Source: an uncultured Erysipelotrichaceae bacterium
GTDB taxonomy: Bacteria; Bacillota_I; Bacilli_A; Erysipelotrichales; Erysipelotrichaceae
DNA: 36,059 bases
Assembly: GCA_900315065.1 (NCBI GenBank)
Contig: OMXQ01000019.1
Span: 1-36,059, forward strand
Reading direction: 5' to 3'
Shown: positions 1-36,059 of the stretch, piece by piece
Position numbering within the stretch: the first letter of the stretch is position 1
How the letters are laid out: the number at the start of each line of letters is the position of its first letter
Program-made: the position numbers and the translations under genes
The notes under the pieces: model-generated
What the model saw: only the letters and a program-made list of their open reading frames with translations
The model's database searches: none
What the model was told of the DNA's origin: nothing

Positions 1-42
1 AAAACCTGGCAATAAAAGAAGAATCCCTTCCTTCAGAATAAG

Positions 43-51
43 TTATCCACA
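43..51 (+). other. DnaA-box match
   Basis: Exact match to the consensus DnaA-binding nonamer TTATCCACA, in the AT-rich gap before tex. I found no second perfect copy in the window, so this is a single box and not an origin. It could be a minor DnaA regulatory or titration site, or chance. Confidence 0.4.
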
Positions 52-180
52 GCTTTTTTCTCAATAAAATTAATGCAATTTGTCTCTCACAGAACGAGAT
101 ATTTTATAAATCTACTTTATTCGGTGAATAGTAACCATATCATGGATTTGTACTTGTCAAGACTTAACCGGATTTTCAAA

Positions 181-209
181 TATGATAGAATGATGTAGCG
201 CGAAAGGAG
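181..209 (+). promoter_or_regulatory. tex -10 region and Shine-Dalgarno
   Basis: Two overlapping -10-like hexamers, TATGAT (181-186) and TAGAAT (186-191), lie upstream of a clear AAAGGAG (203-209), which sits 10 nt before the tex ATG. No convincing -35 is visible at 16-18 nt. The rest of 1-219 is AT-rich and I see no complete gene in it. Confidence 0.4.
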
Positions 210-219
210 TTTCAACATA

Positions 220-2493
220 ATGAATGATGAAATTATTAAGGCAATTGCGACAGAATTGAAGATCACAACTGCCCAGGTGGAAAATACGCTTTCCATGTTG
301 CAGGAAGGCAATACAGTTCCTTTTATTGCCCGTTATCGTAAGGAACAGACAAAGGGCCTTGATGAAGAAAAGATTCTCTTCATCCAGAAGAAATACGACT
401 ATCAGCTCAAATTGGCAGAGCGTAAGGAAAATGTCCTCAAGCTGATTGCTGAACAGGGCAAGCTGACAGATGAAATTAAGAAGTCGGTTGCGGATGCCGT
501 CAAGCTTTCTGAAGTAGAAGACATTTACAGACCATATGCCCAGAAGAAAAAGACCAGAGCAGCTGCCGCCATCAAGCTTGGCTTACAGCCTCTGGCTGAC
601 TGGATGCTGGCATTGCCGGAAGAAGGTTCTCTGGAAGAAGCTGCCGCAAAGTTTGTCAATGAAAATGTCAAGGACACAGCTGCCGCAATTCAGGGTGCCA
701 AGGATATCATTGCCGAAGTTGTTTCTGATAATGCTAAGCAGAGATGGGCATTCAAGGACACCATCGTCAAGACAGGTTCTTTGAAGTGCGAAAAGAAGAA
801 GGATGCCAAGGATGAAAACGGCGTCTATGAAATGTACTACGACCGCACGGAAAAGATCACTTCTTTAGCAGATCACAGAATCATGGCTATCGACAGAGCA
901 GAAAAGGAAAAGGTCATTACAGTATCTTTTGTCTTTGATGAAGAAGGCCTGAAGGCAGAAGCTCTGAAGAATCTGATTCATGAACACAAGACCGTTGTCG
1001 AAGATGCTTTGAAAGAAGCTGCAGATGATGGCTGCACGCGTCTTCTTTTCCCTTCCATTGAAAGAGAAATCCGTTCTGAATTGAGCGAAAGAGCGCAGAA
1101 CAAGTCCATTGAAATCTTCTCCATGAATCTGGAAAAGCTGTTGTTGCAGGCACCGCTGAAAGGCAGAGTCGTGCTTGGTTTTGATCCTGGTTTCTACAAC
1201 GGCTGCAAGCTTGCCGTCATCGATTCTACCGGCAAGATGTTGACCGTAGACAAGGTTTATCCTTTCCGGGGCAAGGAAGATGAAACTGCCATTGCCAATG
1301 CCAAGAAGAAAGTTCTGGCATTGATTAAAAAGTATGGTGTTCAGATCATTGCCATCGGCAACGGTACAGCTTCCCGTGAATCTGAAAAATTGTGCGCAGA
1401 ACTGATCGCAGAAAACAATCTGGATGTTCAGTATGCCATCGTTTCTGAAGCAGGTGCTTCCGTATGGTCTGCCCAGGAAGAAGCGCGTGAAGAATTCCCG
1501 GATATGGCAGTTGAAGAAAGATCTGCTGTTTCCATCGGCCGTCGTTTACTTGATCCGCTTGCCGAATTGATCAAGATTGATCCGAAGTCCATCGGGGTCG
1601 GCCAGTACCAGCATGACCTTCCTCAGAAGGCTTTGTCAGACAGACTGGATGAAGTTGTCATGACCTGTGTCAACAGAACTGGTGCTGATCTGAATACAGC
1701 TTCCATTGATCTGTTAACCCATATTTCCGGTCTGAACAAGGGTATTGCAAAGGAAATTATCAACTACCGGAATGAAAACGGCAGATTCACAGACAGAAAA
1801 CAGTTATTGAAAGTCAAGAAACTGGGCCCTAAGGCATTTGAACAATGTGCAGGCTTCTTAAGAATTGTCGGCGGGGATGAACCATTGGATGAAACAAGCA
1901 TCCATCCGGAATCCTACGATGCTGCAAGGTCCGTGATGAAGGCATGCGGAATTACGGAACTTGGTCAGAAGGACGCTGCCTTCCCGGAAGAACAGGTAAA
2001 GGATCTTGGCATTGATTCCTATACGCTTCATGATATTGAAGAGGCAATTCGTCAGCCGCTGCGTGATTATCGTGATCAGTTTGACGGCGCTTTGTTAAAG
2101 TCAAATGTTCTTGAAATTTCTGATCTGCATGTAGGCGATGAATTGTCCGGTACAGTCAGAAACGTTGTTGACTTCGGCGCTTTCGTTGATATCGGTCTTC
2201 ATGAAGACGGCCTGGTTCATATTTCCCATATGTCCATGAACCGTATCAAGCATCCAAGTGAAGTTGTTTCCGTTGGTGATATTGTCAAGGTATGGGTATT
2301 CGGCATTGATGAAAACAGAGGCCGTGTACAATTGTCCTTATTGCCGCTGGATCAGCTTGAGCAGAGAGATGCCCAGCAGAAGTACAGAAAGAGCGCAAAG
2401 GACAGAAAGAAGTACAATAAGAAACCGGAAAAGAAGCAGGTTACCATGGATGATGCTATGGCAAGACTGATGGCCCGCTTCGGCAAGAACTGA
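220..2493 (+). CDS. tex: Tex family S1 RNA-binding protein
   Basis: A 757-residue cytoplasmic nucleic-acid-binding protein of the Tex family (bacterial relatives of eukaryotic Spt6), linked to transcription and RNA metabolism. The helical N-terminal Tex region comes first. A YqgF/RNase H-like fold begins near residue 315 with the typical VLGFDPG stretch. Helix-hairpin-helix segments lie around 499-549 (ISGLNKGIAKEI, then KVKKLGPKAFEQCAGFLRI). An S1 domain spans about 636-707 (GTVRNVVDFGAFVDIGLHED, GLVHIS), followed by a Lys-rich tail. Family members are usually 720-780 residues, so this one looks full length. The ATG follows AAAGGAG at 10 nt. It is transcribed alone and ends at a strong intrinsic terminator. 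The family assignment is firm; the exact cellular role is not settled by sequence. Confidence 0.96.
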   Translation: MNDEIIKAIATELKITTAQVENTLSMLQEGNTVPFIARYRKEQTKGLDEEKILFIQKKYDYQLKLAERKENVLKLIAEQGKLTDEIKKSVADAVKLSEVEDIYRPYAQKKKTRAAAAIKLGLQPLADWMLALPEEGSLEEAAAKFVNENVKDTAAAIQGAKDIIAEVVSDNAKQRWAFKDTIVKTGSLKCEKKKDAKDENGVYEMYYDRTEKITSLADHRIMAIDRAEKEKVITVSFVFDEEGLKAEALKNLIHEHKTVVEDALKEAADDGCTRLLFPSIEREIRSELSERAQNKSIEIFSMNLEKLLLQAPLKGRVVLGFDPGFYNGCKLAVIDSTGKMLTVDKVYPFRGKEDETAIANAKKKVLALIKKYGVQIIAIGNGTASRESEKLCAELIAENNLDVQYAIVSEAGASVWSAQEEAREEFPDMAVEERSAVSIGRRLLDPLAELIKIDPKSIGVGQYQHDLPQKALSDRLDEVVMTCVNRTGADLNTASIDLLTHISGLNKGIAKEIINYRNENGRFTDRKQLLKVKKLGPKAFEQCAGFLRIVGGDEPLDETSIHPESYDAARSVMKACGITELGQKDAAFPEEQVKDLGIDSYTLHDIEEAIRQPLRDYRDQFDGALLKSNVLEISDLHVGDELSGTVRNVVDFGAFVDIGLHEDGLVHISHMSMNRIKHPSEVVSVGDIVKVWVFGIDENRGRVQLSLLPLDQLEQRDAQQKYRKSAKDRKKYNKKPEKKQVTMDDAMARLMARFGKN

Positions 2494-2508
2494 TTCCTGC
2501 AAAAAATG

Positions 2509-2553
2509 AAGATACATCTGACTTTGGAAAACGAAGAAAGATGTATCTTTTTT
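2509..2553 (+). terminator. intrinsic terminator of tex
   Basis: A perfect 11-bp inverted repeat, AAGATACATCT (2509-2519) and AGATGTATCTT (2539-2549), runs into a T tract. It lies 16 nt after the tex stop codon. Confidence 0.9.
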
Positions 2554-2566
2554 CGTGATTTGCCGG

Positions 2567-2572
2567 TATACT
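2567..2572 (+). promoter_or_regulatory. -10 element for the small acidic ORF
   Basis: TATACT lies between the tex terminator and the small ORF. A start site near 2579 would be expected. The -35 region is a weak T-rich stretch formed by the terminator tail. Confidence 0.4.
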
Positions 2573-2590
2573 AGCTGAGACATTTACGCA

Positions 2591-2779
2591 ATGTCCAGAC
2601 CGGAAAAAAATAATGAAATAAATGAAGGTATTATGGAAGAGGAAACACGTACAAAAGAAATACAGAACGAAACTTCCACGCCGTTAGCAGATGCATTGAC
2701 AGGAATCCTCAAAGACACCGCTGATTTTGATGAAAATCAGGTGGATGTCCTGCTGCAGAAGTATGGTATGGAAGACTGA
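2591..2779 (+). CDS. small acidic protein, unknown
   Basis: A 62-residue acidic, hydrophilic protein with no membrane span or recognisable motif. The C-terminal part (STPLADALTGIL ... DENQVDVLLQKYGMED) looks like a short helical domain. It forms its own transcription unit: the tex terminator and a TATACT box lie upstream, and a tetraloop terminator follows 25 nt downstream. That favours a real gene. The start is uncertain. ATG 2591 has no Shine-Dalgarno site and would leave a leader of about 12 nt. ATG 2633, giving 48 residues, has a GAAGG only 4 nt upstream. I do not recognise the family and assign no function. Confidence 0.55.
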   Translation: MSRPEKNNEINEGIMEEETRTKEIQNETSTPLADALTGILKDTADFDENQVDVLLQKYGMED

Positions 2780-2804
2780 AAAGAAGAAAAACAGATCAAT
2801 AACA

Positions 2805-2826
2805 AGCCTGCAGAAATGCAGGTTTT
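2805..2826 (+). terminator. intrinsic terminator, GAAA tetraloop
   Basis: CCTGCA (2807-2812), loop GAAA and TGCAGG (2817-2822) are followed by TTTT. The GNRA-type loop stabilises the short stem. Confidence 0.8.
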
Positions 2827-2969
2827 ATTATGAAATTGGCAGACTTTTCTTTTCTTATGTGAAGATATAAGCAGGAAAGGAAATCAGGCCGTCTGCCATT
2901 GCCCTCCCTCTGGTTTTCTTTCCTTTTGAAAAAATAAAAAAAGAAGAATAATTCTTGGAAGGTAAAGTT

Positions 2970-3080
2970 ATGGAGTGGGTTGTATTTGTTGTAGTGTCTC
3001 TTGTCGCAATGATTCTGCTTACTGTATTGGCATGTATGGACGCCGCTGCCCGAGCTGACCAGGAAAATCACACATACTAA
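2970..3080 (+). CDS. 36-aa single-span membrane peptide
   Basis: ATG 2970 is preceded by GGAAGG (2957-2962) at about 7 nt and opens a 36-codon frame ending in TAA at 3078-3080. Residues 3-22 are almost entirely hydrophobic (WVVFVVVSLVAMILLTVLAC), one membrane span. They are followed by a short polar tail rich in A, D, E, Q and N. A well-placed ribosome site plus a clean helix suggests a real small membrane protein, but no family is recognised. The 143 bases before it (2827-2969) hold a GGCAGAC/GTCTGCC inverted repeat with a wide loop and an A-rich tract containing TTGAAA (2926-2931), a possible -35. I see no other gene there. Confidence 0.5.
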   Translation: MEWVVFVVVSLVAMILLTVLACMDAAARADQENHTY

Positions 3081-3105
3081 AAAAATGTCCCTTTTCAGGA
3101 ACATT
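3081..3105 (-). terminator. intrinsic terminator of pdxK
   Basis: Read on the minus strand, AATGTTCC and GGGACATT pair with one G-T wobble around a TGAAAA loop and run into seven Ts. The stem starts at the last base of the pdxK stop codon. The opposite direction has no T run, so it probably acts on the minus strand only. Confidence 0.85.
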
Positions 3106-3926
3106 CATAAGGATCTGATCAGATCCGGCAGAGCCTGCTCGAAGTTGACACCATAGGTATTATGGTTATCTTCCTGCAGAGTTAATTCAATGGACCTGCT
3201 TACAAACTGACAGGCAAGTTTCAATGAAGCTTCAAAAGACTTTCCTCTGACCAGGGCACCAATAAAACAGGAAGCCCATAAGTCACCAGTTCCATGGAAG
3301 CTTTCTTTCTGTTTCTTTGCGGAAACATAGGTATAGGTATCTGTATCTCTGTTGTATGCATAAGCACCTGTTTCTGTGTCATTGAAACTGATGCCGGTAA
3401 GAATGGCGGTGTGACAGCCGATTCTGGTCAGATCTTTCAAAATTTTTCTGACCATTTCCTCATCCGGTTTTTCCTGATAAGGAATCTTTAACATGAAACA
3501 TGCTTCGGAAAGATTTGGACAGATGATATCTGCTTCTGCACAGAAATTCCGCATCTCATCTACGAATTCGTTCGTAAAGCCGGCATAGAGCTTCCCATTG
3601 TCTGCCATGCAGGGATCCACCAGAACCGGACCCTTGCGGAAACGGAAAATCAGCTCTCTGGCCAGATCCATCTGCCGCAGAGAACCAAGATAGCCTGTAT
3701 AAATGGCATCGAAAGAAAAATGATTTTCTTCCCAATGGTCAAGAATGACTTCGATCTGATCACTCAGATCACAGAAAGTCGGATTCCGGAACATGGTGTG
3801 GGTGGAAAGAACGGCCGTCGGCAATACGGCAGTTTCAATTCCCATCGCTGATATCACCGGCAGGGCTGCTGTTAAAGAGCACTTGCCTACACAGGATATA
3901 TCCTGCATTGTAACGATCTTTTTCAT
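3105..3926 (-). CDS. pdxK: pyridoxal/pyridoxamine kinase
   Basis: A 273-residue ribokinase-superfamily enzyme that phosphorylates pyridoxal-type vitamers with ATP in the B6 salvage pathway. The N-terminus runs MQDISCVGKCSLTAALPV. A VDPCMADNGKLY segment (about 103-114) matches the PdxK/PdxY DPVMGDNGKLY motif, and the anion-hole/catalytic-base motif HGTGD places the catalytic Asp at 215. The reading frame stays open further upstream, but ATG 3926 is the start because AGGAGT sits just ahead and the protein then begins where the family does. It is monocistronic, divergent from the acetyltransferase gene, and has its own terminator. A hydroxymethylpyrimidine kinase is a less likely alternative. 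Confidence 0.9.
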   Translation of the reverse strand: MKKIVTMQDISCVGKCSLTAALPVISAMGIETAVLPTAVLSTHTMFRNPTFCDLSDQIEVILDHWEENHFSFDAIYTGYLGSLRQMDLARELIFRFRKGPVLVDPCMADNGKLYAGFTNEFVDEMRNFCAEADIICPNLSEACFMLKIPYQEKPDEEMVRKILKDLTRIGCHTAILTGISFNDTETGAYAYNRDTDTYTYVSAKKQKESFHGTGDLWASCFIGALVRGKSFEASLKLACQFVSRSIELTLQEDNHNTYGVNFEQALPDLIRSL

Positions 3927-3989
3927 ATAAACTCCTGAGTACGTATTCATTCTACTGTATTTGCAGTGGTTTCGTACTGCCCAAATCTG

Positions 3990-3995
3990 TATAAT
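3990..3995 (+). promoter_or_regulatory. -10 TATAAT for the acetyltransferase operon
   Basis: A perfect TATAAT lies 19 nt before ATG 4015. A start site near 4001-4002 would leave a leader of only about 13 nt, beginning at the Shine-Dalgarno AGAAGG (4001-4006). No good -35 is seen. Confidence 0.5.
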
Positions 3996-4014
3996 GAACA
4001 AGAAGGTTGCGAAT

Positions 4015-4464
4015 ATGACAGAATTCAAATGGATGCAGGATCATTGCATCGTCCGGCCGCTGTCCGAAAAGGATGTAAAGTGTTTTTGTGAGCTTTACGA
4101 AGAGCCGCTTTCTCGGGAAAAGGCCTTGTGGATGATCCGCTATCTGAATCATAAAGAGAATATAGATATATTCTGCATCTGTGATGAAACAAACCAGGCT
4201 GCCGGCCTGATTGAACTCTATCACCCGGAAAAAAACGGAGCCAGGGAAATCGGCTATCGGATGATGGCAGAAAGACAAAAAGAAGGCCTTTGTAAAAAAG
4301 GTGTCTCTATTCTTGTTTCCCATATGAAAGATATGGGTATTCCTTATCTCTATGCCAGAGCAGATCTCAATAATCCGGCTTCCTGTCATATTCTGGAAAC
4401 AAGCGGCTTCCGCAAATTAATGGAAGTCAGCGGAACCAATTATTACAAGAAGGTAAGCATATGA
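4015..4464 (+). CDS. GNAT family N-acetyltransferase
   Basis: A 149-residue GNAT-fold protein that would transfer an acetyl group from acetyl-CoA to an unknown amine. The central strand REIGYRMM, the following acetyl-CoA loop (KEGLCKKG) and the late NPASCHILETSGFRK stretch match RimJ/RimL-like GNATs. ATG 4015 is chosen because AGAAGG lies 8 nt ahead; the frame extends upstream only across the -10 box through a TTG. Its stop overlaps the next start as ATGA (4461-4464), so the two are translationally coupled. The substrate cannot be read from the sequence. Confidence 0.85.
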   Translation: MTEFKWMQDHCIVRPLSEKDVKCFCELYEEPLSREKALWMIRYLNHKENIDIFCICDETNQAAGLIELYHPEKNGAREIGYRMMAERQKEGLCKKGVSILVSHMKDMGIPYLYARADLNNPASCHILETSGFRKLMEVSGTNYYKKVSI

Positions 4465-6122
4465 AAATCAAAATCATCCTGCCGGGACAGAAGCCTTTTG
4501 TCATGGAAATTGAAAAAGGACTGCGGGCAGAAGAAGTATTAACAAAACTGCCGGAAAAACCGGCTCATCAGATCTATGGCTGCAACATTGACGGCTATGC
4601 AGAAAATCTGAATTTTGTGATTGAAGAAGAATGCACATTGCGTTTTCTCGACATCACGGATCCTTATGGCAACATGGCCATGCAGAGCAGTCTTGTTCTG
4701 CTTTATCTCAAGGCAGTTCACGACATTCTTGGCAAAGAAATCAAAGTGTCCATTGCCAATTCCTTATCCAAAGGCGTCTTTACAATCATTCACGGCAGTC
4801 CGGTTTCTGAAGAAACAACCCGCAAAATTGAAAACCGCATGCAGGAACTGGTAAAGAAAAACCTGCCGATCTCAGAAAAGGAAGGAAACCGCAGACAGAT
4901 TCTGCAATGGCTGAAACAGAAGAACAGGGCTGAAGAACTTTCTTTATACGAAAGTGCTCCGGATATTTCCGGGGGAATGATCTGTGCGCTGGAAGAGGAA
5001 GAAGACCTGCTTTATTACCATGCGGTTCCGAAAACGGGCTATCTGAATTTATTTGAATTGAAGAAATACAGAAACGGGATCCTGCTGAGATTCCCGCATC
5101 CTTCAAGTCCTGATCTCGTTCTTCCTTTTGAAGAACAAAGACTTCTTTATGAAGCTTTTTCTGAAGAAAATCATTGGGAAAAACTCTGCGGCATATCACT
5201 TGCCAGAGACCTGAACCAGGCAATCGAAAAAGGCCAGGAAAAGGAACTCATTGCTTTATCAGAAGCATTGCACGAAAAGAAGATTGCGGAAATCGCTGAG
5301 ATGATTCATCACCGGGGCAAACGGATTATTCTGATTGCCGGTCCTTCTTCTTCCGGCAAGACCTCTTTTGCAAAAAGACTCTGCATTCAGCTGAGGGTCA
5401 TTGGGCTGAAGCCTTTGTATCTTGGCACAGATGACTATTTCATTGATCGCAAAGATCTGCCTGTCGGACCAGACGGGAAGAAAGATCTGGAAAGCCTGCA
5501 CGCAGTAGATATCAATCTCTTTACCAGTCAGATGAATGATCTGCTGGCAGGAAAGAAAGTGGATCTTCCAACTTTTGAATTTGTCCAGGGCATCAAGGAA
5601 TACGGCAAGCGCATTACTTCCATTGAAGCAGGTCAGCCGATTGTCATTGAAGGCATTCATGCTTTGAATCCTGCTTTGACGGAAGATATTCCGGAAGATG
5701 TCAAATTCCGTATTTATATTTCTCCTTTGACGCAGCTGAATCTGGATGAACACCACAGAGTACCGACGACTGATGCAAGAATGTTGCGCAGATTAGTACG
5801 TGACTATCGGACCAGAGGCAGAAGCGCAGCTGAAACCATCGATGACTGGCCTTCGGTAAGAGCAGGGGAAGAAGTCAATATCTTCCCATACAACAGCCAG
5901 GCAGATGTCTTTTTCAACTCTCAGGCTATTTATGAACTGGCGGTATTGAAGAAATATGCGGAACCATTGTTGAAGGGCATCAAAGTCAGCCAGCCGGAAT
6001 ACTCGGAAGCACAGCGGATGCTGGAATTTCTGTCATTTTTTGTGCCGCTGAAAGATGAGTCCTGCATTGCCAATAATTCCATTGTGCGTGAATTTATCGG
6101 CGGCAGCGTTCTTGTCAGTTAG
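4461..6122 (+). CDS. uridine-kinase-like nucleoside kinase with TGS-type N-terminus
   Basis: A 553-residue protein. The N-terminus looks like a TGS/threonyl-tRNA-synthetase-like module (about 1-230), followed by a phosphoribulokinase/uridine kinase domain. Walker A is GPSSSGKT at residues 294-301, then a YLGTDDYFIDR segment and RRLVRDYRTRGRSAAETI, as in Udk-type kinases. The architecture matches a Bacillota and Thermotoga family usually annotated as a uridine kinase or nucleoside kinase, about twice the length of plain Udk. Expected activity is ATP-dependent phosphorylation of a nucleoside or related small molecule; the true substrate is unknown. It is coupled to the upstream acetyltransferase by a 4-nt overlap and ends at a strong terminator. 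Confidence 0.88.
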   Translation: MKIKIILPGQKPFVMEIEKGLRAEEVLTKLPEKPAHQIYGCNIDGYAENLNFVIEEECTLRFLDITDPYGNMAMQSSLVLLYLKAVHDILGKEIKVSIANSLSKGVFTIIHGSPVSEETTRKIENRMQELVKKNLPISEKEGNRRQILQWLKQKNRAEELSLYESAPDISGGMICALEEEEDLLYYHAVPKTGYLNLFELKKYRNGILLRFPHPSSPDLVLPFEEQRLLYEAFSEENHWEKLCGISLARDLNQAIEKGQEKELIALSEALHEKKIAEIAEMIHHRGKRIILIAGPSSSGKTSFAKRLCIQLRVIGLKPLYLGTDDYFIDRKDLPVGPDGKKDLESLHAVDINLFTSQMNDLLAGKKVDLPTFEFVQGIKEYGKRITSIEAGQPIVIEGIHALNPALTEDIPEDVKFRIYISPLTQLNLDEHHRVPTTDARMLRRLVRDYRTRGRSAAETIDDWPSVRAGEEVNIFPYNSQADVFFNSQAIYELAVLKKYAEPLLKGIKVSQPEYSEAQRMLEFLSFFVPLKDESCIANNSIVREFIGGSVLVS

Positions 6123-6130
6123 TAAAAGAA

Positions 6131-6164
6131 AACATCGCTGTTTATAATAACGGCGATGTTTTTT
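6131..6164. terminator. bidirectional intrinsic terminator
   Basis: A 12-bp stem with one wobble (6131-6142 with 6149-6160) and a TATAAT loop. A T run follows on the plus strand, and TTTTCTTTTA follows on the minus strand. It serves the kinase and the convergent vanZ-like gene. Confidence 0.9.
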
Positions 6165-6667
6165 CAAAGAATCATTTTACGGATGATCTCTTCATATCTG
6201 AATTGAAAATACGCACCGATTGCAGCCCCGGCTGTATTGGTGATGATATCGGTCACATCAAAAGTCCGCCAGGTTGAAATCAGAGGCTGGATGAATTCCA
6301 TTGCAAAGCTCAGCAGGAAATCAGCCAGGATGGTCTTCCATACCTTTCCTTTTTTCTTCTGCTGCCATAAATAGCCGAAGGGAATAAAAAGAAGAATGTT
6401 GCCGAAGATTTCATACCAGGGATGACCGTAGTGTCTGATCAGATCAATGAAAGGAATGAAGTTGTAGTTATGAATATGATCTGTGAACAACATTCTCAAG
6501 CCGCTCAGGACTGGTGATAAAGTCATTAAAATAATCAGACAGATGGAACAATAAAGAAATTTATTCTGCCGGTGCTTTGGAATCACTATATATAACAGGG
6601 CCATCAATAAAAGGTCCCAGATTGTGTTTCTGGAAAAATACATCATCCCTATTTTAGCAGAATTCAT
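6164..6667 (-). CDS. VanZ-like membrane protein
   Basis: About 167 residues. The VanZ-domain signature is clear: a hydrophobic helix followed by HNYNFIPFIDLIRHY, then FGNILLFIPFGYL, a short Lys-rich loop, ADFLLSFAMEFIQ, and FDVTDIITNTAGAAIGAYF. The family is best known from VanZ of vancomycin-resistance elements (teicoplanin resistance), but most chromosomal members have no known role. The start is uncertain. The open frame continues upstream to 6910 and encodes another hydrophobic segment, but that would cross the promoter of the divergent glycosyltransferase gene. ATG 6667 lies after a CATAAT-like -10 but has only a weak ribosome site. Confidence 0.75.
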   Translation of the reverse strand: MNSAKIGMMYFSRNTIWDLLLMALLYIVIPKHRQNKFLYCSICLIILMTLSPVLSGLRMLFTDHIHNYNFIPFIDLIRHYGHPWYEIFGNILLFIPFGYLWQQKKKGKVWKTILADFLLSFAMEFIQPLISTWRTFDVTDIITNTAGAAIGAYFQFRYEEIIRKMIL

Positions 6668-6784
6668 TTCTTTGTCACTCTGCCGCGTTCCATACTGTTT
6701 GTGATCAATCTGTTTATTATGTGCTTTAAGCAAAACTGCATAAAATATGAAAACGGTTACACGCAAGAATCGGAAGCCAGATGA

Positions 6785-6812
6785 TTGACTTTCTTTTTTT
6801 ACATCGTAGACT
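6785..6812 (+). promoter_or_regulatory. promoter of the glycosyltransferase gene
   Basis: TTGACT (6785-6790), a 16-nt spacer that is mostly T, and TAGACT (6807-6812). One of the better sigma-A-type promoters in the window; the start site should fall near 6819. Confidence 0.65.
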
Positions 6813-6851
6813 AGGAATCGGGTTATCTGACCCGGCAGGGAGGTATGCGTC

Positions 6852-8141
6852 TTGAACTTTCTGAACACATTCAAAATCATGGCAACTGTTGTGTCTGCCA
6901 TTATTTCCATCCTGTATCTTTATCAGATGGTCTATATGATTTATTCTTTCTTCCACAGAAAGGTTCCGGCTTTACCGGAAGCGCAGAAGAATCACAAATA
7001 TGCAATTCTCATCAGTGCAAGAAATGAAGAAGCAGTCATTCATGAATTGCTGAATTCTCTGAATGCACAGACCTATCCGCGTGACAAATATACGATTTTC
7101 CTTTGCGCAGATAACTGTACGGACCATACGGCCGATGCGGCAAGAAAACTCGGTGCGGTTGTCTATGAAAGGCAGAACAAGCAGGAAGTAGGCAAGGGCT
7201 ATGCCCTGAACTTCATGTATCATCACATCGTGGATGATTATGGTCTTGGTGCATTTGAAGCTTTCATTGTCTTTGATGCGGATAATATCGTTGATCAGAA
7301 CTTCCTGCGTGAAGTAAACAAAACGTTTGATACCGGAAAGTATGATGCTTTGACAACGTATCGTAATTCCAAGAACTTCGGCACCAACTGGATTTCAGCG
7401 GCATATTCCATCTGGTTTATGCATGAAGCCAGACACCTGAATTATCCGCGTATGATGATGGGTGCCCAGTGCATGATTTCCGGTACCGGTTTCCTGGTAT
7501 CCGATAAAGTCATGCAGATGAACGACGGCTGGCCTTTCTATCTGATGACAGAAGATATCCAGTTCTCCGTTGTTTCTACTTTGCATCATCTGAAGATCGG
7601 CTATTGTGATACAGCCATTCTTTATGATGAACAGCCGACAACCATGTCCCAGTCCTGGCGGCAGAGATTGCGCTGGGCCAAGGGTTTCTACCAGATTGAC
7701 GGCAGATACCTGGGTGCTTTAGCCAAAGGCTTCTTCCATAACAAGGGAAAACGGCTTGGTTTCTATGATGTATTGTTAACAGTATTGCCGTGTTCCTTAT
7801 TGACAGTCATTATCCTCGGTTTTGCCTTATGGCTGTTCGGGGCAGGTGCGGTTATGCCTTATTTTGTAAGACTGGTTTTCTGGCATGAATTGCTCGGTTT
7901 CCTTGGTATCATGATTCTCAATATGTGGGCAGGTCTCATGGCTATGGCAGCTCTTACTGTCTATATGGAATGGAACCGGATCCATACTGACAACTGGACC
8001 AAGATCAAGTACATCTGGCTTTTCCCTTTGTATTTGCTGACGTATATTCCGATTTCCGTACAGGCAATGTTTGTCAAGGTAAAGTGGACGCCGATTCAGC
8101 ACTATACAACAGCTCAGCTGGAAGCGGCCAGAACAAGATAA
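6852..8141 (+). CDS. membrane glycosyltransferase, family 2
   Basis: A 429-residue inner-membrane GT-A glycosyltransferase of the processive GT2 type, the class that includes cellulose, hyaluronan and poly-GlcNAc synthases. One N-terminal span is followed by a cytoplasmic catalytic domain. It begins SARNEEAVI, carries the D,D,D,QxxRW set with FDADN at 141-145, TED with D235 as probable catalytic base, and QRLRW at 271-275. About four spans follow. Translation probably starts at TTG 6852, since GGGAGG (6838-6843) is 8 nt upstream; ATG 6845 is too close to the ribosome site and out of frame. It is monocistronic with its own promoter and terminator. It probably makes a cell-surface polysaccharide or glycolipid; sugar and acceptor are unknown. 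Confidence 0.88.
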   Translation: MNFLNTFKIMATVVSAIISILYLYQMVYMIYSFFHRKVPALPEAQKNHKYAILISARNEEAVIHELLNSLNAQTYPRDKYTIFLCADNCTDHTADAARKLGAVVYERQNKQEVGKGYALNFMYHHIVDDYGLGAFEAFIVFDADNIVDQNFLREVNKTFDTGKYDALTTYRNSKNFGTNWISAAYSIWFMHEARHLNYPRMMMGAQCMISGTGFLVSDKVMQMNDGWPFYLMTEDIQFSVVSTLHHLKIGYCDTAILYDEQPTTMSQSWRQRLRWAKGFYQIDGRYLGALAKGFFHNKGKRLGFYDVLLTVLPCSLLTVIILGFALWLFGAGAVMPYFVRLVFWHELLGFLGIMILNMWAGLMAMAALTVYMEWNRIHTDNWTKIKYIWLFPLYLLTYIPISVQAMFVKVKWTPIQHYTTAQLEAARTR

Positions 8142-8149
8142 ATCATTCG

Positions 8150-8174
8150 GGCACTGTGAAAGCAGTGTCTTTTT
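8150..8174 (+). terminator. intrinsic terminator of the glycosyltransferase gene
   Basis: GGCACTG (8150-8156) pairs with CAGTGTC (8163-8169) with one wobble, followed by TTTTT. Confidence 0.8.
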
Positions 8175-8188
8175 AATAAACTTTCCGG

Positions 8189-8194
8189 TAAAAT
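8189..8194 (+). promoter_or_regulatory. -10 element, possible leaderless start
   Basis: TAAAAT ends 6 nt before the ATG of the ECF gene, so the predicted transcription start falls on or next to the A of ATG 8201. There is no Shine-Dalgarno site ahead of that ATG. The -35 is poor. Confidence 0.4.
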
Positions 8195-8200
8195 TTATTT

Positions 8201-8719
8201 ATGACAAAAACAAAGAAACTTGTACTGACTGCTTTATTTATTTCCATCGGCATTGTGCTGCCGCAGATGCTGGCACCGGTTCCTTCCGTAAGAGCCATGT
8301 TGTCGCCAATGCATATTCCGGCTTTGTTGTGCGGGCTGATTGCAGGTCCTTCTGCAGGTCTGGTGACAGGACTTGTAGTTCCGCTGCTTTCCCATCTGAT
8401 CTTCGGCATGCCGATGGCAGGCATGTTACCGGGAATGGTCATAGAACTTGGAACATATGGACTTGCAGCAGGACTTGCGATGAAGATGAAAAAGATTTCT
8501 TTCCTGCCGAGAGTGTATGTTTCCCTGATCCTGGCAATGCTTGCCGGAAGAATCACAGCAGGTCTGGTAAATGCCTTTGTGATTCAGGTTGGTAAATATT
8601 CCATGCAGACATGGATTGTGTCCTACTTTATCGGTACGGCACCGGCTATGGTAATTCAGATCATTGTGATTCCGCTTCTGGTTATGGCACTGGTCAAAGC
8701 GCATCTGATTCAGAAATAA
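8201..8719 (+). CDS. ECF transporter S component
   Basis: A 172-residue hydrophobic protein with five or six spans, the size of substrate-binding S components of energy-coupling-factor vitamin transporters. The segment LSPMHIPALLCGLIAGPSAG, followed by GLVVPLLSHLIFGMPMAGM and then ELGTYGLAAGLAM, is typical of the ECF_trnsprt family and closest in my memory to PanT-like (pantothenate) proteins. The ligand is not certain. It would work with a shared EcfA-EcfA'-EcfT module, which is not in this window. The mRNA may be leaderless. It is flanked by terminators on both sides, so monocistronic. Confidence 0.85.
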   Translation: MTKTKKLVLTALFISIGIVLPQMLAPVPSVRAMLSPMHIPALLCGLIAGPSAGLVTGLVVPLLSHLIFGMPMAGMLPGMVIELGTYGLAAGLAMKMKKISFLPRVYVSLILAMLAGRITAGLVNAFVIQVGKYSMQTWIVSYFIGTAPAMVIQIIVIPLLVMALVKAHLIQK

Positions 8720-8734
8720 GAAAAAATGAAAACG

Positions 8735-8757
8735 AGAGGCAGATGCCTCTTTTCTTT
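8735..8757. terminator. intrinsic terminator of the ECF S gene
   Basis: AGAGGC (8735-8740), loop AGAT, GCCTCT (8745-8750), then TTTCTTT. On the minus strand the sequence after the stem is also T-rich, so it may back up the hydE terminator. Confidence 0.8.
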
Positions 8758-8762
8758 CGGGA

Positions 8763-8799
8763 AAAATAAAAAAGGGAAATCTGAATTCATCAGTTTCCC
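8763..8799 (-). terminator. intrinsic terminator of hydE
   Basis: On the minus strand GGGAAA and TTTCCC enclose a CTGA/TCAG inner stem with one bulged base, followed by an 11-nt T-rich tract. The stem includes the hydE stop codon. Confidence 0.8.
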
Positions 8800-9845
8800 G
8801 ATACTTTGACACAATCACCCCGGCTGACTTTGATCTGATAGCCTGTGGATGAAACTCTGCGTTCCATACAGTTGGCACAAAGAGAAGCACTCTCATCGGT
8901 ACAGATCTTGCCGTTATACAACATATATTTATCACGGACGCCGGTTGGAGAAAGATTCGGCATGATCACATTGGCACCAGCCAGTAAGCCCATTTCCCTG
9001 CCCTGAGGATGAATGGTTCCAAGTGCAGTCGTTGCCGGCAATAATACCTGCGGCATAGACAAGCGTAAGATTGCCAGCAGGTGAAGCGTATCCTTCAAAG
9101 TGCCTGCCGGCTGATCACGGAAAGGGGTATCCTTGTGTGGAATAAAAGGACCGATGCCTGCCATTTCCGGCTGGAAACCGTGCATGAATTCAATGTCTTC
9201 AACGAGATTATCGATCGTCTGGTAAGGAGAACCAATCATCATCCCGCAGCCGACCTGATATCCCAAATCATGCAGATCATAGAGACACTGGACACGATGG
9301 GCAATGGACAATTCTGCTGGATGCAGCTTGCTGTAATGAGCCGGATTGATCGTTTCATGCCGGAGCAGATAACGATCAGCACCTGCTTCTTTCCATAAAG
9401 CATAGGTTTCTTTTTCTTTTTCACCAACGCTTAAGGTAATTGCACAATCCGGATACTTTTCTTTGATAGCTCTTACGATTTCAGCCATTCTTTCATCGGT
9501 AAAATACGGATCTTCCCCACCCTGCAGGACAAAGGTACGATAGCCCATTTCATAACCTGTTTTGCAGCAGGCAAGAATATCATCCAGGCTCAGACGATAT
9601 CTTTCAGCTTTTTCATTGCCTCTGCGGATGCCGCAGTAGTAGCAGTTATTTTTGCAGTTATTGGTAAATTCAATCAGCCCGCGCAGGTAGACATCCTTGC
9701 CATAGTACTTTTCCCGTACTTCTCTGGCATTTTTATAGAGAACTTTTGCTTCTTCATCACTAATGGTGGAGATCAAAGCTGCCATATCTTCATGCGGAAG
9801 CTTTGTTGTGCGTCTGAGTTCTTCGATTCTTTCAAGGTTATTCAT
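8790..9845 (-). CDS. hydE: [FeFe]-hydrogenase maturase HydE (radical SAM)
   Basis: A 351-residue radical SAM enzyme of the BioB/HydE/PylB group. Cys64, Cys68 and Cys71 form the CX3CX2C site for the [4Fe-4S] cluster and S-adenosylmethionine. Other segments fit HydE closely: FVLQGGEDPYF, AGADRYLLRHET, GIGPFIPHKDTPF, LLPATTALGTI and GANVIMPNLSP. A second cysteine set, CX7CX2C at 315, 323 and 326, has the spacing of the accessory cluster in Thermotoga maritima HydE. HydE acts with HydF and HydG to build the H-cluster diiron subsite of HydA, but none of these is in the window. PylB is less likely because of the second cysteine set. The ATG has no ribosome site and lies 9 nt after a TATACT box. Confidence 0.9.
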   Translation of the reverse strand: MNNLERIEELRRTTKLPHEDMAALISTISDEEAKVLYKNAREVREKYYGKDVYLRGLIEFTNNCKNNCYYCGIRRGNEKAERYRLSLDDILACCKTGYEMGYRTFVLQGGEDPYFTDERMAEIVRAIKEKYPDCAITLSVGEKEKETYALWKEAGADRYLLRHETINPAHYSKLHPAELSIAHRVQCLYDLHDLGYQVGCGMMIGSPYQTIDNLVEDIEFMHGFQPEMAGIGPFIPHKDTPFRDQPAGTLKDTLHLLAILRLSMPQVLLPATTALGTIHPQGREMGLLAGANVIMPNLSPTGVRDKYMLYNGKICTDESASLCANCMERRVSSTGYQIKVSRGDCVKVSGN

Positions 9846-9853
9846 ATGGTTTC

Positions 9854-9859
9854 AGTATA
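9854..9859 (-). promoter_or_regulatory. -10 element of hydE, near-leaderless
   Basis: On the minus strand TATACT is followed by only 8 nt before the hydE ATG, so the mRNA leader would be about 2 nt. There is no Shine-Dalgarno site and only a poor -35. Confidence 0.4.
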
Positions 9860-9963
9860 CTATCTTTTCTGATCAGGGAAAGAAATATGCCATCCGGAGA
9901 AAAGAAACGTACATTTGCTATACATTTTTACTTCAGCAATAAGTCTGGACAGAATTGATAATC

Positions 9964-10010
9964 ATAAAAAAATGCTCAAAAACCTTTTTGTTAAGAGGCT
10001 TTCAAGCATT
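9964..10010 (-). terminator. intrinsic terminator of tRNA-Pro
   Basis: Read on the minus strand, a 15-bp stem with three G-T wobbles (10010-9996 with 9985-9971) and a 10-nt loop runs into seven Ts. It begins 8 nt after the encoded CCA. Confidence 0.9.
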
Positions 10011-10017
10011 CTTTGTA

Positions 10018-10094
10018 TGGTCGGGATGACGGGATTCGAACCCACGACCTCTTCGTCCCGAACGAAGCGCTCTACCAAGCTGAGCCACATCCCG
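10018..10094 (-). tRNA. tRNA-Pro (anticodon CGG)
   Basis: A 77-nt cloverleaf with acceptor arms CGGGATG (5') and CATCCCG (3'), discriminator A and an encoded CCA. The D arm begins GGCTCAG. The anticodon stem CTTCG/CGAAG encloses the loop TTCGGGA, so the anticodon is CGG and base 37 is G. The T arm carries GGTTCGAATCC. It reads the proline codon CCG, which is used often in this window. G36-G37 is the substrate pattern of TrmD, whose gene lies about 1.3 kb away on the other strand. A -10 and a strong terminator make it a single-gene unit. Confidence 0.97.
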
Positions 10095-10107
10095 ATTCAG
10101 CTCATTG

Positions 10108-10113
10108 ATTATA
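10108..10113 (-). promoter_or_regulatory. -10 element of tRNA-Pro
   Basis: A perfect TATAAT on the minus strand, 13 nt upstream of the mature tRNA 5' end. A TGGCAA about 18 nt further upstream is a weak -35. Confidence 0.55.
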
Positions 10114-10180
10114 ACGCAGCGTTTTTGAAATTGCCATAGTTTTTTAGATTATTTGTCAGTGCGTAGAACAGGTGTAAATA

Positions 10181-10189
10181 TGCTATGAT
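10181..10189 (+). promoter_or_regulatory. extended -10 promoter of capA
   Basis: TGCTATGAT fits the extended -10 form TGnTATAAT with one mismatch. The start site is expected near 10196, at the AAAGGGG ribosome site (10196-10202), giving a leader of about 17 nt. Confidence 0.55.
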
Positions 10190-10212
10190 TTTTCAAAGGG
10201 GAAAGTGTTTAT

Positions 10213-11403
10213 ATGAATCACAAGAACAGATTATCATTCAAAGCGGTTGTTTTTTCCATCGTGATCGGTTTATTGATCGGCTGCGGCGGAGGCTGGCTGC
10301 TTACTAAAAGAATTCCAAAACCTTCAGAAGCATCTGCTTCTGAAAGTACAGAACCAGAAGAGACACCAACACCTGCACCGGAAGTATACGATGCCTCTTT
10401 GTTTATGACCGGTGATACGGTTATGCATAGACCTCTGGTCTATGAAGCCCGCCAGGCAGACGGTTCTTATGATTTCAGTCATCTGCTGGGCAGGGTGATT
10501 CCTTATGCACAGAAATATGATCTTCGCTACTACAACCAGGAAACGATTCTGGGTGGTGATGAAAGAGCCATTCAGGGCTATCCTACATTCAATACGCCGC
10601 AGGCTTTCGGAGATTACATGGTAAGCAATGGATTCAATCTGGTTTCCAACGCGACCAATCATTCACTTGACCAGGGCGTTGATGGTGCTTTGAATTCCAT
10701 TAATTACTGGAAGCAGCAGGAAGCTGAGGGTGTTCATACTGCCGGCATGTATGCGTCTGCAGAAGAACAGGCAGCTGTGCCTGTTTATGAAGTCAACGGA
10801 ATTACGTATTCTTTCTTTTCATGGACTTACGGTATGAACGGATTCCAGAATCCGGATGATATGCCGTATCTGGTCAATTGCTTTGACGGCAGAGAAGATG
10901 AAATGTGCAATCAGATCAGGGCAGCTAAAGAAAAAGCGGATGTTGTGATTGTGGCAGTGCATTGGGGAACGGAATATCAGTTCTCACCAGATGAAACCCA
11001 GACAGCGCTTGCCCAGAGACTGGCAGATGCCGGGGCAGATATCATTATCGGCAATCATCCTCATGCCATCCAGCCGATTCAATGGCTCAATGATCATAAG
11101 ACCATCTGTTTCTATGCATTAGGCAACTTATGTGCCGCTCAGTATTTTCCGTCTACCATTGAAATGATGGCAGCGCTGAATATTCATAAGACTGTCGACC
11201 AGGGCAGAACAACCATTGAAATTCAGAACGTCAAAGCAGATCTCATGTATCAATACTACAAGGGTGAATGGTACGGATTTGAAGTTATCCCGTTTGCAGA
11301 TATGACCGATGATACGTATCTTGACAACCATCAGGCAGTTTACGATGAATACAAGAGTATTATCACTGAACTTGAACCAACGATTCAGATCGGCGGCATG
11401 TGA
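10213..11403 (+). CDS. CapA/PgsA-type PGA_cap domain protein
   Basis: A 396-residue surface-anchored protein. Residues 11-30 form a hydrophobic anchor, with an LIGC that resembles a lipobox at Cys24, followed by a Ser/Glu/Pro/Thr linker to about residue 58. The PGA_cap metallophosphatase-like domain fills the rest: TGDTVMHRP (Asp68), SNATNHSLDQGVDG, VAVHWGTEYQ and IIGNHPHAIQPI. These Asp, Asn and His residues match the metal-binding pattern of CapA-family proteins. CapA/PgsA take part in poly-gamma-glutamate export, but many members sit outside any capBC locus, as here, so I do not infer a capsule. An extended -10 and an AAAGGGG precede it. Its stop overlaps the trmD start (TGATG), so the two are co-transcribed. 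Confidence 0.88.
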   Translation: MNHKNRLSFKAVVFSIVIGLLIGCGGGWLLTKRIPKPSEASASESTEPEETPTPAPEVYDASLFMTGDTVMHRPLVYEARQADGSYDFSHLLGRVIPYAQKYDLRYYNQETILGGDERAIQGYPTFNTPQAFGDYMVSNGFNLVSNATNHSLDQGVDGALNSINYWKQQEAEGVHTAGMYASAEEQAAVPVYEVNGITYSFFSWTYGMNGFQNPDDMPYLVNCFDGREDEMCNQIRAAKEKADVVIVAVHWGTEYQFSPDETQTALAQRLADAGADIIIGNHPHAIQPIQWLNDHKTICFYALGNLCAAQYFPSTIEMMAALNIHKTVDQGRTTIEIQNVKADLMYQYYKGEWYGFEVIPFADMTDDTYLDNHQAVYDEYKSIITELEPTIQIGGM

Positions 11404-12098
11404 TGAAGATTTCTATCCTGACAATGTTTACAGAGATGGTACAGGGTCTCTATGAAGCACCTGTTATCAAACATGCGCTGGAAAAAAATATGCTGCAGAT
11501 TCAGGTGGTGGATATCCGTGATTTTGCGGATGGAAGCTATCGTCATATAGACGATTCTCCATATGGGGGAGGAGCAGGCATGATTCTCAGGTGCGAGCCT
11601 GTATATGGTGCTTTGCGGAGCGTTTCCGCTTGTGATCGTCATGTTGTTCTGATGTCAGCGGCAGGGACTCCTTATACCCAGAAGAAAGCCAGGGAATTTT
11701 CTGCCATGGAAAATCTGGTTCTGATCTGCGGTCATTATGAAGGCGTGGATGCGAGAATTTATGATGTCTGTGATGAATTGATCTCGCTTGGTGATTTTAT
11801 CTGTACCGGCGGTGAATTTCCGGCTTTGTTAGTGGTTGATTCCATTGCCCGTTTACTGGACGGTGTCATCAAAAAGGAAAGTACAGAAGAGGAATCTTTT
11901 GAAAATGGTCTTCTGGAATATGATCAATATACAAAACCGGCTGTCTTTGAAGGCAAAGAAGTCCCGGCTGTATTAAGATCCGGAGATCATGCAAAGATCA
12001 GGGAATGGAAACACCAGTCTTCGCTTGAAAACACAAAAAAATACAGGCCAGACCTGTATGAAAAATATATGGCAGAAAAGAGGCAGAAAGATGATTGA
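11403..12098 (+). CDS. trmD: tRNA (guanine37-N1)-methyltransferase
   Basis: A 231-residue SPOUT methyltransferase that uses S-adenosylmethionine to make m1G37 in tRNAs with G36, preventing +1 frameshifting. The family pattern is complete: KISILTMFTEM at the start, DDSPYGGGAGMILRCEPVY, the knot region CGHYEGVDARIYD and LGDFICTGGEFPALLVVDSIARLLDGV, then DQYTKPAVFEG and the C-terminal SGDHAKIREWK. ATG 11403 is preferred over GTG 11400 since it gives the family start. It overlaps the capA stop by one base and the following membrane gene by 8 nt. Unlike most bacteria it is not in an rpsP-rimM-trmD-rplS operon. Confidence 0.96.
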   Translation: MKISILTMFTEMVQGLYEAPVIKHALEKNMLQIQVVDIRDFADGSYRHIDDSPYGGGAGMILRCEPVYGALRSVSACDRHVVLMSAAGTPYTQKKAREFSAMENLVLICGHYEGVDARIYDVCDELISLGDFICTGGEFPALLVVDSIARLLDGVIKKESTEEESFENGLLEYDQYTKPAVFEGKEVPAVLRSGDHAKIREWKHQSSLENTKKYRPDLYEKYMAEKRQKDD

Positions 12099-12909
12099 AA
12101 AAGCATTGCTGGCAGCTACAGCAGGCGTCTGCGGCGCTTTGATCGGAGGCACACCGACTTTTATCATGACCGGGTTTGCCGGTATTCTTGCGGCTGTATT
12201 GGAAGCGGCAGGTGTGGATGGTGGTTTCTACAACGAAACGGTAATGAATGTATTCTTCCTGCCGGCGATTCTGTTCAATGGTTCGGTTGCGGCAACTGCT
12301 TATGCGGCCCGAAAGTATCCGATCAACGGATGGGAATCCTGGCGGTCCTTGTTATTTACCAATGATCCTATGGTTTATCTGGCTGGGGCATTGGGCGGCT
12401 TTGGCGGTTATTGGGTCTTTTCTCTTGCAGGGTATCTTGGCATTCCGTGTGATACCGGTGCCCTGACTGTATTGACGATCGGGCTGTTCTGCCGGCTGTG
12501 TCTTTCTACGGGAAGAAAATATAATCCGGAAGGAAGAACTTTATTGGCAAGATTGCCTGGCAAAGTATGGCTCAGCCATATCATCATGGCCGGGTGCGTG
12601 TCTTTTGCGACCGGGTGGTTTGCTTTGAAGACAGGCTATTATACAATTGCTTTTTCGATCTCGGCTTTGTCATTGATCTTCCTGATCATTGATCCGGGTT
12701 TTCCGGTCACCCATCATATTACAATTACGGCAGGTTATGCTGCTATGGCAACGGGCAATATCTGGGCATCATTGGTCTTTGGCATCATTGCCGAATTGTT
12801 GTGCTATTCCTTTACGATTCTTTTCAATGACAAGTGTTCCACCCATCTGGATCCGCCTGCCTTTGCGATTTTTGTCTGTTCCTTGTGTCTCTTCGTTTTC
12901 TTCAGATAA
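12091..12909 (+). CDS. polytopic membrane protein, unknown
   Basis: A 272-residue very hydrophobic protein with roughly seven or eight spans and Gly-rich helices. Visible motifs are GALIGGTPTFIMTG near the N-terminus, GALGGFGGYW in the middle and a HLDPPAF motif near the C-terminus. I do not recognise a family with certainty; a permease or transporter is plausible but not shown. ATG 12091 follows AGAGG (12080-12084) at 6 nt and overlaps the trmD end by 8 nt, so it is probably the last gene of a capA-trmD transcript. Its 3' end overlaps the convergent azlD by 8 nt, and its only visible terminator lies inside azlD. Confidence 0.75.
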   Translation: MIEKALLAATAGVCGALIGGTPTFIMTGFAGILAAVLEAAGVDGGFYNETVMNVFFLPAILFNGSVAATAYAARKYPINGWESWRSLLFTNDPMVYLAGALGGFGGYWVFSLAGYLGIPCDTGALTVLTIGLFCRLCLSTGRKYNPEGRTLLARLPGKVWLSHIIMAGCVSFATGWFALKTGYYTIAFSISALSLIFLIIDPGFPVTHHITITAGYAAMATGNIWASLVFGIIAELLCYSFTILFNDKCSTHLDPPAFAIFVCSLCLFVFFR

Positions 12910-13201
12910 ACAAATCCAGTACAAAATATACGACAACACAGACGCCTGCCACTACCGGCAGGCTTTTCCATTTTATGGCAGAGAAGATGCCTGCAGCCAG
13001 TGTCACAATGCCGACAAATGGATTGGCATTGGTTTCCACAATGGCAGGAAACGTCATGACTGCCAGCGTTGCATACGGAACATAATAAAGAAAACTGCGG
13101 ATAAAGTGTGACTGGATGGGCTTGCGGATCAATACCAGCGGCAGAAAACGGATGAGATAAATAACGGCAAAGGAAATCAGAATGTACGTAAGATTGCTCA
13201 T
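12902..13201 (-). CDS. azlD: AzlD branched-chain amino acid export subunit
   Basis: A 99-residue protein with about four spans, the small partner of AzlC in the branched-chain amino acid exporter (AzlCD in Bacillus, YgaH/YgaZ in Escherichia coli). IRFLPLVLIRKPI near the N-terminus followed by YYVPYATLAVMTFP is typical of AzlD. Its ATG overlaps the azlC stop (ATGA), so the subunits are translationally coupled. The last 8 nt of the frame overlap the convergent membrane gene, and a plus-strand terminator hairpin lies within its coding region. No minus-strand terminator was seen directly after it. Confidence 0.9.
   Translation of the reverse strand: MSNLTYILISFAVIYLIRFLPLVLIRKPIQSHFIRSFLYYVPYATLAVMTFPAIVETNANPFVGIVTLAAGIFSAIKWKSLPVVAGVCVVVYFVLDLFI
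12944..12967 (+). terminator. terminator inside azlD for the convergent gene
   Basis: GCCTGCC (12944-12950) pairs perfectly with GGCAGGC (12957-12963) around a 6-nt loop, followed by TTTTCC. It stands 35 nt past the stop of the plus-strand membrane gene. Confidence 0.7.
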
Positions 13202-13887
13202 AATTCTTTCTCCTTGATCGGATGCAGAATTGCGGCAATAGAAGCTAATATGACAGTAAGAAGGATGATCCGGGTGCCGTTATTGACCGGTACGAATGCC
13301 TCCATAAGGGCACTTGTGATAAAGCCTGCAATAACAAGGACCGCGATGACTCTGTCTTTGCCAGCTGGTGGAATGATGATTGCTAAGAACATGCCGTAAA
13401 GAGAAACGGAAAGAGCCGCCGTTACATTTTCCGGAAAAATCTGACCTGACAGAATACCGATGCATGTGCCAAGCGACCAGAAAACAATCGGCAATACATA
13501 AGAAGGCAGGGTATACCTGGGATTTAATTTGCCTGAGCGGATCGAAGAAATCGCAAACAATTCATCCGTTACTGCAAAAGCAATAGCTGCCCGCATGGCG
13601 GTGCTGGTCTTTTCATCAATCTTCTGTGACAAGGAAGCAGACATGAGGAAATAGCGGATGTTGGTAATAAAAGCAACCGCAGCCGTTTCCAATACCGTAC
13701 CGTGATCCGCAATGACCTGAATCAAAGCATATTGGCCGGCACTTGCCAAGTTGGTCGCAGACATCAGGGTTCCTTCGGCTGCGTTGATGCCGGCGCTTTT
13801 CATATTGATGCCAAGGGCAAAGGATACCGCAAAGTAGCCCAGGGCAATCGGGATGGAATCCCGGATTCCTTCTTTGATTTCTTTCAT
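13198..13887 (-). CDS. azlC: AzlC branched-chain amino acid permease
   Basis: A 229-residue membrane protein, the large subunit of the AzlCD exporter. The N-terminus (KEIKEGIRDSIPIALGYF, then SFALGI) and the AGQYALIQ ... NIRYFLMSASL segments match the AzlC family, which exports branched-chain amino acids and toxic analogues. An AGAGGA ribosome site stands just ahead of ATG 13887. It is divergent from a lysR gene across an 88-nt gap with a shared operator-like site, so LysR control is likely. On the minus strand, TTGTTT, a 16-nt spacer and TATGTA in that gap form a plausible promoter. Confidence 0.92.
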   Translation of the reverse strand: MKEIKEGIRDSIPIALGYFAVSFALGINMKSAGINAAEGTLMSATNLASAGQYALIQVIADHGTVLETAAVAFITNIRYFLMSASLSQKIDEKTSTAMRAAIAFAVTDELFAISSIRSGKLNPRYTLPSYVLPIVFWSLGTCIGILSGQIFPENVTAALSVSLYGMFLAIIIPPAGKDRVIAVLVIAGFITSALMEAFVPVNNGTRIILLTVILASIAAILHPIKEKEL

Positions 13888-13923
13888 GATTTCCTCTTCT
13901 TTGTCTGTATTTTTACATATTCC

Positions 13924-13940
13924 TGTTTATCAGTAAAACA
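13924..13940. promoter_or_regulatory. LysR-type operator between azlC and lysR
   Basis: TGTTT, seven bases, AAACA: an inverted repeat with the T-N11-A spacing expected of LysR-family binding sites. It covers the -35 position of lysR and the azlC promoter area. Confidence 0.45.
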
Positions 13941-13946
13941 AATGAT

Positions 13947-13952
13947 TATAAT
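13947..13952 (+). promoter_or_regulatory. -10 element of lysR
   Basis: A perfect TATAAT with TGTTTA 17 nt upstream as a poor -35, which is where the operator-like repeat lies. The start site should fall near 13959, leaving a leader of about 17 nt that contains the AAGGA ribosome site. Confidence 0.5.
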
Positions 13953-13975
13953 AACAGCATAAGGAATTCTGATAT

Positions 13976-14848
13976 ATGTCAAAGTACAGCGTATTTGTCA
14001 AAGTCATCAGTTTATCTTCTTTTTCCAAAACAGCCGAAGAACTGGGTTATTCTCAATCTGCCGTTTCCCAGGCAGTTCTGTCTCTGGAAAAGGAATTAGG
14101 AACTACATTGATCAAACGGGACAGATCAGGCATCTCTTTGACCAGAGATGGAAGAGAATACTATCCTTACATTGAATCTGTCGCAGCTGCGGAAGCACGC
14201 CTGGCAAACAAGCAGAAAGAAATGGCAGGTTTTGAAAACCAGACCATCCGGATCGGAGCTTTTACCAGCATTACCAGAAATGTCCTGCCTTCTCTGATGC
14301 AGAGTTTCAAGAAAAAATATCCTGGTGTCAGTTTTCTGCTGCGGCAGGGAGACTATGATGACATTGCCCAGTGGATTCACAAAGGGGAAGTAGACTTCGG
14401 CTTTATCAGTGACGAAAAAGGCGAAGGATTGAAACACGAAGTATTATTCACCGATACGATGAAAGCAGTCCTGCCCAAAGGCCATCCTCTTTCCCGTAAG
14501 AAAGTTGTTTCTTTGGCTGATTTGTGCAATGATGATTTCATTCTTCTGGATGAGGGAGAATATTCAACGCCTCTGAGGGCTTTTGCCAAAGCCGGCCTGG
14601 TTCCGAAAACAGCCTATAAGATTTATGATGACTATTCGATCCTGGCGATGATTCAGCAGGGCATGGGAATTTCCATTCTCTATACATTGGTCGTACAGGG
14701 CTATGAAGACAAAGTAGTATTGAAACCGATCAGAGAAGGCATTGAAAGAAGAATTGCCCTTGTTTATGAAGCAGAAGGTACCATGCCGGCTTCTTCCAGA
14801 GAATTTATGGATCTGATCAGAAACAAAATGAAGGCAGGAAACAGATGA
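13976..14848 (+). CDS. LysR family transcriptional regulator
   Basis: A 290-residue regulator. The N-terminal winged helix-turn-helix (about 1-60) is clear: SFSKTAEELGYSQSAVSQAVLSLEKELGTTL, then the wing ISLTRDG. The substrate-binding-like effector domain starts near residue 87 (IRIGAFTSITRNVLPSLM). It probably controls the divergent azlCD pair and itself through the shared intergenic repeat; the effector is unknown. It is the first gene of a tight cluster, since its stop overlaps the next start as ATGA (14845-14848). Confidence 0.92.
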   Translation: MSKYSVFVKVISLSSFSKTAEELGYSQSAVSQAVLSLEKELGTTLIKRDRSGISLTRDGREYYPYIESVAAAEARLANKQKEMAGFENQTIRIGAFTSITRNVLPSLMQSFKKKYPGVSFLLRQGDYDDIAQWIHKGEVDFGFISDEKGEGLKHEVLFTDTMKAVLPKGHPLSRKKVVSLADLCNDDFILLDEGEYSTPLRAFAKAGLVPKTAYKIYDDYSILAMIQQGMGISILYTLVVQGYEDKVVLKPIREGIERRIALVYEAEGTMPASSREFMDLIRNKMKAGNR

Positions 14849-15501
14849 GAAATAACAGAAATACAGAAAGAAGACTGGCCTTGCTTTGCGGATTGGCCGC
14901 ATTGATTGGTCTTTTATTGGCAATTCGTGTCTTTGACGGGAATTTTGCCTGGAAAGCAATCGGGATGATGGAAGTATGGAGCGGTCTGGATGCTTTGGTT
15001 TATTACTGGTTTACTGCCAAATGGATCAAAGCCGGCAGAGACGGCCTGATTTCCAGCCGATGGTATTTTATCGTGATGGTTCATTGTTTCCTTGCGGCTA
15101 TATTGGGACTTCTTTACATGGGCCCTGCTTACAAGGTCTATGACAACACCCAGCAATTGGGAATTCTGGTATTGATTCTTGCCCTGCCATTACTGATGTT
15201 GTTTCAGTATTTTGCCGGTCCCCGTCATATTTTCCGCAAACGGATGATCAAATTGACAATGGGAATTACTTTATTATATCTGCTGGTCCTGTTTGCTTTG
15301 GGAGATATGGGTCATCCTCTCGGGATCGGAACCATGGTTGTTCCATATCCGTATCTGAACTATGCCCAGTTAGGATGGGGCATTGTTTCCGTGAATCTTG
15401 TCGTGATTGTGATTATCGAGTATATCTTATGCAGAATCATGATTGCGATTGACAGATCCGGCAGAAATGAAATAAACAGCAGAAAAGGAGGCAGAAGATG
15501 A
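14845..15501 (+). CDS. six-span membrane protein, unknown
   Basis: A 218-residue protein with a charged N-terminus (RNNRNTERR), about six predicted spans (near residues 13-31, 38-58, 73-94, 104-122, 134-152 and 172-198) and a basic tail rich in Arg, Lys and Gly. I do not recognise the family. It is joined to lysR and to the deformylase gene by 4-nt ATGA overlaps at both ends, so all three are translated from one message. That makes a real gene very likely but does not tell its function. Confidence 0.75.
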   Translation: MRNNRNTERRLALLCGLAALIGLLLAIRVFDGNFAWKAIGMMEVWSGLDALVYYWFTAKWIKAGRDGLISSRWYFIVMVHCFLAAILGLLYMGPAYKVYDNTQQLGILVLILALPLLMLFQYFAGPRHIFRKRMIKLTMGITLLYLLVLFALGDMGHPLGIGTMVVPYPYLNYAQLGWGIVSVNLVVIVIIEYILCRIMIAIDRSGRNEINSRKGGRR

Positions 15502-15908
15502 TCAGGCCCATTGTGAAAGATACCATGTTTCTTTCCCGTAAGAGCGTACCGGCAAAGAAAGGCGATGAAAGAGATGCTCTGGATCTGATTGATACCTTGC
15601 GGTCCAAAGCAGATATCTGCGTCGGCATGGCAGCCAATATGATCGGCATTGATAAAAGAATCATTGCGGTGAATTTAAATGGTCTGACTATCTGTATGTA
15701 TAATCCGGTTCTTTCCAATCTGAAAAAGCCCTATGTCCATGAAGAAGGGTGTCTTTCCCTGAACGGTACAAGGTCTGTAAAAAGATATGGGGAAGTGGAT
15801 GTAACTTTCTTTGATCTGAACTGGAAAAAAAGAAGGATGCACCTGAGCGGTTTCAATGCGGCAATTGTCCAGCATGAATGCGACCATCTCGAAGGCATCC
15901 TTATTTGA
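15498..15908 (+). CDS. def: peptide-deformylase-like protein, variant motif I
   Basis: A 136-residue member of the peptide deformylase family, metallo-enzymes that remove the formyl group from nascent N-terminal Met. Motif II EGCLS (83-87) and motif III HECDH (126-130) keep the Cys and two His metal ligands and the catalytic Glu. Motif I, normally GxGxAAxQ, reads CVGMAANM at 41-48, so the conserved Gln that stabilises the transition state is Met48. I recall short Bacillota deformylase-like proteins with the same GMAANMIG, so this looks like a subfamily trait and not an error. At 136 residues it is shorter than type 1 enzymes (about 165-185). Full activity is doubtful. It is the last gene of the lysR cluster. 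Confidence 0.85.
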   Translation: MIRPIVKDTMFLSRKSVPAKKGDERDALDLIDTLRSKADICVGMAANMIGIDKRIIAVNLNGLTICMYNPVLSNLKKPYVHEEGCLSLNGTRSVKRYGEVDVTFFDLNWKKRRMHLSGFNAAIVQHECDHLEGILI

Positions 15909-15983
15909 CTTTTCAGCTTTTATAATTATACAATTTCTGGTCCTTCAATAACAGTCTGTTAATTGTGAAATATTTGTCTAGAC

Positions 15984-16106
15984 TATAAGTATCAGAAGAT
16001 AGTGTGACCAACAGGCGGTTCAGCTGGGATATCAAACCAGACGAAGGACGCAAAGCGTACATTATCCGTATCGAAGAGCTCTGCAAAGTGTGCGGGGCTC
16101 TTTTTA
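15984..16106 (+). ncRNA. candidate structured RNA or attenuator leader
   Basis: Between def and yybS lies a 253-nt gap with no convincing gene. It contains TATAAG (15984-15989) as a possible -10, a stretch with local helices (CTGG/CCAG; GGATA/TATCC enclosing ACGC-AAA-GCGT) and an intrinsic terminator at its end. AAACC (16034-16038) followed by GGACGCAAAGC (16046-16056) resembles the core of the c-di-GMP-I (GEMM) riboswitch. However, the spacer is only 7 nt, too short for the usual P1b hairpin, and the later GGUC and receptor parts are missing. It could be a small RNA, a degenerate riboswitch or a read-through terminator of the lysR cluster. Confidence 0.35.
16075..16106 (+). terminator. intrinsic terminator before the yybS operon
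   Basis: An 11-bp stem with two wobbles (16075-16085 with 16091-16101), a 5-nt loop and TTTTTAT. It lies ahead of the yybS promoter and separates the operon from def and any upstream RNA. Confidence 0.8.
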
Positions 16107-16118
16107 TAAGGGAGAATA

Positions 16119-16127
16119 TGATATAAT
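16119..16127 (+). promoter_or_regulatory. extended -10 promoter of the yybS-gdpP operon
   Basis: TGATATAAT is a perfect extended -10 (TGn plus TATAAT) placed just after the terminator. The predicted start site is about 16134. Confidence 0.65.
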
Positions 16128-16133
16128 CGGTTC

Positions 16134-16149
16134 ATGCAGAATTCTGCAT
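16134..16149. promoter_or_regulatory. 16-bp perfect palindrome at the yybS start site
   Basis: ATGCAGAATTCTGCAT is its own reverse complement. It begins at the predicted transcription start and ends one base before the AAGGA ribosome site (16151-16155). It could bind a dimeric repressor or form a 5' hairpin in the mRNA. Confidence 0.5.
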
Positions 16150-16161
16150 AAAGGATTATGT

Positions 16162-17103
16162 ATGAACCACAACGTAAGCAAAATTACAGACGGCGCCATG
16201 ATGACTGCGATTGTCGGCGTCTTTCTTCTCATTGACAGACTCACCGGCGGTTTCCTGAGCGGAAGCGTCATGTTTGTGCTGCCGCTGCCGATGGTCTTCT
16301 TCGGGGTCAAGTACGGCTGGAAGGATAGTTTCATGGTTGCTTTTGCCATGACTGTGATCGCTTTTATTCTCTCTTCCCCGGCTGGTGCAGTGACAATGCT
16401 TGCCGAAGCGATGATCGGCATGGTCTTTGGCTGCGGTATTAAAAACGGTACCGAGACAAAGAAGCTTTATATTGAAACCATTATGGCAGCCGTGCTGGTA
16501 GATGTATTGACCATGATTGTTTTCGGTGCTTTCTTCGGCTATGACATGGCAGAAGAAGCCAGGGAACTCAAGACTGCTTTTTCAAGTGCATTTGATCAGG
16601 CCGGCGTAAGTGCAGATTCCGCTATGATTGACAATATGCTCAAAGCAGTGATTCCTGCTTCTGTCATCTTTACCGGCATCATGGAAGGAGCAGTGACCAT
16701 TCTGCTTTCCCGCATGTTATTGAAGAGATTGAGAATTGCAGTTCCCAAATCCACGCCGTTCTTATTGTACATGCCGCCTAAGTGGACGGGCTATGTCGGA
16801 ATCTTTGGTTTTGTCGTATTGACTTTTCTGCTGAACAAACCGCTTGAAAATGAAGCATTGAATACCGGACTTGAGGCACTAGGTGTCATGGCTATGATGT
16901 ATCTTGGCTTCTACGGAGCCATCTGTGTCATGATTCTGATGCGGAAATATCTCCATGCCGGCAGATTTGCCATGGTCATCGGTGCCCTCTTAAGTGTTTT
17001 CATGGGCGGCTGGGTTGTCCCGCTTCTGGGATATTTCTATATCACGACAGATCTCCATCAGAGATTGCTGAAAGGAGGCTCCAATGCGTCAGAAAATCAA
17101 TAA
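16162..17103 (+). CDS. yybS: YybS/DUF2232 membrane protein
   Basis: A 313-residue membrane protein with about eight spans, family DUF2232 (YybS), whose gene commonly precedes gdpP in Bacillota. Recognisable parts are the N-terminal GAMMTAIVGVFLLIDRL, the MFVLPLPMVFFGVKYGW segment and the C-terminal YFYITTDLHQRLLKGG. Its function is unknown; an ECF S-component-like fold has been suggested for the family. ATG 16162 is supported by AAGGA at 6 nt; the longer open frame (from 16090) would cross the terminator and promoter. It overlaps gdpP by 20 nt, and the gdpP ribosome site lies inside it. Confidence 0.88.
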   Translation: MNHNVSKITDGAMMTAIVGVFLLIDRLTGGFLSGSVMFVLPLPMVFFGVKYGWKDSFMVAFAMTVIAFILSSPAGAVTMLAEAMIGMVFGCGIKNGTETKKLYIETIMAAVLVDVLTMIVFGAFFGYDMAEEARELKTAFSSAFDQAGVSADSAMIDNMLKAVIPASVIFTGIMEGAVTILLSRMLLKRLRIAVPKSTPFLLYMPPKWTGYVGIFGFVVLTFLLNKPLENEALNTGLEALGVMAMMYLGFYGAICVMILMRKYLHAGRFAMVIGALLSVFMGGWVVPLLGYFYITTDLHQRLLKGGSNASENQ

Positions 17104-19051
17104 GATGCACAGGTGGGCTTATGTGCTGATCGCACTTCAGGCAGCAGTTCTTTTTGTCCTGAATCAGGTTGCCCGCATCGATGTATTTTCCGGTATTGCG
17201 GCACTTGTGATTGAAGCAATTGTGCTTTTCTACATTTTTGAAAATTTCCAGGATCTTTCCCAGGAACACGATGAAGGCATTCGTTCTGTATTGGGGAAAA
17301 CCCAGGCAGAAGCCTTTATCGAAGGCGGCATCGGCATGGTCATCTATGATGATAATTATGTCATTACCTGGATGAGTGAATTGTTCAAGGAAAGATCGAT
17401 CAACCGGATCGGGCATAAAGTCCTGACCTGGATTCCGGAAGCAGATGATCTGCTTTCAGGATCCAGTGAGGAAACGACAGTTGTATTGGACGACAGAACA
17501 TACCGGATTCATCGTAATGAAGATGAACCTGTGCTCTTCTTCCAGGATATTACCGATCTTTCCAACTACCGGACAAAATATGCAGACGGCAAGGTTGTCA
17601 TCGGTCTGGCTTCTTTTGATAACTACGACGAAGCTACCCAGTACGCAGATGAAGGGGATATCGCTGCCATCAATGCGACTGTGCGTGCTCCATTGCCTGA
17701 ATATTGCACAGCTCACGGGATTTTCTTCAAGCGGCTTGGCAATTCAAGATATCTGCTTGTCCTGAATGAAAAGATCTACAGTGAAATTGCCGCAGATCGT
17801 TTCTCTATATTGAACACAGTGCGTAAAGCTGCCCAGAAGCTGGATGTCACCATTACCTTGTCCATGGCTTTTGCAAGAGGCGATGCTTCTTTCCAGGAGC
17901 TTGACCAGATGGTTTCCAACCTGATGGACTTAGCGCAGACGCGGGGCGGCGACCAGGTGGCAGTCCAGGAAGCAGGCGGCGACGTCAAGTATTTCGGCGG
18001 GTCCACCGAAGCAGCCGAAAAGAGAAGCCGGGTCAGAGTCAGAGTCATGTCTCATGCTTTGCGGGATCTCATCATGAAGAGTTCCAATGTCATCATCTGC
18101 GGTCACAGAATGTCTGACTTCGATTGTGTCGGCTCTGCCATCTGTTTGTCCAGAATGGTGGAATCTTTGCACAAGCCTTGTTCCATCATTGCCCTGACGG
18201 GCGGTATTGAAGAAAAGCTCAGCAAGGCCTTAAAAGAAAATGCAGATAAGTTCAAAGAAGAAGTGAATTTCGTTACCGAAAGCGAAGCTTTGAACCAGCT
18301 GGGTGATAAGACCCTGGTTATTATGACAGACCATCACAATATCCAGCAATCCAATGGGTCAAGAGTGCTTGAGCAGGCAAAGAAAGTTGTCGTTATTGAT
18401 CATCACCGCCGGTCCACCGATATGGGGGTCAAGCCGGTGCTTGTGTATATTGAAGCCGGGGCAAGTTCAACGTGTGAGCTGGTAACGGAAATGATTCCGT
18501 ATGTATCCAGTTCCATGGATTTGTCGGAACTGGACGCAACTTTGATGTTTACCGGCATGATTGTCGATACCCAGAGGTGGAGAGTCAGAACCGGTGCCCG
18601 TACTTTCGATGCCGCCAGAGTATTGAAGGAAAACGGGGCAGACCCGTCTGCTGCTTACGGATGGCTGAAGGATTCTTTTGATGAATTTGCCCTCAAGGCA
18701 GAAGTTGCGGTCAATTCGGAAAGATATGATCACGGCATTGTCATTGCCAATGTCAAAAACAAAGTACTGACGCGTTCACTGATGAGTCAGGTAGCTGATA
18801 CATTGCTTGGCGTGGAAGGCGTGGAAGCTGCCTTTGTCCTGGCAATTGACGGCAATAACCAGAGTTGTATTTCTGCCCGGTCCAACGGTAAAATCAATGT
18901 TCAGGTAATTATGGAAGCCATGCACGGCGGCGGTCATATGACAGCGGCAGCTATGCAGAGGTCCAAATGTGATATGGACGGATTGAAGAATGAACTTCTT
19001 GCCGTCATCGATGAATATTTCAAGGAGGAAGCAGATGAAAGTAATTCTTAA
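17084..19051 (+). CDS. gdpP: cyclic-di-AMP phosphodiesterase GdpP
   Basis: A 655-residue membrane-bound enzyme that cleaves c-di-AMP to pApA and so controls potassium, osmotic and cell-wall homeostasis. Two N-terminal spans (about 11-53) come first, then a PAS-like domain (about 75-160), a degenerate GGDEF domain (about 168-300) and the DHH-DHHA1 catalytic part. Metal ligands are in place: His341, Asp345 and Asp347 (HRMSDFD), Asp416 (DHH at 416-418), DHH at 439-441 and Asp495. GGGH in the DHHA1 domain follows near residue 615. The length matches the Bacillus protein (about 659). AAAGGAGG precedes ATG 17084, and the stop lies 17 nt inside rplI, so expression is coupled to both neighbours. Confidence 0.96.
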   Translation: MRQKINKMHRWAYVLIALQAAVLFVLNQVARIDVFSGIAALVIEAIVLFYIFENFQDLSQEHDEGIRSVLGKTQAEAFIEGGIGMVIYDDNYVITWMSELFKERSINRIGHKVLTWIPEADDLLSGSSEETTVVLDDRTYRIHRNEDEPVLFFQDITDLSNYRTKYADGKVVIGLASFDNYDEATQYADEGDIAAINATVRAPLPEYCTAHGIFFKRLGNSRYLLVLNEKIYSEIAADRFSILNTVRKAAQKLDVTITLSMAFARGDASFQELDQMVSNLMDLAQTRGGDQVAVQEAGGDVKYFGGSTEAAEKRSRVRVRVMSHALRDLIMKSSNVIICGHRMSDFDCVGSAICLSRMVESLHKPCSIIALTGGIEEKLSKALKENADKFKEEVNFVTESEALNQLGDKTLVIMTDHHNIQQSNGSRVLEQAKKVVVIDHHRRSTDMGVKPVLVYIEAGASSTCELVTEMIPYVSSSMDLSELDATLMFTGMIVDTQRWRVRTGARTFDAARVLKENGADPSAAYGWLKDSFDEFALKAEVAVNSERYDHGIVIANVKNKVLTRSLMSQVADTLLGVEGVEAAFVLAIDGNNQSCISARSNGKINVQVIMEAMHGGGHMTAAAMQRSKCDMDGLKNELLAVIDEYFKEEADESNS

Positions 19052-19484
19052 AGAAGATGTAAAGAAAGTCGGAAAACGCGGCGAAGTCGTCAATGTATCA
19101 GACGGATACGGCCGCAATTATCTGATTGCCAGAAATCTTGCAGTTCCGCAGACCGAAAGATCTATGGAAATTCTCGGTGAAATGAAAGCCGAAGAAGCCA
19201 GGGAAGAAGAAAAGAAAGCAGCTGAAGCAAAAGAAACTGCAAAGCAGCTGGAAAAGCTGACGCTGAACTTCCATGTCAAGAGCGGTGAAGGCGGCAGAGT
19301 ATTCGGCTCCGTATCTACCAAGCAGATTGTTGAAGAACTGCGCAAGCAGGGCATCCGTGTTGACAAGCGCAAGTTCATTGATACCTACCCGGTTGCTTCC
19401 TTAGGGACAACCAAGGTCAGAGTTGAACTCTATAAAGGCATCATCGGCACCATCAATGTTCACCTGATCGGGAGCGATTCCTGA
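19035..19484 (+). CDS. rplI: 50S ribosomal protein L9
   Basis: A 149-residue protein. The N-terminal rRNA-binding domain (MKVILKEDVKKVGKRGE ... DGYGRNYLIARNLA) is joined by a long charged helix (about 45-75) to the C-terminal domain, ending in KGIIGTINVHLIGSDS. The length and layout are standard. ATG 19035 has a strong AAGGAGG (19022-19028) and overlaps the gdpP end; the longer upstream frame is rejected. Its stop overlaps the dnaB start as TGATG. The gdpP-rplI-dnaB order is conserved in Bacillota. Confidence 0.97.
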   Translation: MKVILKEDVKKVGKRGEVVNVSDGYGRNYLIARNLAVPQTERSMEILGEMKAEEAREEEKKAAEAKETAKQLEKLTLNFHVKSGEGGRVFGSVSTKQIVEELRKQGIRVDKRKFIDTYPVASLGTTKVRVELYKGIIGTINVHLIGSDS

Positions 19485-20848
19485 TGCCTGCCAAAGAACT
19501 TCCTTCTGCTCTGGAAGCAGAAGCGAGTCTGCTGGGTACCATGCTTGTATACCCGAATGCATGTCGTCTGGCCGTGGAAGAAGGCATGGTGGAAGATGAT
19601 TTCTTTTCCGAAAGACACAAGAAAATCTACCGGGCCTGTTTCCAGCTTTATCAGGAAGGCAAAGAAGTAGATCTGACTACAGTCCTTACAAGACTCAAAG
19701 ATCTGAATCTTGTCGAGCAGACGGGCGGCTTGTCATATCTCACGGATCTGACCAATGCGGCAGTTACTTCTGCCAATACAAAGTCCTATGTCAAATTGAT
19801 CAAGGACAAGGCAATTATGCGGCAGATGATCATGGCAGCCGAAGAAGTTGCCAATGAGGGTTTTGAAGGCCAGACCGATATCGATGATTATCTGGACAGT
19901 GCTGAGAAGAAAATTCTTGATGTTTCCCGCAACCGCAAGGCCGGGGAATTCAGGACTTCTCCCCAGTTGATGGATGAAGTTCTTGACCAGATTCACAGAT
20001 TATCCGAATCCGACGGCAATATTACCGGCCTCAAGACAGGTTTCCGGGATCTGGATGACCGCATGCATGGTCTGCAGAGAGGCGACATGATTGTTCTTGC
20101 GGCCAGACCTGCCATGGGCAAGACGGCAGTTGCATTGAATATTGCCATGAACGTTGCCGGTTACCAGAAAGACGGAGCAGTTGCCATCTTCTCGCTTGAA
20201 ATGGGAGCAGGCCAGCTGGCTTCGCGTTTGTTATCAGCGCGTTCCCACGTACCTGCAGATGCTTTGAAAACCGGCAGATTGACCAATGAACAATGGAATA
20301 TGGTCAACGAAGCTGCCGGTGAATTGAAAACTTCCAAAATCTTCATTGATGACCAGCCCGGCATCAAGGTTCCTGAAATTTTCTCCAAGTGCAGAAGACT
20401 TCAGGCAGAACAGGGATTGAACCTGGTCATGATCGATTATATTCAGCTCATTACCGGAACCGGGCAGAGAAACGGGGAAAACAGACAGCAGGAAGTTTCT
20501 GATATTTCCCGTTCTCTCAAAGGGCTTGCGCGTGAATTGAATGTGCCGGTCCTGGCTTTGTCACAATTGTCGCGTTCGGTAGAACAGCGTGAAAACAAGC
20601 AGCCGATGTTGTCAGACTTACGTGAATCCGGTGCCATTGAGCAGGATGCGGATATTGTCATGATGCTTTACAGACCTGCCTATTATGATGAAAAGCTCCG
20701 TGATGAAGCACAGCAGAATGGTACCGAAAGACTGGAGATCAACATCGCCAAGTTCAGAAACGGTGCCACTGGTAAAATCAATCTGGCTTTTGAAGGTGCA
20801 ACCAATGCCCTTTATAATATAGAAAATCACCAGAGTGAAAACGGATAA
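19484..20848 (+). CDS. dnaB: replicative DNA helicase
   Basis: A 454-residue hexameric helicase that unwinds DNA at the replication fork (called DnaC in Bacillus). The N-terminal helical domain (PSALEAEASLLGTML) binds primase. The RecA-like C-terminal domain has Walker A ARPAMGKT with Lys213, the Walker B stretch LVMIDYIQLI and the LSQLSRSVEQR segment. An arginine-rich DLRESGAIEQDADIVMMLYRP follows. The length is typical and no intein is present. The start overlaps the rplI stop by one base; the next gene begins 12 nt after the dnaB stop. Confidence 0.97.
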   Translation: MPAKELPSALEAEASLLGTMLVYPNACRLAVEEGMVEDDFFSERHKKIYRACFQLYQEGKEVDLTTVLTRLKDLNLVEQTGGLSYLTDLTNAAVTSANTKSYVKLIKDKAIMRQMIMAAEEVANEGFEGQTDIDDYLDSAEKKILDVSRNRKAGEFRTSPQLMDEVLDQIHRLSESDGNITGLKTGFRDLDDRMHGLQRGDMIVLAARPAMGKTAVALNIAMNVAGYQKDGAVAIFSLEMGAGQLASRLLSARSHVPADALKTGRLTNEQWNMVNEAAGELKTSKIFIDDQPGIKVPEIFSKCRRLQAEQGLNLVMIDYIQLITGTGQRNGENRQQEVSDISRSLKGLARELNVPVLALSQLSRSVEQRENKQPMLSDLRESGAIEQDADIVMMLYRPAYYDEKLRDEAQQNGTERLEINIAKFRNGATGKINLAFEGATNALYNIENHQSENG

Positions 20849-20859
20849 GGAATCAGAAC

Positions 20860-22383
20860 ATGGTAAAAAGAATTTTGATCACATTGGGATGTTTCATAGC
20901 TGCCATATTGGTCACTTCCCTGAGCCATGTTCTTTTTGACGATGGTTCTTTTCCACTTTCTCTTTCCTGCGGAAAGTTTGATCAGAAAATCATTGCGGTG
21001 AATACGAAGGAAGAAGAAGTGAACCGCCTGTACGCAGATGGTGTTTTCCTGGGAAATATCACCAGCATGGATAAGCTCAATAATCATCTCAAAGAAGTAT
21101 ACAAAGACAAGTATGAAGATGATTTTCCGGGATCCGGCGTCCACCTGGGCAGAAATACCTATGTTGTATCGGAACCGGGTTATTTTTCCTATTCGGATGT
21201 CGATGATCAATTATTGCAGTATCTCGATGACAATGAGGATTATACATTGGAAACCAATGCTGTTATTTTCTCGGATGATTCCGGTGAGTATGCGGAAATC
21301 TATGTCACTGATACAAAGCTTTATGAAGAAGCTATGAATGAGTATCTTTCTTTCTTTATCGACGGCACAAAATCTCTGGCTGCGCTGGAAAAGAATCAGG
21401 ATCAGAGTACTTTGACAGACTATGGGTCCAAAGATGTTTCCCTGACGGTTTCCCAGAAGATTTCCTATCAGAAAAAGAATGCTTCTCCCTCTGAAATCAG
21501 ACGCACCAGAGAAGAAATTCTGAATTATCTTGAGTATGGCGATACGACTGAAAAGGAATATTACACCGTGCAGAAATATGACACGGTGGCTGGTGTCGGC
21601 GCAAAGAATCACGGCTTGTCCGCAAACCAGGTCATGAATATCAACCGGGATCAGATTTCTTCTGTAGATCAGGTACTCAAAGAAGGGGAGCAGCTTTGCG
21701 TTACCTATTTCCGTTCTCCGATTGATGTTGTCGTCAGCCGGCAGGCATTGAGAAAAGAAGCTGTGTATTTCAAGACTGAGTATCAGGAAGATGAAACCAT
21801 GCTGGTCAATACCAGTCAGGTTGTCCAGGATGGAATCAACGGCAGCCGCAATGCCCTTTATAATGAAAAATGGGTCAACGGCATTCTGGTTTCCGGTTCT
21901 CTGAAATCTTCGATTGATATCCAGCAGCCGGTAAAGGAAATTGTGAAAATCGGAACCATGCAGCCGAAAGATGTCGGGACCGGTTCTTTCCGCTATCCGG
22001 TTGATAATGCCTATATTACATGTCCGTGGGGCTGCTACTACAACCACACCGGTACGGATTTCATCAACCAGTATGAAAGATGGGGCAATGCCATTGCAGC
22101 GGATAACGGGGTTGTCAAAGAGATCAGCTATAATTCTGTTTCCGGCAATTATATCAAGATCGATCACAACAACGGATATGTGACTTACTACGGCCATCTG
22201 CGTGAGCCTTCGCCTTTGAAAGTCGGAGATGTTGTGCAGAAGGGCGATGTCATCGGCAGGATCGGCATGACGGGTTTTGCGACCGGTCCGCATGTGCATT
22301 TCTATATTGAAGAAAACGGCCAGAAGGAAAATGCGTGTGAAGTCAGTATTTTCCCAAGCTGCAAGGAAATCGGAGGTGACTGA
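20860..22383 (+). CDS. M23 family peptidoglycan endopeptidase with LysM-like domain
   Basis: A 507-residue exported or membrane-anchored cell-wall hydrolase. Residues 4-24 form a signal anchor or signal peptide. A LysM-like segment (about 226-275, YYTVQKYDTVAGVGAKNHGL) would bind peptidoglycan. The LytM-type M23 domain fills the C-terminus, with zinc ligands His396, Asp400 (HTGTD) and His480 and catalytic His446 and His478 (YGHL, HVH), so it should be active. M23 enzymes cut stem-peptide cross-links. A gene of this kind sits where Bacillus carries purA and walRKHI, between dnaB and yycJ. An AAGGA follows the dnaB stop, so it belongs to the same operon. Confidence 0.92.
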   Translation: MVKRILITLGCFIAAILVTSLSHVLFDDGSFPLSLSCGKFDQKIIAVNTKEEEVNRLYADGVFLGNITSMDKLNNHLKEVYKDKYEDDFPGSGVHLGRNTYVVSEPGYFSYSDVDDQLLQYLDDNEDYTLETNAVIFSDDSGEYAEIYVTDTKLYEEAMNEYLSFFIDGTKSLAALEKNQDQSTLTDYGSKDVSLTVSQKISYQKKNASPSEIRRTREEILNYLEYGDTTEKEYYTVQKYDTVAGVGAKNHGLSANQVMNINRDQISSVDQVLKEGEQLCVTYFRSPIDVVVSRQALRKEAVYFKTEYQEDETMLVNTSQVVQDGINGSRNALYNEKWVNGILVSGSLKSSIDIQQPVKEIVKIGTMQPKDVGTGSFRYPVDNAYITCPWGCYYNHTGTDFINQYERWGNAIAADNGVVKEISYNSVSGNYIKIDHNNGYVTYYGHLREPSPLKVGDVVQKGDVIGRIGMTGFATGPHVHFYIEENGQKENACEVSIFPSCKEIGGD

Positions 22384-22385
22384 CA

Positions 22386-23198
22386 ATGGAATTTTATCTG
22401 CTGGCCTCCGGGTCTAAGGGAAATTGCTTTTTGTTAAAGGATGCAGGAACAGTGATTCAGATCGACTGCGGTTCGACCAGGAAGTATCTGAAGGAGTGTT
22501 TTGCAAAGCTGGGCCATTCGATAGAAGAAACCGATGCTTTGTTAATTACCCATGATCATTCGGATCATATTTCCCAATTGAGAACTTTCCGTGAATTGCC
22601 AATCTATTCGCCAGTCGAGCTGCCGGATGTGGATACCTTCCGGGTAAGACCTCTGCAGGAATTCTTTATTGAAAAAATCAAAGTGACACCATTGGCCTTG
22701 TCCCATGATGCCCTTAATACAACCGGATATATCTTAGATGACGGGAGTGAGAAACTGACCTACATCACGGATACCGGCTATGTGAATGAGAGATATTTTG
22801 ATCTGATCCGGGGATCGGATTATATCGTGCTGGAATGCAACCACGATCCGGATACTTTGATGCAGACAGGCAGACCCTATTATGTCAAGCAGAGAATCAT
22901 CGGTGAAGAGGGTCATTTGTGCAATGAGGATTGTGCAGAAGTCCTGGATCAGGTTATCACCCCTAATACGAAGATGGTTATCCTGGCTCATATTTCCCAG
23001 GAAGGCAATACAAGACAACTGGCTTTGAAAACAGTCTGCACCAGATTGAAAGACAATCCCAATGTCAGCGATCTGGTAGTTGCGGCAGCCGGTCAGTATG
23101 AAATTGCCGGTAAAGGAGAAAGCGATGAAGAAATTATTTGCGGCAGCGTCAGCTATCATTTTGATCTGGAACATCTGGCTCAGCGTTCGTCTTCATGA
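22386..23198 (+). CDS. yycJ: YycJ/WalJ metallo-beta-lactamase-fold protein
   Basis: A 270-residue metallo-hydrolase of the YycJ (WalJ) family, related to 5' exonucleases and tied in other Bacillota to the WalRK operon, cell division and DNA repair. Metal motifs are THDHSDH near residues 55-61, then DTGY, LECNHD and LAHISQEGN. GGAGGT (22373-22378) lies before ATG 22386. The last 74 nt overlap the htrA-like gene in another frame, so the C-terminal 24 residues are co-encoded. In this genome it lies next to an M23 hydrolase instead of walRK. Confidence 0.93.
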   Translation: MEFYLLASGSKGNCFLLKDAGTVIQIDCGSTRKYLKECFAKLGHSIEETDALLITHDHSDHISQLRTFRELPIYSPVELPDVDTFRVRPLQEFFIEKIKVTPLALSHDALNTTGYILDDGSEKLTYITDTGYVNERYFDLIRGSDYIVLECNHDPDTLMQTGRPYYVKQRIIGEEGHLCNEDCAEVLDQVITPNTKMVILAHISQEGNTRQLALKTVCTRLKDNPNVSDLVVAAAGQYEIAGKGESDEEIICGSVSYHFDLEHLAQRSSS

Positions 23199-24159
23199 AG
23201 TCACGAAAATCTCCGGACAGGGCGGCCAGACGGTTGTGAAGAATGTTGTCAACAGCTATACGACTGATCTGACAACGATGATTGAACAGGCGCAGGAATC
23301 CATGGTAATGGTAGCCGGAAAAGATGATTCTGCCAGAAGTACAAGAAGCGGTTTTATCTTTTCAGTCGATCCTGTGAGGATTGTGACGGCAGGCGACATG
23401 TTTGCCAAGGCAGACCAGACAGATATCACCTTTGACAACGGCATCCATGTTCAGGGAAATCTGATCGGTTTTGATGAGGATACAAAAATTGCCGTCTATG
23501 AATGCAAGCCTGATTTCAATGTCGAAGCTCTGCAGCCAGGGGATAGTTCCCTGGTTTCCGCGGGCGAAAATGTAGCAGCACTTGGGGCCAGAAGGGAAAG
23601 CGGCAGTGCCATGGTATCCGAAGGTGTTGTGTCTGAAATCGGCCAGTATCGTTCTTCTTCATCATCTGCCTGGTATGAGGAAGTGCTGGAAACAGATGCC
23701 AGCGTGACAAGCCAGAACAGCGGCGGTGCTTTGCTTAACAGAAGCGGGGAAGTACTTGGTGTACTGATTCCCTCTCCTTCCGGTGCTCAGAATGAAGAAG
23801 GCTATGCATTGGCCGTCAATGAAGTCCGCAATATCTATAATGCTTTTGTCAATGACGGAACCCTCACAAGAGGATCCCTGCAGGCATGCACGCGGCCGGT
23901 CCGTTTCATGCCTGCATATGAAAAGAGTGCCCTTGGTCTGCCGCTGGATCTGACAAACGGCGTCAGAGTTATTTCCCTGCTGGAAGAAAGTGAAGACGGC
24001 TTGCGGGCAGGGGATGTCATCACGAAGATCGATGACAAGAAACTGACCGATAACGAAGATCTGCGGAACCGGCTTTATATGCACAAGCCGGGTGATACCA
24101 TCAAGGTCGATGTGCTGCGTGATGGAGAAGAAGTATCCCTGAGTGTGGTGCTGAAGTAA
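23125..24159 (+). CDS. HtrA-like trypsin-fold/PDZ protein, degenerate triad
   Basis: A 344-residue membrane-anchored protein. Residues 3-20 form a signal anchor, a trypsin-like domain spans about 70-245 and a PDZ domain about 262-344 (NGVRVISL, GLRAGDVITKI). It occupies the htrC/yyxA place after yycJ. Aligned to HtrA/DegP, the Ser motif is kept (QNSGGAL, Ser199). The TNNHVV His motif reads TAGDMF, with Asp91 in place of His, and the TDLAV Asp motif reads TKIAV, with Lys121 in place of Asp. Two of three catalytic residues therefore appear lost, suggesting a pseudoprotease with a binding or scaffold role. ATG 23125 has AAAGGAG 6 nt upstream; the upstream frame extension lies inside yycJ. Confidence 0.88.
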   Translation: MKKLFAAASAIILIWNIWLSVRLHEVTKISGQGGQTVVKNVVNSYTTDLTTMIEQAQESMVMVAGKDDSARSTRSGFIFSVDPVRIVTAGDMFAKADQTDITFDNGIHVQGNLIGFDEDTKIAVYECKPDFNVEALQPGDSSLVSAGENVAALGARRESGSAMVSEGVVSEIGQYRSSSSSAWYEEVLETDASVTSQNSGGALLNRSGEVLGVLIPSPSGAQNEEGYALAVNEVRNIYNAFVNDGTLTRGSLQACTRPVRFMPAYEKSALGLPLDLTNGVRVISLLEESEDGLRAGDVITKIDDKKLTDNEDLRNRLYMHKPGDTIKVDVLRDGEEVSLSVVLK

Positions 24160-24160
24160 T

Positions 24161-24637
24161 ATGATCAGATTATTAGCCTGCGGCAAGGTAAAAGAAAAAT
24201 GGATGCAGGGCGGCATCGATGAATATCTCAAACGGATCAAAGCATACGACAGGATTGAAATTGTCGAAGTTCAGGATGAAAAAGCACCCCAGAGCAATTC
24301 TGATGCTGAAAATGAACAGGTCAAAGACAAGGAAGGGGAGCGCCTTTTAGCAAGAATCAGAGACGATGAGTATGTGATCCTGCTGGATCTTGCCGGCAAG
24401 CCCATGGATTCGGTGCAGCTGGCAGAAAAAATTGAAAGTCTATATTCTACCGGTAAGAGCAGAATTGATTTTGTGATCGGCGGCAGCTTAGGCGTTTCCA
24501 AAGCTCTGATTGAAAGAGCTGATCAGCGGTGGATGATCTCGGTCAATACCTTCCCGCATCAATTGTGCCGGGTCATTGTTCTGGAACAGATTTACCGTGC
24601 TTTCCGGATTATGCATCATGAACCCTATCATAAATAG
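24161..24637 (+). CDS. rlmH: 23S rRNA pseudouridine1915-N3 methyltransferase
   Basis: A 158-residue SPOUT methyltransferase that modifies position 1915 in helix 69 of 23S rRNA in assembled ribosomes. Family landmarks are LLACGKVKEKW at the start, VILLDLAGKPMDS, the AdoMet knot FVIGGSLGVSK, and the C-terminal TFPHQLCRVIVLEQIYRAFRI ending in PYHK. The length matches RlmH (155-160). It starts one base after the htrA-like stop with no clear ribosome site of its own, so it depends on coupling. It ends the operon, as it closes the yyc region in many Bacillota. Confidence 0.95.
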   Translation: MIRLLACGKVKEKWMQGGIDEYLKRIKAYDRIEIVEVQDEKAPQSNSDAENEQVKDKEGERLLARIRDDEYVILLDLAGKPMDSVQLAEKIESLYSTGKSRIDFVIGGSLGVSKALIERADQRWMISVNTFPHQLCRVIVLEQIYRAFRIMHHEPYHK

Positions 24638-24680
24638 CCTGTCCGCACATACTCATTAAAAGGACAGGATGCCATTTTTA
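24638..24680 (+). terminator. probable terminator after rlmH
   Basis: CCTGTCC (24638-24644) pairs with GGACAGG (24662-24668) across a 17-nt loop. The T run (TTTTT) begins 5 nt after the stem, so it is not a textbook terminator. Confidence 0.4.
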
Positions 24681-24693
24681 GTGAATATTAAGG

Positions 24694-24707
24694 TGTAAGC
24701 GCTTGTA
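24694..24707. promoter_or_regulatory. cre-like CcpA site overlapping the ptsH -35
   Basis: TGTAAGCGCTTGTA fits the catabolite-responsive element consensus at all but one position and has a palindromic AAGCGCTT core. It overlaps the first five bases of the ptsH -35, a position suited to repression by CcpA bound to Ser46-phosphorylated HPr. Confidence 0.6.
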
Positions 24708-24731
24708 AGAAAACAGGGCCTGCGTTAAAAT
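24703..24731 (+). promoter_or_regulatory. ptsH promoter
   Basis: TTGTAA (24703-24708), a 17-nt spacer and TAAAAT (24726-24731). The best-formed promoter in the window, with a start near 24738 and a strong AGGAGGT ribosome site at 24750-24756. Confidence 0.7.
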
Positions 24732-24767
24732 AATCTCAGTCAATGTTACAGGAGGTAATATTCTAAT

Positions 24768-25034
24768 ATGAAGCAGATTTCAGTCACAGTCATTGACCCA
24801 GTTGGATTACATGCACGTCCTGCTACAGTAGCAGTCAATGCTGCAAGCAAGTTTAAGAGTGAAGTTAAGGTTTCTTATAAGGGCCGTACAGTAAACATGA
24901 AGTCCATCATGGGCGTTATGTCCCTTGGCATTCCTACACAGTCCGAGATCACAGTTTCCTGTGAAGGCGAAGACGAAGATGTAGCAGTCAAGACAATTGA
25001 AGATGTACTTCGCGCTCAGAAAGTTATTGCTTAA
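24768..25034 (+). CDS. ptsH: phosphocarrier protein HPr
   Basis: An 88-residue cytoplasmic phosphocarrier of the sugar phosphotransferase system. GLHARPA places the phosphorylated His at 15. MKSIMGVMSLG places Ser46, the site for HPr kinase/phosphorylase in Gram-positive bacteria, where P-Ser-HPr is the CcpA co-effector. The length is canonical. Unlike many Bacillota it is not followed by ptsI; a terminator comes 15 nt after the stop, so it is transcribed alone here. The cre-like site on its promoter suggests feedback by carbon catabolite control. Confidence 0.97.
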   Translation: MKQISVTVIDPVGLHARPATVAVNAASKFKSEVKVSYKGRTVNMKSIMGVMSLGIPTQSEITVSCEGEDEDVAVKTIEDVLRAQKVIA

Positions 25035-25049
25035 GTAAGTCTGGAAAAT

Positions 25050-25085
25050 AAAGGAGGAACATTCTGCGTTTTTCCTTTTTTTCTT
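25050..25085 (+). terminator. intrinsic terminator of ptsH
   Basis: AAAGGAGGAA (25050-25059) pairs with TTTTTCCTTT (25069-25078) with two wobbles over a 9-nt loop, continuing into a T-rich tail. Confidence 0.75.
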
Positions 25086-25137
25086 CTTTGCAAGGTATAA
25101 CATCAGTCAATACTGGAAAGGATAATTATTAAATCTT

Positions 25138-26823
25138 ATGACATATAAGGATGAGTACACGAGATGGCTCAACGCTGATCTTCTCGATGTAGATCTGAAT
25201 ACGGAACTGCGCAATATCCAGGGCGATGAAGAAGCCGTCAAGGATCGTTTCGCAGTCGCTTTGAAGTTCGGTACTGCAGGTTTAAGAGGAACTTTGGGTG
25301 CCGGCACCAACAGAATGAATATCTGGGTTGTGCGTCAGGCTACCCAGGGTGTCGCTGACTGGGTAAAGACCCAGGGCGGTACACAGTCTGTTGCAATTTC
25401 CTATGATTCCCGTCTGAAGGGCTGGAATTTTGCCAGAGATGCAGCTGGTGTCCTGGCTGCTAACGGCATTCATGTTTATATCTATGATGAACTGATGCCG
25501 GTGCCTGCTCTTTCTTTCGCTACCCGTTTTTACAAGTGCAATGCCGGTATTATGATCACAGCTTCTCATAACCCTGCTCAGTACAACGGCTACAAGGCTT
25601 ATGGACCAGACGGCTGCCAGATGACAGATGACGCTGCCGCAGTAGTTTATGCCTCCATCCAGAAGACAGATGTATTGACCGGGGCAAAGTATATGAGCTT
25701 TGCAGAAGCTGTTTCAAAGGGCCTGGTTGAGTTTGTTTCCAATGAATGCAAGGAAGCCTTGTATACCGAAATTGAAAAGAGACAGGTCAGACCAGGTCTT
25801 TGCAGGACTGCCGGCCTGAAGCTTGTCTATTCTCCATTGAATGGTACAGGTCTTGTACCGGTAACCAGAGTTCTCAAGGATATCGGTATCTCTGATATTA
25901 CCATTGTACCGGAGCAGGAATATCCGAATGGTTATTTCACAACCTGTTCTTATCCTAACCCGGAACAGAAGGCTGCTTTGCAGAAGGGACTGGATCTGGC
26001 CGTCAAGACAGGTGCTGATCTGATGCTGGCAACTGACCCGGATGCTGACAGAGTCGGTATTGCCATGAGATGTCCGGATGGTTCTTATGAATTGGTAACC
26101 GGCAACGAAATGGGTGTTCTCCTGCTCGATTACATCTGCGCAGGCAGAATTGAAAAGGGCACCATGCCGAAGAATCCGGTTGCTGTAGAATCTATCGTTT
26201 CAACCCCGCTTGCCGGAAAAGTTGCCGAACACTATGGCGTTGAATTAAGACATACACTGACCGGTTTCAAGTGGATCGGCGATCAGATTGCAAAGCTGGA
26301 AGCAGCGGGCGAAGTTGATCGTTTCATCTTCGGCTTTGAAGAATCCTATGGTTATCTTGCCGGACCATATGTTCGTGACAAGGATGCTGTCATCGGTTCT
26401 ATGTTAATTTGTGAAATGGCTGCTTATTATCGTTCCATCGGTTCTTCCATCAAGCAGAGACTGGAAGAAATCTACAAGGAATACGGCCGTTATCTCAACC
26501 AGGTTGACAGCTTTGAATTCCCTGGTCTGTCCGGTATGGACAAGATGGCTGGTATCATGGCTGGTCTGAGAAAAGATGCGCCGAAGGAATTTGCCGGTCA
26601 TAAGGTTGTCAAGGTCACTGACTATGAAGACACAGCTTCCACAGGTCTGCCGAAGGCTAACGTATTGAGATATGATCTGGAAGATGGTGCTGTTGTGATC
26701 GTCAGACCTTCCGGAACTGAGCCGAAGATCAAGACATACTTCACTACCAAGGGTAAGGATCTTGCTGAAGCACAGGCTGAAAAGGATGCTCTTGCCGAAG
26801 CAATCAAGCCGATTCTTGCTTAA
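25138..26823 (+). CDS. pgcA: alpha-phosphoglucomutase (phosphohexomutase family)
   Basis: A 561-residue alpha-D-phosphohexomutase that interconverts glucose-1-phosphate and glucose-6-phosphate; some members also use mannose phosphates. All four family loops are present: TASHNP with phospho-Ser143, the metal loop DPDADR (Asp300, Asp302, Asp304), the sugar loop GFEESYGY and the phosphate loop RPSGTEPKIK. The length matches the PgcA-like subgroup (550-600). The gene lies just before glgB-glgP-pullulanase, so it probably links glycogen breakdown and synthesis to glycolysis. The AAAGGA ahead of the ATG is about 15 nt away, an unusually long spacing. TATAAC (25095-25100) is a possible -10. Confidence 0.93.
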   Translation: MTYKDEYTRWLNADLLDVDLNTELRNIQGDEEAVKDRFAVALKFGTAGLRGTLGAGTNRMNIWVVRQATQGVADWVKTQGGTQSVAISYDSRLKGWNFARDAAGVLAANGIHVYIYDELMPVPALSFATRFYKCNAGIMITASHNPAQYNGYKAYGPDGCQMTDDAAAVVYASIQKTDVLTGAKYMSFAEAVSKGLVEFVSNECKEALYTEIEKRQVRPGLCRTAGLKLVYSPLNGTGLVPVTRVLKDIGISDITIVPEQEYPNGYFTTCSYPNPEQKAALQKGLDLAVKTGADLMLATDPDADRVGIAMRCPDGSYELVTGNEMGVLLLDYICAGRIEKGTMPKNPVAVESIVSTPLAGKVAEHYGVELRHTLTGFKWIGDQIAKLEAAGEVDRFIFGFEESYGYLAGPYVRDKDAVIGSMLICEMAAYYRSIGSSIKQRLEEIYKEYGRYLNQVDSFEFPGLSGMDKMAGIMAGLRKDAPKEFAGHKVVKVTDYEDTASTGLPKANVLRYDLEDGAVVIVRPSGTEPKIKTYFTTKGKDLAEAQAEKDALAEAIKPILA

Positions 26824-26835
26824 TTCGTTTCATCA

Positions 26836-26868
26836 CTGCATTGGAGGTTTCTCCAGTGCAGTTTTTTT
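26836..26868 (+). terminator. intrinsic terminator of the phosphoglucomutase gene
   Basis: An 11-bp stem with one wobble, CTGCATTGGAG (26836-26846) and CTCCAGTGCAG (26851-26861), a GTTT loop and seven Ts. Confidence 0.93.
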
Positions 26869-26918
26869 CTTCTTTTTCTCATTCTTCTCATTCTTCTTTT
26901 TTCTTTTCTTCACTTTTC
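26862..26918 (+). repeat. pyrimidine tract with tandem 9-mer
   Basis: 54 of 57 bases are C or T on the plus strand. Inside it TCTCATTCT occurs twice in tandem (26877-26894). It lies directly after the phosphoglucomutase terminator in the 260-nt gap before glgB and has no coding value. Confidence 0.7.
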
Positions 26919-26972
26919 AAGTATGCAGGCAGGTCTTTTTTCCGTATAAAACAGGATTTGGTAATATGCATT

Positions 26973-26984
26973 TGAACATGTTCA
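26973..26984. promoter_or_regulatory. 12-bp palindrome upstream of glgB
   Basis: TGAACATGTTCA is perfectly self-complementary and centred about 68 nt upstream of the glgB -10. It is a candidate operator for a dimeric regulator of the glycogen operon. Confidence 0.4.
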
Positions 26985-27045
26985 TATCTCTCCCTTATTT
27001 CTTGATCAACACAACGAATTTCCATCAGATTATGTGAAATATATG

Positions 27046-27051
27046 TATAAT
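27046..27051 (+). promoter_or_regulatory. -10 element of the glgB operon
   Basis: A perfect TATAAT with an expected start near 27058 and a GGAGG ribosome site at 27074-27078. No clear -35 is seen, which is consistent with a promoter needing an activator. Confidence 0.55.
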
Positions 27052-27083
27052 AGGATACAGATTTCGGGGGATTGGAGGAAAAT

Positions 27084-28904
27084 ATGAATCAGGTCGATCT
27101 TGTGTCTTCGTTTCATCAGGGACATTGTCTTGACGCCTATCATTTTTTCGGCGTACATCCGGATGAGAAGGGGTATGTTTTCAGAGTTTATGCCCCGCAT
27201 GCAGGAAACGTCTGTCTGATCGGTGATTTCACCGGCTGGTACGACAATCCGATTCCGATGGAAAGAACAGAGTTCACGGGTATCTGGCAGGTACACGTGG
27301 ACAATGCAAAGCAATGGGATTGCTACAAGTATCATATCCTGACAGATAAAGGGTGGATTGATAAGGCAGATCCATATGCTTTCTATGCAGAAACGCGTCC
27401 CGGCACTGCTTCCAAAATTGTTGATCTTTCACTGATCCGCTATACAGATCAGAAGTGGATGGAAAAAAGAAGCAGAAATTCTGACAAGCCGATGAATATT
27501 TATGAAGTGTATGCCGGCGGCTGGAAACACGCGGGAGAATTTCCTTATTCTTATGCAGAATTGGAAAAGGAATTAATTCCTTATGTAAAGAAAATGGGTT
27601 TTACCCATATTGAGATGATGCCGCTGAATGAATATCCCTTTGACGGCTCCTGGGGCTATCAGGCTTCGGGTTATTATGCCGTTACTTCCAGATATGGCAA
27701 TCCTTATGAATATGCGTCTTTCGTCAATGCCTGCCACAAAGCGGGAATCGGCGTCATCATGGACATGGTGCCGGTGCATTTTGTCAAAGATACATTCGGA
27801 TTGGCTTATTTTGACGGCAGTCCTTTGTATGAATATGCAAAAGATGAAGATGCCCAGTCGCAATGGGGCACTTTGAATTTCAATTTATGGAGTGAGGAGG
27901 TACGGTCCTTCCTGATTTCAGCCGCTGCCTTCTGGTGCGATGTGTATCACATGGACGGCATCCGCATGGATGCTGTATCCAACCTGATTTACTGGGGCGG
28001 AAACAGCAGCCGCGGTACCAATGAAGGTGCTTTGTATTTCATCAAAAGGCTGAATTATCTGCTGCATCAGAAATTTCCGTCCTTAATGATGATTGCCGAA
28101 GATTCTTCCGATTATCCGAAAGTAACATGGGATACGGAAGAAGGCGGACTTGGTTTTGATTACAAATGGGATTTAGGCTGGATGAATGATACGTTGAAGT
28201 ATTATGCCACCGATCCTTTATTCAGAATCTGGGATCATCATAAAATTACATTTTCAATGCATTATTTCAATAGTGAAAGATTTCTGCTTCCTTTGTCACA
28301 TGACGAAAATGTTCATGGCAAAAAGACCATCGTGGACCGCATGTGGGGAAGCTATGAAGAAAAGTTTGCCCAGGTCAGAAACCTGTATGCATACATGTAT
28401 GCGCATCCGGGCAAGAAGCTGAATTTCATGGGCAATGAAATTGCTTCTTTCCGGGAGTTTGATGAAAAGAAGGAACTGGACTGGTTCCTGCTGGATTATC
28501 CCATGCATGATGCCTTTCATAAGTTCTTTGCAAAACTGAATGAGATCTACGGCGATCATCCGTGTCTGTGGGAAAAGGATTATGATCCGGCTGGCTTCAG
28601 ATGGATTGATGCGGATAACGCCAAGCAGAGTGTTTTTTCATTTTATCGGCAGAACAAAGATGAAGTAATTGTTGTTGTGCTCAATTGTACTGGGGCGGAG
28701 TATCCTGTTTTCGGGGTGGGCGTTCCATATAAGGGAGAATATGAAGAGCTTCTGAATACAGATAGTGTTTGTTTTGGTGGAAAAGACCGTATTAATTATG
28801 GTAAACTGTCCGCTGTTAAAGGTGAATGGGACCAGTACCTGCCGATCCGGCTGGCACCATGGAGCGCTGTTTATCTGATCCACAGAAAAAAGGGAGAGAG
28901 CTAA
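27084..28904 (+). CDS. glgB: 1,4-alpha-glucan branching enzyme
   Basis: A 606-residue GH13 enzyme that cuts alpha-1,4 chains and re-attaches them by alpha-1,6 links, making glycogen branches. An N-terminal CBM48-type domain (HFFGVHPDEKGYVFRVYAPHA, then IGDFTGW) precedes the TIM barrel. GH13 signatures are MDMVPVHF, GIRMDAVSN with nucleophile Asp296, IAEDSS with acid/base Glu339 and LSHDENVHG with Asp407. HDE followed by VHG is characteristic of branching enzymes. ATG 27084 has GGAGG 5 nt ahead and is preferred to the in-frame TTG at 27072. It is the first gene of an operon with glgP (4-nt gap) and pullulanase. Confidence 0.95.
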   Translation: MNQVDLVSSFHQGHCLDAYHFFGVHPDEKGYVFRVYAPHAGNVCLIGDFTGWYDNPIPMERTEFTGIWQVHVDNAKQWDCYKYHILTDKGWIDKADPYAFYAETRPGTASKIVDLSLIRYTDQKWMEKRSRNSDKPMNIYEVYAGGWKHAGEFPYSYAELEKELIPYVKKMGFTHIEMMPLNEYPFDGSWGYQASGYYAVTSRYGNPYEYASFVNACHKAGIGVIMDMVPVHFVKDTFGLAYFDGSPLYEYAKDEDAQSQWGTLNFNLWSEEVRSFLISAAAFWCDVYHMDGIRMDAVSNLIYWGGNSSRGTNEGALYFIKRLNYLLHQKFPSLMMIAEDSSDYPKVTWDTEEGGLGFDYKWDLGWMNDTLKYYATDPLFRIWDHHKITFSMHYFNSERFLLPLSHDENVHGKKTIVDRMWGSYEEKFAQVRNLYAYMYAHPGKKLNFMGNEIASFREFDEKKELDWFLLDYPMHDAFHKFFAKLNEIYGDHPCLWEKDYDPAGFRWIDADNAKQSVFSFYRQNKDEVIVVVLNCTGAEYPVFGVGVPYKGEYEELLNTDSVCFGGKDRINYGKLSAVKGEWDQYLPIRLAPWSAVYLIHRKKGES

Positions 28905-28908
28905 GAAA

Positions 28909-31308
28909 ATGTTTAAGAACAAAAGTGAATTCAAAAAGGAATTTATCCGCAGATTAGTTGAAAGCTACGGCTGTGATGTTGAAGATACGCATCCGACAGA
29001 AAAATATGTTGCTTTGGCAAAGATGGTACGTGATTATACCAACGTCAACTGGAAGGACACCAAGGCTGAAGAAAAGAAGACAGGGGCCAAGAGTGTTTAT
29101 TATTTCTCCATCGAGTTCCTGTTAGGAAGAATGTTAACCAGCAACCTGAAGAATCTTGGCATCTATGACATGGTTGTCGAAGGATTGAAGGAACTGGGCA
29201 TTGATTATGATGATCTGGCTCAGCTGGAACTGGATCCGGGTCTGGGCAACGGCGGCTTGGGACGTCTGGCTGCCTGCTTCATGGATTCCGGTGCTTCTTT
29301 AGGCTATCCGATCAACGGCAACTGCATCCGTTACAAGTCCGGTTTGTTCAAGCAGTATATCAATTATGAAGGTGAACAGGTTGAAGTTCCTGATTACTGG
29401 CTGAGATACGGCAATCCGTGGGAAATCAGAAAGCCGAAGCATGCAGTAGAGGTCAATTTCTACGGCCGTATTGAAACTTCCTATGATGAAAAGGGTGACA
29501 TGCATTTCCAGCACCTGGATCCGATCAAGATTGTCGCTGTTCCTTATGACATGGCGCTGATCGGTGCCGATACCAAGACTACCAATACGCTTCGTTTGTG
29601 GTCGGCTGAACCTAGTGAAGAATCCGGTACTGCCAATACTTCCGAATATCTGACAATGGTGCAGAATATCTGCCAGCAGCTTTATCCGGATGATTCTACA
29701 GACGATGGCAAGTATCTGCGTCTGATGCAGGAATATTTCTTTGTTTCTGCCGGCATCAATTCCATTATCAGATCTCATCTGAAGCAGTATATGACGCTGG
29801 ATAATCTTGGCGACAAGGTTTCCATCCAGATGAATGATACCCATCCTGTATTGGCTATTCCGGAACTCATGAGAGTACTCATGGATGAATTTGGATACAG
29901 CTGGGACAAAGCAAGCGAAATTACCGAAAAGACAGTTTCCTATACCAACCATACTGTCATGGCAGAAGCTCTGGAAAAGTGGAACGTCGGTTTCGTATCC
30001 AACCTGCTGCCTAGAATTTACATGATCATTCAGGAATTCGACAGAAGATGGAGAGCATATTGTGCTGAACACTGCAACGGTGACTTTGATATGATCAACC
30101 GGGTTGCCATCATCCGTGACAACCAGGTTCATATGGCAAATCTTGCAGTTGTGGGTTCACATGCGGTCAATGGTGTTGCAGCTTTGCATACGGAAATTCT
30201 GAAGAATGATGTTTTCCGTGATTTCTATCAGCTGTTCCCGGAGAAGTTCTCCAACAAGACAAACGGCATTACGCCGAGAAGATGGATGTTGTATTCCAAT
30301 CCGCAGCTGGCTCATCTGCTGGACAAGACCATCGGTACTGCTTATCACAAGGACTTCAACAAGTTTGAAGATCTGATGAAGTATGTCGATGACCGCAAGG
30401 TTCAGGAAGAATTCCTTCAGGTCAAGCAGGAACGCAAGGAAATTCTGGCAAAGTTTATCAAGAACCAGACCAACATCGATATCGATACTGATGCCATCTT
30501 TGATACTCAGGCCAAGAGACTGCATGCATACAAGAGACAGCTTCTCAACATCATGCAGGTAATCTACCGGTATCAGAGAATCAAGGCTGATCCGAATTAT
30601 ACAATGCCGAAGCACGTTTATCTTTTCTCTGCCAAGGCAGCTTCTTCCTATTCCTTCGCCAAGAAGGTTATCAAGCTGATCAATTGTGTAGCCAAGGTCG
30701 TCAATAGCGATCCGGATGTCAGAGACATGATCAAGGTTGTCTTCATTCCTAACTACAGCGTTTCCGTTTCTGAGGTTCTGATGCCTGGCACCGATGTATC
30801 TGAACAGATTTCTACGGCTGGCAAGGAAGCTTCCGGCACCGGCAATATGAAGTTCATGATGAATGGTGCAGTTACGCTTGGTACATTGGATGGTGCCAAT
30901 GTGGAAATCGACGAGAGAGTCGGCAGAGACAATGATGTCATCTTCGGCAAGACAGTCGATGAAATCAACCAGATGAAATATACATATCGTGCCCGTGATT
31001 ATTACGAGCAGGATCAGAGAATCAGAAGCGTACTTGATACGTTGACAAGTGCGACCTGGTCTGAGGATCCTAATGATTTCCTGCCGATCTTCAATGAATT
31101 GATGGTCAGGAATGATGAATTCTTCGTCCTGGCTGATTTTGAAAGCTATGTGGAAGCACAGGAAAGAGTGGAAGCTTTGTATCAGGACAGACACAATTGG
31201 GCAAAGATGTGTCTGGTCAATATTGCCCAGAGCGGCTATTTCTCTTCCGATCGTACAATCGAAGAGTATGTCCGTGATATCTGGCACGTTAAGAAACTGG
31301 ATCTTTGA
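28909..31308 (+). CDS. glgP: glycogen/alpha-glucan phosphorylase
   Basis: A 799-residue GT35 enzyme that releases glucose-1-phosphate from alpha-1,4 glucan ends with phosphate. It starts with the typical VYYFSIEFLLGRML and GLGNGGLGRLAACFMDS stretches. The pyridoxal-phosphate site is EASGTGNMKFMMNGA with Lys648 as the Schiff-base lysine. NDTHPVLAIPELMR and NHTVMAEALEKW complete the family pattern. The length is that of classical phosphorylases (about 800-840). An AGGGAGAG overlaps the glgB end. Its product would feed the phosphoglucomutase encoded upstream. Confidence 0.97.
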   Translation: MFKNKSEFKKEFIRRLVESYGCDVEDTHPTEKYVALAKMVRDYTNVNWKDTKAEEKKTGAKSVYYFSIEFLLGRMLTSNLKNLGIYDMVVEGLKELGIDYDDLAQLELDPGLGNGGLGRLAACFMDSGASLGYPINGNCIRYKSGLFKQYINYEGEQVEVPDYWLRYGNPWEIRKPKHAVEVNFYGRIETSYDEKGDMHFQHLDPIKIVAVPYDMALIGADTKTTNTLRLWSAEPSEESGTANTSEYLTMVQNICQQLYPDDSTDDGKYLRLMQEYFFVSAGINSIIRSHLKQYMTLDNLGDKVSIQMNDTHPVLAIPELMRVLMDEFGYSWDKASEITEKTVSYTNHTVMAEALEKWNVGFVSNLLPRIYMIIQEFDRRWRAYCAEHCNGDFDMINRVAIIRDNQVHMANLAVVGSHAVNGVAALHTEILKNDVFRDFYQLFPEKFSNKTNGITPRRWMLYSNPQLAHLLDKTIGTAYHKDFNKFEDLMKYVDDRKVQEEFLQVKQERKEILAKFIKNQTNIDIDTDAIFDTQAKRLHAYKRQLLNIMQVIYRYQRIKADPNYTMPKHVYLFSAKAASSYSFAKKVIKLINCVAKVVNSDPDVRDMIKVVFIPNYSVSVSEVLMPGTDVSEQISTAGKEASGTGNMKFMMNGAVTLGTLDGANVEIDERVGRDNDVIFGKTVDEINQMKYTYRARDYYEQDQRIRSVLDTLTSATWSEDPNDFLPIFNELMVRNDEFFVLADFESYVEAQERVEALYQDRHNWAKMCLVNIAQSGYFSSDRTIEEYVRDIWHVKKLDL

Positions 31309-31330
31309 TTTCTGATTGAAGGGAATACTT

Positions 31331-33460
31331 ATGGCAATGATGTTTGCATACCTGGATGATTTCGGCAAAATCACTTTGTGGATCAACCGGAACTTCTATG
31401 GCGGACGCAGTGATGCCTTCTATCTGCTGCAGCCGGATGGAAAGAGCACCGCACTTATGATCACCGGCGTGGAGGATCATGAGACACAGATCAAATATGT
31501 ATTGACAGCACCGGCAGATCTTTCTTTCGGGGTTGATTATCAGGTCCGTGAATCTCATGGTCTGATTGTGCCTTTGATTGTGCGTCTGATTGTGCAGACT
31601 CAGCAGTTCAATGAGGAATTCTACTATGACGGCAATGATCTGGGAGCTGTGTATCACCGCCTTCATACGGACTTTGCCTTGTGGGCACCGACAGCAGTTG
31701 ACGTTGTTCTCAGATTGCATCAGGAAGGCAGAGAATATGCATATCCGATGGAGAGAAACCGCAAAGGCGTCTGGAGAGTCAGAGTCACGGGAGATCTTTC
31801 CCATGCATCTTATGTCTATCTGATCAAGCGCAATGGCGTTTACGTGGAGAGTCTGGATCCTTATGCCTTGTCGTTGACTGGCAACAGCAGAGAAAGTGCG
31901 GTGATTGATCTTTCGGTTCTGGAAAGAGTGCCTTTTGTCCAGACCCGGGGACTGGTATCCGGTACCGATGCGGTTATTTATGAAGCCAGTGTGCGCGATA
32001 TGACCTCCAATCCTATAACCGGGACTTTGGAACACGCAACTTTCAATGCTTTGTGTGAGACCGGCACCAGGTTTCATAATGTGCCGACGGGTCTGGATTA
32101 TCTGGCCTCGCTTGGCGTGAGTCATATCCAGCTGATGCCGGTGCTTGATTTCAGAACGGTGGATGAGTTCAATCCGTCTCTGAATTACAACTGGGGCTAT
32201 GATCCGGTTCATTATCTGGCATTGGATGGGTCTTTCTCTTCCAATCCGAATGATCCGTATTCCCGCATGGTTGAATTCCGGAAACTGGTCGCAGCCATGC
32301 ATAAGCAGGGCCTGCGTGTCAATATGGATGTTGTCTTCAATCATCTTTATGATGTCGATTCTTCCTGTTACAACTGCACGGTTCCGTATTATTATTTCCG
32401 TTACAATGAATCGGGTTTCCTGTCCAATGGTTCCTATTGCGGCAATGACTTTGCGTCCAACCAGCCGATGGGCAGAAAATATCTGGATCATGTGATTGCA
32501 ACATTGATGAAGATCTATGACGTGGATGGTTTCCGTTTTGACTTAATGGGCGTGCTGGATGTGACGACCATGAATTGTCTTCATGAAACTGCTTTGTCCA
32601 TCAAGAAAGATGCCATGATCTATGGTGAAGGGTGGGATATGCCTACCCAGCTGGAATGGTCAAAGAAAGCCTGCATTGTCAATCAGAACAAGATGCCGGA
32701 CATCGGTCATTTCAATGATTACTTCCGTGATGAAATCAAAGGCAGAACCAGTGATGATCAGAAGTATGAAAAAGGCTATGCGACCGGAGATCTCAACAAG
32801 GCATTTGCAGTATTGAGTGCATTGAGTGCCAATGTTCTCAATGATCCGTATTTCATGCGCTTTACAACCCCAAATCAGTCCATCAACGGGATTGAAACAC
32901 ACGATAATGCGACTTTGTGGGACAAGATGCACTTCTGCTGCGGCAATGAAGACAGGAATACCAGAAGAAAAAGACAGAAGCTGATGATCGGCATGACTCT
33001 GGTATCCCAGGGAATTCCTTTCCTGCATGCAGGGATTGAATTCTGCGGTACCAAGAATGACAACGGCAATTCCTACAATGCGCCGGATTCCATCAACCAG
33101 ATGAATTGGGAGAGAGCGGAATACAACGCTGATGTCATTGACTATACAAAGCGTGCCATTGCCTTGCGTAAGAAATATCAGGCTTTCCGTCTGAAAGATA
33201 CCCAGGTCATCGCCCAGTGCGTGAGATTGTCGGTTGCCGAAGGCGGTGTCATCTTCTATGACATTGACTATACCGATCCGGTTACCAGTACTTCCATTGT
33301 CAGAGTCATCATCAATCCTTCCTTCGATGACAAGTATTATCAGTTTGAACCAGGCTGGAAGATCGTCTTTGATGAAAACGGCAATGAAAGCAGCGCAGAC
33401 GGGGAACATGTTACGGTACCGGGTCTGACCATGTTTGTATTAACAAGAGAGCAGTCTTAA
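31331..33460 (+). CDS. pulA: type I pullulanase
   Basis: A 709-residue GH13_14 debranching enzyme that hydrolyses alpha-1,6 links in pullulan, glycogen or limit dextrins. An N-terminal beta-rich part and a CBM48-like domain (DFALWAPTAVDVVLRL) precede the catalytic barrel. The type I pullulanase signature YNWGYDP is at residues 286-292. Catalytic residues are Asp404 (GFRFDLMG), Glu433 (YGEGWD) and Asp525 (ETHDN). No signal peptide is seen, so it should act inside the cell on stored or imported glucan. ATG 31331 has GAAGGGA 6 nt ahead; the in-frame TTG at 31316 is rejected. It closes the glgB-glgP operon. Confidence 0.95.
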   Translation: MAMMFAYLDDFGKITLWINRNFYGGRSDAFYLLQPDGKSTALMITGVEDHETQIKYVLTAPADLSFGVDYQVRESHGLIVPLIVRLIVQTQQFNEEFYYDGNDLGAVYHRLHTDFALWAPTAVDVVLRLHQEGREYAYPMERNRKGVWRVRVTGDLSHASYVYLIKRNGVYVESLDPYALSLTGNSRESAVIDLSVLERVPFVQTRGLVSGTDAVIYEASVRDMTSNPITGTLEHATFNALCETGTRFHNVPTGLDYLASLGVSHIQLMPVLDFRTVDEFNPSLNYNWGYDPVHYLALDGSFSSNPNDPYSRMVEFRKLVAAMHKQGLRVNMDVVFNHLYDVDSSCYNCTVPYYYFRYNESGFLSNGSYCGNDFASNQPMGRKYLDHVIATLMKIYDVDGFRFDLMGVLDVTTMNCLHETALSIKKDAMIYGEGWDMPTQLEWSKKACIVNQNKMPDIGHFNDYFRDEIKGRTSDDQKYEKGYATGDLNKAFAVLSALSANVLNDPYFMRFTTPNQSINGIETHDNATLWDKMHFCCGNEDRNTRRKRQKLMIGMTLVSQGIPFLHAGIEFCGTKNDNGNSYNAPDSINQMNWERAEYNADVIDYTKRAIALRKKYQAFRLKDTQVIAQCVRLSVAEGGVIFYDIDYTDPVTSTSIVRVIINPSFDDKYYQFEPGWKIVFDENGNESSADGEHVTVPGLTMFVLTREQS

Positions 33461-33479
33461 TAAAGCTGCTTTCTTTTTT
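33447..33479 (+). terminator. intrinsic terminator of the glgB operon
   Basis: GAGAGCAG (33447-33454) pairs with CTGCTTTC (33466-33473) with one wobble, followed by six Ts. The pullulanase stop codon lies in the loop. Confidence 0.8.
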
Positions 33480-33522
33480 CTGTCATTTTTCTTTTCTTCA
33501 CCTGTCGTTCACTTATCCGCGG

Positions 33523-33528
33523 TACAAT
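33523..33528 (+). promoter_or_regulatory. -10 element of secA
   Basis: TACAAT lies 7 nt before the GGAGG (33536-33540) that serves secA. The start site should be near 33535, so the leader would be about 14 nt and begin with the ribosome site. Confidence 0.45.
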
Positions 33529-33548
33529 CATCTGCGGAGGATTAGAAG

Positions 33549-35876
33549 ATGAGTTTTTTCGGTGATTTGTTTAATGAAGATCTCCGCCATTACCATGATG
33601 CAGAAAAGATGCAGAAAAAGGTACTGGCTCTGGAGGATGCATATAAAAACAAGAGTGATGAGGAACTGAAGGCAAAGACAGAAGAATTCAGAACGCTTCT
33701 GAAAAACGGAAAGAAGCTGAATGATATTCTGCCGGATGCTTTTGCGACCGCAAGAGAAGCAGCCCGCAGAGTCATCGGCCAGTTCCCGTATCCGGTACAG
33801 GTATTAGGCGGTGTTTTGCTAAGTGACGGCGACATTGCCGAGATGAAGACTGGTGAAGGTAAAACCCTGACAGCAGTCATGCCGATTTATCTCCATGCAT
33901 TAAGCGGAGAAGGTGCGCATGTTGTAACTGTCAACGAATATCTGGCGGCGCGTGATGCAAAGTGGATGGGAGACATTTATCGTTTCCTTGGTTTATCGGT
34001 CGGCTGCAATCTTCATGATATGACGACTGCCCGGAAAAAGGCAGCTTATGCATGTGATATTACCTATACAACCAACTCTGAGCTTGGTTTTGATTATCTG
34101 AGAGATCACATGGTTCATAATCTTTCTGACGAGGTGCAGAGAAAGCTTCACTATGCTTTGGTTGATGAAGTTGATTCCATCCTGATTGATGAGGCAAGAA
34201 CGCCTTTGATTATTTCCGGTCCGGGTCCTTCTTTAGCAGACCAGTATCTGCAGGCTGACAAGTTTGCCAAGTCTCTTTCCAAGGATGACTATGTCATTGA
34301 TGAAGAAGACAGGTCCATTTCATTAACAGATGCAGGTATTCATAAAGCTGATGCTTTCTACTCCGTTGTCAATATTTATGACGGTGAGCATCCGGAGATG
34401 GTTCATGACGTACAGAATGCCCTGCGGGCAAATTACATCATGAAGAAGGATGTGGAATATGTCGTCGGCGATGATGAAATCATTCTGGTCGATGCCTTTA
34501 CCGGCAGAAAGATGGAAGGCAGAGAATTCTCGGATGGTCTTCATCAGGCAATCCAGGCCAAGGAAGGCGTCGGCATCAAGCAGGAAACCATGACCCTGGC
34601 AACCATTACCTATCAGAACTTATTCCGTCTCTATGATTCCTTAAGCGGCATGAGCGGTACTGCCAAAAGTGAAGAAGAGGAATTCCTCGATACTTACAAC
34701 ATGCGCTGCTATGAAGTGCCTACCAACAAGCCTGTCATCCGTAAGGATGAACCGGATGAAATCTTCGTTACCAGGCATGAAAAGTATGAAAAGCTCATTG
34801 AGGATGTCCTGAAGATTCATGAAACCGGTCAGCCGGTATTGATTGGTACTGTTTCAGTTGCGGTCAATGAACTGATTTCCGGCATGTTGAAGGAAAAGGG
34901 AATTGGGCATGAAGTGCTGAATGCCAGAAATGATGCAGATGAAGCTGGTATTATCGCGCGTGCCGGCCAGAAGGGTGCAGTTACAGTTGCCACGAATATG
35001 GCAGGTCGTGGTACCGATATCCAGTTGGGCGAAGGTGTTGACAAGCTGGGTGGTCTTGCAGTTCTTGGTTCAGAAAGACATGAGGCAAAGCGGATTGATG
35101 ATCAGCTGCGCGGTCGTTCCGGCCGTCAGGGAGATCCAGGTTTATCCAGGTTCTATGTCTCCATGGAAGATGATCTTATTACCCAGTATGCGACAGAAGA
35201 AGCCAAAGCTTCCATTGCGGCATGGTGCAAGAAACATGGCAATGTTGATAAAATGCGTGAGCTGGTCGACAGGATTCAGGAAAGAGCAGTCGGTCTTCAT
35301 TATGATGCCAGAAAGAGAACTTTGTCTTTCGATAATGTGCTCATGCAGCAGAGAAACGCTGTGTATTCCATGCGTGATCAGGTCTTAGGCATGGAGAACA
35401 TCCATTCCCTGATTGAAAAGCTGCTGGTGGAAGATCTGAAGGAATCCGAAGCACTTCCGAAAGCGGATCTGAAGGAACACCTGCATATGTATCATATTGA
35501 TCTCAAAGAAGGTGAAAAGAAGAGAACCTTCGTGGAAGATACAATGAAGGAAGCTCTTGCCAGATATACAGAGCAGAATGAAAATACGGATCCGATCATC
35601 AAGGATTTCACGGAAAAGGAAATTTTCCTGCATGTACTGGATACTGCCTGGCAGCATCATGTGGATGTTATGGAACACCTGAAGCAGAGTATTCTGCTCA
35701 GAGGCTATGCATCAAAGAAACCGGAAGAAGCTTATACAGAAGAAGGCTTTGAGCGGTATGAAAATATGATGCGCAATGTGCGTGAAGTAACATTGCTCAA
35801 TCTGTGGGCAATGAAGCTGCCAAAGGTTGAACAAGAAGCAGAAGCAGAAAAGGAAGTTCCTGCACAGGCTGAATAA
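33549..35876 (+). CDS. secA: preprotein translocase ATPase SecA
   Basis: A 775-residue motor ATPase that drives unfolded preproteins through SecYEG. Visible parts are the N-terminal helices, Walker A GEGKT at 102-106 (MKTGEGKTLTAV), the preprotein-binding region, the DEVDSILIDEARTPL box, TNMAGRGTDIQLG and LRGRSGRQGDPG of NBD2, and the helical wing domain near the end (LDTAWQHHVDVMEHL). The C-terminal Cys-rich zinc finger (CxCxSGKKYKxCHG type) is missing: the protein ends with an acidic Glu/Ala tail, about 60 residues shorter than Bacillus SecA (841). Zinc-less SecA forms are known. It is monocistronic, preceded by GGAGG and followed by a hairpin terminator. Confidence 0.96.
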   Translation: MSFFGDLFNEDLRHYHDAEKMQKKVLALEDAYKNKSDEELKAKTEEFRTLLKNGKKLNDILPDAFATAREAARRVIGQFPYPVQVLGGVLLSDGDIAEMKTGEGKTLTAVMPIYLHALSGEGAHVVTVNEYLAARDAKWMGDIYRFLGLSVGCNLHDMTTARKKAAYACDITYTTNSELGFDYLRDHMVHNLSDEVQRKLHYALVDEVDSILIDEARTPLIISGPGPSLADQYLQADKFAKSLSKDDYVIDEEDRSISLTDAGIHKADAFYSVVNIYDGEHPEMVHDVQNALRANYIMKKDVEYVVGDDEIILVDAFTGRKMEGREFSDGLHQAIQAKEGVGIKQETMTLATITYQNLFRLYDSLSGMSGTAKSEEEEFLDTYNMRCYEVPTNKPVIRKDEPDEIFVTRHEKYEKLIEDVLKIHETGQPVLIGTVSVAVNELISGMLKEKGIGHEVLNARNDADEAGIIARAGQKGAVTVATNMAGRGTDIQLGEGVDKLGGLAVLGSERHEAKRIDDQLRGRSGRQGDPGLSRFYVSMEDDLITQYATEEAKASIAAWCKKHGNVDKMRELVDRIQERAVGLHYDARKRTLSFDNVLMQQRNAVYSMRDQVLGMENIHSLIEKLLVEDLKESEALPKADLKEHLHMYHIDLKEGEKKRTFVEDTMKEALARYTEQNENTDPIIKDFTEKEIFLHVLDTAWQHHVDVMEHLKQSILLRGYASKKPEEAYTEEGFERYENMMRNVREVTLLNLWAMKLPKVEQEAEAEKEVPAQAE

Positions 35877-35901
35877 TAATATTCATAACAAGAAAATGCA
35901 G

Positions 35902-35934
35902 AAAGCGGCTGTTCTGAAAAGGACAGCTTTTTCT
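35902..35934. terminator. terminator between secA and the minus-strand gene
   Basis: GCTGTTC (35908-35914) pairs with GGACAGC (35921-35927) with one wobble over TGAAAA, followed by TTTTT. Outer AGAAA/TTTCT bases extend the stem, and the minus-strand side is moderately T-rich, so it may work both ways. Confidence 0.8.
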
Positions 35935-35944
35935 GTGAAGGAAT

Positions 35945-36058
35945 TTATTCTTCTTTATTTTTACGCTCTTTTCTAGCTAAGTGTTGGCGTTGTACCTTGG
36001 AACGTACAGCCCTTCTCTGACCTTCAGCTATACTCACATATGTAAATGAGGTAAGCGT
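35945..36058 (-). CDS. 3' end of an unidentified gene (partial)
   Basis: On the minus strand a frame stays open for 37 codons from the window edge to TAA at 35945-35947. The visible residues are strongly basic (EGQRRAVRSKVQRQ, then LARKERKNKEE), a charged C-terminal tail. It is convergent with secA and ends right at the shared terminator, which supports a real gene. Too little is seen to name a family, and chance cannot be excluded. Confidence 0.35.
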   Translation of the reverse strand, partial: TLTSFTYVSIAEGQRRAVRSKVQRQHLARKERKNKEE

Positions 36059-36059
36059 A

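Follow-up and report, generated by a model that had tools for sequence, protein, structure and literature searches.

The window, by which we mean the whole 36,059-nucleotide stretch of Erysipelotrichaceae DNA analyzed here, carries an HtrA-like gene between walJ (yycJ) and rlmH, with a gene for an M23 peptidase upstream (Table 1). This is the position of htrC (yycK) in Bacillus subtilis and its relatives. The genus of the window comprises the cultured Lactimicrobium massiliense and many MAGs labelled Solobacterium, together with rumen and gut MAGs labelled Erysipelotrichaceae. Loci of relatives were located by an RlmH search. The order M23-walJ-htrA-rlmH is conserved within this genus and across most of the family; the first-pass annotation had assigned the gene to a yycJ-htrA-rlmH block. 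Roughly a dozen loci from other genera showed no walJ, and there M23, htrA and rlmH are still adjacent (L103, L118, L120, L121, L127, L128, L131-L136, L138, and L139). The locus of one MAG labelled Traorella (L181) reads M23-walJ-rlmH, with no HtrA gene in between.

Table 1. Features of the M23-walJ-htrA-rlmH region; residue numbers are those of the HtrA-like protein
Feature	Coordinates	Strand	Basis
G5/M23 peptidase anchored in the membrane, with a complete set of catalytic residues in the window; candidate partner	20860..22383	+	
walJ (yycJ), metallo-beta-lactamase-fold protein	22386..23198	+	
HtrC-type pseudoprotease of 344 aa (TM helix; trypsin-like domain lacking the triad His and Asp; one PDZ)	23125..24159	+	frame, Pfam, phmmer, AF2 model, orthologues
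N-terminal TM helix, aa 1-28, motif W15-N16-x-x-L19 conserved	23125..23208	+	AF2 model, orthologue comparison
Asp91 codon, replacing the catalytic His	23395..23397	+	phmmer and MAFFT alignments
Asp104 codon, 43/46 in the pseudoprotease clade, variable among intact copies	23434..23436	+	clade alignment
Lys121 codon, replacing the catalytic Asp	23485..23487	+	phmmer and MAFFT alignments
Arg156 codon, 41/46 in the pseudoprotease clade; intact copies mostly have Pro	23590..23592	+	clade alignment
Ser199 codon, nucleophile position; Ser unconserved across the genus (5/67)	23719..23721	+	orthologue alignment
PDZ domain, aa 250-344, with invariant groove glycine G279	23872..24156	+	Pfam, orthologue conservation
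rlmH, SPOUT methyltransferase	24161..24637	+	

Translation from the ATG at 23125 gives 344 codons with no internal stop. This ATG is a likelier start than the TTG at 23080, since an MKK beginning and the transmembrane (TM) motif that follows it are common to the orthologues. The start of the gene and the 3' end of walJ share 74 bases (23125-23198) in different frames. Overlaps of this kind are found across the genus and make the TM segment dual-coding. Two Pfam domains score above cut-off, Trypsin_2 (residues 75-213, 74.7 bits) and PDZ_2 (residues 277-341, 54.9 bits), and the nearest NCBIfam model, degP_htrA_DO, scores far under its curated cut-off. The AF2 model (mean pLDDT 90.4) consists of a helix at residues 2-29, a helix at 48-57, a protease barrel and a PDZ domain, and its top structural matches are DegQ, Helicobacter pylori HtrA, Mycobacterium tuberculosis HtrA1 and DegP, with Z up to 30. 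Both the Pfam matches and the model thus give the trypsin-like barrel followed by a PDZ domain that defines the HtrA/DegP family. The intact frame and the remaining PDZ domain described in the first-pass annotation are therefore real, the latter backed by the PDZ_2 match and the invariant groove glycine, and the superposition on DegP/HtrA that it proposed returns an HtrA fold. That fold is common to DegQ, DegP, DegS and HtrA1 (Z about 27-30), and DegS has the same TM-protease-single-PDZ architecture; unlike the window protein, all of these are active H-D-S proteases.

The three catalytic sites of the window protein read D91, K121 and S199. In a phmmer alignment with Legionella DegQ (E 1.6e-28), TAGDMF falls on TNDHVI, DTKIAV on ETDLAV and QNSGG on GNSGG, and MAFFT alignment with intact HtrAs of the same genus gives the identical assignment of sites. 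Replacement of the His by Asp91 and of the Asp by Lys121, read by eye in the first pass, is thereby upheld. The same reading had the Ser as kept, and here only half of the claim stands: Ser199 does sit in the QNSGG of the window copy, but among the orthologues it recurs in just four of 58 tallied rows and one of the last nine genomes, that is, 5/67. Serine makes up 9.4% of residues in the genus orthologues, which puts five of 67 at about chance level. In addition, position 199 lies at the 89th percentile of variability within the protein, the sister of the window protein on the HtrA tree (L004) reads Q-G-I, with Ile at this site, and the remaining Ser-bearing copies are scattered over the tree. 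The orthologues thus rule out Ser199 as a conserved nucleophile, and in the window copy it is probably a chance residue, neither a working nor a remnant one.

An orthologue is carried by 67 of the 70 genus genomes examined; in 65 the frame is open and full-length, and the other two are interrupted by contig ends. No copy has the catalytic His where the site is covered (0/67; two are deleted there and one is not covered), and S, D, E, R, Q, K, N, A or T stands in its place. At the Asp site, the 58 tallied rows have G (27), D (23) or else K, N, A, S or E, and the Ser site is mostly I, Y, E, A, T, V, N, L, D or M. The triad of L. massiliense Marseille-P4301 (L168) is S-G-I. Alignment of the orthologues at 91, 121 and 199, the check suggested at the outset, therefore extends the absence of the His to the whole genus and does not bear out a conserved Ser. 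The genomes without a match are G046, G090 and G012. Since rlmH had no match in G012 as well, the whole locus may just be missing from that assembly. In the complete 1.5-Mb genome of G090, an 81-codon frame beginning MKKWILVIIALLFVWN lies between walJ and rlmH (L241:1256-1501); with its TM motif, it could represent either a TM-only microprotein or what remains of the gene. In G046 (L242), even the short TM-motif frame between walJ and rlmH is broken. Loss of the gene in these two reduced-genome members indicates that it can be dispensed with under some conditions.

Among 65 locus-type copies sampled from the family's other genera, 55 have an intact H-D-S triad; a few of the 65 lie on stretches without visible walJ or rlmH. 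All 40 Bacillaceae and Planococcaceae genomes examined at the walJ-htrA-rlmH locus, where HtrC/YycK is encoded, have a complete triad. Of the ten non-intact copies, eight lack the His (L092, L105, L114, L123, L129, L130, L137, and L138) and two are H-D-T, with Thr for Ser (L078 and L091); in both cases the copies sit on separate branches. We built an HtrA tree with the catalytic motifs removed and a Bacillaceae outgroup, and separate trees from the neighbouring genes. On the HtrA tree the window protein groups with the locus-type copies of other genera, and all His-less copies of the genus form a single clade, with SH-aLRT values of 99 (HtrA) and 99 (M23+walJ+rlmH) and support of 96/99 on walJ+rlmH. 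Since most sister-genus copies and all Bacillaceae-type copies have intact triads, a single loss of catalysis falls at the base of the genus. The minimum number of His-state changes is eight on the HtrA tree and six on the neighbour tree, which has fewer rows, and the trees accordingly support one loss in the genus ancestor plus about five to seven elsewhere.

The loss is confined to few positions. Just eight of the positions at which intact copies reach 85% conservation or more have been lost from the genus. Four of these (91, 121, 197 and 199) make up the triad plus the Gly of GNSGG; the others are 105, 189, 227 and 292. Mean pairwise identity in the GNSGG stretch drops from 0.72 among intact copies to 0.33 among dead ones; for the PDZ domain it is 0.35 in dead versus 0.32 in intact copies. 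By the clade alignment, D104 and R156 appear as new conserved features of the pseudoprotease clade. An active site that drifts, a fold and PDZ that are kept, and the new D104 and R156 together point to changed use, not plain decay. Convergence on Arg156 in the independent losses outside the genus was considered and is not general: L092 and L105 have an Arg two residues beyond this position, but so does the intact relative L111. The WN..L motif of the TM segment is kept in most intact relatives too, several of them with hardly any walJ overlap; within the genus, stronger conservation of the segment as a sign of a TM partner is partly confounded by that overlap.

With its catalytic residues lost and its fold and purifying selection persisting, the protein is a pseudoprotease in the general sense. 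We conclude that it is most probably an HtrC-locus orthologue that lost catalysis in the genus ancestor and has been kept by selection as a non-proteolytic, membrane-anchored binding protein. A preserved non-proteolytic role had been suspected from the window sequence, and the 67 orthologues without His, the low dN/dS, the conserved locus and the open frames strongly support it.

The alternative that survives best is slow decay, in which function disappeared with catalysis and the gene persists only through its overlap with walJ and its abutment on rlmH in the operon. Besides the overlap itself, the remnants in the two reduced-genome members fit this idea, as does the faster evolution of dead copies: nine close pairs gave dN/dS values of 0.02-0.15, about two to three times those of close pairs of intact locus copies in other genera (0.02-0.04), so constraint is weaker in the dead copies. 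However, these low values hold across the whole gene and not just the overlap, the only frames that are not full-length end at contig ends, and G76, D117, G147, G200, G208 and G279 are invariant or nearly so. The PDZ identity, no lower than among intact copies, and the newly conserved D104 and R156 also argue against decay, which we consider improbable.

HtrA proteins form trimers, and the dead subunit might join or compete with a second HtrA of the same genome as a regulatory partner. This second HtrA is intact (H-D-S) in each of the 13 genus genomes in which it was read, including L001 and nine full loci, and there is a precedent in MamO, a pseudoprotease of the HtrA family reported to promote the proteolytic activity of MamE, which is itself active (PMC4794232). 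Against such a partnership, the two proteins are only about 25% identical and are encoded at different loci, which leaves it a slim prospect; it is in any case a form of binding role and compatible with our preferred explanation.

That the window copy is still a protease, with Ser199 served by an unusual base such as a Lys or another His, is very unlikely. Ser199 and the GG of its motif are present, but the first Gly of GNSGG is Gln, 62 of the 67 orthologues have no Ser at the site, and Lys121 occurs in three of 58 rows, two of these with Ile at the Ser site. The protein has only three His residues (24, 108, and 320), none of them conserved. We searched for an alternative general base by a census of conserved His columns; no column reaches 45% across the genus, and none is in sight for Ser199. 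A His/Asp or Lys dyad as substitute catalytic pair was rejected because no conserved candidate exists. From the triad, proteolysis of YpeB or other substrates by the window protein would be expected to be absent.

Least credible is a metal-binding role of the kind suggested by the surface di-His metal site of MamO (PMC4794232), as the clade has no conserved His, let alone a conserved pair, and its top His column (19/46) lies in the PDZ domain.

As a non-proteolytic binding protein, the HtrC orthologue would be held by its TM helix so that the folded, dead HtrA body and the PDZ domain face the outside of the membrane. Anchored there, they would most likely act as a chaperone or scaffold, binding and holding client or partner proteins with no cutting, and proteolysis would be left to the second, intact HtrA.

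As the likeliest specific partner we tentatively propose the neighbouring M23 protein, which has G5 and Peptidase_M23 domains and, in the window, intact catalytic and metal residues. The first-pass annotation had suggested regulation of this hydrolase. Adjacency of the two genes even without walJ, correlated rates and degenerate M23s in some of the same lineages are compatible with this; on the other side, a PDZ-type ligand was looked for at the M23 C terminus and not found, the tails being variable. With walJ and rlmH removed, HtrA and M23 distances within the genus have a partial correlation of 0.58, or 0.42 without the degenerate M23s, and one of 0.08 among the intact copies, which are more divergent and make the comparison uneven. 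The correlation with walJ (0.45) is near that with M23, so the link is not specific to M23 and is only moderate evidence. The catalytic or metal residues of M23 are lost in G034 (L. massiliense), G056, G025, G058 and G059, all in the window's genus; a tree placing the M23-degenerate lineages in one clade was not rejected (p-AU 0.22). The degenerate copies (L018, L022, L049, L053, and L058; L242 in part) read FDHHT, HDHML, HDHAS, HNSHY and HDHHG in place of HDHHH. M23 degeneration was seen only inside this genus, and both enzymes look dead in L. massiliense. A more specific proposal, which we regard as unlikely, is that dead HtrC and M23 form a complex in which the hydrolase would be controlled allosterically and that, where the hydrolase is dead, the two would be a surface pseudoenzyme pair steering other wall hydrolases.

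One precedent for a surface-anchored binding role is HtrC itself, which during germination cleaves YpeB, a protein that partners the wall hydrolase SleB (PMC13393411). The window protein is the orthologue of HtrC (YycK) of B. subtilis and its relatives by tree and synteny and shares its walJ-htrA-rlmH order and TM-protease-PDZ layout, but it is without the His and Asp that all 40 Bacillaceae-type copies retain. A second precedent is the protease-dead HtrA S260A of B. subtilis, for which a chaperone-like benefit has been reported (PMC10715036). S260A is a laboratory mutant, whereas the loss in the genus is natural, predates the genus radiation and includes the His. The magnetosome protein MamO, also a trypsin-like HtrA relative with a degenerate triad, has been retained and repurposed, with independent losses in several lineages (PMC4794232). 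It differs from the window protein in its di-His site and its transporter domain, neither of which was found here.

HtrA-family pseudoproteases such as MamO are thus already known (PMC4794232). In the part of the literature that was searched, we found no description of HtrA pseudoproteases in Bacillota or Erysipelotrichaceae, nor of an HtrC that is dead throughout a genus of Bacillota, combined with recurrent losses at one locus and, in some lineages, an M23 pseudo-hydrolase alongside. For annotation, the consequence is that homology alone would label the dead copies serine proteases, given their Trypsin_2 and PDZ_2 matches. For the biology of the family, a genus-wide loss of catalysis with the rest of the protein kept is a natural separation-of-function experiment, accompanied by intact same-locus orthologues in sister genera and by a cultured member.
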